DNA from: Saprospiraceae bacterium
Lineage (GTDB): Bacteria; Bacteroidota; Bacteroidia; Chitinophagales; Saprospiraceae
Length of the DNA stretch: 60,793 nucleotides
NCBI GenBank assembly: GCA_022844265.1
Contig: JALHMA010000003.1
Location: 1-60,793 of the forward strand
Reading direction: 5' to 3'
The first letter of the stretch is position 1, and each line of letters opens with the position of its first letter. The position numbers and the translations under genes were made by a program. Below are positions 1 to 60,793 of this stretch, piece after piece. The notes beneath the pieces are model-generated. The model had not been told where the DNA came from, did no database searches, and worked only from the letters and a program-made list of their open reading frames with translations.

Positions 1-115
1 GGGCTTGCAGAACTGGCTGCGGCAGTGCCTTGGATTGTGCGTTTTGGGGTTTCCGTTTGCCACACCGCTGTACTGGGTGGGAAGCAGTTCCTCTGCGAGG
101 ATGACAAAACGCAAG

Positions 116-143
116 GAAGGCAGCCGGGAAACTGGCTGCCTTC
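116..143 (-). terminator. Hairpin downstream of ardC-like gene
   Basis: Perfect 10-bp inverted repeat GAAGGCAGCC-gggaaact-GGCTGCCTTC, followed on the minus strand by CTTGCGTTTTG. Confidence 0.5.
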
Positions 144-156
144 ACTGTGTTATGGC

Positions 157-1041
157 TCATGCGGCTTGCCGCATTTCTTCGGTGATTTCGACCTCCATTG
201 CCTCGGTTTTGAGCAGGAAATTGGCGGCTTTCTCGGCGGCGCTGGCAGCGGTCATCAGTAGGCGGGCGTCGCCGTGCAGGGCGTTTATCCAGGATTGCAG
301 GTAGGCGGCGGTGTTTTCTACCAAGTCCTCGACGACGATGCCGGAATGGGCGGCAAGGAACGAGGCGGACATCTCAGCTACGAGTTCCTCCCGGCTGTAC
401 TTTTCAGAGCCAAACGAGTTTTTGATTTCCCGGTTGAGGCGGGAAGAATGACCCGTCCAGTGGCTCAACTCGTGGAAATAAGTGTGGTAATATTTTTCCG
501 GGCTTTCAAACTCGGCGAGGTCGGGCATTAACAGTTTGTCGAACAGGGGCGAATAGGCGGGTTCGCCCTTGGCGACTTCGTGCTGGTTGCTGGAAAGGAT
601 GGCTTCACATTCGCCAATCCGGGCGGGGATGGCTTCGGGCTTTTCTTCCCGGAACATTTCAGCCGTAAAACCCTCGATGTCGAGGACGTTGAAAACCCGG
701 TACTCGGAGACGAAAGGCACAACTTTTTCAGCCTCTTTTTTAGTCTCGACCCGCTTGCCGTCGGCGTCAAAAAAGAGCATTTTCCAGAAATAGATGGGAA
801 GGGATTTTGCGCCCTTTTTGACCCGGTGCCCCGCTCCGCTGATTTGGTGGAATGTGGCAAAGCGTGGCACCTCAAAGCCGTCCAACATGAAACGGTTGAT
901 GCCCCGGTAAACATGGCCCGTGAAATGGTTGCGGGCTGCGCCCATCACAATTTGGTTCCAGGTGCGACGCCACGGCACGACGCCTTTTTCAAGCTGCGAA
1001 ATGATGCGGGCAGTCATTTCTTCAAATTTATCCTTTTTCAT
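157..1041 (-). CDS. ArdC-like antirestriction protein / zincin-like metallopeptidase (DUF1738-type)
   Basis: Internal ATG at 1041 gives MKKDKFEEMTARIISQLEKGVVPWRRTW...; HELSHWTGHSSRLNR zinc motif and EELVAEMSASFL are typical of ArdC-type proteins. Confidence 0.85.
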   Translation of the reverse strand: MKKDKFEEMTARIISQLEKGVVPWRRTWNQIVMGAARNHFTGHVYRGINRFMLDGFEVPRFATFHQISGAGHRVKKGAKSLPIYFWKMLFFDADGKRVETKKEAEKVVPFVSEYRVFNVLDIEGFTAEMFREEKPEAIPARIGECEAILSSNQHEVAKGEPAYSPLFDKLLMPDLAEFESPEKYYHTYFHELSHWTGHSSRLNREIKNSFGSEKYSREELVAEMSASFLAAHSGIVVEDLVENTAAYLQSWINALHGDARLLMTAASAAEKAANFLLKTEAMEVEITEEMRQAA

Positions 1042-1174
1042 GGCTTGGTTGATTTTTGACAAAGCAGCCCCCGTCCGCAAGAAGCGGAAAGGCTGGATTG
1101 GTTTGAAAATTTGATGTTGGAAATGCCCCCGACCTTTCAGCCGGGGGCGAGGATAGACAAACGACAACTTATTT

Positions 1175-1822
1175 TCAGGCTGCCTTTCTTTCCTCCTTGG
1201 GTGTGAACTCTGTCAGCAGGGCGGTTTGGCGTTCCTTTTCGGCTTCGATTTCTGCTCTCGTCGGCTCCAAGTGGGTGCTGTAATTCTCGGCAAAAAGCGT
1301 CTTGGCTTCCATCGTATCGGAGCGGTAGATGTGGAAATGGGTAGCTTCGATGTCCAAAATGAGGCTTCGATGTTTTTCCAGTTCCTTTTTTGGAAGCGGC
1401 GTAAAATCGAAGAAAGCCATGTAGTAGGGAGCGCCCTCTTTGTTGGTCTTTTTCTCCAGCTTCACCGTCCAAAGCACCTCGCACAAGCCCCGTTTTTCGT
1501 AGAAAAGGTCACGGGCTGCCTCGCTCAGGTTCTGGACGCTGAACCCGTGGAACATGAACACGCCGAGGTGTCCTTCCTCGTTCACAAAGTACACTTCGCA
1601 CCATTTCTTGACGGGCTGCCCGAAAAGCCCATCCTCCAAGCAGCGAAAGGCAACGGGGATGACCTTGAACGTTTCGCCGGGCTTGGTGACCTGTTGCCTT
1701 CCTTCGAGGTTCAGGACGCCTTTTCCGAGGTCAAGGCGGTAGGAGCGGGGATTGCCGGGCATGTAGCGGGTTTCGAGGGTTTCGAGTTTCTTGATGTCTG
1801 AAATCGGGAGCAGGTTTTTCAT
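1175..1822 (-). CDS. Hypothetical protein of mobile-element region
   Basis: 215-aa ORF with normal composition, same strand as and immediately upstream of the ardC-like gene. Confidence 0.6.
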   Translation of the reverse strand: MKNLLPISDIKKLETLETRYMPGNPRSYRLDLGKGVLNLEGRQQVTKPGETFKVIPVAFRCLEDGLFGQPVKKWCEVYFVNEEGHLGVFMFHGFSVQNLSEAARDLFYEKRGLCEVLWTVKLEKKTNKEGAPYYMAFFDFTPLPKKELEKHRSLILDIEATHFHIYRSDTMEAKTLFAENYSTHLEPTRAEIEAEKERQTALLTEFTPKEERKAA

Positions 1823-1933
1823 AGTAAAATAAAGTTAAATTGTTTTAAAAAAGCGTGCAGTGTTTGACCGGGATGCTGCACCCCCTGCCCAACCTGTTGC
1901 CGCACAGGGAGGGAAAAGCGCCGTTCGCTTTCA

Positions 1934-1951
1934 TCCCGACTGCAGTCGGGA
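1934..1951. repeat. Perfect 18-bp palindrome TCCCGACTGCAGTCGGGA
   Basis: Direct reading; intergenic between 1822 and 2030. Confidence 0.6.
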
Positions 1952-2029
1952 CGCAACGGGAAAGGCTATTTCTCAAAGGAATTTCTACCGAAAACTAAGC
2001 CTGAACTAACTGCGCAGCAGGGAAAAAAG

Positions 2030-2344
2030 CTAAAACGGGAGCATCCAGCCTTCCAATTCCTCGGAGACCTGTTCCGCACTTGCCCACGGGGCGGCATGGA
2101 CGGAATAATGCCCCTTGCCATAAGGCACGACCAAGCGGATGAACCTCATGCCCTCCTCTTTTGCCTTGCCGGGGCAGGCGATTTCTGGGAAGAAATACGG
2201 GGGTGGGAGAAAGACCTTGAACTGCCTGAAAATAGGCTCGATGTCAAAAGGGAACTCGATGGAAGGTGGCGGCTCCATCTGCCGCTCGGCGTAGGCTATA
2301 CGGGCAGCCTCAACGCTTTGTGCGAGGTAAGTTGTGCTTGTCAT
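2030..2344 (-). CDS. Small hypothetical protein
   Basis: ORF from MTSTTYLAQSVEAARIAYAERQMEPP...; preceded on the minus strand by TATCTTTA and the GTTAATC..AAATAAATGAC leader. Confidence 0.5.
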   Translation of the reverse strand: MTSTTYLAQSVEAARIAYAERQMEPPPSIEFPFDIEPIFRQFKVFLPPPYFFPEIACPGKAKEEGMRFIRLVVPYGKGHYSVHAAPWASAEQVSEELEGWMLPF

Positions 2345-2374
2345 TTTGTCATTTATTTTGCGATTAACAATACC

Positions 2375-2405
2375 TAAAGATAAACTGAATGTTTGAATTA
2401 AACAA
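2375..2405 (-). promoter_or_regulatory. Putative Bacteroidota-type promoter, copy 1
   Basis: Minus strand: TTGTTT-N17-TATCTTTA, followed by leader GTTAATCGCAAAATAAATGAC (2348-2368). Confidence 0.5.
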
Positions 2406-2448
2406 CTGATTGTCAAGTGTTTAGATACATTTTTTTATCTTCAAATTA

Positions 2449-2990
2449 TCAAAAAAGACGGCCACTAAAAGCAGGCAAAAACCACCAACCACCGCCCAAA
2501 AAAGACCAACCACCCCACCCGGAAGGAGGCACCACACCTACTGGCAGGAACACCAGCACCGGGACGCCCAAACCAGCGGCAAGGGCGCACTCAGACCAAG
2601 AACCAGAGCCTCCCGAAACCCAGGAACGGCGGGGAGCAACACCAGCCGGGCAAGCCCCACCCGGAAAGCAGACCCACAGCGGGGCGGGCGAAGCCGCCAA
2701 AGCCCGAACCAAGGCAGCAGCACGGGCAGCAAAGGCACGGCTGCCCAAGCCACAGAAGGCAGGGGCAGCGGCACTAAAGAACTGGCAACCGGGAAAGGCA
2801 GCCGCCACCAGCGACGGCGCACCTGCACCGCAGGAAGTAAGAACCGAGGAAACCGGAACACCCGCACCACGGAGCGAAGCAACAAAAGCAGCAGCGGCGG
2901 CACCAGAACAAGGGGAAGGGCGGCGACTGCCACCCACCCCAAAGGAAGAAAAAGAAGAAAGCGCCAACGATGGGCGGGCTACTGGATGTG
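2449..2990. other. T-depleted (+ strand) / A-depleted (- strand) module body
   Basis: Hand count: 11 T in 480 nt at 2461-2940. Stop codons are nearly impossible on either strand, so long ORFs overlap on both strands. Confidence 0.85.
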
Positions 2991-3015
2991 GTGTCATTTA
3001 TTTTGATTAACTTCT

Positions 3016-3046
3016 ACAAGATACAACGATAAAATAACATAAACAA
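3016..3046 (-). promoter_or_regulatory. Putative promoter, copy 2, with leader GTTAATCAAAATAAATGAC at 2993-3011
   Basis: Minus strand: TTGTTT-N17-TATCTTGT; same architecture and spacing as copy 1. Confidence 0.5.
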
Positions 3047-3280
3047 CTGAAAATCAAATGATTGCAAAAATATTTTTAAAAATAAACTGACCTAAAAGCA
3101 ACGCAACCAAGCAAGGCGGAAGCCTACCGAAACGCCGCAAAAGCCCCTTAAATGCCAAAACAAATCAAACTGCAAATACCGCTGAATGCCACGCTGCGGA
3201 GCTTCTTCGAACTGCAAATCCAGCTTGATGTGCAGAGCGCCAGCGGAGCATTTGATAATGCGCAAGTGGGCTGAACGGCG

Positions 3281-3306
3281 CAAATAAAAGCCCCGTGCGT
3301 CGGGGC
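3281..3306 (-). terminator. Rho-independent terminator on minus strand
   Basis: Minus strand: GCCCC-gacgcac-GGGGC followed by TTTTATTTG. Confidence 0.5.
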
Positions 3307-3580
3307 GGGGGCGATAGTGTGGGTAGAGCGGAGTGGAGCCTCATTGAAGGCAATACAGCTATCATTGCCAGAATGGAGTGGAGGCCAAACCATAAAGCTG
3401 CGGCAGGAAATTGCGGAACGAAGCTGCGCTCGCCCTACTCAGCGAAGGCGCAAGCGAAGTGGAGCACGATATTGTTGCCAGAATGGAATGGAGGCTGTAC
3501 TGAAAAGGGAGCGGGCAGAGCGACCGGAAAAATGCCGATTTTCAGTGCGTGGAATGGCGAGGGTTTGCTATCTTTGGAAC

Positions 3581-3598
3581 GTCATTTATTTGATTAAC
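3581..3598 (-). repeat. Third copy of module leader motif (minus strand GTTAATCAAATAAATGAC)
   Basis: GTCATTTATTTGATTAAC on +, matching 2348-2368 and 2993-3011. Confidence 0.6.
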
Positions 3599-3850
3599 AA
3601 TGTTATTCAAATCAGGGCTGTTCCTTTGGGGTGGCCCTTTTTTGTTGGCAGATTACGCTACAACTCATAGCACCCTCAGACAAACTGGGCTATGTTCAAG
3701 TTTTACTGCAAAAGACAATTTTCCAGAACAATGTGTGCAGATTAAGATAGGAAGCACAGCTTCCACTTTTTAATCTTTATTTAATCAAGCCAATTCGCCA
3801 TTTCCCGTGGTATTGCGGAGTTTTGGTCTATCATTGTCCACTACTTTCTT

Positions 3851-4513
3851 ATGAATCAACCAACCATACTTATTGTCGAAGACGAGCCCAAGGTCGCTGC
3901 CTATACGCGAAAGGGCTTGGAGGAAAACGGCTTTACCGTTGACCATGCAGCCGATGGGGCGGTAGGGGGGCATTTGGCGGAAACCAACACTTACGACCTC
4001 GTCCTGTTGGACCTCAACCTTCCCTTCAAAAGTGGCTATGAGATATGCCGCAGCCTGAAAGCCCAAAAACCCAGCGTCCCAGTCATCATGATAACGGCGA
4101 TGGGCGACATTGATAAGAAAATCAGCGGCTTCGACGCCGGGGCGGACGACTACATCGTGAAGCCTTTCGATTTCCGGGAACTGCTGGCCAGGATTCGGGT
4201 ATCGTTGAAGCGGAATGCAGCTGTCGAACAGGAAGGCGGCGGCGAAAATATCCTACGATTCGCTGACCTGCAAATGAACCTCAACGAAAAGACCGTGACC
4301 CGCCAAGGAATCCCCATTTCGTTGACCATCAGAGAGCTAAACCTGTTGGAGTTCCTGATGCGCCGCAATGGCCGCATCGCCAGCCGCTCAGAAATCAGCG
4401 AGCACGTCTGGGAACTTAACTTTGACACAGGCACGAACACGGTTGACGTGTACATCAACTTTTTGCGAAAGAAGATTGACAAAAACTTGAATCCACTCAA
4501 AACGGTAGAGTAA
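3851..4513 (+). CDS. OmpR/PhoB-family response regulator (CusR-like), C-terminus truncated
   Basis: Receiver domain (ILIVEDEPKVAAYTRKGLEENGF, LLDLNLP, DDYIVKPF) plus winged helix; ends INFLRKKIDKNLNPLKTVE* without the usual GMGYVL end. Confidence 0.85.
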   Translation: MNQPTILIVEDEPKVAAYTRKGLEENGFTVDHAADGAVGGHLAETNTYDLVLLDLNLPFKSGYEICRSLKAQKPSVPVIMITAMGDIDKKISGFDAGADDYIVKPFDFRELLARIRVSLKRNAAVEQEGGGENILRFADLQMNLNEKTVTRQGIPISLTIRELNLLEFLMRRNGRIASRSEISEHVWELNFDTGTNTVDVYINFLRKKIDKNLNPLKTVE

Positions 4514-4586
4514 GACAATTTAGGTAAAAGATTATGTTTTTGAAAATCTGCAAAAAATAAGAATTTAAACCCTAACTCTGAGGTAC

Positions 4587-4612
4587 TCCCCAATGGTTGG
4601 GCCGTTTTTAGG
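4587..4612 (+). terminator. Terminator-like hairpin
   Basis: CCCAA-tgg-TTGGG followed by ccGTTTTT. Confidence 0.4.
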
Positions 4613-4617
4613 GGATT

Positions 4618-5415
4618 CTAATTTTTGATATTTAGTTTTCCTCTGTTTAATCCAATAAAATTAATGCTCTCATAAAGTAAAGAGGCATTGATTAATAAGC
4701 GGTCAAGTTCTTGTTCAAAAAACTGTGAGGTATAATCATTCCATTTGTTTGGATTTTTCATGAGTTCCTTAAAGCTATTTCCAAGTGTAGTAATGTATTT
4801 TTTTTTTGCGAGGGCATCATTAATAAATATAGGAGGATATAAATCGTACATCAACATCCAGTTTTTTGCAATTCTTGTTACACGTCCATTTCCATCCACA
4901 AAAGGGTGTATTCTAATTAACTCGTGATGAAAATATGTTGCTCTAATAATAGGGCTTGAAATAGTTTGTATTTTATAAAACAGTTCAGAAACCAATTGAG
5001 GAACTATTGTTGGTTCGGGACAGATGTGGTATCCTATCTGAACAAGAGATTGTCTGTATCGGTTGGGATGAATGGCATTAGTTTCGGGGGAAACTAAGCG
5101 AAGTAGCTGAAATAATTGCACTTCTTTTTCAAAATTATTTTGTAAAATAATTTCTTCAATAACAAAGTCAAGTGATACTTTTAGATTTCGTAAATACTCC
5201 TTGGCTTCTTCTTCGTTTTGAGCTTCCATTTGAGCATTTTTTATACCAACAAGTTCTTTTAGATTGTGCATTCCAGTTAAATAAATGTCTAAAAGGTCAT
5301 CATCAAGGTGATGTCTGCTATAAATAATTAGTCTGTAAATTGACTTTATGATGTTGTCAATTTCATCTATCTTGTTTTGATTTATTTGAATAATATTTAC
5401 TGGTAATAATTCCAT
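4618..5415 (-). CDS. Fic family protein
   Basis: HPFVDGNGRVTRIAKNWML matches the Fic motif HPFx(D/E)GNGRxxR; start at MELLPVNI. Confidence 0.9.
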   Translation of the reverse strand: MELLPVNIIQINQNKIDEIDNIIKSIYRLIIYSRHHLDDDLLDIYLTGMHNLKELVGIKNAQMEAQNEEEAKEYLRNLKVSLDFVIEEIILQNNFEKEVQLFQLLRLVSPETNAIHPNRYRQSLVQIGYHICPEPTIVPQLVSELFYKIQTISSPIIRATYFHHELIRIHPFVDGNGRVTRIAKNWMLMYDLYPPIFINDALAKKKYITTLGNSFKELMKNPNKWNDYTSQFFEQELDRLLINASLLYESINFIGLNRGKLNIKN

Positions 5416-5525
5416 TTTGTCTGTTTGTATGTCGTTGTTGTGTTGTTCGTTACGCTTGCACCTAAGAGCATGTTTGGTTTGTGGGGGATTTGTGCGACTG
5501 TTAAAAGTGAGTGCTTTGTGGAATG

Positions 5526-5652
5526 GTATACTTCGTACCAATAGGTTTTGTGAAATGGTACACAATGGAGGGCGGAATTTATTCCGCCACACATGGCACG
5601 GCGGAATAGATTCCGCCCTCCATTTGCACAAAACCTATTAGCGCCGAGTATA
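5526..5652. repeat. Nested inverted repeat, MITE-like/non-autonomous palindromic element
   Basis: AATAGGTTTTGTG...CACAAAACCTATT outer arms and AATGGAGGGCGGAAT...ATTCCGCCCTCCATT inner arms. Confidence 0.55.
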
Positions 5653-5674
5653 AGTCGTCAATTTATTCGCTTAC

Positions 5675-6322
5675 TTATTGCGAACCCAAATTCATTGTCT
5701 CGGGATAAAATGTTACTTCTCCTGTTGTAATTTCGTGACTGCCGCCAACAATTCCGATTTGTCCGCTCTCAATCATTTCTTTTAGAATTGGACTACGCTC
5801 CGTAATGCTTTTAACGGTTCGTTTTACATTGATGGCCGCCACTTTTTCCACAAATTCCCCGTTGCCTGAATTGCGGTTTTCAGTAGTAGTCAATTCATCC
5901 TCAACGGCTGGTCTTATTTTGGTTAGCAAAGCCGTCAGGTTGCCCATTTCCACATGGTCGCAAGCCCCTTTTACCGCACCGCACTTGGTATGACCCAATA
6001 CGACAATGATTTTTGAGCCGGCGACTTTGCAGCCGAATTCCATGCTGCCCAGTATATCCTCGTTGATGATGTTTCCGGCAATACGGACACTAAAAATATC
6101 GCCCAACCCTTGGTCAAAAATCAGTTCGGCGGAAGTCCTGCTGTCAATACAACTCAGGATAACCGCAAAAGGGTGTTGACCGTCCGACGTTTCATTTGCC
6201 TGTTGCAAAAGATTCCGGTTCACTTTCAAGTTGTTGACAAACCGTTTGTTCCCTTCCTGTAACAATCCCAACGCCATGGAAGGTGTGATTGCATCTTGCA
6301 TTTCCTTAGTCAAGGTCTTCAT
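5675..6322 (-). CDS. Beta-class carbonic anhydrase
   Basis: CIDSRTSAELIFDQGLGDIFSVRIAGNI and VLGHTKCGAVKGA motifs. Confidence 0.92.
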   Translation of the reverse strand: MKTLTKEMQDAITPSMALGLLQEGNKRFVNNLKVNRNLLQQANETSDGQHPFAVILSCIDSRTSAELIFDQGLGDIFSVRIAGNIINEDILGSMEFGCKVAGSKIIVVLGHTKCGAVKGACDHVEMGNLTALLTKIRPAVEDELTTTENRNSGNGEFVEKVAAINVKRTVKSITERSPILKEMIESGQIGIVGGSHEITTGEVTFYPETMNLGSQ

Positions 6323-6539
6323 CTATTTATTTTTGTAACTACTTAGGTACTCTAATCCATTGATTTTCAATGAATTACTATATCTTGAAAAGATAATTTA
6401 AGTCAAAAAATTATAGGCTGTTTAATTTCTTTGCAATAAAAATTGGGTTTTGTTAAATTATTGCTAGTCAAGCTCCACTTTTCAAGGGAAAAATTTGAAA
6501 TCGTCAAAAAAAAGAACCTAAGTAGTTACTTATTTTTTT

Positions 6540-6725
6540 AATGATGGTGAATGAAAATTTGTGTTCTGGAAGTACCGCTTTTTGAGTGCTGAAACACCTT
6601 ATTTTGCTTGGTTCACCATTCAAAAAAACGGTACTTCCGTATTCATGCGACTGGTTCAATGAAATTGATTTTCTCAACGGTGATGTTTTTGGTTTTCGCA
6701 TTGCTCTCATAATTTTTTGTCAACT
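6540..6725. repeat. Duplicated copy of the sulP 3' end and downstream hairpin (partner 7660-7850)
   Basis: Near-identical DNA; encodes ELTKNYESNAKTKNITVEKINFIEPVA versus the true C-terminus ELIKNYESNAKTRNITVERINFIEPVA. Confidence 0.75.
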
Positions 6726-6967
6726 CGGAGTAAGAAACACTACTAAAAAAAATGATTAATAGCGTACATTTGAACTTCATATAAAAAGGGTACAAAGTGG
6801 CCGTATCATAAAACGGTTTTTCGCCTCCTGCGAAAAATTTAATTTCAACACTGAGGCACAGAGGCGCATAGTACGGAATAATCCTCTGAGCCTTAGCGTC
6901 TCTGTATTCATTAATTCGCTGCACCGTAGGCGCAACTGACTTATGATACAGCCCCTTTGTTGCAATT

Positions 6968-7657
6968 TTATTTTGTTGCAGGTGCGAAGGGCAAAGAGGA
7001 CTTATGAACTATAATTCTTAATTTCCCATCTTTCCCTTTTTTGAAAACCCAAGTTTTATCCACCATCACTTCTTTCCCATCTTTACCTGTTACCCAAACA
7101 TTGCCCATTGTAATTGCTACAGAGCCATAAATTTGGATTCCTTCATTTTTTTCTCCTGAATTGTCATAACGAGCCTTTACCCAAGGTGTCAAAGCAAAAC
7201 CTTTGTCGTTGGGATAAGCTGGGTCTCCACCGACAAAGTAAGCTAACGCTCCTTTTTTGTCGTTTCTGAATGTTTGGTCTCCATAAGCCAAAGTGGGCTT
7301 AAAGAAAACTTTGCCTTGGTCGTAGTTGTAAGCATCGGAAAGCACTTTTTCAGCAAAGGCCTTGTAGTCGCCGCCTTCTTCCTTGATTTGTCCAATCTTT
7401 ACCAAGGCATCGCACCATGCCTGTTGTGCTGCATTCACTTCATCGTAGGTCACTATCGTTTGTGCTCCTTCTTCTACATAGACCAAGCCTAAGTCGTCAA
7501 TTACTTTTTGTACGCTTTCGGTTGTTTGAGCAACTATTTTGTTTGCTTCTTCCTTGGCTTTTTCTGTTACTTGGTTGCAAGATGTTGCTAAACTCGCAAT
7601 TACGAGTAAAACCAATGTAGCAGTAAATTTTGTTTTTCTTTGCATTTTTCTTTGCAT
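6968..7657 (-). CDS. Secreted lipoprotein of unknown function
   Basis: Signal peptide with lipobox-like SLATSC; 229 aa. Confidence 0.7.
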   Translation of the reverse strand: MQRKMQRKTKFTATLVLLVIASLATSCNQVTEKAKEEANKIVAQTTESVQKVIDDLGLVYVEEGAQTIVTYDEVNAAQQAWCDALVKIGQIKEEGGDYKAFAEKVLSDAYNYDQGKVFFKPTLAYGDQTFRNDKKGALAYFVGGDPAYPNDKGFALTPWVKARYDNSGEKNEGIQIYGSVAITMGNVWVTGKDGKEVMVDKTWVFKKGKDGKLRIIVHKSSLPFAPATK

Positions 7658-7763
7658 TTTAATGATTGTGAATGAAAATTTATGTTCAAGAAGTACCGCT
7701 TTTTAAGTGCTGAAACACCTTATTTTGCTTGGTTCACCATTCAAAAAAACGGTACTTCCGTAT

Positions 7764-9314
7764 TCATGCGACTGGTTCAATGAAATTGATTCTCTCAACG
7801 GTGATGTTTCTCGTTTTCGCATTGCTCTCATAGTTCTTAATCAACTCCACCACATCATAATCTATGGATTTTGAATTGGTGCAGTCAATAATCACTTTTG
7901 AGTTTTCGGGAATTGCTTCCAACTCCCTTATCACGCTTGCTTTGTTGAAAAACGATACTTCTTCTGCCAAAATAAGGTGGTAGGTATTTATACCATTTTC
8001 GCTGGCAACAACTTCTTTCATGTAGTGGGAATTGCGGTAACTGTGGCGCAGGGCATAAAAACCGCCCATTATCATCCCCGCAATGATTCCAGTCAATAGG
8101 TCGGTCGATAAAATGACAATGACCGTGACCGTAAAAGGGACAAACTGCTCCCAGCCCAATTTGTACATTTGTTTGAAAAGGGCGGGTTTTGCTAGTTTGT
8201 AACCGACTATTAAAAGTATGGCTGCCAAACTTGCCAACGGTATCATGTTCAAAACGCTCGCTATTGTCATAGCACTTATCAACAAGAAAACACCGTGCAG
8301 GATGGCGGACATTTTTGTTCTGCCACCAAAAGAAATATTTGCCGTACTGCGAACAATTACCTGAGTGAGCGGCAGACCGCCAATCATGCCCGAAAGCACG
8401 TTGCCCAAACCTTGTGCTTTTAATTCTCTGTTGGTTGGCGTAACCCGCTTGTAGGGGTCAAGTTTGTCGGTGGCTTCCACACAAAGCAAGGTTTCAAGGC
8501 TGGCAACAATCGCCAAAACAAAAGCGATTTTCCAGACCTGCCAATTTGTGATTGCAGAAAAATCGGGCAACGTGAACTGGGCAAAAAAACCAGCCAGATT
8601 TTCGGGAACCGGGATGTTCACCACTTGGTCGGCAGCCAAACTAAAATCCAATGTGCCGTTTTGGTAGAGGTAATTCATCACAATACCCAAGACCACTACT
8701 ACGAGCGGACCGTTTAACATACCAAAAATTTTGTGTTTTTGGGTCAATACTTTATCCCAAAGTATGAGTATGCCCAATGAGATGGCTGCAATTAGCAAAG
8801 CCCCCGGTGTCATAAACTCCAGAGCCTTAAAAATCTCGGAAAAGGTGGTTTCACCGTCTCTTTGCAAAAACGAATCATCGCCTACTGGGTCTTTGTCCCA
8901 GCCCAGGGCGTGCGGAATCTGTTTTAAGATGATTAACAGCCCGATGCCTGTCAGCATACCTTTGATGACGGACGAAGGGAAAAAGTAGGCAATAAAGCCT
9001 GCCTTGGCATACCCTAACCCCAACTGGATGATGCCCGCCAAAACCACCGCAAGCAAAAACGCCTCCCATGAACCTCCAAGCGTGGCTATGGAAGTCAATA
9101 CGATTACGGCAAGACCTGCTGCCGGACCACTTACGCCCAATGGCGAACCGCTGGCTACCCCAACCACAATGCCTCCAATAATGCCCGCAATGATGCCCGC
9201 AAACAAAGGTGCGCCCGATGCGAGTGCGATGCCCAGACACAAGGGGACGGCGACGAAAAACACGACGATACTGGCTGGCAGGTCGTGCTTGATTTCACTA
9301 AAATATTTTTTCAT
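7764..9314 (-). CDS. SulP family inorganic anion (bicarbonate/sulfate) transporter
   Basis: MKKYFSEIKHDLPASIVVFFVAVPLCLGIALASGAPLFAGIIAGIIGG...; polytopic, SulP signature; small C-terminal STAS-like region. Confidence 0.92.
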   Translation of the reverse strand: MKKYFSEIKHDLPASIVVFFVAVPLCLGIALASGAPLFAGIIAGIIGGIVVGVASGSPLGVSGPAAGLAVIVLTSIATLGGSWEAFLLAVVLAGIIQLGLGYAKAGFIAYFFPSSVIKGMLTGIGLLIILKQIPHALGWDKDPVGDDSFLQRDGETTFSEIFKALEFMTPGALLIAAISLGILILWDKVLTQKHKIFGMLNGPLVVVVLGIVMNYLYQNGTLDFSLAADQVVNIPVPENLAGFFAQFTLPDFSAITNWQVWKIAFVLAIVASLETLLCVEATDKLDPYKRVTPTNRELKAQGLGNVLSGMIGGLPLTQVIVRSTANISFGGRTKMSAILHGVFLLISAMTIASVLNMIPLASLAAILLIVGYKLAKPALFKQMYKLGWEQFVPFTVTVIVILSTDLLTGIIAGMIMGGFYALRHSYRNSHYMKEVVASENGINTYHLILAEEVSFFNKASVIRELEAIPENSKVIIDCTNSKSIDYDVVELIKNYESNAKTRNITVERINFIEPVA

Positions 9315-9466
9315 CTTTTCATCTTTTAATTTTTGCTCCGGCAAAGGTAGTGAAATAATTTTGAATGATAGTAATACTATGTCATAAAATTGTAAAAATA
9401 ATTTTTGCAAACAGTATTACTATTTTGAACAACAAAATCACTACCTTTGCGGAAACGTCTTTTGAT

Positions 9467-10138
9467 ATGGATTTTCAAGTAACATTCAAGATAAACGAAA
9501 AAATATTTTTGCGAGACCCGGAAAGTAGCGAGGTCGGAAAGCAAATCGTAAAAAATGCGATAGACCTAATTTACCAATTAGGTCTCGAACAATTTACATT
9601 CAAAAAACTGGCTGTGGAAATTAACAGTACAGAGGCTACCATTTACAGGTACTTTGAAAACAAACACCGTCTTTTGCTCTACATCCTAAATTGGTACTGG
9701 TGCTACATGGAGTTTTTGGTCATGCTCAAATTGCAAAACGTAGCCGATAAAAAAGAGAAATTAAGACTGGTTGTAGAGTTGTTGACCCATGAATTGCCTG
9801 AAAGTTCAGGTAAATTTGACTATAACAAAAAGTATCTGAACCAAATAGTAATAACCGAAGGCAGTAAAGTGTATTTGGTCAAAGAGGTGTCTGAAATAAA
9901 TAAGGGCGAAGTTTTTAAGCCCTACAAAGATTTGTGTGCAAAAATTGCGGAGGTTATTTCAGAGTATAACCCAGCGTATAAATATCCAAGGTCGTTAAGT
10001 ACCACATTGATAGAAACATCGCACCATCAGCAATATTTTAGTGCCTATTTGCCCAGATTAACAGATGCCACTCCAACAAACAAGGAAGAATTCACAAGCC
10101 AGTTTTTGGAGGATTTTTTGTTTAAGGTCCTGATTTAG
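9467..10138 (+). CDS. TetR family transcriptional regulator
   Basis: Helix-turn-helix AIDLIYQLGLEQFTFKKLAVEINSTEATIYRYFENKHRLL; divergent from sulP. Confidence 0.8.
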   Translation: MDFQVTFKINEKIFLRDPESSEVGKQIVKNAIDLIYQLGLEQFTFKKLAVEINSTEATIYRYFENKHRLLLYILNWYWCYMEFLVMLKLQNVADKKEKLRLVVELLTHELPESSGKFDYNKKYLNQIVITEGSKVYLVKEVSEINKGEVFKPYKDLCAKIAEVISEYNPAYKYPRSLSTTLIETSHHQQYFSAYLPRLTDATPTNKEEFTSQFLEDFLFKVLI

Positions 10139-10302
10139 TGTAGTATTTGTGTATTGATTATTGTCAACTACATGCATGACAATAATCATAAAAACTCCTT
10201 TCTAAACGGGTGCTTCTTTGTTGAGAAAAGAGTGTTGGCGATGTTTCCTTGGGCGATGTAGCAAGAAACGTCTTCGGCAAAATCATAAAAACATTCCCCT
10301 TT

Positions 10303-11106
10303 ATGTCACTCCTCATTGTCCCCATTGATTATTCCGCAAATGCGGAAAAAGCGCTTGACGCTGCGCTTTTGCTGGCGCAACAGACGGGAAGCCAGGTCGA
10401 GCTGCTCCACGTAATAGATTTGACAGCGTTCTCGGGGATGCCCAAAATCCTAGAGATGGTCATGAACGACCGTAAGGATGAAGAGGCAAATCTAAAGAAC
10501 CTCGCCCTTGAGCGCATCGCTGCGCTCGGCATTGAGCCAGGCATCCGTTGGCGGGTCAAGTTGATTTATACCACCGAGAATTTTTTCGACGGCATCATAA
10601 AGCGTTTCAAACAGGCAAAAGCAAAACTGGTCGTGATGGGCACACATGGCGTAACCGGGCTGGTAGATAAAATATTCGGCAGCAACACTGCCAACTTAAT
10701 TGGCAAGGCGAAAGTCCCTGTGCTGGCAATTCCGCCACAATGGTCACCTTCCACGTTGCTGAAACTGTCTGTTTGCGTCACACCGGAGCAGGTCTCCCGC
10801 CATGGAAAGCTTGCCAGTAAATGGGGCGATTGGTTCAAATGCGAGACGGAAGCCTTTTATATCACCGCCCTGCCATTCACAGGGCAAGGCGCAAAAAGTC
10901 CCATTCCTTTGAAGATAGTCCCTTCGCCCATCGAAACACCGCTTTACGAGGATTTAGTCGAATTCAGCAAAGGGCTGAAAAACGAAGCACTGCTCATGTT
11001 CGTGCATGAGCGCTCCTTTTTTAAGAAAATCATTGACTACAGCATCACGGAGAAGGTTGCCGGGCTTATCGAAATACCCTTGCTTGCACTGCCAGTCAGA
11101 AAATAA
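10303..11106 (+). CDS. Universal stress protein (UspA-like)
   Basis: MSLLIVPIDYSANAEKALDAAL...LVVMGTHGVTG. Confidence 0.88.
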   Translation: MSLLIVPIDYSANAEKALDAALLLAQQTGSQVELLHVIDLTAFSGMPKILEMVMNDRKDEEANLKNLALERIAALGIEPGIRWRVKLIYTTENFFDGIIKRFKQAKAKLVVMGTHGVTGLVDKIFGSNTANLIGKAKVPVLAIPPQWSPSTLLKLSVCVTPEQVSRHGKLASKWGDWFKCETEAFYITALPFTGQGAKSPIPLKIVPSPIETPLYEDLVEFSKGLKNEALLMFVHERSFFKKIIDYSITEKVAGLIEIPLLALPVRK

Positions 11107-11250
11107 ATCCGATGCCTAAAAAATTATTCGCCATCTGCTAAAACAACATAGGATTGCAGGTATTCACTGATCGTTAAAAAAATAGCTGATGATGTTACCC
11201 TTGGGCAATGTACCAAGAAGCGTCAAAGCGAATGCAAAAATCATTGAATC

Positions 11251-12048
11251 ATGTCAATACTCATTGTTCCCATAGACTTTTCACCAAATGCGGAGAATGC
11301 CCTTGATCAGGCGCTCCTGCTCGCCCACCAGACGGGCGACAGCGTCGAGTTGCTCCATGCAGTAGAACTGGAGCAGGCTGATTCCATATATTTCAAGATG
11401 AAAATAATGGAAGAGATTAGCAACGCCGAAGCAAGACTGAAAAGCCTTGCCTTCAGGCGAATAAGAGCGCTCGACCTGCCGGGAAACATCAACTGGCAGG
11501 TTTCGGTACATTATTCTGACAACCTCGCAGCAAGCATCGAAGAGAGGTTTCACCAGTTGTCCGCAAGGCTCGTCGTCATGGGCACTGCTGGCATCAACAG
11601 TTGGACGGACCGGATTATCGGTAGCACCACCTCGGCTTTGGTGGGCAAGGCGGTCGTTCCGGTGCTCGTCATCCCTGCCGGTTGGGCCCCCAAACCGCTC
11701 AAAAAACTTTCCGTTTGCCTGACGCCCGCCCAGGTTGCCGATGCCGAAGCGCAACTAAGGGAGTGGAGCAACTGGATGGGGAGCGAACTGGAAGGCTTTT
11801 ATTTCACTGCAGTGCCGGGCGAGCGGTACGTCGGGAAATGCTCCTTCCCGGTGACGGCCATCCCGGACCCTATCGAAACGCCGCTGTACCAAGACCTCGT
11901 GGCGTTCAGTTGGGCACTGGAAGAAGGGGCTTTAGTCATGTTCGTTCACGGGCGTTCCTTTTTTGATAAAATATTCGATAGCAGCACCACGGAGCAGGTT
12001 GCCGCTCGCATCGGGGTGCCCTTGCTTGCGCTTCCTGCCAGAAAATAA
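11251..12048 (+). CDS. Universal stress protein (UspA-like)
   Basis: MSILIVPIDFSPNAENALDQAL...LVVMGTAGINS; paralog of 10303-11106. Confidence 0.88.
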   Translation: MSILIVPIDFSPNAENALDQALLLAHQTGDSVELLHAVELEQADSIYFKMKIMEEISNAEARLKSLAFRRIRALDLPGNINWQVSVHYSDNLAASIEERFHQLSARLVVMGTAGINSWTDRIIGSTTSALVGKAVVPVLVIPAGWAPKPLKKLSVCLTPAQVADAEAQLREWSNWMGSELEGFYFTAVPGERYVGKCSFPVTAIPDPIETPLYQDLVAFSWALEEGALVMFVHGRSFFDKIFDSSTTEQVAARIGVPLLALPARK

Positions 12049-12089
12049 TTGCAGCGACTGGCATACACCGCTGAACTAAAAAAACAAAA

Positions 12090-12845
12090 ATGGCAACAAA
12101 TTTCAAAAACAAGGTAGCCCTCATCACAGGCGGCTCATTCGGAATCGGCAGGGCTACTGCCGTTGCATTTGCAAGGAGCGGGGCGAAGGTCGCTATCGCG
12201 GACTGGGAGATGTGCGGCAAAACGCTCGACCTTATCAAAGCCGCTGGGGGCGAAACCATTTTTATTCTATGCGACGTGTCGAAAGCGAAGGACGTAAAGG
12301 CGGCGGTGAAAAAAACCGTTGCCACTTTCGGGCGATTGGATTTCGCCTTCAACAATGCGGGCATAGAAGGGGCGATGGCTTCCACGCAGGAAGCCACGGA
12401 AGAAAACTGGGACAAAACCATTGACGTAAACCTGAAAGGAGTTTGGCTGTGCATGAAATACGAGATACCGGAAATGCTCAAACAGGGCAAAGGCGTCATC
12501 GTCAACTGTGCATCCATTGCCGGAGTGGAAGGCTTTCCCGGTTTGTCGGCTTACGTTGCAGCGAAACATGGCATAATCGGTTTGACCAAAACGGTAGCGC
12601 TGGAATATGCCCAAAACGGTATCAAGGTAAACGCTGTTTGCCCCAGGGCGACGAACACGCCAATGAATGACAGGATGGCAAGAAAAATGAAGAAAACGGA
12701 AAAACGGTTTGATGCCATGCAACCAATCGGATGGCTTGTGGAGCCGGAAGATGTTGCCGATGCGGTGCTGTGGCTTTGTTCCGATGAGGCATCGTTCACG
12801 ACCGGCAATGCAATGGTAGTGGAAGGAGCTTGGATTGCGCAGTAA
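12090..12845 (+). CDS. SDR family oxidoreductase
   Basis: NKVALITGGSFGIGRATAVAFARSGA, NNAGIEG, YVAAKH. Confidence 0.9.
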   Translation: MATNFKNKVALITGGSFGIGRATAVAFARSGAKVAIADWEMCGKTLDLIKAAGGETIFILCDVSKAKDVKAAVKKTVATFGRLDFAFNNAGIEGAMASTQEATEENWDKTIDVNLKGVWLCMKYEIPEMLKQGKGVIVNCASIAGVEGFPGLSAYVAAKHGIIGLTKTVALEYAQNGIKVNAVCPRATNTPMNDRMARKMKKTEKRFDAMQPIGWLVEPEDVADAVLWLCSDEASFTTGNAMVVEGAWIAQ

Positions 12846-13027
12846 ACAACCACCTGCAAAGCAGGTTATGTTCCGCTACCGTTCCGCAGAAACGGCATCC
12901 AGATTGCAAAAGATACCGTTCCTATGGGATGGCGCAAAATTTTCTTTGGCGATTCTATAAAGATGACGTACGTACGGAACGATTCGCCAGAGTGTTCAAA
13001 GTCTAATTAACTTAAAAAATAAAAAAA

Positions 13028-13783
13028 ATGTCAACAAATTTCAAAAACAAGGTAGCCCTCATCACAGGCGGCTCATTCGGAATCGGCAAAGCTACTGCGA
13101 TTGCTTTTGCAAAAAATGGAGCTAAAGTTATAATTGCGGATTGGGTAGAAGATGATGAAACGCTCAATGCCATCAAGGCACTTGGAGGTGAAGTAATCTT
13201 TATTAAATGCGATGTATCAAAAACGGAAGATGTGAAAGCAATGGTAGAAAAAACAATTGCCACTTTTGGAAGGTTAGACTATGCCTTCAACAACGCAGGC
13301 ATTGAAGGAGTGATGGGGACAACACATGAGTGTACAGAAGAGAACTGGGATAAAACCATTGGCGTTAATCTCAAGGGTATTTGGCTCTGCATGAAAAATG
13401 AAATTCCTGAAATGCTTAAGCAAGGCAAAGGGGTGATTATTAACTGTGCATCTATTGCCGGACTAGTAGGTTTTCCGGGTCTGCCTGCCTATGTAGCATC
13501 TAAACATGGCATAATAGGATTAACAAAAACAGCTGCATTAGAATACGCTAAACTCGGAATCAGGGTTAATGCTGTTTGTCCCGGAGCAATAAAAACCCCA
13601 ATGATTGACAGGATTACAGGAAACAAAAAAGAAGTGGAAGAACAATTTGCCGGCATGGAACCCATTGGACGACTTGGACAGCCCGAAGAAGTTGCCAATG
13701 CTGTGCTGTGGATGTGCTCAGATGAAGCATCTTTTGTTACCGGACACGCAATGGCAGTAGATGGCGCTTGGACAGCGCAATAA
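13028..13783 (+). CDS. SDR family oxidoreductase (paralog)
   Basis: NKVALITGGSFGIGKATAIAFAKNGA, NNAGIEG, YVASKH. Confidence 0.9.
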   Translation: MSTNFKNKVALITGGSFGIGKATAIAFAKNGAKVIIADWVEDDETLNAIKALGGEVIFIKCDVSKTEDVKAMVEKTIATFGRLDYAFNNAGIEGVMGTTHECTEENWDKTIGVNLKGIWLCMKNEIPEMLKQGKGVIINCASIAGLVGFPGLPAYVASKHGIIGLTKTAALEYAKLGIRVNAVCPGAIKTPMIDRITGNKKEVEEQFAGMEPIGRLGQPEEVANAVLWMCSDEASFVTGHAMAVDGAWTAQ

Positions 13784-13818
13784 AACTATTTTTGCATCAA
13801 AATAAAAAATTATTCACC

Positions 13819-14625
13819 ATGATGACAGTACTCGTGCCAACCGACTTCTCGAACTCCGCAAAAGCGGCGATAGAGTATGCCGCCATGCTGGCGCAAGAAG
13901 CCCGGGCGAAAATAATCTTGTTCCATGCCATTCCAAAAAGAGGGGGCGTCCTGAAGGACATAGACGGCTATTGGACTTCAAGAAATCAGCGACGCCTGAA
14001 AAGAATGGCGAACGCATTGATACGGAACGGACTGCCCCCTGCTTCCGTGGACTTCAGGGTCGTGCATGATTTCCCGCTAAGAAAAGCGGTCAATAATTAC
14101 CTCTCGGAGAACAACGTCAATCTGGTGGTGATGGGCGCAAAAGGCGAAACCAACGACCCCGGCGTCTGGCTGGGCGGCTCGGCTGCCGAAATGGTCGAGC
14201 AAACGGGGCTGCCCGTCATCACCGTTCCCAAAGGAGCGAAAAAAGCGAAGCCACAGCATATCGTTTATGCCTCCGACCTGCAAAACATCGAGCGGGAAGT
14301 GCTTTCGCTTGCCTCGTTCGCCAGCCAGTTCAATGCCCGCCTGCACGTGGTTCATGTGCAAACTACTCCTCCCGAAAAAGCACTCGACCTGACCAGTTTG
14401 CAGAAAAAGCTCGTCAAAAAGACGGGGTACGACAACTTGGCGGTCGTTATGCTTGGGAACCCGGACATCGAGCAGGCAATTGATTATTATTGCTCAGCCA
14501 ACCAGGCTGATTTGCTCGTCCTGTTCAAGCACACCAGGGGCTTCTTCGAAGACCTGTTCCACCGAAGCATCACGAAGTCCATTTCTTATCAAACCAAGAC
14601 AGCCTTGCTGGTTGTCAAGGATTAA
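13819..14625 (+). CDS. Universal stress protein (UspA-like)
   Basis: MMTVLVPTDFSNSAKAAIEYAAMLAQEARAKIILFHA...LVVMGAKGET. Confidence 0.88.
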   Translation: MMTVLVPTDFSNSAKAAIEYAAMLAQEARAKIILFHAIPKRGGVLKDIDGYWTSRNQRRLKRMANALIRNGLPPASVDFRVVHDFPLRKAVNNYLSENNVNLVVMGAKGETNDPGVWLGGSAAEMVEQTGLPVITVPKGAKKAKPQHIVYASDLQNIEREVLSLASFASQFNARLHVVHVQTTPPEKALDLTSLQKKLVKKTGYDNLAVVMLGNPDIEQAIDYYCSANQADLLVLFKHTRGFFEDLFHRSITKSISYQTKTALLVVKD

Positions 14626-14637
14626 TGCCAGTCACTT

Positions 14638-15447
14638 ATGAACCTCCTCGTTCCAACCGATTTTTCCAACCCTTCCCATGCCGCTGCTCGGTATGCCGCC
14701 ATGCTGGTGAAAGAAACGGGGGCGAAAATCCTCCTGTTCCACGCCGCACCGAGGCGAGACCCCCTGCTGGAGAGAAGCAACGAATTCTGGGTAAACAAAG
14801 CCACCGGGGACTTGAAAAAACTGGAAGCTGATTTGATGGAGCAAGGCGTAAGCCCATCCGATTTGCGTTGCAAGGTGGTCCAACGGCATCCATTGTGGAA
14901 AGCGGTGGAAGAACTCGCATCGGAACAAGGCATCTCCCTCGTCGTCATGGGCACGAAGGGTGAAAGCAACAAGCCCGATATTTGGGTAGGCAAAACCGCT
15001 ATTGAAATCATGGAGGAGACCCGCCTGCCGGTCATCGTCGTGCCTGAGCGCGCAAAGATGGTAAAACCGAAATCCATCGTGTATGCCACCGACCTGGAGG
15101 ATGCCACGGCAGATGTGCAACAACTTATTTCTTTCGTGCGGTTGTTTGGCGCTCACCTCTATGTGCTGAACGTGGAAGTAGGCAATTCCCCCAAGGGCAT
15201 GAACAGGTCGGTGATGGAGTGGCGGCTGCGGGAAGATGCTTTGTACAATGCCATTTCGACCCACCAGGTGAAGGAAGAAACGGTAACGAAAGGCATTGAG
15301 AAATTTTGCAAGGCAAAAAAGGCGGATTTGGTCGTCATGTTCAGGCGCAGGCGGGGGCTATTCGAAAGAATCCTGCACCGGAGCATTACGAAAGACGTAT
15401 CTTACCAGACCAAAATCCCACTGCTGATTTTCAAACAAGGCTCATGA
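14638..15447 (+). CDS. Universal stress protein (UspA-like)
   Basis: MNLLVPTDFSNPSHAAARYAAMLVKETGAKILLFHA...LVVMGTKGES. Confidence 0.88.
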   Translation: MNLLVPTDFSNPSHAAARYAAMLVKETGAKILLFHAAPRRDPLLERSNEFWVNKATGDLKKLEADLMEQGVSPSDLRCKVVQRHPLWKAVEELASEQGISLVVMGTKGESNKPDIWVGKTAIEIMEETRLPVIVVPERAKMVKPKSIVYATDLEDATADVQQLISFVRLFGAHLYVLNVEVGNSPKGMNRSVMEWRLREDALYNAISTHQVKEETVTKGIEKFCKAKKADLVVMFRRRRGLFERILHRSITKDVSYQTKIPLLIFKQGS

Positions 15448-15536
15448 CCACAGCGATGATTGGTTTTCTGTTTTGCTTCCTGCTTGTGGCGGCTGTCACG
15501 TCCTTGCCGGAATCGGTGACGGGGGCAATACATTGA
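15444..15536 (+). pseudogene. Fragment resembling a Na+/Ca2+ exchanger (VAAVTSLPESVTGA segment)
   Basis: MIGFLFCFLLVAAVTSLPESVTGA matches VGLILMAAVTSLPELVTGI of the intact gene at 26475. Confidence 0.5.
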
Positions 15537-15537
15537 C

Positions 15538-15951
15538 GTGCTCCAACAGTTCAAGAAAAAACGCTGCTATTTTGGAATCGTCACCGACGAGTTCGGGGCT
15601 TTCGAGGGTGTGCTGACCTTGCACGATATTTCGGAAGCCTTGGTGGGCGACTTGCCAGACTCAGGCGACGAGCTTTCGGAAATCGTCCGCCGGGAGGACG
15701 GTTCGCTCCTCGTCAGCGGTAGCACGCTCGCTTCGCAACTCAACCAGTTCCTGGACGATGATTTCATCCCCGTTAACAATCCTTATTACCGCACCATAGC
15801 GGGTTTTGTTTTGCACGAACTGGAACACTTGCCAAAAGTGGGGGAGCATTTTGAATATGAGGGGCGAAAATTTGAGGTCATGGACATGGATGGGGCAAAA
15901 ATTGACAAGTTGCTGCTGACCCTAAACGACAACGACCGTGCATCTGGATAA
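15538..15951 (+). pseudogene. C-terminal fragment of HlyC/CorC family transporter-associated protein
   Basis: FGIVTDEFGAFEGVLTLHDISEALVGDLPD (CBS) plus CorC_HlyC-like tail; no membrane or N-terminal CBS region upstream. Confidence 0.65.
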
Positions 15952-16088
15952 GAGCACAACGTCTGCAGGGTTCCGGTTCCAAACCCTGTCAGCGTCATGC
16001 GACTGTAAACCGGGAAATGAAACATCCCAATTTTTCTTACACCTCCCGCAGTCTCCTAAATAGTTGCACTTTTTTTCAAGCAACCTAC

Positions 16089-16253
16089 ATGGCAATAAAC
16101 TTTGTGTTTTTCATCCTGTGCGCCGGATTGGTCGCCCTGAGCGGCATCCGGCTTACTTTTCACGGCGACCGCATTGCGGAGTTGAGCGGCTTCGGCAAAG
16201 GGCGTTGCAACAGGGCTTACTCCACCGGGTCAATGCGGGCGAGAAGTTTCTAA
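16089..16253 (+). pseudogene. N-terminal fragment of Na+/Ca2+ exchanger-like protein
   Basis: MAINFVFFILCAGLVALSGIRLTFHGDRIAELSGFG near-identical to the start of 26475-27470, then diverges and stops. Confidence 0.65.
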
Positions 16254-16300
16254 CCGATTTTCTTGGTTTGCCGTTTATTTGTGCCAAAAATCAGTTACAT

Positions 16301-17383
16301 ATGGTTGCACTAAAACTCATCGCCGGCCTCATGCTGCTCGTTGTGGGGGCCGAGGGCCTGGTCCGGGGCGCCTCGAAAATCGCAGCCGTCATCGGCATTT
16401 CACCACTGGTCATCGGACTCACCATCGTGGCCTTCGGCACCAGCTCGCCGGAACTGGCCGTGAGCATCGGCAGCGCACTGGAGGGCAAGGCCGACATCGC
16501 CCTCGGCAACGTGGTGGGCAGCAATATTTTCAACGTACTGTTCATCTTGGGCCTTTCTGCGCTCATCATTCCCTTGGTGGTTCATCAGCAGTTGGTACGC
16601 TTGGACGTGCCCATTATGATTGGCGCCAGCCTGTTGGTGATGCTTTTCGGTTGGGACGGTGCAGTTGTGTGGTGGGAGGGGGCGATACTTGTCGCCATCG
16701 GTGTCTGGTACACGGTGTTCCTCATCCGGCAGAGCCGGAAGGAAAAAAGCAAGGAGGTGCTGAAGGAATACAAAGAGGAGTACGCCGATGACGGCAACCC
16801 CAAGAACGACCGCATCTGGCTGCAAATCGCATTCGTGGTGGCAGGCCTGGCGCTGCTCGTGCTCGGCTCCCGCTTCCTGGTGGACAGCGCGGTGGCCATC
16901 GCCACATCGTTGGGCATGAGCGAACTCGTCATCGGCCTCACCATCATCGCGGCGGGCACCTCGCTGCCGGAGGTGGCCACATCGGTGCTCGCCAGCATCC
17001 GCAAGCAGGAGGACATCGCCGTCGGCAACGTGGTCGGCAGCAATATTTTCAATATCCTCATCATCCTCGGCCTCACCGCCATCATCGCCCCGGGCGGCGT
17101 GGCGGTGAACGCCACGGCCCTCAGCTTCGACATCCCGTTCATGATAGCCGTGGCGGTGGCCTGCCTGCCGCTGTTCTTCACGGGCTATCGCATTGACCGC
17201 TGGGAGGGCTTCGTGTTCCTTGGCTATTATGTGGCCTACACGGCCTATTTGATTTTGAAAAGTCAGGAGCATGCCTCGCTGGATGTGTTGAGGAGTGCTA
17301 TGATTTGGTTCGTGGTGCCGCTCACGGTGCTGACGCTGGTGGTGGTGACGCTGCGGGAAATGCGGCGGAAAAGGCGGGCTTGA
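16301..17383 (+). CDS. Calcium/sodium antiporter (CaCA, YrbG-like)
   Basis: Two inverted alpha-repeat motifs: IVAFGTSSPELAVSI..GNVVGSNIFN and IIAAGTSLPEVATSV..GNVVGSNIFN. Confidence 0.92.
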   Translation: MVALKLIAGLMLLVVGAEGLVRGASKIAAVIGISPLVIGLTIVAFGTSSPELAVSIGSALEGKADIALGNVVGSNIFNVLFILGLSALIIPLVVHQQLVRLDVPIMIGASLLVMLFGWDGAVVWWEGAILVAIGVWYTVFLIRQSRKEKSKEVLKEYKEEYADDGNPKNDRIWLQIAFVVAGLALLVLGSRFLVDSAVAIATSLGMSELVIGLTIIAAGTSLPEVATSVLASIRKQEDIAVGNVVGSNIFNILIILGLTAIIAPGGVAVNATALSFDIPFMIAVAVACLPLFFTGYRIDRWEGFVFLGYYVAYTAYLILKSQEHASLDVLRSAMIWFVVPLTVLTLVVVTLREMRRKRRA

Positions 17384-17391
17384 GGGGGGCC

Positions 17392-18114
17392 TCACAGCTT
17401 TTTGACAAACGTCGTTCGTAGGAACCACGTTTGCCCCACATCGCCGACCTCGTTGATGTTTTGGGAGCGGAGTTCGATGCCAGTTTCAAGCCTGTTTTTC
17501 TTGTTGAACTGGTAGCCAAGGCTTGCCGACCCCCTTTGATTCCTGTAAAAAAAGAACTGCTCTCGGGGCAGGGTGAAGAGCCATTCGGCGGAGCCGTTGA
17601 AATAAAACTCCTTGTCGTCCAGCCGGTCGCCGTTCAGGGGGAAGTCAACCGAAATGCGGTAGCGAAAGCGGTGGTTCAACTGGAAATCGCCGCCGCGTTC
17701 TTTTTGGACGAAGCGCTGCTCGGCACGGAGGCGGTTTCGGAGCCGGTATTTCCCCAGCCGAAGGATGTACGTCGCTTGTTGCCAAGGCCGAAGCTCGGTG
17801 CCCGCCTTCCCTGAAAATGGGTTTCTCCGCCTTGCCACAAAGGCGGCTGCCATGTTCCACTTCGTGCCGAGGTCGAAGGTGATGCCTGGCGCAAGGTCAA
17901 GGTTCAGGACGTTGGCGGTTGAGCGTAGCGCTTCCCCGTCCGTTTTCCCCCAAAACGTCAACTCGCTGCCCGATTGGAAAAAATAACCCACCCTGTCCGA
18001 CAAACTGCCTTCCACTTGGATATTGGGCAGGTAGCCCAGCACAAGTTCGTCTTGGGCCGAAAGGCAAATGCCAGACAAGAGCATTGTCAGCAAAAACAGG
18101 TGTTTTTTTCTCAT
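17392..18114 (-). CDS. DUF2490-like outer-membrane protein
   Basis: Signal peptide MRKKHLFLLTMLLSGICLSAQ; RLRAEQRF and RYRISVDFPL strands. Confidence 0.7.
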   Translation of the reverse strand: MRKKHLFLLTMLLSGICLSAQDELVLGYLPNIQVEGSLSDRVGYFFQSGSELTFWGKTDGEALRSTANVLNLDLAPGITFDLGTKWNMAAAFVARRRNPFSGKAGTELRPWQQATYILRLGKYRLRNRLRAEQRFVQKERGGDFQLNHRFRYRISVDFPLNGDRLDDKEFYFNGSAEWLFTLPREQFFFYRNQRGSASLGYQFNKKNRLETGIELRSQNINEVGDVGQTWFLRTTFVKKL

Positions 18115-18647
18115 CAATAAAGGTTGATGTCGTTGGAAGGCAACAATACTTCTTGCCGTTGCACCACCGTTCCGTCTTCCTCGAAGAGGTACTCGAAAAC
18201 TGCTGCCTTGCCCGATGCGGGCTTTCCTTCGATTTCCAGTTCGTAGCGTTTGCGTTCGAGGCCCGGCACGGTCTGTTCCTGACATTTCTTGACCTTGAAT
18301 TTTGTGAAATCATGACCAAGCTGCTGCTCAACCGCTGCCTGAAATGAAGTAGGCAGCCCGCTGAACTTTAGCCGTTTTTCGACATCCATCAAGCTGCCTG
18401 TGGGCAGGAATTCCACGCTGTAAAACGCCCGTTTCCACTTGAACTTTGCCTCGTAAGTGGTGTCCGTTCCATTTAATTCGAGATAGTATTTCATACGGGC
18501 CAAGTCGGGAAAACTATCCGCCAATAACTCCTGCGCCAACGTGGGGAAACGCTTCATCGGAATCCGTTTCTCGACTTCTCGCTTCTGGGCAAAACAACTT
18601 GGAAAACCAACAAATAGACCAAAGAAAAAAAGCAGAATCTTGAACAT
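18114..18647 (-). CDS. Secreted hypothetical protein
   Basis: Signal peptide MFKILLFFFGLFVGFPSCFAQ; overlaps the downstream start codon (coupled). Confidence 0.65.
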   Translation of the reverse strand: MFKILLFFFGLFVGFPSCFAQKREVEKRIPMKRFPTLAQELLADSFPDLARMKYYLELNGTDTTYEAKFKWKRAFYSVEFLPTGSLMDVEKRLKFSGLPTSFQAAVEQQLGHDFTKFKVKKCQEQTVPGLERKRYELEIEGKPASGKAAVFEYLFEEDGTVVQRQEVLLPSNDINLY

Positions 18648-18835
18648 GGCTTTTGAAATAGTGAAGGTACGCCGAGCGGTATGGCATTTCTTCGCCCTAC
18701 ATCGCTTCTGTTCAAACGGCAATCATGTGACATTGTTTAATGAAACCCCTGCTGGTGGATTAGAAGTGCATTAAAATCCAATTGGAAATTGAACTAACAA
18801 ATTAATAGAACATTTTAGGAGCAGGTCAACTAACT

Positions 18836-20548
18836 TTGCACATGCATCCAATACAGCGGTTCCTCCGGCTACTAAAATTAGACAAGAAGGACATCACCTA
18901 TATATACCTCTACGCCACCTTCGCCGGGCTGATAGCGCTCAGCCTGCCCCTCGGCGTACAGGCTATCATCGGGCTGATTTCGGGAGGGCGCATCTCCAGT
19001 TCGTGGGCCCTGCTCATTGGTGTTGTGACGCTCGGCACCGTTCTGGCGGGGGTGCTCACGGTCATGCAGCTCTCCGTCATCGAGACCATCCAGCAGCGCA
19101 TCTTCACCCGCTCAGCCTTCGACTTTGCTTACCGCATCCCGAAGATAAAATGGGAGGCCATACAGGGCGAGTACGCCCCGGAACTCGTCAACCGCTTCTT
19201 CGACACCCTCACCGTGCAAAAAGGCCTGCCCAAAATCCTGATGGACTTCTCCACGAGCGTCCTTCAAATCTTCTTCGGGCTGCTGCTGCTCTCGTTTTAC
19301 CACCCGTTTTTCATCTTTTTCGGGCTGTTGCTTGTGGCCATCTTGCTAATCATCGTCCGCCTCACCGGGCCGCAGGGACTCAAGACCAGCTTGAAGGAGT
19401 CGGAGTACAAATACAAGGTAGTTTATTGGTTGCAAGAGTTGGCCCGCTCGATGGGCACTTTTAAACTGGCGGGGACCAGTGACCTGCCATTGCAAAAGAC
19501 CGACCAACTCGTGAACGGCTACCTCAATGCCCGCAAGGCGCATTTCCGGGTTTTGGTGACGCAGTTCGCCAGTCTTGTGGGCTTCAAGGCGCTTGTGACG
19601 ATGGGCCTGCTCATACTCGGCAGCGTCTTGGTCATCAACAACGACATCAACCTCGGCCAGTTCGTGGCGGCGGAAATCATCATCCTCCTTGTGATGAACT
19701 CGGTGGAAAAGCTCATCCTCACCATGGAAACCTTGTACGACACCCTCACGGCGCTCGACAAGCTGGGCGGCTTCACCGACCTCGACATCGAGCGGGAGGA
19801 GGGCATCTCCTTCGAGCAGTGCGACACGGGCAGGGGCATCGCCGTGGAACTTAGCGGCGTCAGCTACCGCTTCCCCGGCTCGGAGGAGAACGCCCTGCAC
19901 GGCCTCGACCTCCGCATCGCCGAAGGCGAAAAGCTCTGCATCGCCGGCTACAGCTCGTCGGGAAAGTCCACTTTGCTGCACCTCATCGCTGGCATGTTCA
20001 CCGACTTCCGGGGGGCGCTCACCTACAACAAAATCCCGCTCCGGAACCTCAACGCCGTGAGCCTACGGGCGCATATCGGCGACCACGTGTCGCAGGAAGA
20101 TATTTTCAATGGAACCCTGCTGGAAAACATCACAATGGGCCATGAGGGCATCAGTTTGCAAGATGTCATCAAGGCCGTGGAGCAGGTCGGGCTGGCCGAT
20201 TTTGTGAAAAAATTGCCCGAAGGGTACGACACCGCACTGCTGCCTGGCGGCAAAAACCTGCCCCGCAACGTCGTCTCGAAAATAATCTTCGCCCGCTGCA
20301 TCGCTGCCCGCCCCTCGCTGCTGGCCATCGAAGAGCCGTTCGGTTTTTTGGAAAAAGCGGACCGGGAGCGCATCGCCGAGCTGCTCACCTCCCGCACGGA
20401 CTGCACCCTCGTCACCGTCACCGACGATGCCATGATGGCCGCCAAGTGCGACCGGGTAATCATCATGCAGGAGGGGCGCATCGTGGAGGAGGGGAGCTTC
20501 GGGAAAATCAAACAGAACAAGCACTTCGAAAATGTATTCAAACACTGA
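18836..20548 (+). CDS. ABC transporter, permease + ATPase (type I secretion-like)
   Basis: TM domain followed by GYSSSGKSTLLHL Walker A and degenerate signature/Walker B (LLPGGKNLPRNVVSKIIFARCIAARPSLLAIEEPFG). Confidence 0.85.
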   Translation: MHMHPIQRFLRLLKLDKKDITYIYLYATFAGLIALSLPLGVQAIIGLISGGRISSSWALLIGVVTLGTVLAGVLTVMQLSVIETIQQRIFTRSAFDFAYRIPKIKWEAIQGEYAPELVNRFFDTLTVQKGLPKILMDFSTSVLQIFFGLLLLSFYHPFFIFFGLLLVAILLIIVRLTGPQGLKTSLKESEYKYKVVYWLQELARSMGTFKLAGTSDLPLQKTDQLVNGYLNARKAHFRVLVTQFASLVGFKALVTMGLLILGSVLVINNDINLGQFVAAEIIILLVMNSVEKLILTMETLYDTLTALDKLGGFTDLDIEREEGISFEQCDTGRGIAVELSGVSYRFPGSEENALHGLDLRIAEGEKLCIAGYSSSGKSTLLHLIAGMFTDFRGALTYNKIPLRNLNAVSLRAHIGDHVSQEDIFNGTLLENITMGHEGISLQDVIKAVEQVGLADFVKKLPEGYDTALLPGGKNLPRNVVSKIIFARCIAARPSLLAIEEPFGFLEKADRERIAELLTSRTDCTLVTVTDDAMMAAKCDRVIIMQEGRIVEEGSFGKIKQNKHFENVFKH

Positions 20549-20601
20549 CAAGATGCCCGAAGCCTGTCAAGGTGGAGGCATTGTCACTAAATACCAGCCA
20601 C

Positions 20602-20898
20602 ATGAAATGTCCGAACTGCAATGAAAACCTGATGATGACCGAGCGCCTCGGCGTCGAAATTGACTACTGCCCCTCGTGCCGGGGCGTCTGGCTCGACCGG
20701 GGCGAACTGGACAAAATCATCGAGAAAGCCGAGCCGCAGGCCGACAACCCCGACAAGAAGAAGGGCAAAGGATACGATAGCGGCGGCTACCGGCCCTCCG
20801 ATTTTGTGGGAGACCACCGTCGGCACGGAGGAGCCGACGACGACGATTATTACCGCCACAAGAAAAAATCCATGTGGAAGGAGCTTTTCGATTTTTGA
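20602..20898 (+). CDS. zf-TFIIB-type zinc ribbon protein
   Basis: MKCPNCNENLMMTERLGVEIDYCPSCRGVWLDRGELDKII. Confidence 0.88.
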   Translation: MKCPNCNENLMMTERLGVEIDYCPSCRGVWLDRGELDKIIEKAEPQADNPDKKKGKGYDSGGYRPSDFVGDHRRHGGADDDDYYRHKKKSMWKELFDF

Positions 20899-20910
20899 AA
20901 AAAAACAGCC

Positions 20911-22818
20911 ATGAAAAAAAAAGCGAAAGGCATCCAGGAGCGCTACCCCTGCGGCCCGCCCAACCTTGAGCCGCTCATCGAGCAGATGATGGATGTGCGG
21001 CACGACCTGCTCCGCAAGGAGATGGCCTACAAGAAAATGGACAAGGTGCATCTTGTCAACCAAAAAAGCGCCCGCAACCTGCTCCACTACATGGCCTTCC
21101 GGCTGCACGACCTGCGCGACCTGCAACTGCTGCTCTCCGAGTGGGGCCTCTCCTCCCTCGGCAGGGCCGAGCGCAAGGTGCAGGCCACCGTGGACACCGT
21201 GCTGCATACCCTTCACGCCTTGGCTGGCCGTGATTTTGAGACCAAGGAGAAGCCGCCCGTCGGCTACCGGGAGGGCCGTGCGAAACTGGAGGACAACACC
21301 GAAAAACTGCTCGGCGAGCTGCCCCCCGGCCGCCGGGTGCGCATCATGGTCACCATGCCCACCGAGGCGGCGCACAATTACGATTTGGTTAAAAACCTGC
21401 TGCTCGGCGGCATGAACTGCGCCCGCATCAACTGTGCCCACGACGACCAAGCCGTTTGGGCCAGCATCATCGAAAACATCAGACATGCCGTGGAAGCCAC
21501 TGGCCGCAGTTGCAAGATACATACGGACCTCGGCGGCCCCAAGCTCCGCACCGGGCCGATGGCATCGGGCCCAAAAGTGGTGAAGCTGCGCCCTGCCCGC
21601 AACGAGCTTGGCGAAACGATTGCCCCGGCTTCCGCATGGCTTTTTGCCGAAGGGGAAAAAACGGATGCACCGAAGGGGGCGAGCGCCAGCCTGCCCGTGC
21701 CTGCCACTTGGCTGGCACAGTGCAAGCCTGGCGACCACATCCATTTCTTCGATGCAAGAGGCGCCTTCCGGCGCATGAAAATCAAGGAAACATCGCCAGC
21801 AGGTGTGTTGGCCACCGTGAAGAAAACCTGCTATTTTACCCCCGGGCTAATCCTGAACCTGGAGCGGAAAGGCGTGAAAATAAAGCACCCAACCGCCCTT
21901 GTCGGCGAGGAACTGCCCCGCATCCCCAACGCCATAACCCTCAAGGCGGGCGATGCGCTTTTGTTGAAAAAACAGCCCGTGGAGGGCAGCAATGCCGTCT
22001 TTGACAAAAAAGGAAAGCTCAAGGCGCCTGCCACCGTCAGCATCTCCATCCCATCGGTGCTCGACGACGTTCACGAGGGCGAGCCCATCTGGTTCGACGA
22101 TGGCAAAATCGGAGGCATCATCGAAGAAAAACAAGCCGGTGCGGTACTCGTTCGCATCACGCAGACCAAGCCCGGCGGCGAACTGCTCAAGGCCGAAAAG
22201 GGCATCAACCTGCCCGAGACCAAGCTGAACGTGAAGGCGCTCACGGACGAGGACCTCGAAGACCTGCACTTCGTGGTGCGGCACGCCGACATGGTGGGCC
22301 TCTCCTTCGCCAACCGCCCCGCCGACGTGGAAGACCTCGTCCATAGGATGAAGGCGCTCCGCAAAGACCATGTGCCGGCCGTGGTGCTGAAAATCGAGAC
22401 CCGCATGGGCTTCGACAACCTGCCCGCCATGTTGTTGGCGGCCATGCAGGCACCGTCCTGTGGGGTGATGATAGCCCGTGGCGACCTTGCCATCGAGTGC
22501 GGCTTCGGGCGGCTGGCCGAGGTGCAGGAGCAGATACTCTGGGTTTGCGAGGCGGCGCACGTGCCCGTCATCTGGGCCACGCAGGTGCTGGAAGGGCTGG
22601 CAAAACTGGGGCTTCCCACCCGTGCCGAGGTCACCGACGCCGCCATGGGGCAACGCGCCGAGTGCATCATGCTCAACAAGGGCGGGCATATCGTGGAAGC
22701 TGCCAAGGCGCTGGCCGACATCCTGCTGCGGATGCAGGACCACCAAACCAAGAAGCGCTCCCTGCTGCGCAAACTGAGCATTGCGGAGCGATTTTTTAAT
22801 CAGGTTGATGAAGGTTGA
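20911..22818 (+). CDS. Pyruvate kinase-like protein, atypical architecture
   Basis: RVRIMVTMPTEAAHNYDLVKNLLLGGMNCARINCAHD, TDLGGPKLRTG, KIETRMGFDNLPAML..ARGDLAIE, VIWATQVLEGLAKLG; N-terminal extension and enlarged B-domain region. Confidence 0.85.
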   Translation: MKKKAKGIQERYPCGPPNLEPLIEQMMDVRHDLLRKEMAYKKMDKVHLVNQKSARNLLHYMAFRLHDLRDLQLLLSEWGLSSLGRAERKVQATVDTVLHTLHALAGRDFETKEKPPVGYREGRAKLEDNTEKLLGELPPGRRVRIMVTMPTEAAHNYDLVKNLLLGGMNCARINCAHDDQAVWASIIENIRHAVEATGRSCKIHTDLGGPKLRTGPMASGPKVVKLRPARNELGETIAPASAWLFAEGEKTDAPKGASASLPVPATWLAQCKPGDHIHFFDARGAFRRMKIKETSPAGVLATVKKTCYFTPGLILNLERKGVKIKHPTALVGEELPRIPNAITLKAGDALLLKKQPVEGSNAVFDKKGKLKAPATVSISIPSVLDDVHEGEPIWFDDGKIGGIIEEKQAGAVLVRITQTKPGGELLKAEKGINLPETKLNVKALTDEDLEDLHFVVRHADMVGLSFANRPADVEDLVHRMKALRKDHVPAVVLKIETRMGFDNLPAMLLAAMQAPSCGVMIARGDLAIECGFGRLAEVQEQILWVCEAAHVPVIWATQVLEGLAKLGLPTRAEVTDAAMGQRAECIMLNKGGHIVEAAKALADILLRMQDHQTKKRSLLRKLSIAERFFNQVDEG

Positions 22819-22885
22819 AGGAGTTGATAAGGGTTGATTTCCCACAGAACTATGCCCTTATCAACTCCTTCAACCTTCATCAACC
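22803..22885. repeat. 31-bp perfect inverted repeat with 21-nt loop
   Basis: GGTTGATGAAGGTTGAAGGAGTTGATAAGGG (22803-22833) / CCCTTATCAACTCCTTCAACCTTCATCAACC (22855-22885). Confidence 0.9.
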
Positions 22886-22898
22886 AAAAACATTTACC

Positions 22899-23534
22899 AT
22901 GAATCCAACTCGACTATTTTTCGCCGTGGCGCTGTGCATTTTTTGCTTCTCAAAAACGGCGGTGGGCCAAAACTGGGCCGTCGGCCTGCACTTTGGCGAG
23001 AACCTCTCCACCCTGCGAGGCAATGCCAAGACGGACTACCAACTGGGGTTCATAGGTGGCATGCACGTCAGCCATTACCTGACCAAAAACATGGTGCTTC
23101 GCCTGGAGGCGAACTTTGAAAGGAAGGGCACACGGCTGGAGGGCGCCGACCCCAACCCCGACCCAGGTGCCCCCAACTTCGGTGACGACTACCGCTTCGA
23201 CTACCTCTCGCTGCCCGTCATGCTGCGCTACTCCACCAAATCAAAGGTCAAGTTCGTGGTGGGCGGCGGCGCCTCGGTGGACTACCTCGTGCGGCAGCGC
23301 ACCGACTACGACGGCGACCAGTCGCTGAACCAAATCGGGGACTACCGCCGCTTCGACACCGACCTGGTGGGGGCAATCGCTGGCTCTGTCCCCTTCGGGG
23401 GAAAGTGGACCTTTTCTCTCGAATTCCGGGGGATGTGGGGGCTGGTGAAGGTGGACAAACCCGCTGGCCTTGCCACGGAATTCGGCAAAAACCTCACTTG
23501 GGGGCTGATGGCGGGTGTGAATTATTACCTATAA
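22899..23534 (+). CDS. Porin-like outer membrane beta-barrel protein
   Basis: Signal peptide; ...WAVGLHFGENLSTLRGN...LGFIGGMHVSHYLTKNMVLRLEANFERKG. Confidence 0.8.
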   Translation: MNPTRLFFAVALCIFCFSKTAVGQNWAVGLHFGENLSTLRGNAKTDYQLGFIGGMHVSHYLTKNMVLRLEANFERKGTRLEGADPNPDPGAPNFGDDYRFDYLSLPVMLRYSTKSKVKFVVGGGASVDYLVRQRTDYDGDQSLNQIGDYRRFDTDLVGAIAGSVPFGGKWTFSLEFRGMWGLVKVDKPAGLATEFGKNLTWGLMAGVNYYL

Positions 23535-23624
23535 AAGTGATTGCAAGTATTTGAATATCAGTGCATTGCAAAATCATAAATCGCCTCACAGGGATGAATA
23601 TTCCACCCAAGCGTAAATCGTTTC

Positions 23625-24986
23625 ATGCTTAACATTTCTGAAAATAGCATCATAGGCAAAGTGGACACGAGCCGCTATCGCTCGTTCCAGCGCACAGAAC
23701 TGTCCCGTGCCAACCGCAAATTCAAGCGGTGGCTGTTGGCCGTGCTCATCATTTTCATCGTCATGCTCTTCCTGCCCTGGACGCAGAACATCCAGACCAA
23801 GGGCAAGGTGACCACCCTCTATCCCGACCAACGCCCCCAGACCATCCACTCTACCATCGGCGGGCGGGTGGAAAAATGGTACGTGCGGGAAGGCGAACTT
23901 GTGAAGGCGGGCGATACCATCGTTTACCTTTCGGAGATAAAAACCGAGTACTTCGACCCTGACCTCGTGGGGCGTACCGGCTCGCAGGTGGCAGCGGTGG
24001 AAGGTTCAATGGGAAGCTATTCGAACAAGGTGGAAGCCCTTGAAAATCAAGTTGTTGCGATGCAACAAGAACTAAAATTCAAAAACGAGCAGCTTCGCAA
24101 CAAGCTGCAACAAAGCCGCCTCAAGGTCACCTCCGATAGCATCGAACTGGTGCGGGCAAAGGTTGACCTCGACGTGGCACAGAACCAATTCCAACGGGCG
24201 GAGGAGATGTACCAAAAGGGTCTCATACCGCTCACGACCTTTGAGCAGCGTAAGCTGAAAGTGCAGGAGACCGCTGCCAAGCGCCTCGACGCCGAGAACA
24301 AGTGGAACATCAGCCGCAACGAACTCGACAATGCACGGATTGAATTTTCAACGGTGCTGAACGAATATGCCAACAAGATTGCCAAAGCCGAATCCGACAA
24401 GTTCAGCACCTTCAGCGACCGCTTCGATGCCGAGAACAAACTGAACAAGCTCAAGGTGGAACAGGAAAACTACCGTCGCCGCAGTGGTTTTTACTATATC
24501 ACCGCCCCGCAGGATTGCTACATCACGCAGGCCGTTGTGGCGGGTGTGGGAGAGACGGTGAAGGAAGGTGCCCCCGTGGTGAGCATCATGCCCGCTGGCG
24601 CAAAATTAGCGGTGGAAATGTATGTGAAGCCAATTGACTTGCCACTCATCGCACTCGGCAACCGGGTCAATTTCATTTTCGACGGCTGGCCCGCCTTCGT
24701 GTTCAGCGGCTGGCCAAACCTCACCTTCGGAACCTACGAGGGCGAGGTCTTCGCCATTGACAACAATATCGGCATGGACGGCACCTACCGCATCCTCGTT
24801 GCCCCGCACGAGGAGGTGAAGCCTTGGCCAGCGGCCCTTCGCCCCGGCGGCGGCGCACAGTGCGTGGCCCTACTGAACAACGTGCAGCTGTGGTATGAGC
24901 TGTGGCGGAAGGTGAACGGGTTTCCGCCGGATTTTTATGAAAAAGACGGGATGGACACAGCAAAAGAAAAAACGCCAAAGAATTGA
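23625..24986 (+). CDS. HlyD family secretion protein (membrane fusion protein)
   Basis: Single N-terminal TM, GRVEKWYVREGELVKAGDTIVYL biotinyl-lipoyl-like, coiled coil, TAPQDCYITQAVVAGVGETVKEGAPVVSIMP. Confidence 0.88.
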   Translation: MLNISENSIIGKVDTSRYRSFQRTELSRANRKFKRWLLAVLIIFIVMLFLPWTQNIQTKGKVTTLYPDQRPQTIHSTIGGRVEKWYVREGELVKAGDTIVYLSEIKTEYFDPDLVGRTGSQVAAVEGSMGSYSNKVEALENQVVAMQQELKFKNEQLRNKLQQSRLKVTSDSIELVRAKVDLDVAQNQFQRAEEMYQKGLIPLTTFEQRKLKVQETAAKRLDAENKWNISRNELDNARIEFSTVLNEYANKIAKAESDKFSTFSDRFDAENKLNKLKVEQENYRRRSGFYYITAPQDCYITQAVVAGVGETVKEGAPVVSIMPAGAKLAVEMYVKPIDLPLIALGNRVNFIFDGWPAFVFSGWPNLTFGTYEGEVFAIDNNIGMDGTYRILVAPHEEVKPWPAALRPGGGAQCVALLNNVQLWYELWRKVNGFPPDFYEKDGMDTAKEKTPKN

Positions 24987-26377
24987 TGATGATGCGATTG
25001 CAAATAATCTTGGCAATGGCTTTGGTTCTTGCTTCATTGCCAATCTTTTCACAACAAATATGGTCACCCGACGCCTTCCTACAGCAGGTACGCTCCAACC
25101 ACCCCGTTGCGAAGCAAGCAACCCTGCTCACGCCAGAAGGGGAGGCGGCACTACTGGCGGCCCGTGGAGGCTTCGACCCGAAAGTTTATGGCGATTGGGA
25201 ACGCAAGAGCTTTGATGGCAAAAACTATTTCAACATTGCCGAAGGCAGCGTGAAACTACCCACTTGGTACGGCATCGAGGGCAAGCTGGGCTACAACTAC
25301 GCTACGGGCATCAACCTTAGCCCAGAGCACAAACTGCCCGCCGATGGCCAAGCCGTGCTCGGTGCATCGGTGACGCTGCTCCAAGGCTTGGTGATTGACG
25401 AGCGGCGGGCGGGCCTTTTTCAGGCCCGCATCCTACAGCGGGCAAACGTTGCGGAGCAACGCCTGCTGATGAACGAACTGCTCTACGAGGCCGCCAAAGC
25501 CTACTGGAACTGGTCGCTGGCCGATGCCTGGGTGCGCACCTACGAGGAGGCCGTGCGCAATGCGGAAATCAGGCTCGACGGCATTCGGGGAAGCTGGGAA
25601 CAGGGCGACCGGCCCGCCATTGACACCTTGGAGGCGCTCATTCAGGTGCAGGACCGACGGCTGGAACTGAACGCTGCGCAACTGCATTTTCGGAACGCCC
25701 GGCTGGCGCTGCAAAACTTCAATTGGGAAAATGGCCGTGCCGTGGCCGTGGACTCCACGCTCCGCCCCCAGCCGCTTGCCGATGGCCTACTTATTGACGC
25801 CATTTCGCTCGCCCCTGCCGATACGCTGGCGGCACAGCACCCGCAGGTGCAGGGCTACCGCTTCAAGCTGGAAAGCCTCGATGTGGAGCGCCGCCTGAAG
25901 CGGGAGGCACTGAAGCCCCGCCTCGATGTGTCGTACAACCTGCTCGGCGACGGCTTCGACCTCTCGCCTGACAACGGCGATTTTTTCCTGCAAAACTATA
26001 AATGGGGCGTACAAGCCGGCTTTCCGCTATTCTTCAGAAAGGAGCGTGGCGGCCTCCAATTGGCGGAGCTGAAAATCATGGACGCAGCGCTTGGGCTGAC
26101 CCAAAAGCAGCAGGAAATCCGCAACAAAATCATCGCCTACCAGAACGAACTTGCCAATTTGCGCCAGCAAATAAACCTCGCCAACGCCATGCGGGACAAT
26201 TACGCCCGGCTACTGACTGGCGAAAACGAGAAATTCGTGCTGGGCGAAAGCTCGGTATTCCTCGTGAACTCAAGGGAAAACAAACTCATCGAAGCGGAAC
26301 TTAAACTTGCCAAGCTGCAAGCCGAGGCAAGGAAGACTGAGGCAGGGCTGCGCTGGGCGGCGGGGCTGTGGCAGTGA
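24983..26377 (+). CDS. TolC family outer membrane efflux protein
   Basis: Signal peptide, paired coiled-coil repeats, overlaps hlyD-like stop. Confidence 0.85.
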   Translation: MMMMRLQIILAMALVLASLPIFSQQIWSPDAFLQQVRSNHPVAKQATLLTPEGEAALLAARGGFDPKVYGDWERKSFDGKNYFNIAEGSVKLPTWYGIEGKLGYNYATGINLSPEHKLPADGQAVLGASVTLLQGLVIDERRAGLFQARILQRANVAEQRLLMNELLYEAAKAYWNWSLADAWVRTYEEAVRNAEIRLDGIRGSWEQGDRPAIDTLEALIQVQDRRLELNAAQLHFRNARLALQNFNWENGRAVAVDSTLRPQPLADGLLIDAISLAPADTLAAQHPQVQGYRFKLESLDVERRLKREALKPRLDVSYNLLGDGFDLSPDNGDFFLQNYKWGVQAGFPLFFRKERGGLQLAELKIMDAALGLTQKQQEIRNKIIAYQNELANLRQQINLANAMRDNYARLLTGENEKFVLGESSVFLVNSRENKLIEAELKLAKLQAEARKTEAGLRWAAGLWQ

Positions 26378-26474
26378 ATGAGGGGAGGTTTGCCTGCCTG
26401 ATGGATAAGCTATCTTGCGAGCCGCCAAGTCTTGGTGGCGTGAGGTTAATTACACTTTTTTTCAAGTAACTTAC

Positions 26475-27470
26475 ATGGCAATAGACTTTGTGTTTTTCAT
26501 CCTGTGCGCCGGGTTGGTCGTCCTGAGCGGCAGCCGCCTCGCCTTTCACGGCGACCGCATTGCGGAATTGAGCGGGCTGGGGCGTGTCTGGGTCGGGCTG
26601 ATTTTGATGGCGGCAGTCACTTCGCTGCCGGAGTTGGTCACAGGCATCAGCTCCGTCGCTTTCGTGGGGCAGCCCGACCTGGCGGCGGGCGACGTGTTCG
26701 GCAGTTGCGTGTTCAACCTGCTCATCCTGTCAATCATTGATGCCCGTGTTCGGCAGCCCATTACCTCGTTGGTGAAGCCGGGGCATGTGGTGGCGGGATT
26801 TTACGGCATCATCCTGCTGGCGGTAGCCGGAGTGGCGATTGTTCTGGCGCCGAACATAGGTTCGATAGGATGGGTAAGCCCGTTTTCGCTGCTCATCGCC
26901 GCTGTTTATGCCCTTGCCATCTGGAGTGTTTTTCACTATGAAAAAAGGAAGCAGAGCGCCGAAGCGCAGCAAGAGGGCCGCCCCGTCGAACAGCAGAAAG
27001 AACTGCGGAAATCGCTGCGGATTTATGCGATGAATGCCGTCGTGGTAATGGGAGCGGCGTTTTTTCTGCCCCATTTTGGCGATGGCATTGCCAAGGGGGT
27101 CGGGCTGGAAGCATCGTTCTTCGGCACCCTGTTCCTGGCAGCCACCACCTCCCTGCCCGAGTTGGTGGTTTCCATTTCCGCCCTGCGCCTGCGCTCCTAC
27201 GACATGCTGGTGGGCAACCTGCTGGGCAGCAACATCTTCAATATTCTTATCTTGGCGCTGGATGATGTTTTTTATACACAAGGGTCGCTGTTTTCTGCCA
27301 TTTCCCCGTTGCACCTCGTCTCCATACTGGCGGTGGCAGCCATGACAGCGGTGGCAGGCTTGGGCATTTTCATCAAGCCGCAAAAAAAGTTCTGGAGGAT
27401 GGGCGCCGACACGGTTGTAATTTCCCTCATTTACCTGGCGCTCGTCGCGGTTCTGTATTTTGTGCATTAA
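26475..27470 (+). CDS. Sodium/calcium exchanger family protein
   Basis: MAAVTSLPELVTGISSVAF..DVFGSCVFN and LAATTSLPELVVSISALRL..GNLLGSNIFN. Confidence 0.88.
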   Translation: MAIDFVFFILCAGLVVLSGSRLAFHGDRIAELSGLGRVWVGLILMAAVTSLPELVTGISSVAFVGQPDLAAGDVFGSCVFNLLILSIIDARVRQPITSLVKPGHVVAGFYGIILLAVAGVAIVLAPNIGSIGWVSPFSLLIAAVYALAIWSVFHYEKRKQSAEAQQEGRPVEQQKELRKSLRIYAMNAVVVMGAAFFLPHFGDGIAKGVGLEASFFGTLFLAATTSLPELVVSISALRLRSYDMLVGNLLGSNIFNILILALDDVFYTQGSLFSAISPLHLVSILAVAAMTAVAGLGIFIKPQKKFWRMGADTVVISLIYLALVAVLYFVH

Positions 27471-27528
27471 ACTTCAACATCCGGTTAAAACTCCAGCGAT
27501 ACCTACGTCAAAAACCAGCTGATTTAAC

Positions 27529-28386
27529 ATGAAAAACGACCCAACCCTCGCCCGTTATTCCGTCCGAAAAGCATCTGGCGAATTTGCGCCTTTTGACGAA
27601 ACCAAACTGCGCCGCTCGCTGCGCCGCTCCGGTGCGAACGACCACCTGATGAACCTGGTCTTGCAGGAAATCCGGGGGCAGGTCTATGACAACATGCCCA
27701 CCAAAGCCTTGTACAAATTGGCGTACAAGCTGCTCAAACGGCTCGACCGGCCCGTCGCCGACCGTTATTCGCTAAAGCAGGCAATGCAGGAGTTGGGCCC
27801 TTCGGGCTTTCCGTTCGAGCGTTTTTTTGCCGAAATCCTCAAATCGCAAGGGTATTCTGTCAAAACAGGCCTGCTTTTGAACGGAAAATGCATCACGCAT
27901 GAAATGGACGTAGTGGCCGAAAGCGAGACCGACCTGATATTTGTCGAATGTAAATACCACCCCTTGCCGGGCAGCGTGTCCGATGTGAAAGTGCCGCTTT
28001 ATCTCCATGCCCGTTTCCTCGATTTGGCGGCAAGCCCAAGCATTCAGCGCGATTTGGGCGGGCGAAACCTGCAATTTCGCATCGCCACCAACACCCGTTT
28101 TTCCGACGATGCGATGACCTACGGGCGCTGCGCCAAACTGCACCTCATCGCCTGGGACTATCCGATGGGCAAGGGCCTGCGAGAATTGATTGACGAAACG
28201 GGCCTGCACCCTGTCACCTGCATCTCATCGCTGGCCCGGCATGAAAAAACAGCGCTGCTCGAAAAAGGCGTCGTGCTGTGCAGACACCTGTCCGAACACC
28301 CGAAGATGCTGGGGAAAATTGGTGTTTCATCGGAGCGTGAAAAGGCAATTTTAAAGGAGGTGGAGGGGCTGTGCAGCGGAAAATAA
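27529..28386 (+). CDS. ATP-cone domain fused to Mrr-like restriction endonuclease domain
   Basis: YSVRKASGEFAPFDETKLRRSLRRSGA (ATP-cone) and HEMDVVAESETDLIFVECKYH (PD-(D/E)XK-like D..ExK). Confidence 0.75.
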   Translation: MKNDPTLARYSVRKASGEFAPFDETKLRRSLRRSGANDHLMNLVLQEIRGQVYDNMPTKALYKLAYKLLKRLDRPVADRYSLKQAMQELGPSGFPFERFFAEILKSQGYSVKTGLLLNGKCITHEMDVVAESETDLIFVECKYHPLPGSVSDVKVPLYLHARFLDLAASPSIQRDLGGRNLQFRIATNTRFSDDAMTYGRCAKLHLIAWDYPMGKGLRELIDETGLHPVTCISSLARHEKTALLEKGVVLCRHLSEHPKMLGKIGVSSEREKAILKEVEGLCSGK

Positions 28387-28501
28387 TAAAATCAAAACAT
28401 TGCGGAGGCAGCCAATTAAAACCTGAGCTGCTTCGAGGGAAAACGGGCTTGTGGAAACGAACTTTTCGCTTAATTTACAAAATCAAAAACATTATAACAT
28501 T

Positions 28502-29599
28502 ATGAAGTGGTCATTTTTCATCGGCAGAATTTCCGGTATCGGGCTGTACGTCCACTGGACTTTTTTCATCCTCATCGGCTGGATTTTCTTCAGCTATTAC
28601 CAGAAAAACCAGAGTACGGCGGAAGCGTTCATGGGCATCTGGTTTATCCTCGCCTTGTTTGGCTGCGTTGTCTTGCACGAGTTGGGGCACGCCTTCGCCG
28701 CCAAACGGTTCAACATCGTCACGAAGCAAATCACCTTGCTCCCCATCGGCGGGCTGGCGCAAATGGAAAAATTGCCGGAGAAACCCATGCAGGAACTCTG
28801 GGTGGCGATTGCCGGCCCCCTGGTCAACCTCGTCCTGGCCTTGCTGCTTTTCATCTACTTGGGCGCAACTTCCGGGTTCCCTTCCATTGAAACCTTGAAG
28901 GTGCTCGACGCTTCCAATTTCCTGTTCGGGCTGTTCACGGCGAACATCGTGCTGGCGGTGTTCAACCTCATCCCCGCCTTCCCGATGGACGGCGGGCGGG
29001 TGCTGCGGGCATTGCTTGCATTCAAATTCGAGCGGGGGAAGGCGACCCGGATTGCCGCCAACGTGGGGCAATTGCTCGCCATCGGTTTTGTTTTCCTGGG
29101 CTTTTTTTCCAATGTCTGGCTGGTGTTCATCGGCATTTTCATCTACGTGGGCGCAGAATCCGAGGCAGGGTACGAAGAGACGAAATCGGCGCTTTCGGGC
29201 ATTACGGTGAAGGATGCGCTCATGCGGCGGTTCACCCGCCTGCACCCCGCCGACCCCCTCCGCAAAGCCGTCGAAGCGCTGCTCAACGGGCAGGAACGGG
29301 AATTTATCGTAATGGAGGGCGATGTGGTGAAAGGTATTTTGACCAGAAACAGGCTGATACAAGGATTGGCGGATTATGGCGACAGCTCGCCCGTGTCCGA
29401 CTCCATGCGCAGCGATTTTGTCGCCTTGCGCCCCGATATGGCATTGGAAAAAATCTATCACGAAATGTTGAGCAACGGCTGCGAGGTGGCGCCAGTTTAC
29501 GACGGAGGGGCGTTGCTCGGCATCGTGGACAAGGAAAATGTCGAGGAGTTGCTGTTGGTTAGGAAGGCATTGAATCAGTTAAAACCGGCGGCGCAGTAG
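28502..29599 (+). CDS. Site-2 protease family protein (M50) with CBS domains
   Basis: HELGHAFAAKRFNI, NLIPAFPMDGGRVLRALLA; C-terminal CBS-like. Confidence 0.9.
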   Translation: MKWSFFIGRISGIGLYVHWTFFILIGWIFFSYYQKNQSTAEAFMGIWFILALFGCVVLHELGHAFAAKRFNIVTKQITLLPIGGLAQMEKLPEKPMQELWVAIAGPLVNLVLALLLFIYLGATSGFPSIETLKVLDASNFLFGLFTANIVLAVFNLIPAFPMDGGRVLRALLAFKFERGKATRIAANVGQLLAIGFVFLGFFSNVWLVFIGIFIYVGAESEAGYEETKSALSGITVKDALMRRFTRLHPADPLRKAVEALLNGQEREFIVMEGDVVKGILTRNRLIQGLADYGDSSPVSDSMRSDFVALRPDMALEKIYHEMLSNGCEVAPVYDGGALLGIVDKENVEELLLVRKALNQLKPAAQ

Positions 29600-29706
29600 T
29601 TGGAAAATGCGCCTCCTCTTTTTAAAAACAATAATCACCAACCATCGGGTTTATGGGAAACCCATCTGGCAGGATAAATTGCCTAAACTTGCGCCGCAAA
29701 TAATCC

Positions 29707-32409
29707 ATGTCAGAAAAAAATGCCTCTACAAAAATGTCAAATACCACCATCGTAGAAAATGAATTTCACAGCGTTGAAGCACACGAAGTTATTCGCATCT
29801 TAAATAGCACCCCGAAGGGGCTTTCCTCACGGGAAGCCGAGATTCGCCTTCAAAAGTTTGGCGCCAATGCCATCCCCAAAGGGGAAAAAACTTCTGCTTT
29901 TGGATTGTTTTTCAAGCAGTTCAAAGACCCTTTGCTCGTCCTGTTGATATTGGCTGGGATATTATCTGTTTTCATTGGCGAGGCTGTGGAGGGTGCAGCC
30001 ATGTTTATCATCGTTTTGTTAAATGCAATTTTGGGCTTTGTGCAGGAATATCAGGCCGAAAAAGCAATGGAGGCTTTACAAAAAATGGCGGCTCCGGAAG
30101 CGAAGGTTTTAAGGGATGGTGTGGAACAAAAAATACCGGCAAGCAAAATAGTGCCGGGGGATGTAATTCAATTAGTTGCCGGGGATATTGTTCCTGCCGA
30201 TGCCCGATTGACAGAGGTTGCCAGCCTTCAGGCTGATGAAGCCTCCTTGACCGGGGAATCCGTCCCGGCCCAGAAAAGCCTGATGCCGTGCCAGCCCGAA
30301 GCGCCGCTTGCCGACCAGCAAAGCATGGTTTTTATGGGCACGATTGTTACCTACGGTAAGGGAAAAGCCATTGTTGCAAGGACTGGGGTGAACACGGAAT
30401 TCGGAAAAATTTCTTTTTCCCTGCGGAGCACGAAAAAAGTCCAGACGCCCCTGCAAAAGAAATTCGACCAGTTGGCTCGCCACATAGGGATAGCGGCGGC
30501 AGTCCTTATCCTCATCGTTTTTGTATCCGGAATGGCAACGGGCACGCTTTCATTTTTGGAAATGCTGGTCTTTGCGCTGGCATTGGCAGTCGCCACCGTT
30601 CCAATAGCACTGCCTACCATCGTGACCATAGGTTTGTCAATAGGCAGTAAGCTCCTTGCCAAACTCAAAATGCTGATTAAGAAACTCCCGGCTGCCGAAA
30701 GCCTGGGAGCGGCGACCGTTATCTGCTCTGATAAAACAGGAACTATCACCCAAAACCGCATGTCGGTCACCGAGGTCTTTTTCAATGACCAAACCATCAG
30801 CATAGATGCTTCCGGTGTTTTTAGTGTTGGTGGCAAACCGATGAACCCGGCAGAAATGGAGGTTTTTTTCCGAATAGCTTACTTATGCAACGATGCAAAT
30901 GAAAACCGGAATGGAGGAGAGGAATCAGCACATGGCAACCCTACTGATATTGCACTGCTTGTTGCCAGTAAAAAAGCAAAATTCGAGCGTTCCCACTTCG
31001 AGCCGCATTTCAGGTTTACAGGTGAATTGCCGTTTGATTCCGACCGGAAAAAAGTGTCGGTGATTTATGAAAACAAGATTCACCACCGTACCGAGGCTTA
31101 CGTGAAAGGCGCTCCGGATTTCATGCTGGATTCCTGCACCCGGATTTATGAGAATGAGACGGTAAGACCATTGACGGATATTGACCGAAAAAAGATTTTA
31201 TCCGCCAATCAGCGATTTGCTGAAAATGCATTGCGGGTGATTGCTCTTGCCTACCGGGAAGTACCACTGAGCACTGAACATGAAATTGAAGCGATTGAAA
31301 AAGACCTCATATTCGTCGGTTTGGCAGGCATCATTGACCCGCCCAGGGAGGGCGTAAAAGAAGCGGTTGCCCGTTGCCACACGGCAGGCATTAAAGTAAT
31401 GATGATAACCGGCGACCATAAAACGACTGCGATTGCCATCGCCAAACAAATCGGTCTTTACAAAGAAGGCGATGTTTCGCTCACCGGAAAAGAAATAGAA
31501 GATATGCCGGAGAAGGATTTTGAAGCAATCATAGACAAGCTGAGCGTGGCTGCCAGGGTGCTGCCGATTCAGAAACTGAAAATCGTGGAAGCCCTCCAAA
31601 AGAAAGGGCACGTGGTTGCCATGACGGGCGATGGCATCAACGATGCCCCGGCGCTCAAAAAAGCGGATATCGGCATTGCAATGGGCATCACCGGAACGGA
31701 CGTGTCCAAGGAAGTAGCCAACGGAATTCTCCTGGATGACAATTTCACCACCATCGTCAATGCCGTACACGAGGGGCGCAATATTTATGACAAGATGGTT
31801 AAGTCTGCGAAATACCTCTTGTCTTGCAATACCGGGGAGATTTTGGTCATTTTGATAGCTATTTTGTTGCAGATGCCACTCCCCTTGATTCCGCTTCAAA
31901 TTTTGGTAATCAACCTCCTGACGGATGCGTTTCCTGCCCTGGGCCTGGGGTTCGAATCGGCAGAAGACGGCATTATGAAGCGCCGTCCGAGAAAGCCTGC
32001 CGAAAAACTCATAGATGGCAAAATGTTCGCCTCCATTGTCGTCATGGGGATTGTAATGGCATTAGGTACGCTTTACTTGTTCAATGAATACCTTTATAAA
32101 GGCTTGGACTATGCCCGGACAGTCGCCTTTACCACCCTGGTGTTCATCCAGATGTTTGCGGTGATGAGCAGCCGCTCGTTGATGCCGTCCCTCAAAAAAA
32201 TGAACCCATTCTCCAATGTATGGCTGCTGGGCGGCGTGACCCTTTCCATGCTGCTGCACCTGGTTTTGGTTTACTGGGCGCCGATGCAGCCCATATTCCA
32301 TACCGTACCCCTCCATTTGGAAGACTGGTGGAAAATTATTGCCGTTTCGAGCGTGGGATTTCTCGTCATGGAAATAAGCAAGGTGGTTTTAAAATTTAAA
32401 AAAACATGA
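29707..32409 (+). CDS. P-type ATPase, cation-transporting (plasma-membrane Ca2+/H+ type)
   Basis: CSDKTGTITQNRM, MITGDHKTTAIAIA, MTGDGINDAPALKKADIGIAMG. Confidence 0.95.
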   Translation: MSEKNASTKMSNTTIVENEFHSVEAHEVIRILNSTPKGLSSREAEIRLQKFGANAIPKGEKTSAFGLFFKQFKDPLLVLLILAGILSVFIGEAVEGAAMFIIVLLNAILGFVQEYQAEKAMEALQKMAAPEAKVLRDGVEQKIPASKIVPGDVIQLVAGDIVPADARLTEVASLQADEASLTGESVPAQKSLMPCQPEAPLADQQSMVFMGTIVTYGKGKAIVARTGVNTEFGKISFSLRSTKKVQTPLQKKFDQLARHIGIAAAVLILIVFVSGMATGTLSFLEMLVFALALAVATVPIALPTIVTIGLSIGSKLLAKLKMLIKKLPAAESLGAATVICSDKTGTITQNRMSVTEVFFNDQTISIDASGVFSVGGKPMNPAEMEVFFRIAYLCNDANENRNGGEESAHGNPTDIALLVASKKAKFERSHFEPHFRFTGELPFDSDRKKVSVIYENKIHHRTEAYVKGAPDFMLDSCTRIYENETVRPLTDIDRKKILSANQRFAENALRVIALAYREVPLSTEHEIEAIEKDLIFVGLAGIIDPPREGVKEAVARCHTAGIKVMMITGDHKTTAIAIAKQIGLYKEGDVSLTGKEIEDMPEKDFEAIIDKLSVAARVLPIQKLKIVEALQKKGHVVAMTGDGINDAPALKKADIGIAMGITGTDVSKEVANGILLDDNFTTIVNAVHEGRNIYDKMVKSAKYLLSCNTGEILVILIAILLQMPLPLIPLQILVINLLTDAFPALGLGFESAEDGIMKRRPRKPAEKLIDGKMFASIVVMGIVMALGTLYLFNEYLYKGLDYARTVAFTTLVFIQMFAVMSSRSLMPSLKKMNPFSNVWLLGGVTLSMLLHLVLVYWAPMQPIFHTVPLHLEDWWKIIAVSSVGFLVMEISKVVLKFKKT

Positions 32410-33398
32410 CTGTAACCTTCTTTTCCACGAAATCTTATGACCGCGAGTATTTCGAGCGACGCAACTCGGACCATCACATACTGCGCTTTTTGGAAACGCC
32501 ACTCACCGAACAGACGGCTCAATTAGCCGCCGGGAGCAAGGCTGTTTGCATTTTCGTCAACGACCGTTGCAATGCAGATGCGATTAAAACCTTGAATGAG
32601 AAGGGAATTCGCCTCATCGCCTTGCGCTGTGCGGGTTTCAACAATGTGGACATGGCTGCCGCAAAAGCGCATGGCATGACGGTCGTGCGTGTGCCCGCTT
32701 ATTCGCCCCACGCGGTGGCGGAACACGCGGTCGCGCTCATGCTCACGCTCAACCGCAAGACGCACAAAGCCTACAACCGGGTGCGCGAGGGAAATTTCTC
32801 GTTGGAACGGCTGACGGGTTTCGACCTGCATGGGAAAACGGTGGGCGTCGTCGGCACAGGAAAAATCGGCTCCGTGTTCGCGCAAATCATGCTCGGCTTC
32901 GGTTGCCGCGTGTTGGCTTATGATATTTTTGAAAATCAGGAACTTATAGCCAAGGGTGTGCGCTACGTTCCGCTCGGCGAATTGCTTTCCGCTTCCGGTA
33001 TTGTCTCGCTGCATTGCCCTTTGAACGACCAAACGCACCACCTCGTCAACGCCGAATCTTTGAAAAAAATGAGGCCCGGCGCCATGCTCATCAATACTGG
33101 GCGCGGCGCGCTGATGGACACTCGGGCTACCCTCGTCGCGCTGAAATCCGGGCGCCTCGGCTATCTTGGCATCGACGTGTACGAGCAAGAGGAAAATCTA
33201 TTCTTCCAAGACCATTCGGAGACCATTATTCAGGACGAACTCATCCTGCGCCTCATGTCCTTCCCCAACGTGCTCATCACGGCGCATCAGGCATTCTTTA
33301 CCGACGAGGCGTTGTCGGAAATTGCCCGCGTGACCTTGCAAAACATCTCGGATTTTGAAGCGGGAAAACCGTTGGAAAATGAAGTAAAAATTCAGTAA
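32406..33398 (+). CDS. D-2-hydroxyacid dehydrogenase (D-lactate dehydrogenase-like)
   Basis: GKTVGVVGTGKIGSVFAQIMLGFGCRVLAYD, HCPLNDQTHHLVN, NTGRGALMD; overlaps P-type ATPase stop. Confidence 0.92.
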   Translation: MTVTFFSTKSYDREYFERRNSDHHILRFLETPLTEQTAQLAAGSKAVCIFVNDRCNADAIKTLNEKGIRLIALRCAGFNNVDMAAAKAHGMTVVRVPAYSPHAVAEHAVALMLTLNRKTHKAYNRVREGNFSLERLTGFDLHGKTVGVVGTGKIGSVFAQIMLGFGCRVLAYDIFENQELIAKGVRYVPLGELLSASGIVSLHCPLNDQTHHLVNAESLKKMRPGAMLINTGRGALMDTRATLVALKSGRLGYLGIDVYEQEENLFFQDHSETIIQDELILRLMSFPNVLITAHQAFFTDEALSEIARVTLQNISDFEAGKPLENEVKIQ

Positions 33399-33424
33399 AT
33401 CTGCGTTTTGCTTCCTGCATCGCC

Positions 33425-34618
33425 TTGCCACGACCAATTCTTTCGACCCTGCTGCACAACTGTAAAACCCTTTGCCGCATTTCACGACATCAAGGACGAG
33501 ACCGAGCGCAAGTTCTACCCGCAGGTGATGGAGAAAAGCCAGGTACTTGCCCGATTTGCAAGATGGACCTGGTTTGGGTGGAGGTTGACCCAACCCAGAA
33601 AGCGGGCGAGTTGAAGTTGAGCGACCAGCAAATCCGGCTGGCGAACATCCAGACCGACACCGTGCGCCTCCGTCCGCTCGGCGAGGAAATCACCCTTTCG
33701 GCTACGTTGAAGGAAAACCAGAACCTCGTGAACGTAGTCACGTCGAGGATTGCGGGCAAGGTCGAGCGGCTTTTAATCCGAAACATCGGCGAACCCGTGC
33801 AGGCAGGGCAAGCAGTTTTTGAGCTGTACAGCGAGGAACTTACCTCCACCCAACAGGACTACCTACTGGCATTGCAGAGCAAAAAACGTTACGCAGATAC
33901 TGACCCAAACTTCGCCCGCATTGCCGATGCTTCCCGCAACAAACTCTTGCTCTGGGGCATGACCAAGGGCCAAATCGCCGACCTCGAACAAAGCGGCAAG
34001 CCCGGCAACACCCTTACTTTTTACAGCAAGTACAGCGGCATCACTACCGAGGTCAGCGTTGCCGAGGGCGATGAGGGTTCGCCCATGCTGCGCCTCGCCA
34101 ACCTGAACACGCTTTGGGCGGAGACACAGCTTTGCGTCAGCGACCTCCCGTTTTTGGGCAAGACCGGGGGCGTTGGTGGAATTCCCTTCCATCTCCGACC
34201 AGAAGCTGCAGGGCAAGGTCAGTTTCGTGAACCCCTCGCTCGAAGCCTCTTCCAAAATCGTGATGGTTCGGGCGGAAACCCCAACCCCGGCGGCAATTAC
34301 CAGCCGGGGACGCAGGCATGGATGACGCTGAAAGGAAGAGTCCGAAATGCCATCGCCTTTCCGACCAATGTGCTCATCGGGGGAAAGAACGGCACGACCG
34401 TCTGGCTGAAAATCAAAGCGGCGCATTTGAGAGCCGCATGGCGGAGACCGGCACGACGAACCGGGATTTCACGGTAATCAAAGCGGGCTTGGAGGCGGGT
34501 GAGATGGTTGTCGTCTCTGAGGCTTACTTGTTATACACAACGAGCTGGTTTTCAAGAAGGGGGCGAAACCGATGGCGGGGCATGATATGGGGGGCGGTGG
34601 AGGGCATGAGTGGCATTG
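33425..34618 (+). pseudogene. RND efflux periplasmic adaptor (CusB-like) with frameshifts
   Basis: GTCPICKMDLV heavy-metal-binding motif and LSDQQIRLANIQTDTV; homology switches frame near 34165 and again toward 34430. Confidence 0.75.
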
Positions 34619-34619
34619 A

Positions 34620-34695
34620 GAAAATGAGAAAGTTGAGAATATCGAGAATTTGCCCACGTTCGATTTTCTCAACTTTCTCAACTTTCTCATTTTCT
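34620..34695. repeat. Long imperfect inverted repeat of GAGAAAGTT words
   Basis: GAGAAAATGAGAAAGTTGAGAATATCGAGAA ... TTCTCAACTTTCTCAACTTTCTCATTTTCTC. Confidence 0.8.
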
Positions 34696-36983
34696 CACCG
34701 CTTGGAATACATTCCGTGCTGTGTGCATTCAAAAAGTGTTTCCAGCATCCTGTCCACCGTCGCACGGCTCAAGCCGTAGCCCTCGCCAATCTCGACGGCA
34801 TCTTTTCTGCGAAATTCGGGAGGCAGGTTTTCGATGAACTGCCGCTTGTTGTTCGGCAGGTTATTGAAGGCTGCCATGCCTGACTTGGGTAGCTTTTCGA
34901 GTAAAAAAAGGGTGTGATGGATGAATACGTTTGCCAGCTTTTGAACGGTTTCGTAATCAGTTTCCGAGCAATAAATAACGGTAGTCGTGTCCCGCCGCTC
35001 GAACTTTCGGAGCGCCGAAAAAGTCATTGCCATTCGGAAGAAAATGACGCCCATACGGAACACGGATGCCAACGCATCGTCGCCGTTCAGCAGATAAGTT
35101 TCCTTGAGCAATCGCTGGAAGGTCTCGAAATGGTGCGCCCACTGGCTGCGGCTGAAGTGAAATTCGGTCGGGTGGGCAGCGAGAAAATTGTGCATTTCGA
35201 CCACCTCCTGCGAGCGCTCCCGAAAGTATTCCGTCAGGTTGACGCTGCCCTGCTGTGGCGAAACATCTCGCCAATGCGGTTTCACGGCGAAGATGTAAAA
35301 CAGGAACCGGGAGAACAGCCCGTCCTCGCTCGATGGGATTAGGCGCAGCACTTGGTTCGGTGTTCCCGATAGCGCAATGGAGAGCCGTGGTGACTCCAGT
35401 TCCATGAACTCGACGACGGATTTCCGGGAATTGGCGTCGTCCTCGTGGCTGAAGCATTTGCGCATCAGGTCGGAGTATTTGCCCCAATCCTGTTGGAGGA
35501 CGTTACCCAGCGTGTCGGCTTCCGTTTCGCAGAGGATGCCGGAGCCGCCGTTATCAGCGAGGTGCTGGCGGAACATGGCGGCGCTGGTATTGGCGGGGAT
35601 GAACAGGAGCTTGACGGGCGGCTTGACGGGTTCGTTTTCTTCCGCCGCTTCAAAAAGCGCCGTCGGTTTTTTGCTTTTCAGCAATCGGCTTTGGCGACGG
35701 TTGTACTCGATGAGGTCTTTTTTGTACTTGTCGAAGGCGGTTTTGCTCTGCTCTTTGAGCGATTTGTGAAGCCCGTTGCCGAGGTGCTTGGCAAAAGTCA
35801 TCACCGACTTGCTGCTGGCGGGCGGGGCGAGGATGAAGGAATAGAGGTTCGGGAAAAATTCCCGGCGGTCGTAAACGCCTTTCGTGGCCGGGATGCAGCC
35901 GGAAAGGATGGAAATGGCGGCGGTGAGAAAAACGTCCCGCTCCCGTGGGTCTTCCAGCAGGGCGCAAGGCTCTCGGAGCAAGGCGGGCAGGTCGGGGAAA
36001 ATTTCGTCCGGGAAGATGGGCGTGTTGTGGAGTTGGGTGTAAAAATCTTCGGTTGGTGTCCCCTTCGAGCCATGCTCGACAGGGTGGTGCTTGTAGGCAC
36101 TTGCGACGGTGGCGATGACCTCCCGACGAGGCAGGTCGGAGAAGTTTTCCAAAGCAAAATCGAGGGTATCGGTTTCAGTGACGCCCGCTCGGTTGGCGTT
36201 GTTGCTAAACAAGTAGAGGAAGTTGTTGCGGTTGCCCTCAATGTAGTCGGACTGGCATTGGGTTTGGGTGAAAATCTGTTGCAGCCCACTTGTCTTTGGC
36301 AATACATCCTTGGTGGCTTTCCCTTTTTTCGTGGACGGCTCTCTATCGGGATGACAAAAAAGGTGCGTGGACGGGTTCCCTTCGGGAATGGTAAGGGGCG
36401 GAGGGCAATCGGCGAGGACGGGAAAAACCTCTCTGTCAGTTTTAACCCAAGCATCGGGGTCGTGGGAAAGAAAACAAAGGCGGGTGATGTCCTTGCCGGA
36501 GCGGTCGAGCAGCCCCCCTCCGGCTCCCCCAAATTGGGGGGAGAGCAAGTCTGTGTAATATTTCGCCACTTGCCGAAAGGCTTCTTCGTGACATTCTTGT
36601 TTGCTGTCCACCCGAACGATGACTTTGTAGCCGTTGCCACTCGGCGAAGTGAAGCCAGCGCAAGCGAAGCGGTCTTGGCGAGCTTCCTGTTTCAGCCCTT
36701 CCAATTGTACCTTTTCCAATTTGTCAAAATCGAGGATGACCAACTGCGTGTATTCCACCAGGTGTTCAAGGGTGCGACCGCCGTTGAAATTGCCGGACGG
36801 CGTAAAAGCGGGCAACTGCTTTTTGAGCTTGTCGGCTTTGGCTTTGTTGCTCCGCTGGAGGGCAAGGCGGATTTGGGCAACCTCGGTTTTGAAGTGGTTG
36901 CCTTTAATCGCCCCGATGATTTGCTCCAGGGTGCGGTGCCCGGCGACTTTGGTGAAATGGTAAAAAAGTGTGAGTTGTTGCAT
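34695..36983 (-). CDS. BT4734/VirE_N-like domain plus DUF3987 protein
   Basis: N-term LVILDFDKLEKVQLEGLKQEARQDRFACAGFTSPSGNGYKVIVRVDS; C-term DUF3987-like ILSGCIPATKGVYDRREFFPNLYSFILAPPASSKS. Confidence 0.8.
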   Translation of the reverse strand: MQQLTLFYHFTKVAGHRTLEQIIGAIKGNHFKTEVAQIRLALQRSNKAKADKLKKQLPAFTPSGNFNGGRTLEHLVEYTQLVILDFDKLEKVQLEGLKQEARQDRFACAGFTSPSGNGYKVIVRVDSKQECHEEAFRQVAKYYTDLLSPQFGGAGGGLLDRSGKDITRLCFLSHDPDAWVKTDREVFPVLADCPPPLTIPEGNPSTHLFCHPDREPSTKKGKATKDVLPKTSGLQQIFTQTQCQSDYIEGNRNNFLYLFSNNANRAGVTETDTLDFALENFSDLPRREVIATVASAYKHHPVEHGSKGTPTEDFYTQLHNTPIFPDEIFPDLPALLREPCALLEDPRERDVFLTAAISILSGCIPATKGVYDRREFFPNLYSFILAPPASSKSVMTFAKHLGNGLHKSLKEQSKTAFDKYKKDLIEYNRRQSRLLKSKKPTALFEAAEENEPVKPPVKLLFIPANTSAAMFRQHLADNGGSGILCETEADTLGNVLQQDWGKYSDLMRKCFSHEDDANSRKSVVEFMELESPRLSIALSGTPNQVLRLIPSSEDGLFSRFLFYIFAVKPHWRDVSPQQGSVNLTEYFRERSQEVVEMHNFLAAHPTEFHFSRSQWAHHFETFQRLLKETYLLNGDDALASVFRMGVIFFRMAMTFSALRKFERRDTTTVIYCSETDYETVQKLANVFIHHTLFLLEKLPKSGMAAFNNLPNNKRQFIENLPPEFRRKDAVEIGEGYGLSRATVDRMLETLFECTQHGMYSKR

Positions 36984-37010
36984 GGCGAGGTGGTCGTCGG
37001 AAATGGAAGG

Positions 37011-37631
37011 TCAGACAAAAAGTGCGGCTACGGTCGTTGCCGGAAGTGCGACAGCATTGGAAGCTGGCGGTGCCGGAACGGGCTTGGGCTGCAAGGGAAA
37101 CGGCACGGCATCGGAGTTGATGTAGGTGTCGGGGTCAGAGGAACAGTAGCAGCCGTCCGTGACCCTAAACCCGGCAGATGTGAGTGAAAGCCCAACTGTT
37201 TCGGTGAAATGCTGGTACACCCGGTTGAAGCTCCGCTGGTGCTGGTGGGCTTCGGTTTCGACGGGAACGAGCAGGACAATTGCGTTCCCAGCGATGTTGC
37301 GGAAGCAGGCGTAAACCTGCGGGTCGGCGATGATGGATTGGCGGGTTTCGGCAATGTCCCGTTCCCTCAGCGGGTTGGTTTCCAGCATGACGAAGCGGGA
37401 GTATTGCACGAGGTCGTCCTTGCGGCGCAACACGAGGAAACGCCCAGCCGGGGTGAAATAGGGCAGTTGGAACAATAGCTGGTCGGCCCAGTCGTCCTTG
37501 CCGTCGAACAATAGTTGGCGGTAGTTTTCGACGATTTCACGGTCGGTGCCTTTTTGGATTTGGAGAAGGATGTTGCTCAATGGACGGTTCGCCGTGAGCT
37601 GCTGGTTGCGAAAAACGGATACGGTGGTCAT
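37011..37631 (-). CDS. BT4734-like domain protein, short paralog
   Basis: QLPYFTPAGRFLVLRRKDDLVQYSRFVMLETN... parallels the N-term of the neighbouring DUF3987 gene. Confidence 0.6.
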   Translation of the reverse strand: MTTVSVFRNQQLTANRPLSNILLQIQKGTDREIVENYRQLLFDGKDDWADQLLFQLPYFTPAGRFLVLRRKDDLVQYSRFVMLETNPLRERDIAETRQSIIADPQVYACFRNIAGNAIVLLVPVETEAHQHQRSFNRVYQHFTETVGLSLTSAGFRVTDGCYCSSDPDTYINSDAVPFPLQPKPVPAPPASNAVALPATTVAALFV

Positions 37632-37695
37632 GGCAAGATGAGTTTTGAGTGATGAATTAAGAGTTATTGAGTTGTGCCGCTTTTGGCGGCGAGAA

Positions 37696-37938
37696 TTAAT
37701 GCCTGTGGCGCTTCAACAGATGGTGGATTTCGGTTTCCTGGTAGTAGATTTTCTTCCCGATTTTGGTGAAGGGCAGTATGCCTTTTTCCCGCCAGGCGGC
37801 AGCGGTGTTCTTGCTGATTTTCAGCATCCGGATGATGTCGCTATTGTCGAGCAACTCGCCAGACTGGTCGCCAGCGTCCAGCGTATGCCGGATGGCATCA
37901 AGGCGCTGGATGATTTGATTGAATTGCTCGTCGGACAT
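37696..37938 (-). CDS. Helix-turn-helix (excisionase-like) protein
   Basis: ILKISKNTAAAWREKGILPFTKIGKKIYYQETEIHHLLKRHRH. Confidence 0.85.
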   Translation of the reverse strand: MSDEQFNQIIQRLDAIRHTLDAGDQSGELLDNSDIIRMLKISKNTAAAWREKGILPFTKIGKKIYYQETEIHHLLKRHRH

Positions 37939-38003
37939 GCGGTTAAGTCAGGTTGTGGTTGAAATGTGCAAGCAAAAGTAGGCGGAGGGAAAACCACATG
38001 GCA

Positions 38004-38023
38004 GTTGTACAAGGTGGTGCAAC
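38004..38023 (+). promoter_or_regulatory. 20-bp dyad GTTGTACAAGGTGGTGCAAC
   Basis: Upstream of the 37938 HTH gene; mirror copy at 39481-39500. Confidence 0.6.
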
Positions 38024-38061
38024 CAAAGGTTAAGACGTTGATTTACAATGGATTGCGGAGA

Positions 38062-38988
38062 TTATTTTCCCCGGTCTTTTTTTGCCTTCTGCATCAGATG
38101 GGCGAATTTCTCGAAGCAGGTTTCCATTGCCTTGGAGGTTGGAGCATCGAAGTGGTTCTTGACGCTGCGCCAGCTGATGTCCTCCGATTGCTTGGTCTGG
38201 AAGTGGGCGGCAAGGAACTTGCAGACCTCCGTTTTATACTGGCGGGGAATGAGGTCGAGGTCGTACATGGCCCGAAAGAAGTATGCGAGTTCAGCGACCG
38301 AGAGGTTGATTTTGATTTTGGGCAGAACAGCCTCCTCGTTCATCTGCAATGGTGGCGGCGCAATGGTGGAAACGAGCATTTCCAATTGTCTTAGCTTCTC
38401 TATTTCGAGGTCAATCTGCAGGTCGAAAGGCACGATATTGGAAGCAGTGAAGGAGGGTTTATTTTGTAAGTAGCTGGTCTTGGCTTCGAGCAGGTAGGCG
38501 AGCTTATCGGTAAAATCGGGCAGGTGTTTCAACTGTTCCTTCACGTCGTGGATGCTGAAACGGAGGCTGTAAAACTCGGCAATCGAGCCTTCCAGTTCTT
38601 CGGAGACGCCCTGCCAGATGGCACGACGGGCACGCTCGATGGAGGCGCTGGCAAGCTGAAATGAAGTTTGGCAGCCCGCTTTCGCAAGCAAAGGCTGGTT
38701 GAGCATGAGCAACAGCTCGAAGCGCTGGAGCCAGACAAAAGGCTTGCGCACCTGGTCGCACTGCCACGCAAGGAAGGTGTCCCACCGATGGCGGGGCAAG
38801 TTGGTTGTTTTCTGGAGCAGTGCCAGACAGTAGTTTTTCATTGAAACCTGCCCTTCCACCGTAAAATCGGGGAGACAGGCAAGCCCTTCTGCGGTAATTT
38901 CAATGTCCGTGGGTTGGGTTTGCGTGTAATCAGCAAACGGGTGCTCCGGAAAGTCAACCTGTGTCAACTCGATTAAATGAAGTCCCAT
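38062..38988 (-). CDS. RteC-like / mobile element hypothetical protein
   Basis: 308 aa; KIKINLSVAELAYFFRAMYDLDLI...FLAAHFQTKQSEDISWRSVKNHF resembles RteC-type C-termini. Confidence 0.5.
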   Translation of the reverse strand: MGLHLIELTQVDFPEHPFADYTQTQPTDIEITAEGLACLPDFTVEGQVSMKNYCLALLQKTTNLPRHRWDTFLAWQCDQVRKPFVWLQRFELLLMLNQPLLAKAGCQTSFQLASASIERARRAIWQGVSEELEGSIAEFYSLRFSIHDVKEQLKHLPDFTDKLAYLLEAKTSYLQNKPSFTASNIVPFDLQIDLEIEKLRQLEMLVSTIAPPPLQMNEEAVLPKIKINLSVAELAYFFRAMYDLDLIPRQYKTEVCKFLAAHFQTKQSEDISWRSVKNHFDAPTSKAMETCFEKFAHLMQKAKKDRGK

Positions 38989-39113
38989 AGTAATTTTAAA
39001 AGGTAACGTGTCCGCCCAATGTGTGCTGACCAGCCAATAGTATGTTGTGTTTGAGAACCGGAGCGAAAGGTAAGCGGGTTTGTAGATAAAAACAAATTGT
39101 TTTAATTATTTCA

Positions 39114-39452
39114 TCAAATTGTTGATAACTTCTTACGCTTTTTAAAAATAGGCAGGTTGGCTGCTGCTATGTCTATGTCCTCAGTTGAGGACAACCGCTT
39201 TCGTTGCAGCCATTGGTCAAGTTCAACCCTGTTGAAGTAGAGCTTCTTTCCGTTTGGGCAGTAGTGCGGGATTTGGCGGGTGCTGGTGAGCTTGTAAAGG
39301 TGGCTTTCGCTGAGTTCGAGGTACAGGCAGGCTTCCTTGAAATTGAGGACTTCTTTTTGGAGGAGGGATTGGCTGAGAAGTAGTTCCTCGATGCGGTCCA
39401 GTTTTGTAAGGATGTCGGATTGGTGGTTCATGCCCAGTGATTTTTTGAGCAA
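39114..39452 (-). CDS. Helix-turn-helix (excisionase-like) protein
   Basis: LNFKEACLYLELSESHLYKLTSTRQIPHYCPNGKKLYFNRVELDQWL. Confidence 0.88.
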   Translation of the reverse strand: MLKKSLGMNHQSDILTKLDRIEELLLSQSLLQKEVLNFKEACLYLELSESHLYKLTSTRQIPHYCPNGKKLYFNRVELDQWLQRKRLSSTEDIDIAAANLPIFKKRKKLSTI

Positions 39453-39480
39453 AGGAAAGCATCTGAAAAATTGGAGGGTA

Positions 39481-39500
39481 GTTGTACCACCTTGTGCAAC
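39481..39500 (-). promoter_or_regulatory. 20-bp dyad, inverted copy (GTTGCACAAGGTGGTACAAC on minus)
   Basis: Upstream of the 39452 HTH gene. Confidence 0.6.
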
Positions 39501-39660
39501 CCTACTGTCGAAGGCTGAAAATCAGGCTTTTGTGTCAGGAAAAAAAATGAAAGGAGCTTGTCTACTTGGAATGGTTGAAAGGCGATTTTTTGACAAAAAA
39601 ATGGCTGCGCTTACTTTTTTCTTGCCTAGCCGCCGCTGCTTACTTTTTACTTACTTTTTT

Positions 39661-39694
39661 AAAAAAAAGGAGCTACGCTAATGCGTAACTCCTT
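39661..39694 (-). terminator. Rho-independent terminator after tRNA fragment
   Basis: Minus strand: GGAGTTACGCATTAGCGTAGCTCC followed by TTTTTTTT. Confidence 0.75.
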
Positions 39695-39703
39695 GATAAT
39701 CAG

Positions 39704-39741
39704 TGTCGGGGTGACAGGATTTGAACCTGCGACCACACGCC
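39704..39741 (-). tRNA. Partial tRNA-Pro(GGG): 3' half from anticodon loop to discriminator
   Basis: Minus strand: TGGGGGGCGTGTGGTCGCAGGTTCAAATCCTGTCACCCCGA; T-arm GCAGG-TTCAAAT-CCTGT intact, 5' half absent. Confidence 0.75.
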
Positions 39742-39870
39742 CCCCAGCCAGCGGAGCGCACGGCGCAGGCCCCGCCGCACATTCCCGCCACCTCGCTGGC
39801 CGATGCGGTGTCGGGGCTGTTGGACAAGGCGGCGGCTACGAACGGGGTGCATGAGGAAGCAGCGGCTTAG
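39741..39870 (+). pseudogene. Orphan 3' tail of an interrupted protein-coding gene
   Basis: Frame ...AERTAQAPPHIPATSLADAVSGLLDKAAATNGVHEEAAA* starts abruptly at the tRNA junction. Confidence 0.5.
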
Positions 39871-39972
39871 GTTGGTACTTATCTTCGAATTTATAGTTGA
39901 AGTTGCCGGGCAAAGGGTTTTGTCCGGCATTTTTTATTGCAGCCATTTGACATCGGATTATTTTCTTGAAAA

Positions 39973-40005
39973 ACTTAAAGTAAAAACCCGCCCCGTTCGT
40001 CTGCC
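39973..40005 (+). promoter_or_regulatory. Putative ECF-type promoter, copy 1
   Basis: ACTTAAAGTAAAAACCCGCCCCGTTCGTCTGCC; matching copy at 41152-41184. Confidence 0.55.
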
Positions 40006-40044
40006 ATCCTCAAAAACAGCATCTTCGTGACCGAAACAACCACC

Positions 40045-40590
40045 ATGGCAGAACGGCAGAATATCGTGCAGACGGTGCGCAGCTACGGCAAGCGGCTCTT
40101 CGGCTTCATCCGGCAGCGGGTGGGCAGCGATGCCGATGCCGAGGACGTGCTGCAGGACGTATGGTTCCAACTCAGCCAACTCGTGGACCTGGAGTCGGTG
40201 GAAAACATCGGGGCTTGGCTCTTCCGGGTCACCCGGAACAAGCTCACCGACCGCTCCCGCAAGCGCCTGCCCGACCGCCTCGAAGACCTCGCTTACGAGA
40301 ACGAGGACGGTGAAACCCAGTTCAGCGACCTACTGCTCGCCGACTTCGCCACGCCAGAAGACGAGTACCTGCGCCAGCTTTTTTGGGAAACGCTGTTCGC
40401 CGCACTGGAGGAACTGCCCGAAAACCAGCGCAACGTCTTCGTCTGGAACGAATTGGAAGACCAAACTTTCCAGCAAATCGCCGACCGTACCGGCGAGAAC
40501 ATCAAAACCCTGATTTCCCGAAAACGCTATGCCGTGCTGCACTTGCGCCGCCGCCTCGAAACCTTTTACCAAGAACTCATAAATTATTGA
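40045..40590 (+). CDS. ECF-type RNA polymerase sigma factor
   Basis: DAEDVLQDVWFQLSQ, NIGAWLFRVTRNKLTDRSRK, LPENQRNVFVWNELEDQTFQQIADRTGENIKTLISRKRYAVLHLR. Confidence 0.93.
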   Translation: MAERQNIVQTVRSYGKRLFGFIRQRVGSDADAEDVLQDVWFQLSQLVDLESVENIGAWLFRVTRNKLTDRSRKRLPDRLEDLAYENEDGETQFSDLLLADFATPEDEYLRQLFWETLFAALEELPENQRNVFVWNELEDQTFQQIADRTGENIKTLISRKRYAVLHLRRRLETFYQELINY

Positions 40591-40594
40591 AGCC

Positions 40595-40903
40595 ATGTTT
40601 ATGCCTCGTCGCAAAAAATTCATCTTCATCCCCTTCCTCCTAGTGGCCGCCGTGCTGCTCTTTGGCTGGGTGGTCATGTCGCTTTGGAATGCCATATTGC
40701 CAGATGTGGTTTCGGGCGTTTCGGCCCTGACCTATTGGCAGGCAGTGGGATTGCTAATCCTCTCAAAGATTCTTTTTGGAGGCTTCAAAGGGGGAGGCCC
40801 TGGTCGTGGGCCGTCTGCCCATTTTCGGGAGAAATGGCGCAACATGAACGAAGAGGAGCGCACCCAGTTCAAGGCTGCTTGGCGTGATCGCTGCAAAAAA
40901 TAG
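40595..40903 (+). CDS. Small membrane protein, unknown function
   Basis: Two hydrophobic segments; C-term FREKWRNMNEEERTQFKAAWRDRCKK; adjacent to sigma gene. Confidence 0.75.
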   Translation: MFMPRRKKFIFIPFLLVAAVLLFGWVVMSLWNAILPDVVSGVSALTYWQAVGLLILSKILFGGFKGGGPGRGPSAHFREKWRNMNEEERTQFKAAWRDRCKK

Positions 40904-40961
40904 GGATTGGAACCCAGTCCCCACCCGTTCAAGCAGACCCTTGAACCGTCCCGATAGCTAT

Positions 40962-41027
40962 GCGAGAGGGCGGGTCATCAAACCCGCCTATTCCGGAACA
41001 GGCGGGTTTGATAACCCGCCCTCTCGC
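40962..41027. repeat. Nested hairpin, 28-bp arms (1 mismatch)
   Basis: GCGAGAGGGCGGGTcATCAAACCCGCCT (40962-40989) / AGGCGGGTTTGATaACCCGCCCTCTCGC (41000-41027). Confidence 0.85.
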
Positions 41028-41151
41028 AAGGAGACTGCTACAACCGATACTCCTGCCATTCTCTCAATAAAGACTGATTATCAATCATTTACGAAGACTC
41101 CAATCCATACTTCTTGTTAAACCAATAAAATTTTTGAAAATAAATCAATCT

Positions 41152-41184
41152 ACTTAAAGTAAAAATAAACCTGGTTCGTCTTCC
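41152..41184 (+). promoter_or_regulatory. Putative ECF-type promoter, copy 2
   Basis: ACTTAAAGTAAAAATAAACCTGGTTCGTCTTCC. Confidence 0.55.
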
Positions 41185-41260
41185 TATATGTGCGGCAAAT
41201 CAAACCAAAAAAGCCGCCGATAAATCACCCGGTTTTTCACATCTTTTAAACATCAAAATC

Positions 41261-41524
41261 ATGCGACGTTTCCCGTTTTTCGTCGGCCCACTCGTGGGCC
41301 TGGTACTCTTGTTTTTCTTCCTGAAAGCCCTGTTCATCGTCCTGTTCGGCGCAGCCGTGCTGGGCATGGGGGCGATGGCCTTCAAGGCCATACGCTCACG
41401 CCACCACTACGGCCCGATGCACGTAGCGGCCATGCGCCAGCGCCAGCCCGTACCGATTGACGGTCGGCGCAGCGAACCAACCTTCGACTGGATGCCACAG
41501 GGCCGAATCATTGAAGTAATCTAA
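41261..41524 (+). CDS. Small membrane protein, unknown function
   Basis: 87 aa, N-terminal hydrophobic segment; follows the ECF-type motif. Confidence 0.7.
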   Translation: MRRFPFFVGPLVGLVLLFFFLKALFIVLFGAAVLGMGAMAFKAIRSRHHYGPMHVAAMRQRQPVPIDGRRSEPTFDWMPQGRIIEVI

Positions 41525-41655
41525 ATCAATCACCAGGGACAGTAACACTTGGGTTTTTAGGTTCTTGGTTTCAGGTTTCAGGGTAGCCCCTGTGTGAAAC
41601 CTGAAACCCTAAACCTGAAACCCGGTATTCACTGCCCACCAAACATCTTTAAATC

Positions 41656-42099
41656 ATGTGTTATTCAAATCATCATGGAATGGGCGGCGGCTACGGCCAT
41701 TCCGCTAAGGGAATGGGCGGCCACGCTGGCCGCTTCGGACAAGGCAACCCCTGGATGCGGGGCGCTTGGTTCCAGCCCCCGGTCAATATCGAGGAACTGG
41801 AAGACCGCTACCTGCTGCACCTCGCCGCACCGGGCCGCAATAAGTCCGATTTTCAGCTCAGCGTAGCAGGCGACGTGCTCACCATCTCCAGCCGCAAGCA
41901 GGAGGAGAGCGACCTCGCCGCTGCGCAAAACTGGACCCGCCGGGAGTTCCGCACCGTGGCCTTCGAACGGCAGTTCCAGCTCAACGAGAAGATTGATGCG
42001 GATGGCATCACGGCCAGCTACACCGATGGGGTGCTGGTGGTGACGCTACCCAAGCACGCCAGTGCGCACACCCCTGCAAGGGATGTGTTCGTGGCCTAA
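41656..42099 (+). CDS. Hsp20/alpha-crystallin family small heat-shock protein
   Basis: PPVNIEELEDRYLLHLAAPGRNKSDFQLSVAGDVLTISSRK...FERQFQLNEKIDADGITASYTDGVLVVTLPK. Confidence 0.9.
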   Translation: MCYSNHHGMGGGYGHSAKGMGGHAGRFGQGNPWMRGAWFQPPVNIEELEDRYLLHLAAPGRNKSDFQLSVAGDVLTISSRKQEESDLAAAQNWTRREFRTVAFERQFQLNEKIDADGITASYTDGVLVVTLPKHASAHTPARDVFVA

Positions 42100-42263
42100 G
42101 CCGATGATATACTTTAGTTGATTTTGTTGGGGAGGCAGCCCGGGGTGGGTTGCCTCCTTTTTTTGTCAATACCTGTGCTTATAGGCCTCCTGTCACCTTG
42201 CTGAGCAATACTGTGCCGGGGATACTGGACTTTTAGGAGGAGCCACTGTCATCCTATCCATAT

Positions 42264-42716
42264 TCAATCCCAAACATACCGTTCATCGTATTCCACCTCA
42301 TATTTTTTCAAAAATGCCCGATACTCTTCTTGGAACGTCTTTTTGCGATGGTGCTCATGTTGCCGGGCGATGTAGTCAATCACTATATTCACCTCCGATG
42401 GGTTCACAGAAAACGCACCGTAGCCATTTTGCCAGTAGAAATTGACGTAAGCCTCCCCTTTCGTCTTTATCCAAAGCGATGAATTGGTTTTTATCTCCTC
42501 CAATAATTTCATCAAAGCCAATTTTTTGGAGAGCATGCACAGGATATGGACATGGTCAATATATCCCCCGATTTTGATGGGTGGGCATTCCATATCCCTG
42601 CATATGCCACCCATATAGGCATGCAATTCGTCTTCAATGGCCGGCACAATAAATGGCTGTCGGTGCTTGGTGCTGAACACCAGGTGTACGTAGTTTTTGA
42701 CGAGTGATTGTCCCAT
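42264..42716 (-). mobile_element. IS200-like (Y1, RAYT-type) transposase
   Basis: NYVHLVFSTKHRQPFI, GYIDHVHILCML (HUH-like), WQNGYGAFSVNPSEVNIVIDYIARQHEHH. Confidence 0.92.
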
Positions 42717-42844
42717 GGTCTGTTTTTTGTTCCCGCCAAAAATATAATGTTGCTGTGAAATTATGATGTGGGGCGGTTATTTTTTGTTCCGTGGGGCGAC
42801 TTTCCGTGGGGCGGCACCCCACTTTCCGTGGGGCGGCACCCCAC

Positions 42845-42922
42845 GCTAACATATTGCGCCCTTTCAGGGCTGTGAGGTTGATGCCCCCACATCGTAGCCC
42901 TGAAAGGGCGCAATATGTTAGC
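42845..42922. repeat. 27-bp perfect inverted repeat (REP-like)
   Basis: GCTAACATATTGCGCCCTTTCAGGGCT / AGCCCTGAAAGGGCGCAATATGTTAGC. Confidence 0.9.
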
Positions 42923-43080
42923 ATAGGGTGACGCCCTATGCTATGCAATGCAATGCGCAATATGTTAGCATAGGGTGACGCCCTATGCTATGCAATGCAA
43001 TGCGCAATATGTTAGCATAGGGTGACGCCCTATGCTATGCTATGCAATGCGCAATATATTAGCATAGATTGACGCCCTAC
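42908..43080. repeat. 47-bp tandem palindromic repeats (REP-like)
   Basis: Units starting GCGCAATATGTTAGCATAGGGTGACGCCCTATGCT at 42908, 42955, 43002 and 43049 (last degenerate). Confidence 0.9.
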
Positions 43081-43245
43081 GCCTAAACCAAGTAAGCGCA
43101 ATTTCAGAATAAAAACTACCTTTGACGTACTGGTTTTCACATCCCTCACCCACATCCCTTTCAAATTAGACCGGACTCCCCCCGTACCGTTGGCACACGC
43201 CACGCTAATACTGTATTCGAACAAGCACTGTAAAATCCAAAATCT

Positions 43246-46200
43246 ATGAACCGCAACGCAACCGTAAGCACCCGTGGCACCTATTGGCCGCTCCTCCTCA
43301 TCTTCATCGGCATCCTGCTTTTCTTCGCAAAAAACAACCTCCGTGCCCAGCCCGCTGGCTTCTCCGACAACCTCTACCTCGGCGGCTGGGACCAAGTGGC
43401 TGGCTTCACCTGGGACAACAACGGGCGCATGTACGTCTGGGAGACTGTCGGCAAGGTCTGGGTCGCGGTGAACGGCGTGAAGCAGTCCCCCGCCCTCCTC
43501 GACATCTCCGACGAGGTGGGCGCTTGGCGGGACTTCGGCCTGCTCGGATTCGCCCTCGACCCCAATTTCACCACCAATGGCTTCATCTACCTGCAATACG
43601 TCGTGGACCGCCACCACCTGCTCAAGTTCGGAACGACGCAGTACAGTGCCACTACCAACGAGTATTTCAACGCTACCATCGGGCGCATCACCCGCTACCA
43701 AGTGGACATCAGCACCTACGCCAGCATCGTGCCCGGCAGCCGCACCATCCTCGTAGGGGCAACGCCAAGCGATGGCCCGCCCATCCTGCACGAGAGCCAC
43801 GGCACGGGCGGGTTGGCCTTCGGCCAAGACGGCTCCCTGCTCGCCACCATGGGCGACGGCGCCAGCTACAACGCCGTTGACCAAGGCAACGACCCCGAAA
43901 CCTACTACGCCCAAGCCCTTGCCGACGGCATCATGCCCTCCTCGCATAATATTGGGGCATACCGCTGCCAGATACTCACCTCCTATTCTGGTAAAATCCT
44001 GCGCCTCAACCCCCAAACGGGCGATGGCTACCCCAGCAACCCGTATTGGAATGCTTCGCAACCCAAGTCCGTAGCCAGCCGCACCTGGGCAAGGGGCGTG
44101 CGCAACCCCTACCGCTTCTGCCATGTGCCGGAGACGGGCAGCCACAATCCCGCCGACGGCAATCCAGGCGTGTTCATTTTTGGCGACGTAGGCTGGGGCA
44201 CCCGGGAGGAAATGAGCGTGGTGAACGCCCCCGGCATGAACTTCGGCTGGCCCAAATACGAGGGCATGACCCACCAGCCCGGCTACAACAACGCCACCTA
44301 CACCCCCGCCACGCACGACCGCCCACGAGTGGATTGGCGAACTGGCACAGCAAGAGGTTTGGTCAACGGCTCCATCGTCAACGTCGGTTCGGCCACCCTG
44401 CCCGGTACTTCGTTCACGGGCAATGCCAGTACGGGCGGCGTCTGGTACCACGGCCACGAGTTCCCATCAATTTGGCACGACACCTATTTCCACGCCGACT
44501 ACGGCGGCGGCTGGATAAAGAACTTCCGCTTTGATGCCAATTACAACCCATTGGAAGTGCGCAATTTCGTGGACGTGGCGGGCGCTTGCGTCTTCGTCAC
44601 CACCCACCCGACGCAGGGAGGCATCTGGTACGTGCGCTACCCCGACCAGATACGGCGGGTCAGCTTCACGGGCACCACCAACCGGGCACCCGTGGCCTTT
44701 GCATCGGCTTCGCCAAACACGGGGACTTCGCCCCTGACCGTCCAGTTCTCCAGCTTCAATACCTACGACCAGGATGGCGGCACGCTCGCTTACCTCTGGA
44801 ACTTCGGCGATGGCACCACCAGCACTGAACCAAACCCCGTCAAGACCTACAGCACCGGCAGCGCCGCTACGGGTTACAACGTGACCCTCACTGTCACCGA
44901 CAACACCAGCCTGAATGCCACGGCCACCGTCAATGTCAGCATCAACAATGCTGCGCCCGACATCACGGCCACCAGCGTTGACGCAATCAATACCTTCAAC
45001 CCTGCCGTCACCACGCCCGTCAGCCTAAGTGCCACCGTGTCGGACGCCAACCATTCGGCGGGGCAATTGAGCTATAACTGGGAGGTGCTGCTCTACCACA
45101 ACGAGCATAGCCACCCCGTGCAGTCGTTCACCACGGCCACGGCTACCGTCAACCTCACGCCCGTCGAATGCTACAATGCCAGCTATTGGTACCGGGTAAA
45201 ACTGAAAGTGAGCGACCCCACCGGGGCCAGCGACACCTATCAAAAAGACATCTTCCCGGCTTGCGCCGGAACGAGCCAAACCCTCAGTTTTTCCACCATT
45301 TCGGATAAACTCGTGGGCGAAGCGCCATTTAACCTAACTGCTTCATCGTCAAGCGGTTTGCCCATCATTTTCTACGTAACCGAAGGCCCTGCACAGGTCT
45401 TGGGCAACCAGGTCACCTTGCTTGGCGTGCCCGGCAAAGTGACCATTGCTGCCACGCAACCGGGGAATGGAACGGTCGGCCCAGCGGTGAATGTGGAGCG
45501 CAGTTTTTGGGTAAACGTGACCCCGCCAAGCAATTGCAGCGGTACGGGAACCATCAGTTTTGAAAGATGGACGGGTGTGACTGGCAACGCCGTTTCACAG
45601 ATACCCGTCGGCAACGCGCCCAATGCCACGGGTACGCTGAACCTATTTGAAATCACTTCCAACGCCTTCGACAACTACGGCGTGCGGGTGCGGGGCTACG
45701 TCTGCCCGCCCGTAACGGGGCAGTACCGCTTCTGGATTGCCAGCGACGACAACGGGCAGCTCTGGCTCTCGACCAACAGCAGCCCGACCAACAAGGCGCT
45801 CATCGCCAGCGTGGCGGATTGGACGAACCCGCAGGAGTGGACGAAATTCCCTTCGCAACAGTCGGCCCTCATCACCTTGACCGCAGGTCAACAATATTAT
45901 ATTGAAGCGCTGATGAAGGAAGGCACAGGCAGCGACAACCTCGCCGTGGGTTGGCAATTGCCGGGCGGCACCTTGGAGCGACCCATCCCAGGTATGCGGC
46001 TCATGCCTTTTTCGGCTGCTCCGCAATCGCAGACCATCACCTTCCCCACCATTCCGAACAAGCTGACGAATGACCCGGCGTTTACTATTTCCGCTACCGC
46101 AACGAGCGGGCTACCCGTCAGCTTCAGCATTGTGAGCGGGCCAGCCACGGTCAGTGGGAGCACCATCACCTTGTCGGGGCAAACAGGTACGGTAGTGGTT

Positions 46201-49134
46201 CGTGCTTCGCAAAGCGGCAATGCGAGCTGGAGTGCGGCTACGCCCGTTGAGCGCAGCTTCACCGTGACCCAAGCGGGTGGCGGCGGCAGCGTTGACCTTT
46301 CGCTAACTGCCAGCCATAGCCCCGCCAATGCGACCATTTACAATTCGATTTTCTACACCTTCACCGTCACCAACAACAGCACAACCACAGCCACCAATGT
46401 GCGGGTTTTTGCGCCACTGCCCGCCAACACGGTTTATGTCGGTGGCCAAGAGTGGACGGTGACACAGGGGCTTTTCGACCATTTTGGCACCAAAGTCTGG
46501 TATGTGGGCAACCTCGCCGGGGGCGCCTCCGCTTCGCTGACGGTGGGCTGGTACTTGCTTGCCGCTCCGCCGTTCACGGGCTGGGCCGAGGTGAGCGCCT
46601 GCGACCAAACCGACCCTGACAGCACCCCCGCCAATGGCTCGCCCGGGGTCGCCAACGAGGACGATGAAGTGGCCAAAGTAGCGCTCGGTGCTGGCCAAGG
46701 CCCTCAAAACCAGACGATTACCTTCCCGACCATCTCGAACAAAGTGACAACAGATGCGCCGTTCACCCTCTCGGCCACGGCATCGAGCGGCCTACCCGTG
46801 AGCTACTCGGTGGTGAGCGGCCCTGCCACGGTCAGCGGCAATACGGTCACGCTTGGCGGCACGACAGGCACGGTGGTTATCCGTGCTTCGCAAAGCGGCA
46901 ACAGCAGTTGGAATGCGGCTTCGCCCGTTGAGCGCAGCTTCACGGTGGGGCAGCCGGGGCTACAAAGCCAGACCATTTTGTTCAACAATATTTCCAATAA
47001 GCTGACCACCGATTTGCCGTTCAACATCTCGGCCACAGCTTCGAGCGGCTTGCCAGTTACTTTCACCTTGGTCAGCGGCCCAGCGACACTCAGCGGCACT
47101 ACCGTCACGCTCACGGGGCAGCCCGGCACGGTGACGGTTCGTGCTTCGCAACCCGGCAACAGCAGCTACAATCCTGCCCCGAATGTTGACCGCAGTTTCA
47201 CCGTCAGCCTACCCGGCGGTGGCAGCGGCGTTGACCTTGAACTGTCCATGACCTCCTCGGCGCAGAACGTGACGCAATGGGCCAATATCAGCTTCACCGC
47301 CACCCTCACCAATGCGGGCACGGCACAGGCGACGGGTGTGAAGGTGCATTTCCCCAAACCCGCCAGTGTCGTCTATACGGGCGGCAGCGAGGTGACGGTG
47401 TCGAAGGGCAGTTTCGGCCTTTTCACCGACCAAATATGGACAGTGGGCACGATGAACGCTGGGGAAACGGCCACCATCACCTGCACCTTCTTCGTGCTGC
47501 AAAATGCACCGCTGACGGCCTACGCCCAAGTGAGCGCCGCCAGCCCGACCGATAACGACTCGACGCCAAACAACGGCACCTCGCCCACGCCCAACGAGGA
47601 CGACGAGGCCGCCAAGACGGCAGGCGCACCCGGCGCTGGCCCTCAGAACCAGACGATTACGTTCAATGCCATGCCGAATAAGGTGACAACGGATGCGCCG
47701 TTTACTATTTCCGCTAGCGCAACAAGCGGGCTGCCTGTGAGCTTCAGCATCGTGAGTGGCCCAGCGACGATTGGTGGGAACACCATCAGCCTCGGCGGCA
47801 CGACTGGCACGGTGACGGTTCGGGCAAGCCAAGCGGGGAACGCAAGCTGGAACGCTGCGACGCCGGTGGAAAGGAGCTTTACGGTAAGTGCGCCTGGCTT
47901 GCAAAACCAGACAATTACCTTCCCTGCCATCTCGAACAAAGTGACGACGGCTGCACCATTTACCATTTCAGCCACGGCTTCGAGCGGCTTGCAAGTGACG
48001 TTCACTTTGATAAGCGGCCCGGCGACTTTAAGCGGAAATACGGTCACTTTGACGGGTGCAACGGGCACGGTGAGCATTCGGGCCAGCCAAGCGGGCAATG
48101 CGCAGTACAATCCCGCAGCGGACGTGACCCGCAGTTTCGGGGTGACAGCGCCCGGCGGCAGCGCTCCCGACCTTGAAGTGACCTTGACGGCCAACAGCCC
48201 TAACTTGTTGATTTGGAACGATGTAACGTTTACCATCGCTGTCGCAAACAACGGGACGGCAGCGGCCAGCGGGGTGAAACTCTCCGTTCCAATTCCGCAA
48301 GGTTTAGCCCACACTGCGAACACGCCAGCAGCCGGAACGAGCTACGACCTCGGCATTCAGGAGTGGAATGTGGGAAGTTTAGCGGCTGGAACGACCAAAA
48401 CCATGACGATAAAGCTGTTTTGCTTACAAAATACGACGGCTTTGCCCTATTTCGTGCAGGTGAAGACGGCCAGCCCCGCCGATGTGGACAGCAGTCCCGG
48501 AAACAACACATCGGGTACACCTGTAGAGGACGACGAGGCGCTTTGGACGCTGAATCCGCCGCCGAACCCAGTCGTCGGTGCGCCGGGCGAGGTGTTCCGG
48601 CTTTTTGCGAAGCAAGACGGGCCTAACGCTAGGCTGAGTTGGAGCACAAACAGTGGCGAACACGCAGTCCGCTACGGGGTGGAACGCTCGGCGGATGGTT
48701 TTGTCTGGTCACCCATTGCGGAGCAGGAAAACCAAGCGTGGTCGGATAATTTTGCCAATTACGACCATACCGACCTGCGTCCGCTTTCTGGCTGGAATTT
48801 CTACCGCATCGTGCAGCTACGAGAGAATGGCTCGGTAGCCTTCTCCAATGTGCAGATGCTCGAATTCTGGGACGACCTCGACGAGTTCAAGCTCTTCCCG
48901 AACCCCGCTGGCGACTACGTGGACGTGAACCTGCGCTCGGTGGAAGGCCGCATCGTGCGCCTGCTGCTGGTTGACCGGGCTGGGCGGTTGGTGAAGGAAA
49001 TGGAGGTGCAGTCTGCCTCGCTGGAGCCTGTACGCATTGACCTTTCTGGGATGCAGGAGGGTTGGTATGTGGTGTGGATACAGGCGGCGGGGAGGAGGGC
49101 GAGGGCGCTACCGTTGGTAGTTGGAAAGGGGTGA
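43246..49134 (+). CDS. Secreted PQQ-type sugar dehydrogenase-like mosaic protein with PKD, PA14, repeats and T9SS type A-like C-terminus
   Basis: GSDH-like N-term (GRMYVWETVGKVWV, GLLGFALDPNF, RGVRNPYRFC); PKD (YLWNFGDGTTS); PA14-like; 6 repeats of QTITFPxISNKxTxxxPFxxSATASSGLPV...; 3 DUF11-like units; FKLFPNPAGDYVDVNL C-term. Confidence 0.88.
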   Translation: MNRNATVSTRGTYWPLLLIFIGILLFFAKNNLRAQPAGFSDNLYLGGWDQVAGFTWDNNGRMYVWETVGKVWVAVNGVKQSPALLDISDEVGAWRDFGLLGFALDPNFTTNGFIYLQYVVDRHHLLKFGTTQYSATTNEYFNATIGRITRYQVDISTYASIVPGSRTILVGATPSDGPPILHESHGTGGLAFGQDGSLLATMGDGASYNAVDQGNDPETYYAQALADGIMPSSHNIGAYRCQILTSYSGKILRLNPQTGDGYPSNPYWNASQPKSVASRTWARGVRNPYRFCHVPETGSHNPADGNPGVFIFGDVGWGTREEMSVVNAPGMNFGWPKYEGMTHQPGYNNATYTPATHDRPRVDWRTGTARGLVNGSIVNVGSATLPGTSFTGNASTGGVWYHGHEFPSIWHDTYFHADYGGGWIKNFRFDANYNPLEVRNFVDVAGACVFVTTHPTQGGIWYVRYPDQIRRVSFTGTTNRAPVAFASASPNTGTSPLTVQFSSFNTYDQDGGTLAYLWNFGDGTTSTEPNPVKTYSTGSAATGYNVTLTVTDNTSLNATATVNVSINNAAPDITATSVDAINTFNPAVTTPVSLSATVSDANHSAGQLSYNWEVLLYHNEHSHPVQSFTTATATVNLTPVECYNASYWYRVKLKVSDPTGASDTYQKDIFPACAGTSQTLSFSTISDKLVGEAPFNLTASSSSGLPIIFYVTEGPAQVLGNQVTLLGVPGKVTIAATQPGNGTVGPAVNVERSFWVNVTPPSNCSGTGTISFERWTGVTGNAVSQIPVGNAPNATGTLNLFEITSNAFDNYGVRVRGYVCPPVTGQYRFWIASDDNGQLWLSTNSSPTNKALIASVADWTNPQEWTKFPSQQSALITLTAGQQYYIEALMKEGTGSDNLAVGWQLPGGTLERPIPGMRLMPFSAAPQSQTITFPTIPNKLTNDPAFTISATATSGLPVSFSIVSGPATVSGSTITLSGQTGTVVVRASQSGNASWSAATPVERSFTVTQAGGGGSVDLSLTASHSPANATIYNSIFYTFTVTNNSTTTATNVRVFAPLPANTVYVGGQEWTVTQGLFDHFGTKVWYVGNLAGGASASLTVGWYLLAAPPFTGWAEVSACDQTDPDSTPANGSPGVANEDDEVAKVALGAGQGPQNQTITFPTISNKVTTDAPFTLSATASSGLPVSYSVVSGPATVSGNTVTLGGTTGTVVIRASQSGNSSWNAASPVERSFTVGQPGLQSQTILFNNISNKLTTDLPFNISATASSGLPVTFTLVSGPATLSGTTVTLTGQPGTVTVRASQPGNSSYNPAPNVDRSFTVSLPGGGSGVDLELSMTSSAQNVTQWANISFTATLTNAGTAQATGVKVHFPKPASVVYTGGSEVTVSKGSFGLFTDQIWTVGTMNAGETATITCTFFVLQNAPLTAYAQVSAASPTDNDSTPNNGTSPTPNEDDEAAKTAGAPGAGPQNQTITFNAMPNKVTTDAPFTISASATSGLPVSFSIVSGPATIGGNTISLGGTTGTVTVRASQAGNASWNAATPVERSFTVSAPGLQNQTITFPAISNKVTTAAPFTISATASSGLQVTFTLISGPATLSGNTVTLTGATGTVSIRASQAGNAQYNPAADVTRSFGVTAPGGSAPDLEVTLTANSPNLLIWNDVTFTIAVANNGTAAASGVKLSVPIPQGLAHTANTPAAGTSYDLGIQEWNVGSLAAGTTKTMTIKLFCLQNTTALPYFVQVKTASPADVDSSPGNNTSGTPVEDDEALWTLNPPPNPVVGAPGEVFRLFAKQDGPNARLSWSTNSGEHAVRYGVERSADGFVWSPIAEQENQAWSDNFANYDHTDLRPLSGWNFYRIVQLRENGSVAFSNVQMLEFWDDLDEFKLFPNPAGDYVDVNLRSVEGRIVRLLLVDRAGRLVKEMEVQSASLEPVRIDLSGMQEGWYVVWIQAAGRRARALPLVVGKG

Positions 49135-49157
49135 AGAATGAATTGTTGTTTGTTGTT

Positions 49158-49201
49158 TGAACAGCTTTCCGAAAGTTTTGGAACTTTCGGAAAGCTGTTC
49201 A
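49158..49201. terminator. Bidirectional terminator hairpin between convergent genes
   Basis: GAACAGCTTTCCGAAAGTT-ttgg-AACTTTCGGAAAGCTGTTC, 19-bp perfect arms. Confidence 0.8.
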
Positions 49202-49762
49202 ACGCCTCCGCTTCCAACACCCCACCAAATGATCATCCACCATCCCCGTCGCCTGCATGAAGGCATAGCAGATGGTGCTGCCTACGAACTTGAAGCCCCG
49301 TTTTTTCAAATCCTTGGACATGGCATCGCTCTGCGGCGTGGAGGTGGGCACCTCGCCCAGCCGCTCCCAATGGTTGACGATGGGCTGCCCACCGACGAAC
49401 TGCCAGATATAGCGGTCGAAGCTGCCAAACTCCTCCCTGACCCTCAAATAGGCTTTTGCATTTTCTATGAACCCGTTGATTTTCAGGCGGTTGCGAACGA
49501 TGCCTGCATCGTTCATCAAGGCGGCTCGCTTTGCTTCATCGTAGTTGGATATCTTCACCGCATCGAATTGATCGAAGGCGAGACGGTAAGTTTCCCGCTT
49601 GTTCAGGATAGTGAGCCAGCTTAGCCCGGCCTGGGCACCTTCAAGGCAGAGCATCTCGAAAAGCTGCTGGTCGTCGTGGCAGGGTGTGCCCCATTCTTCG
49701 TCGTGGTACCTGAGGTAGATTTCATGGCCCTGGCACCAAGGGCAGCGGGTGAGGTCTTTCAT
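49199..49762 (-). CDS. tag: DNA-3-methyladenine glycosylase I
   Basis: RCPWCQGHEIYLRYHDEEWGTPCHDDQQLFEMLCLEGAQAGLSWLTILNKRE. Confidence 0.95.
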   Translation of the reverse strand: MKDLTRCPWCQGHEIYLRYHDEEWGTPCHDDQQLFEMLCLEGAQAGLSWLTILNKRETYRLAFDQFDAVKISNYDEAKRAALMNDAGIVRNRLKINGFIENAKAYLRVREEFGSFDRYIWQFVGGQPIVNHWERLGEVPTSTPQSDAMSKDLKKRGFKFVGSTICYAFMQATGMVDDHLVGCWKRRR

Positions 49763-50255
49763 GGTAGTGATGATGGTGATTTTTGGCAAAGGTAATACCC
49801 ATGTTCAAAGTACTGTCGTGCCGTTCCAGCGGAAATTCAACAAAAAAAGCACGTACAAGAAATTCCAAAGAAAACAAGTCATATTAGAAATATTGGCATA
49901 GATTTTTGTATAATAAAAAATGTTCACTGGTTTGCTAATGGTTTTTGGCTATTGACAGTGTTTTTGCCTTCGTCCTACACAACACAGCAACCGTTTACCG
50001 CACTTGCGGAAACTGTTTATTATGAGAAAACTGCATCTGCCTTGACTCGGTTGCTCATTTTTCACACATAAAATTATTTGCTATTGGCCATCCACCATTC
50101 GCATTCTTGCCTGGTAGAAACTGACCAAATGGCCCAACGGGAAGGGCTTTCCTTACTGAAAAATTAGCAGAATTAACAATCTATCATAACGCAAATGGCA
50201 GGGTATGGGCCATCGGCGATTGGGATTTCTTTGTTATCATTTAACCGAGTTCAAT

Positions 50256-53200
50256 ATGAAACACATGTTTGATTATCTCATGAACAATAGGGCCAAGGCG
50301 CTGCAAATGCTCACCTTGGCTTTGCTGTTGTTGCTGGGCAACGGGCTTTGGGCAGAAGGCTCGAAGGATTTCGCCAACTACGGAGGTTATCGCCTTTTTC
50401 TCGATAACCGAAACGAGCAACAGCTGAAGGTCTATGCCAATGTTGGCGAGACCATTAACGTTGGGGCGAGCCACGTGGGCATTGCCAACGGCTTCATAAA
50501 AATTTTTCGTCCTGACGGGACTTTGGCTGCCACTTTCGATGGCACGGGAGGGGGCAACACAGCCATCATATACGACAACGTGCAGGAGGCCAGCGGCCCC
50601 ATCGGTGGTGCCAGTGGCTATACCCCAGGCACCGTGACGGTTGGCAGTGGACAAAATGGCATCTGGACCGTGGAAATCGCCTTTCCAGTCTATCAAGCGT
50701 CCAACTTCGCCAACGTCCTGAACAGCCAACCTTGGAACAGGGCAGCACACCAGCCCATGACACCCACCGTCATCACGGCGTGGGACATCACCGTGTCGTC
50801 AGGTGGCGCAGCCAATGCTGGTGGTTCGATGAAAACAGGGCGGGTCTATTCCAACGAATACGTGTCGGTTATTAGCCAGAACGGCTCCATGACCTCCCCT
50901 GAGTTCTTCGTGCTGACGAAAGGCGGCTTTTTGTACCAGGTAAAGTTCATGGAAACGGATCCCTACCGCTTCCCCATCACCTCCGTTTCGAGGGGCATGG
51001 TGGATTCGGCTGGCGAGCCAACCTATAAATCGCTCAAGCGGGACGACGTGACCCGCTCTGCCGACCCACTCTCTTGGGTTCTTGGCGAGTTCTATTACTA
51101 TGAGCCGCAGGCAGAGGATTACCTACCAGCCAACCTCATCAACAACAAGATTTTCTTTAACGAACCAGACCCGACCATGCCTTCGACGGCCTTGGTCACT
51201 GATATTTTCAGGGCCAACACCCATACTACCTGGCTTTTCAACCTCCCTCCGGCAACACAGCCGGTACTTGAAAATATAGGGGTCAGCGCCTTCGACAACA
51301 ACGACAACCCATGCATTCCAGGAACGTTCCAAGCAGGCAACGGTGCTACCATTGACTTTACATCCTCGCAAAGTGGTATCGCATTCCTTTCCTTCGACCT
51401 GAACAACGATGGGGATTTTGCGGACTTGGTGGACCTTACCATTTCCAAGGATGTTAACCCAGGCCCAAATTCCATCTACTGGGATGGAAAAGATGGCCTC
51501 GGCATCCCGCTTTCCGCCAACTTCAGCTTTACTTTCGGATACAAGCTGGAACTACGTGACGGCGAGACCCACATCCTGCTCTCTGATATTGAGAACAATG
51601 TGGGTGGCGTTCACATTAAGCTGCTCAGCAATGTGCAGGCTTCATCCTTCGACAAGTTTTTTTACGACCATACCCTTGTGGACGGCCCCGTCAGTGGCAA
51701 CAACCCGAACGGACAAGCTACACCTACCAACGTGCCTTTTGTCTATCAACAGAATTTTGGGGACAACAAGATATTGGACTATTGGACTTTCGTCCAATAT
51801 GCTGGTGCAGCCTTCGGCAGTTTCGTGATAGATGTTGTGCCCAATTGCCTGATCCCTCCCATCCCAGATTTGGATGGCGACGGTGTTACTGACAATGTGG
51901 ACATAGACGATGACAACGACGGCGTACCCGACCGCAAAGAGTTCTGCAACCCGCAGGGCGGTTTCAACTGCCTGCCCGGTGCCCTTGACCCCAGCGGCGA
52001 TGCCGATGCTGATGGCATCCAAAACTACCGTGACTCAAACGATCCGGCCATTCCAAACAACTGCTCCGATGCAAATGCAGATGGCATTTGCGACAACCTC
52101 AACCCCGTCTACGACACTGACGGCGACAGGGTGCCCGACCACCTCGACCTCGACTCCGACAACGACGGCATCACCGACCTGTTTGAGGCAGGGCACAACC
52201 AGCCAGACCTCAACGGGGACGGCGTGATTGATGGCCAGCCATCAGCCTTCGGCTTGAACGGCCTCTACAGCGCCATTGCTTCCAACCCCAACGACCCCAA
52301 TGCAGTGGAAACCTATGCCCGCTTTGATTGGGACAACGATGGCGTACCCGACCACGACGACCTCGACTCCGACAACGACGGCATCAACGACATTGCGGAA
52401 GCAGGCTATGGCAATAGCGATGCTGATAACAATGGTCGCTTTGGCAGCCCAGCCAACCCAGCTATCGTCAACGGCAATGGTCTTGCGAACGTGATTGACC
52501 CAGCCGTAACGGGCCAGCCCATCCCGCTCCCACCCGACCGTGACGGGGACGGCATCCGCAACTGGCACGACCTTGATTCTGACAACGACCTCATCCACGA
52601 CGTGGAAGAAGGCGGCAACCCCGATGGCGACAACAATGCCATCATCGGAACGGGCACCCCCGTGGTGGACACCAACGGCAAAGCCATTGCTGGTGCAAAT
52701 GGCCAGTCGCTCAGCACAACCTCTGCTCCTTCCAATAAGGACGGTGACTCCCGCCCCGACTACCTCGACCTCGACACCGACAACGACGGCATCAACGATG
52801 TAGCAGAGGCAGATGGCTCAGACCCCGACAACAACGGCATGCCAGGCACAGGCTCACCGACCGTTAACGGCAAGGGTATTCCGACTTCCGGCAACAATAT
52901 CCCGACCTCCTTGCCAGCTGATACGGACGGCGATGGGGTGCGTGACTACCGTGACCTCGATTCCGACAATGACGGCCTTAACGACGTTGCGGAAGCAACT
53001 AGGCCAGACGGCGATAACGATGGCATCATTGGATTCGGTACACCAACGGTAGATGCAGATGGGCGGGCAACGATAGACCCAACAGGGGCTATCCTTAACA
53101 CCACATCTTTCCCACTCAATACTGACAACGACCAACTGCCCGACTACCGTGACCTTGATACGGACGGCGATGGCATTTGGGACGTTACAGAGGCAAGCAA

Positions 53201-56200
53201 GCCCGACCCTGACCACGATGGCATACTCGGCACGGGCAACCCGACTGTGAATGCCAATGGCCAAGCCAATGCGCCGAACTTGACGCCGACTTCAACGCCA
53301 CCTAATACGGACGGCCAGGGTGAGCCTGATTTCCGTGACCTCGACTCCGACAACGACGGAATCCCCGACAAGGACGAGTGCCCTGTGGATGGGCCTTGCA
53401 CGGATGGGGATGCGGATGGTATCCCCGACTTTCGGGATTTCGACCGGGACAACGACGGCATTGATGACTCCTATGAGTGCGAAACCTCCATGCCTTGTAC
53501 CGACACGGACGGCGATGGCATTCCTGATGTGGACGACCTCGACACGGATGGTGACGGCCTTGCTGATGAAAATGAATGCCCTGCGGGCAACCCATGCCCT
53601 GATTCGGACAACGACGGCATACCTGATTGGAGGGATTACGACTGCAATCCAAGTACACCAGTAGCGACCATCAGCAACCTCAGTTCACCCGCAACGGTTT
53701 GTGAAGGGGAGCCTGTTAGCCTTACGGCCAACAACCCAACCCCATTGCAAGGTGGCGTGACCTATACCTGGACCGGCCCAAACGGATTTAACTTCCAAGG
53801 TTCCGCACCAGCTCAAGGCCCGTTCCCTGTGGCGCTTGGAAACTTGACCAACGCCATGAGTGGCAACTACGTGCTCACGGTTTTCACCGACAGGGGCTGT
53901 CCTTCGCAGCCCGCATCAGTCGCCGTTACCGTAACCACTATCCCAACAACGCCAGCCATTACCCTAAGCGACTTGCAGCCTTGCAACGACGAGGATGTGA
54001 GTCTTACTACTGCTGCGCAAAGCGGCCCGAACGTAGAATACCGCTGGTATTTTGGCAATACGCTAATTGCAACGACAACAGTCCCGACCTTCCAACTCGA
54101 CAACGTGACCCAGTCCAACAACGGCAATTATTCGGTTCAAGTGAGGAGGGGAAGTTGCGAGTCAGCAATATCGCCTTCTGTGGCGCTAAATGTGGTCAAC
54201 GTGCAAAACACCACTCCGACGCTGACCGTTTCGAGTAGCTTAATTTGCCAAGGCGGGATTTTGGGACTCGGTGCATCTGGTATTCAGAATGGCGCTACTT
54301 ACCAGTGGTTCCTGACGAATGGTACGACCGTTACACCGCTTGGAACGACGACCGTTCCGGCACTCACCATTTTCGATGTTGCACCAAGCAACACGGGCAA
54401 CTATTCTGTAGTGGCGCAGGTGGGCGGCTGTACTTCACCACCATCGAACGTACAATCGGTAACGGTCAGCCCATCTATCAACCAGTTACCTATTATTACG
54501 GCCAACGACAATACACCCTGTGCTGCTTCGCAGTTGCAGCTCAATGCAACGGCCTATCCGGGCACCAACGTGAGCTACGAATGGTACTTCGACAATGGCA
54601 GTACCACCATCAATTTAGGCAGTACGACGACGCCCACGTTCATCATCAACAACGTGAGCAGCGCCTACGATGGCAACTATTTCGTTTCGGCCAGCACCTC
54701 GGGCTGCGCCACGCAGACCTCTGGCCTGATCAACGTTGCCGTTAGCACCGCTGCGACACAAGTTCCTACCATCTCCGTGGCAAATGGGACAATTTGCCAA
54801 ACACAGACCATTATTCTCAACACGCCCTCTGCTGGCACCGGGGCACAGTACAGGTGGTTTTTCAATAGCAGTTCGATAGGAACGTCCAGTACGCCGACCT
54901 TCAGTGTGCCCAATGCAACGTTGGCCAACAGCGGCGGGTACAGCGTGGCCGTGATGATTGACGGCTGCACCTCCCCGCAGTCCAATCCGCAGCAAGTGAC
55001 GGTAACGAACGTGCTGGCGCAAACACCGAGCATCAGCGCCAGTGCGAACAACCTTTGCGAAGGGGAAACACTACAATTGACCAGCACGACCATCAGCGGT
55101 GCAACTTATGAGTGGTTCTACAGCCCAAGTGGGTCAAGCAACGCTGTATCACTCGGCACGACGCAGACACCCATTTTCAACATCAACAATACAACGACGC
55201 TGAACAGTGGCACTTATACCGTGCAGGCCTTCGTTTCGGGCTGTACCTCGCAACCTTCGAGTAGCCAGCAGGTGATAGTGCTCAATCAGGCGGGCACGGC
55301 CCCAAGCCTCAGCGTCTCTGGCAACGTGCTTTGCCAGGGCGAGTCGCTCACACTCAGTACCACCCAGTTGTCCGGCAACAACGTGCAGTACCAGTGGTAC
55401 TTCAATGGCAACCTTATAAGCACTACGTCGGTGCCGAGTCTGCAGTTGTCAAACCTGACCGCCGCCAACACTGGTAATTATTCCGTGGTAACGGGCAATG
55501 GAAACTGCCTATCGGCTGGCTCCAACACCCAGAACGTTACCGTGACCACGAACATTGGCCCGGCACCATCGCTGACGGTAGTGAACGATTTGCTCTGCCA
55601 AGGAGAGACGCTTGAATTGAACAGCAGCTTCTTCCCAAGCAACAACGCCAGCTACAACTGGTACTTCAACAACGGCACTACCAACGTATTGCTCGGCACC
55701 ACAAACAACCCAACGTTCTTTGTGAATAATTTCGATGCCAACGATGTGGGGATTTACACCGTGACAGCCTCGGTCGGCAACTGCTCCACGCAGCCGTCCA
55801 ACGCACAGGACATCAGCATAACGAATGCGCTCAGTGGCGCACCGACGCTCACGGCTTCTACTGCCCAAATCTGCGAGGGCGAAACGCTGACGCTGAACAG
55901 TTCGATTTACCCGGGCACCAACGTGCAGTACCAATGGTATTTCAACAACAGCGTCATCAATACATTGCTCGGCACCACCAACTTGCCAACGTTCTTTGTG
56001 CCAAACATTGCCAACGGCAACGAGGGCACCTATACCGTAGTGGTTGCCGCTGGCAACTGTACGACACAGCCATCGAACGCAGCGGCCGTAGAGGTGACCA
56101 ATACCCTGAACGGGACACCCCCGACGTTGACGACCACCTCTAACCAGCTTTGCATGGGCGAGACGCTGACGCTGAACAGCTCGGCTTGGCCAAATGCCGG

Positions 56201-57473
56201 TGCCTCTTACCAATGGTACTTCGACAACGGCAATGGCCAGGTATTGCTCGGCACCTCCGATGTGCCTACCTGGTTTGTGGGCGATGTGACGATGGACGAT
56301 GCGGGCACTTACTCAGTAGTAGTTGCCGCTGGCAATTGCACGACGCAGCCATCGAACACCGAATTGGTGCTTATTACCAATATTAGCGGCACGGCCATGC
56401 AATTGAACGCCAACGACAGCCAGCTTTGCGAAGGCCAGCAACTGACGTTGAACAGTTCCTCAGCACCGAATGCCGACATGCAGTATCAGTGGTACTTCGA
56501 TGCAGGCAACGGCCCTGTCTTGCTGGCCACGACGGTTGAACCGACCTATTTCATCGGCAACGCTTCAACGGCCAACGTGGGCATCTACTCGGTCATCGCC
56601 ACGAACGGCGACTGTGCCACGCCACCTTCCAACCTTGAAATGGTTACGCTGACAGCGTCCCCAACACTGCTGACCTCGTCGTCCACGGACATCAGCACGC
56701 CTGCTTGCCGAGGCGACCTCGTGCAACTTGAAGTGTCGGATGTTGATGGCGCAACCTACCAATGGAACGGGCCGCAGGGCTTTACCGCCAACGTTCCGAA
56801 CCCCATTCTGCCTTCGGCAACGCCGGGACAGGCTGGCGAGTACGTGGCTACGCTGACGATTGATGGTTGCACCTTCGAGGCACCCACAGTCCAAGTGCAC
56901 GTATTCACGGGCATTGCGGCAGCAGACGATGTGTATGACCTGAATTTCAACGAGACCCTGAGCAATGCCGATGTAGTCGTCAACGACGTGCCCGGCAACG
57001 TGGAGACTTGGGACCTGCGAATCATTGAAGCACCTGCCAACGGCAAGGCGGAATTGGTGAACGGCAAGTTGACCTACACGCCAAGGAAGAACTTCTTCGG
57101 CCCAGATATGATGGTCTATGAAATCTGCAACTCAGACTGCCCTGACGACTGCGACCGTGCGACCGTGCGCTTCAACGTGCTCGGCACCGACGAGAACCAG
57201 GATTGCTTCGCACCGAACATCATCACGCCCAATAGCGACGGCATAAACGACAATTTCGAGGTGCCGTGCCTGGAGACGTCTTACAAGGACAACAACGTGC
57301 GCATCTTCAACCGCTGGGGCGACCTGGTCTTTGACAAGGACGGCTATGCCAACGACTGGGATGGCCGCTACAAGGGGAACAACCTCCCCCCGGGCACTTA
57401 TTTCTACCTCATCCAATTGGAGAAGGGCAAGAGCGATAAGTGTTTGCAGGGGTATTTCACCATCACCAGATAA
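50256..57473 (+). CDS. Giant cell-surface protein: thrombospondin type-3-like repeats, Ig-like repeats, gliding motility-associated C-terminal domain (T9SS type B)
   Basis: DxDxDGxxD arrays; about 10 repeats of CxGExLxLNSS...YQWYFNN...GTYTVxxxxGNCTTQPSN; C-term CFAPNIITPNSDGINDNFEVPCLE..VRIFNRWGDLVFDKDGYANDWDGRYKGNNLPPGTYFYLI. Confidence 0.9.
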   Translation: MKHMFDYLMNNRAKALQMLTLALLLLLGNGLWAEGSKDFANYGGYRLFLDNRNEQQLKVYANVGETINVGASHVGIANGFIKIFRPDGTLAATFDGTGGGNTAIIYDNVQEASGPIGGASGYTPGTVTVGSGQNGIWTVEIAFPVYQASNFANVLNSQPWNRAAHQPMTPTVITAWDITVSSGGAANAGGSMKTGRVYSNEYVSVISQNGSMTSPEFFVLTKGGFLYQVKFMETDPYRFPITSVSRGMVDSAGEPTYKSLKRDDVTRSADPLSWVLGEFYYYEPQAEDYLPANLINNKIFFNEPDPTMPSTALVTDIFRANTHTTWLFNLPPATQPVLENIGVSAFDNNDNPCIPGTFQAGNGATIDFTSSQSGIAFLSFDLNNDGDFADLVDLTISKDVNPGPNSIYWDGKDGLGIPLSANFSFTFGYKLELRDGETHILLSDIENNVGGVHIKLLSNVQASSFDKFFYDHTLVDGPVSGNNPNGQATPTNVPFVYQQNFGDNKILDYWTFVQYAGAAFGSFVIDVVPNCLIPPIPDLDGDGVTDNVDIDDDNDGVPDRKEFCNPQGGFNCLPGALDPSGDADADGIQNYRDSNDPAIPNNCSDANADGICDNLNPVYDTDGDRVPDHLDLDSDNDGITDLFEAGHNQPDLNGDGVIDGQPSAFGLNGLYSAIASNPNDPNAVETYARFDWDNDGVPDHDDLDSDNDGINDIAEAGYGNSDADNNGRFGSPANPAIVNGNGLANVIDPAVTGQPIPLPPDRDGDGIRNWHDLDSDNDLIHDVEEGGNPDGDNNAIIGTGTPVVDTNGKAIAGANGQSLSTTSAPSNKDGDSRPDYLDLDTDNDGINDVAEADGSDPDNNGMPGTGSPTVNGKGIPTSGNNIPTSLPADTDGDGVRDYRDLDSDNDGLNDVAEATRPDGDNDGIIGFGTPTVDADGRATIDPTGAILNTTSFPLNTDNDQLPDYRDLDTDGDGIWDVTEASKPDPDHDGILGTGNPTVNANGQANAPNLTPTSTPPNTDGQGEPDFRDLDSDNDGIPDKDECPVDGPCTDGDADGIPDFRDFDRDNDGIDDSYECETSMPCTDTDGDGIPDVDDLDTDGDGLADENECPAGNPCPDSDNDGIPDWRDYDCNPSTPVATISNLSSPATVCEGEPVSLTANNPTPLQGGVTYTWTGPNGFNFQGSAPAQGPFPVALGNLTNAMSGNYVLTVFTDRGCPSQPASVAVTVTTIPTTPAITLSDLQPCNDEDVSLTTAAQSGPNVEYRWYFGNTLIATTTVPTFQLDNVTQSNNGNYSVQVRRGSCESAISPSVALNVVNVQNTTPTLTVSSSLICQGGILGLGASGIQNGATYQWFLTNGTTVTPLGTTTVPALTIFDVAPSNTGNYSVVAQVGGCTSPPSNVQSVTVSPSINQLPIITANDNTPCAASQLQLNATAYPGTNVSYEWYFDNGSTTINLGSTTTPTFIINNVSSAYDGNYFVSASTSGCATQTSGLINVAVSTAATQVPTISVANGTICQTQTIILNTPSAGTGAQYRWFFNSSSIGTSSTPTFSVPNATLANSGGYSVAVMIDGCTSPQSNPQQVTVTNVLAQTPSISASANNLCEGETLQLTSTTISGATYEWFYSPSGSSNAVSLGTTQTPIFNINNTTTLNSGTYTVQAFVSGCTSQPSSSQQVIVLNQAGTAPSLSVSGNVLCQGESLTLSTTQLSGNNVQYQWYFNGNLISTTSVPSLQLSNLTAANTGNYSVVTGNGNCLSAGSNTQNVTVTTNIGPAPSLTVVNDLLCQGETLELNSSFFPSNNASYNWYFNNGTTNVLLGTTNNPTFFVNNFDANDVGIYTVTASVGNCSTQPSNAQDISITNALSGAPTLTASTAQICEGETLTLNSSIYPGTNVQYQWYFNNSVINTLLGTTNLPTFFVPNIANGNEGTYTVVVAAGNCTTQPSNAAAVEVTNTLNGTPPTLTTTSNQLCMGETLTLNSSAWPNAGASYQWYFDNGNGQVLLGTSDVPTWFVGDVTMDDAGTYSVVVAAGNCTTQPSNTELVLITNISGTAMQLNANDSQLCEGQQLTLNSSSAPNADMQYQWYFDAGNGPVLLATTVEPTYFIGNASTANVGIYSVIATNGDCATPPSNLEMVTLTASPTLLTSSSTDISTPACRGDLVQLEVSDVDGATYQWNGPQGFTANVPNPILPSATPGQAGEYVATLTIDGCTFEAPTVQVHVFTGIAAADDVYDLNFNETLSNADVVVNDVPGNVETWDLRIIEAPANGKAELVNGKLTYTPRKNFFGPDMMVYEICNSDCPDDCDRATVRFNVLGTDENQDCFAPNIITPNSDGINDNFEVPCLETSYKDNNVRIFNRWGDLVFDKDGYANDWDGRYKGNNLPPGTYFYLIQLEKGKSDKCLQGYFTITR

Positions 57474-57477
57474 ATGG

Positions 57478-57530
57478 CTTCATGGCTTCACTGTTTCATT
57501 GTTTCATAGCCATGAAACAGTGAAGCCATG
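57478..57530. repeat. Hairpin of ATGGCTTCA/GTTTCAT words
   Basis: ATGGCTTCACTGTTTCAT ... ATGAAACAGTGAAGCCAT. Confidence 0.8.
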
Positions 57531-57551
57531 TAACAATATATCAATGTATCA

Positions 57552-58475
57552 ATGAAAAATAAAATGAGAAAGCTAATCCAATCCTTGGTTTTACTCTTAT
57601 TGGCAGGGGGGGCGCTGGCGCAAAGTGACGTGCAGTTCACGCATTTTACGTTCAACAAGCTGGCCTACAACCCCGGCTATACGGGTTCAAAAGGGGCATT
57701 TGACGCCCTTGCGCTCTACCGCAACCAATGGGCGGGCATTGAAGGTTCGCCACAAACGGTGCATGTGAATGCCCATACGCCGTTCGCCGCCAAGCGCAAC
57801 GGCATGGGCATTGGGATTACCGCCGACGAAATCGGGAAGGTGAAAACCAACGCCGCCGAGATGAGCTATGCCTACCGCATCAAATTGAGCGAAACGGCCA
57901 AGCTTAGCCTTGGCATTTCGGGCAGGCTGGAGCAATTGCGCATCCGCTGGTCGCTGGCCAACCCCACCGACCCTGACGACCCGGGCATCCCGCAGGGGGA
58001 CGAGACCTTGTTCAACTCCAATTTTGGGGCTGGTGCCTACTTCCTTGGAAAGAACTATTATTTCGGCCTTTCAATCCCCCGCTTGCTCAAGAGCGGCCTT
58101 TACATAGACCGCAGCAAACGAACCGACAACGCCCGCACCACCTACCTGATGGGGGGGTTCAGCACACAGCTCACGAGAAACATTGACATGATGCCCGCTA
58201 TCATGGTCAGCTATAACCCAGCAGCGCCGGTTGATGTGGATGCAAACATCAACCTGCTCTTCAAGAAAATCTTCTGGGTAGGCGGCAGTTATCGCCTTGG
58301 CGATTCCTTCGATGCTTTGTCGGGCATAGAGTTCAACAACGGCATGAGGCTTGGCGTGGCGGTGGACATCACGCAGTCGGAGTTGAGAAAGGTCACCAAC
58401 GGAAGCTGGGAAATCATGCTGGGCTACACCTTCAAGTGCAAGTCTTGCGAGGTGAGCCACTTGCGGTTCTTCTAA
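57552..58475 (+). CDS. PorP/SprF family type IX secretion system membrane protein
   Basis: QSDVQFTHFTFNKLAYNPGYTGSKGAFDALALYRNQWAGIEGSPQTVHVNAHTPF. Confidence 0.93.
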   Translation: MKNKMRKLIQSLVLLLLAGGALAQSDVQFTHFTFNKLAYNPGYTGSKGAFDALALYRNQWAGIEGSPQTVHVNAHTPFAAKRNGMGIGITADEIGKVKTNAAEMSYAYRIKLSETAKLSLGISGRLEQLRIRWSLANPTDPDDPGIPQGDETLFNSNFGAGAYFLGKNYYFGLSIPRLLKSGLYIDRSKRTDNARTTYLMGGFSTQLTRNIDMMPAIMVSYNPAAPVDVDANINLLFKKIFWVGGSYRLGDSFDALSGIEFNNGMRLGVAVDITQSELRKVTNGSWEIMLGYTFKCKSCEVSHLRFF

Positions 58476-58478
58476 ATG

Positions 58479-58600
58479 GCTTCACGGTTTCATGGCTTCA
58501 TGGTTTCATGGCTTCACAGTTTCATTTAACAATGAAACACTGAAACCATGAAGCAATAGAACCATGAAGCAATGCAACCATGAAGCAATGCAACAATGAA
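58479..58600. repeat. Long degenerate hairpin of ATGGCTTCATGGTTTC words
   Basis: Left arm ATGGCTTCACGGTTTCATGGCTTCATGGTTTC...; right arm ...GAAACCATGAAGCAATAGAACCATGAAGCAATGCAACCATGAAGC. Confidence 0.8.
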
Positions 58601-58603
58601 TCA

Positions 58604-60553
58604 ATGAAATTAATATCTAAAATAATCCTTGCGCTGCTGCTGCCCGTTGGTTGGGCAGGAGCGCAGAGCGCCTATAACGTGAAATTGCAGGTTCCGCCAA
58701 ACGGCAACTATATGCTGGACAATGCCAAGGACCTCAATACGGAATACCTCGACTATTGCGCCATTCCTTATAGCAACGGAGTGATGTTCACCTCGGCAAG
58801 GGGCGGCAAACGGGTCTTTGTTTGTGACCAAGACCTGGTGACGGGGCGTTACTCTGACCTCTATTTTGCAAAAGAAGATGTCGAAGGCCGCTTCTTCATG
58901 CCGGAGATGGTGCGTGGTGAAATCAATGAAAAATACCATGACGGGGCACCCACTTTTACCCCTGATGGCAAGACCATGATTTTTTCCCGCAACAACGGCA
59001 GTGGACCAAACACTGTCGGGGTGATTGACCTCAAAACCTATACTGCCGAGTGGGCAGACGGACGCTGGGAGCATGCACAAGCCTTGCCCTTCAACAACGA
59101 CAACTTCTCGACCTGCCACCCCACCCTGAATGCGGATGGTACCATCCTGTACTTCGCTTCCAACAGGGCGGGCGGCTATGGCGGAATGGACATCTACGCT
59201 GTGACGAAGGAGGGCGAAAATTGGGGCACACCCATCAACCTTGGCCCGAACGTCAATACGGCTGGCGATGAGATTTTCCCTTTCGTATCGGTCAGCAATA
59301 CCCTCTACTACTCCTCCGACGGAAGGCAGGGCATGGGTGGCTTGGACGTCTACTCCGTGATCATGATTGGCATGGAAGCCAGCCAACCGCTGCGCCTCCC
59401 CGCCCCCGTCAACTCGGCAAACGACGATTTTGCCTTTACGACCGACAAGACGGAGTTTAAGGGGTTCCTGACCTCCAACCGGCCCGGTGGCAAGGGACAA
59501 GACGACATCTATCGCTGGAAGTTCCAAGGTGTGCGGCCCCAGTTGGCAAACGTCTGCGTGGTTGAAAAGGGCACCAACGTCCGCATCACAGATGCAGAAC
59601 TTCAAATAAGGCCTGCGGAAAGCCCTGCCTGGGGGAGCGTGGAAAACATGTACAATGCCCAACAAGACTACGTGGTGCTTTACACGGAGGGTTTTTCCGT
59701 GCAAGGCCCTATAGCCAAAAGCTGTGAAATAAAAGTGCCAGTTGTGCCGGGCGAGAACTACTATATCGAAGTGAGCAAGGAAGGCTACAAACCCGTGCGC
59801 CTACTCGTGACCTCTACCGAGATGCTGGCGGTGCCAGAATACCTTGTTCCCATCGAAAAGTTCAAGGCAGTTGCGTTCACGGGCGTAGTGCGCAATCGGG
59901 TGACGGACTCCCCACTCCAAGGCTCTACCGTAAGGATATTGAACAAATGCACCAACAAAGTGGAGGAGTACAGCACCAACGCCGATGGCAGCTTCAAATT
60001 CCCGATTGATTGCAATTGCGAGTATGAGGTATTGGTGCAAAAAACAGGTTTTACCAAGCAGGAAAAGGTTTGGAAAACGGGTGAAATCAACTGCAACGAT
60101 GGCGATATGACCTTTGCCATGTACCTTAATCCTGACGCACCTGCCAAAGTTGAAAGCCCTTTGCTGGAAGTTGGGACGGTCATCGAATTGGAGAAGGTTT
60201 ACTACGACTACAACAAGTTCTTCATCCGCAAGGATGCAGCCGTTGACCTCGACCACGTTGTTGCGCTGATGAAGCAATACCCGACCCTCGAAATCGAATT
60301 GGGTTCGCACACCGATGCCCGTGGCTCTGACCAGTACAACGAGTGGCTATCGCAGGAGCGGGCCAATGCCGCCGTGAAATACATCATTTCGAAAGGCATC
60401 GCCAAACGCCGCCTGACTGCAAAGGGCTATGGCGAGACGCAACTGACAAACCACTGCGAAAACGGCGTGGAATGCGACGACGCCACGCACGAGCAAAACC
60501 GACGCACAGAAATCAAGATAACGCGTTTGGAGGAAAAAGGTGTTAGGTACTAA
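58604..60553 (+). CDS. OmpA family protein with PD40 beta-propeller repeats (PorE-like)
   Basis: GAPTFTPDGKTMIFSRNN, CHPTLNADGTILYFASNRAGGYGGMDIY; C-term YYDYNKFFIRKDAAVDLDHVVALMKQYPTLEIELGSHTDARGSDQYNEWLSQERANAAVKYI. Confidence 0.92.
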   Translation: MKLISKIILALLLPVGWAGAQSAYNVKLQVPPNGNYMLDNAKDLNTEYLDYCAIPYSNGVMFTSARGGKRVFVCDQDLVTGRYSDLYFAKEDVEGRFFMPEMVRGEINEKYHDGAPTFTPDGKTMIFSRNNGSGPNTVGVIDLKTYTAEWADGRWEHAQALPFNNDNFSTCHPTLNADGTILYFASNRAGGYGGMDIYAVTKEGENWGTPINLGPNVNTAGDEIFPFVSVSNTLYYSSDGRQGMGGLDVYSVIMIGMEASQPLRLPAPVNSANDDFAFTTDKTEFKGFLTSNRPGGKGQDDIYRWKFQGVRPQLANVCVVEKGTNVRITDAELQIRPAESPAWGSVENMYNAQQDYVVLYTEGFSVQGPIAKSCEIKVPVVPGENYYIEVSKEGYKPVRLLVTSTEMLAVPEYLVPIEKFKAVAFTGVVRNRVTDSPLQGSTVRILNKCTNKVEEYSTNADGSFKFPIDCNCEYEVLVQKTGFTKQEKVWKTGEINCNDGDMTFAMYLNPDAPAKVESPLLEVGTVIELEKVYYDYNKFFIRKDAAVDLDHVVALMKQYPTLEIELGSHTDARGSDQYNEWLSQERANAAVKYIISKGIAKRRLTAKGYGETQLTNHCENGVECDDATHEQNRRTEIKITRLEEKGVRY

Positions 60554-60675
60554 GGCGGAATAGCTGCGAGTTTCGAGCTGCAAGTTAGGAGTGGTTCGCT
60601 GCTATAAACCCGACCCATAATCGAGTATTCAAACGTGTGGTGCCTGGCAACATGAGGTTGCTGGGCATTTTTTTT

Positions 60676-60793
60676 GGATGCTGGATGCTGGATGCTGGAT
60701 GCTGGATGCTGGATGCTGGATGCTGGATGCTGGATGCTGGATGCTGGATGCTGGATGCTGGATGCTGGATGCTGGATGCTGGATGCTGGATGC
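60676..60793 (+). repeat. 7-bp tandem repeat (GGATGCT)n running off the window end
   Basis: Nearly 17 perfect copies. Confidence 0.98.

Follow-up and report, generated by a model that had tools for sequence, protein, structure and literature searches.

An adenine-purged gene family of DprA/SLOG-like proteins on mobile elements and its possible immunity to adenine-attacking mRNA enzymes

We asked why a short stretch of a Saprospiraceae contig is nearly free of one base, and whether it encodes a protein. The window, i.e., the whole stretch of DNA that was analysed, comprised 60,793 nt (contig JALHMA010000003.1, assembly GCA_022844265.1). The initial annotation had described a single-base depletion rather than a GC shift, and a recount agreed with it: the + strand at 2461-2940 contained A156, C174, G139 and T11 in 480 nt. 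With 11 T, compared with a window mean of 109 per 480 nt, this segment is the poorest in T within the window (binomial P 3e-38). As had been stated, 10 of the 11 residual Ts followed C; the remaining one followed G. On the minus strand, the missing base is adenine.

Layout of the locus and coding status of its 182-aa frame

The features of the locus are listed in Table 1. A promoter and leader duplicated with an identical 17-nt spacer had been described. The leader does occur twice as described; the two promoter-like sites share the length of the N17 spacer but not its sequence, and the second -7 box is TATCTTTA. The proposed search for further copies of the leader (GTTAATC..AAATAAATGAC) yielded three in the genome, all at this locus, including a third copy that had not been described, and the homologous loci had the same three copies. 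The approximately 530 nt behind copy 3 (window 3046-3598) showed no evident gene and contained repeats of the type CCAGAATGGARTGGAGGC. Further along the window, at 5560-5630, an inverted or direct repeat pair (GGCGGAATTTATTCCGCC / GGCGGAATAGATTCCGCC) adjoins a Fic-like gene region.

Table 1. Window coordinates of the features at the adenine-depleted locus
Feature	Position	Strand	Basis
A-depleted CDS, DprA/SLOG-like protein, 182 aa; stop TGA 2449-2451, ATG 2995-2997	2449..2997	-	dN/dS, normal-composition homologs, AlphaFold
Low-adenine segment, 12 A in 530 nt	about 2450-2979	-	maximal-scoring low-A segment; spans almost exactly the CDS
C-terminal GRLF, degenerate vestige of the QL(S)LF sliding-clamp-like motif seen in the family	2452..2463	-	intact Q-x-x-L-F/L/I type in 26/43 relatives
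Leader GTTAATCAAAATAAATGAC, A-rich, single GpA (ATGAC); includes the ATG start codon	2993..3011	-	sequence
Promoter-like TTGTTT-N17-TATCTTGT	3016..3046	-	sequence; putative function
Leader copy 2, upstream of 104-aa gene	2348..2368	-	genome search
Leader copy 3, upstream of stretch without obvious gene	3581..3598	-	genome search; in 6/6 homologous loci
Neighbour gene, 104 aa, normal base composition	2030..2344	-	conserved in L009-L014
215-aa gene, no family match	1175..1822	-	ORF and family search
ArdC-like antirestriction protein (ArdcN and MPTase-PolyVal)	157..1167	-	Pfam E 8.7e-25 and 4.5e-35

In T-poor DNA, long open reading frames (ORFs) arise automatically on both strands, and the initial annotation held that the ORFs here were no evidence of coding. 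We scanned with the neighbouring 104-aa gene and obtained six homologous loci, one of which (L009) is virtually the window itself; the other five are independent sequences. All six had the same layout and an A-poor body. The minus-frame protein was 85-97% identical among them, its changes clustered at third codon positions, and the dN/dS of the 182-aa frame was 0.05-0.18. In the frame test, the sense frame gave a dN/dS of 0.07, whereas the other two sense frames exceeded 2. The lowest antisense value, 0.12, belonged to the mirrored frame, as is to be expected of frames whose silent sites coincide; the antisense + ORF was rejected as a real gene. In addition, protein homologs with normal composition exist. 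Thus, automatic long ORFs on both strands are confirmed, but the minus ORF is a genuine protein-coding gene of a DprA/SLOG-like family on mobile elements, as indicated by dN/dS, these homologs and a confident fold. Synonymous-biased conservation in one frame, which had been named as the sign of an ordinary protein, was found. The suggested DGR-like adenine mutator with hypervariable bodies was not: the bodies are conserved under purifying selection and no RVT_1 domain was found in the 95%-complete genome; we rejected DGR or other RT-based mutagenesis.

Several observations concern the module and its annotation. In one Saprospiraceae MAG (JALHQW, maxbin.051), the complete module was present three times, on separate contigs (L009, L011 and L014). 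A divergent relative (L012:5085-5299) had a 64-aa ORF inserted between leader and SLOG gene. At L025, L031, L142 and L143, public annotation omits the A-poor gene or calls an antisense ORF over it.

The AlphaFold model of the window protein (24 family sequences) had a pLDDT of 85 and a pTM of 0.83. Among solved structures, Foldseek gave ShosA (8zva) and DprA (4ljk) as the best matches (probability 1.00, TM about 0.5, E 1.5e-3 to 5e-3); in BFVD, a viral library, it gave YspA-type SLOG proteins (E 2.4e-5), and the relation to LOG/PpnN was weak. By its predicted fold, the window protein belongs to the SLOG/DprA-like Rossmann superfamily. It did not match DprA (Pfam PF02481), and no family was found for it in Pfam, NCBIfam, PHROGs or PADLOC; A-richer distant relatives scored 13.6-20.8 bits against Pfam DprA, under the cut-off of 29.6. 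A QLSLF-like tail, which we take to be a putative sliding-clamp-binding motif, was present in 26 of 43 relatives; the window protein ends in GRLF. The Asp of GCxxGxD, conserved elsewhere in the family, has been lost from the window lineage, which is nevertheless purged of A and under purifying selection. A clade with normal A content (L028, L029, L032 and L034) has GDAxGxD in place of GCAxGxD. A ShosTA antitoxin would have an adjacent ShosT toxin gene; the neighbours examined here were the 104-aa gene, the 215-aa gene and ArdC.

Profile searches located members in Bacteroidota genomes, cyanobacterial plasmids and IMG/VR contigs; gammaproteobacterial plasmids carry a more divergent A-poor relative. 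A tblastn search of plasmids with the window protein gave no match, whereas an A-richer relative as query found the plasmid members. Common neighbours were ArdA, an ArdC-like or other annotated antirestriction gene, Rad52, Gp157 and DUF1071. In some loci, the SLOG gene is overlapped or abutted on its upstream side by another A-poor gene, of about 100-130 aa in the plasmids (L103:1803-2192, L105:1927-2226 and L104 about 1836-2210); upstream of L063 position 4890, the second A-poor gene ends in a CPxC zinc-ribbon-like motif. When 297 Bacteroidota genomes were scanned by pattern for A-free runs, the matches listed included the window family, tandem repeats and apparent T-poor coding strands read backwards.

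Adenine is purged from the coding strand, silent sites included

Coding-strand A across the family ranged from a normal 33% down to 0.2% (L067), and a hold-out member (L169) had no A in 115 codons. The purge was independent of the surroundings, which ranged from 41 to 74% GC; for example, A was 2.2% in L022, whose locus has 42% GC, and 1.1% in L027, whose locus has 29% A. A was equally scarce at codon positions 1, 2 and 3. At four-fold sites of 18 A-free members, A was found in 39 of 2524 (1.5%), compared with 15-25% per codon box in neighbouring ORFs, which were long stop-to-stop frames in each locus rather than curated genes. Thus, the purge of adenine from the coding strand acts on the nucleotides themselves. 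It is strand-specific, in that T remains plentiful on the coding strand and TC is not avoided there, and it does not extend to other genes of these elements. Ten amino acids made up 92-99% of residues in the A-free set (members were assigned to the A-free, intermediate and normal classes by their A content, once the data had been inspected), and the residual A-codons often encoded the conserved GCxxGxD Asp and the tail Gln. The window leader and 3' flank are A-rich; hence the message is not fully A-free.

In the window lineage, 27 columns had A in one sequence only and 3 in all six, compared with 64 and 231 in the control region; the As of the lineage are young. In intermediate members, silent-site A fell from 23% to 10% in the 5'-to-3' direction, whereas neighbours were flat; the gradient was seen in L018, L020, L023, L057, L059, L065-L070 and others. 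In the tree, which is approximate owing to composition, most A-free members clustered together in a single large group. At least one reversal is seen, in L052/L060, in which A and GpA were regained and the motifs kept.

Of the lineages that retain some A, most had lost A after G first. With protein and codon usage held fixed by shuffling, A-holding members showed z values of -6.8 for GpA, +6.3 for CpA and +4.2 for ApA; TC, which is GpA of the opposite strand, was unaffected. The effect was seen inside codons, where four-fold A after G was 3.7% vs 22.7% in neighbours, and after C 19.9% vs 27.6%. Across codon borders, G was avoided before A-initial codons with an odds ratio (OR) of 0.23 (p 1.7e-9, a value that overstates independence because the members are related), compared with 0.80 in neighbours, and six of seven intermediate clusters agreed. 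The family median was 3.9 GpA per kb vs 67.5 in neighbours, and 32 of 43 members were below the lowest of 219 neighbours; L069 contained 4 GpA among 127 A. The 25 nt upstream of the start were 44% A and yet held 3 GpA vs 11 expected (0.26 of expectation). Such A-rich, GpA-poor 5' leaders indicate that the constraint covers the message and not codons alone. These strengths are quoted on the discovery set, for which the hold-out of 18 further loci is the only independent check; most of the latter fit, L154 having 1 GpA among 52 A. The pattern was reversed in L145, in which four-fold A was found in 0/69 sites after C, 0/30 after T and 4/38 after G, and the GpA preference was absent from L157 (hold-out) and L057 (first set). 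The avoided context is therefore lineage-dependent.

Immunity of the message and its alternatives

We propose that translation of the gene has to proceed in the presence of an active enzyme that damages mRNA at adenines of a particular 5' context. Under such an attack, the message would lose the target of the enzyme, and an A-free message would be the final outcome, one that evades all specificities of this kind. In view of the antirestriction genes around it, we take the product of the gene to be a putative establishment or counter-defence factor, with DprA-like nucleic-acid handling (DprA itself binds ssDNA and loads RecA) and often the clamp-binding tail proposed above, and the attacker to be host defence. 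We tentatively assign a probability of roughly 0.4 to this reading, i.e., selection on the mRNA for escape from an adenine-attacking host-defence enzyme. In its favour are the coding status of the gene, the strand-specific purge at silent sites, the missing GpA in codons and 5' leaders, which is the target of the defence enzyme CmdT, and the mostly single-sequence As of the window lineage. The opposite context in L145, the neutral L157 and L057, the unpurged genes of the same elements and the A-rich leader and 3' flank of the window gene speak against it, and a strong A-specific mutational bias would mimic the composition. That the messages escape adenine-attacking RNA enzymes of either kind, host defence and self-immunity together, is probable; that the whole family was rewritten in a three-letter alphabet, with about ten amino acids, as immunity to such enzymes, we consider an even chance. 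The initial suggestion of a functional A-free RNA is close to this reading.

Alternatively, the family protein or an obligate partner could itself damage RNA at adenines, and the absence of the target from its own message would allow the protein to be synthesised. The purge follows the gene family across phyla and not its neighbours, and the avoided context varies (GpA in most members, CpA/UpA in L145), which under self-immunity would reflect differing specificities of the members. SLOG/LOG-type folds include enzymes acting on adenine nucleotides, and the fold relation to DprA and, weakly, to LOG/PpnN is consistent with such an origin. However, the family has no known enzymatic activity, the window lineage lost the conserved Asp without losing the purge, and L052/L060 regained A while keeping the motifs. 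We regard self-immunity as unlikely, and host defence is preferred because of the antirestriction neighbourhood.

A coding-strand-specific mutator might instead remove A (or template T) while selection preserves only the protein. The mostly transient residual As, the graded A contents and the 5'-to-3' fall in the intermediates, absent in neighbours, would suit such a process. It would nonetheless need to accompany a single gene family through many hosts and types of element, in the window genome without a reverse transcriptase, and the As were lost to G and T rather than via one transition; we consider it improbable. Shielding of transcription at the DNA level, by a template strand free of thymines that could be damaged or modified (e.g., DarT-type ADP-ribosylation in TC context), would account for the order of loss in that coding GpA is template TpC, but coding-strand TC is not avoided and the purge coincides with the message and not with the DNA around it, which leaves this reading with a slim chance.

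Cas13a cuts tRNAs with U-rich anticodons (PMC11042736), and the gene might have been adapted to translation without tRNAs having U in the anticodon, given that A-free codons need no U in Watson-Crick pairing. G-ending codons of the same U34 tRNA are kept, however: among non-A Val codons, GTG had a share of 42%, compared with 36% in neighbours, and the Val tRNAs found in the host genome were limited to UAC and GAC. Avoidance of U34 tRNAs is thus disfavoured, and it leaves the GpA effect across codon borders unexplained; we hold it to be very improbable. An ordinary protein with an unusual amino-acid composition that by chance requires few A, real and conserved as the protein is, has hardly any chance of explaining the composition, because four-fold sites are purged as strongly as replacement sites and homologs of normal composition exist. 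Evasion of MazF-type cleavage at ACA was rejected, since ACA was not avoided in intermediates (41% vs 27%) and two ACA lie at the start of the window CDS, as was avoidance of off-frame stops, since GGA and CGA are purged and TCA is tolerated.

Significance and comparison with known systems

No description of adenine-free or adenine-depleted genes was found in the open literature. The family is a naturally occurring case of Rossmann-fold genes that nearly dispense with one base of the four and with half the amino acids, which is relevant to reduced-alphabet proteins, and A-poor genes of this kind are overlooked by automatic annotation or called on the opposite strand. If immunity of the message is correct, an arms race would be fought over the base content of messages, the composition would provide a sequence signature for finding mRNA-attacking defence systems, and the residual A contexts of each member would read out the specificity of the enzyme that it escaped or made.

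The family resembles DprA/SLOG proteins (DNA_processg_A; YspA/DUF2493; ShosA) in fold and in the GSR...GxD layout; it differs in its single short domain, below the Pfam cut-off, its A-purged gene and, in many members, a C-terminal clamp-like motif. Phages and plasmids avoid restriction sites, so that mobile DNA loses the target of an enzyme, whereas the loss here is strand-specific, confined to the message of one gene and mono- or dinucleotide in nature. Adenine is likewise the special base of diversity-generating retroelements, but the window genome has no RT and the sequence is conserved rather than hypervariable. CmdT of the CmdTAC defence ADP-ribosylates A in GA of single-stranded mRNA and blocks translation (PMC11618068); this is the context avoided in most A-holding members, whereas L145 avoids another, and a GpA-only (CmdT-only) reading was rejected in view of L145 and the neutral L157 and L057. 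Finally, the CpG depletion of vertebrate RNA viruses has likewise been proposed as escape from an RNA-sensing defence (ZAP) through loss of a dinucleotide. That depletion covers whole genomes and is mild and debated (e.g., PMC8844275), whereas here a single bacterial mobile-element gene has lost GpA or all A, and the loss is near total.
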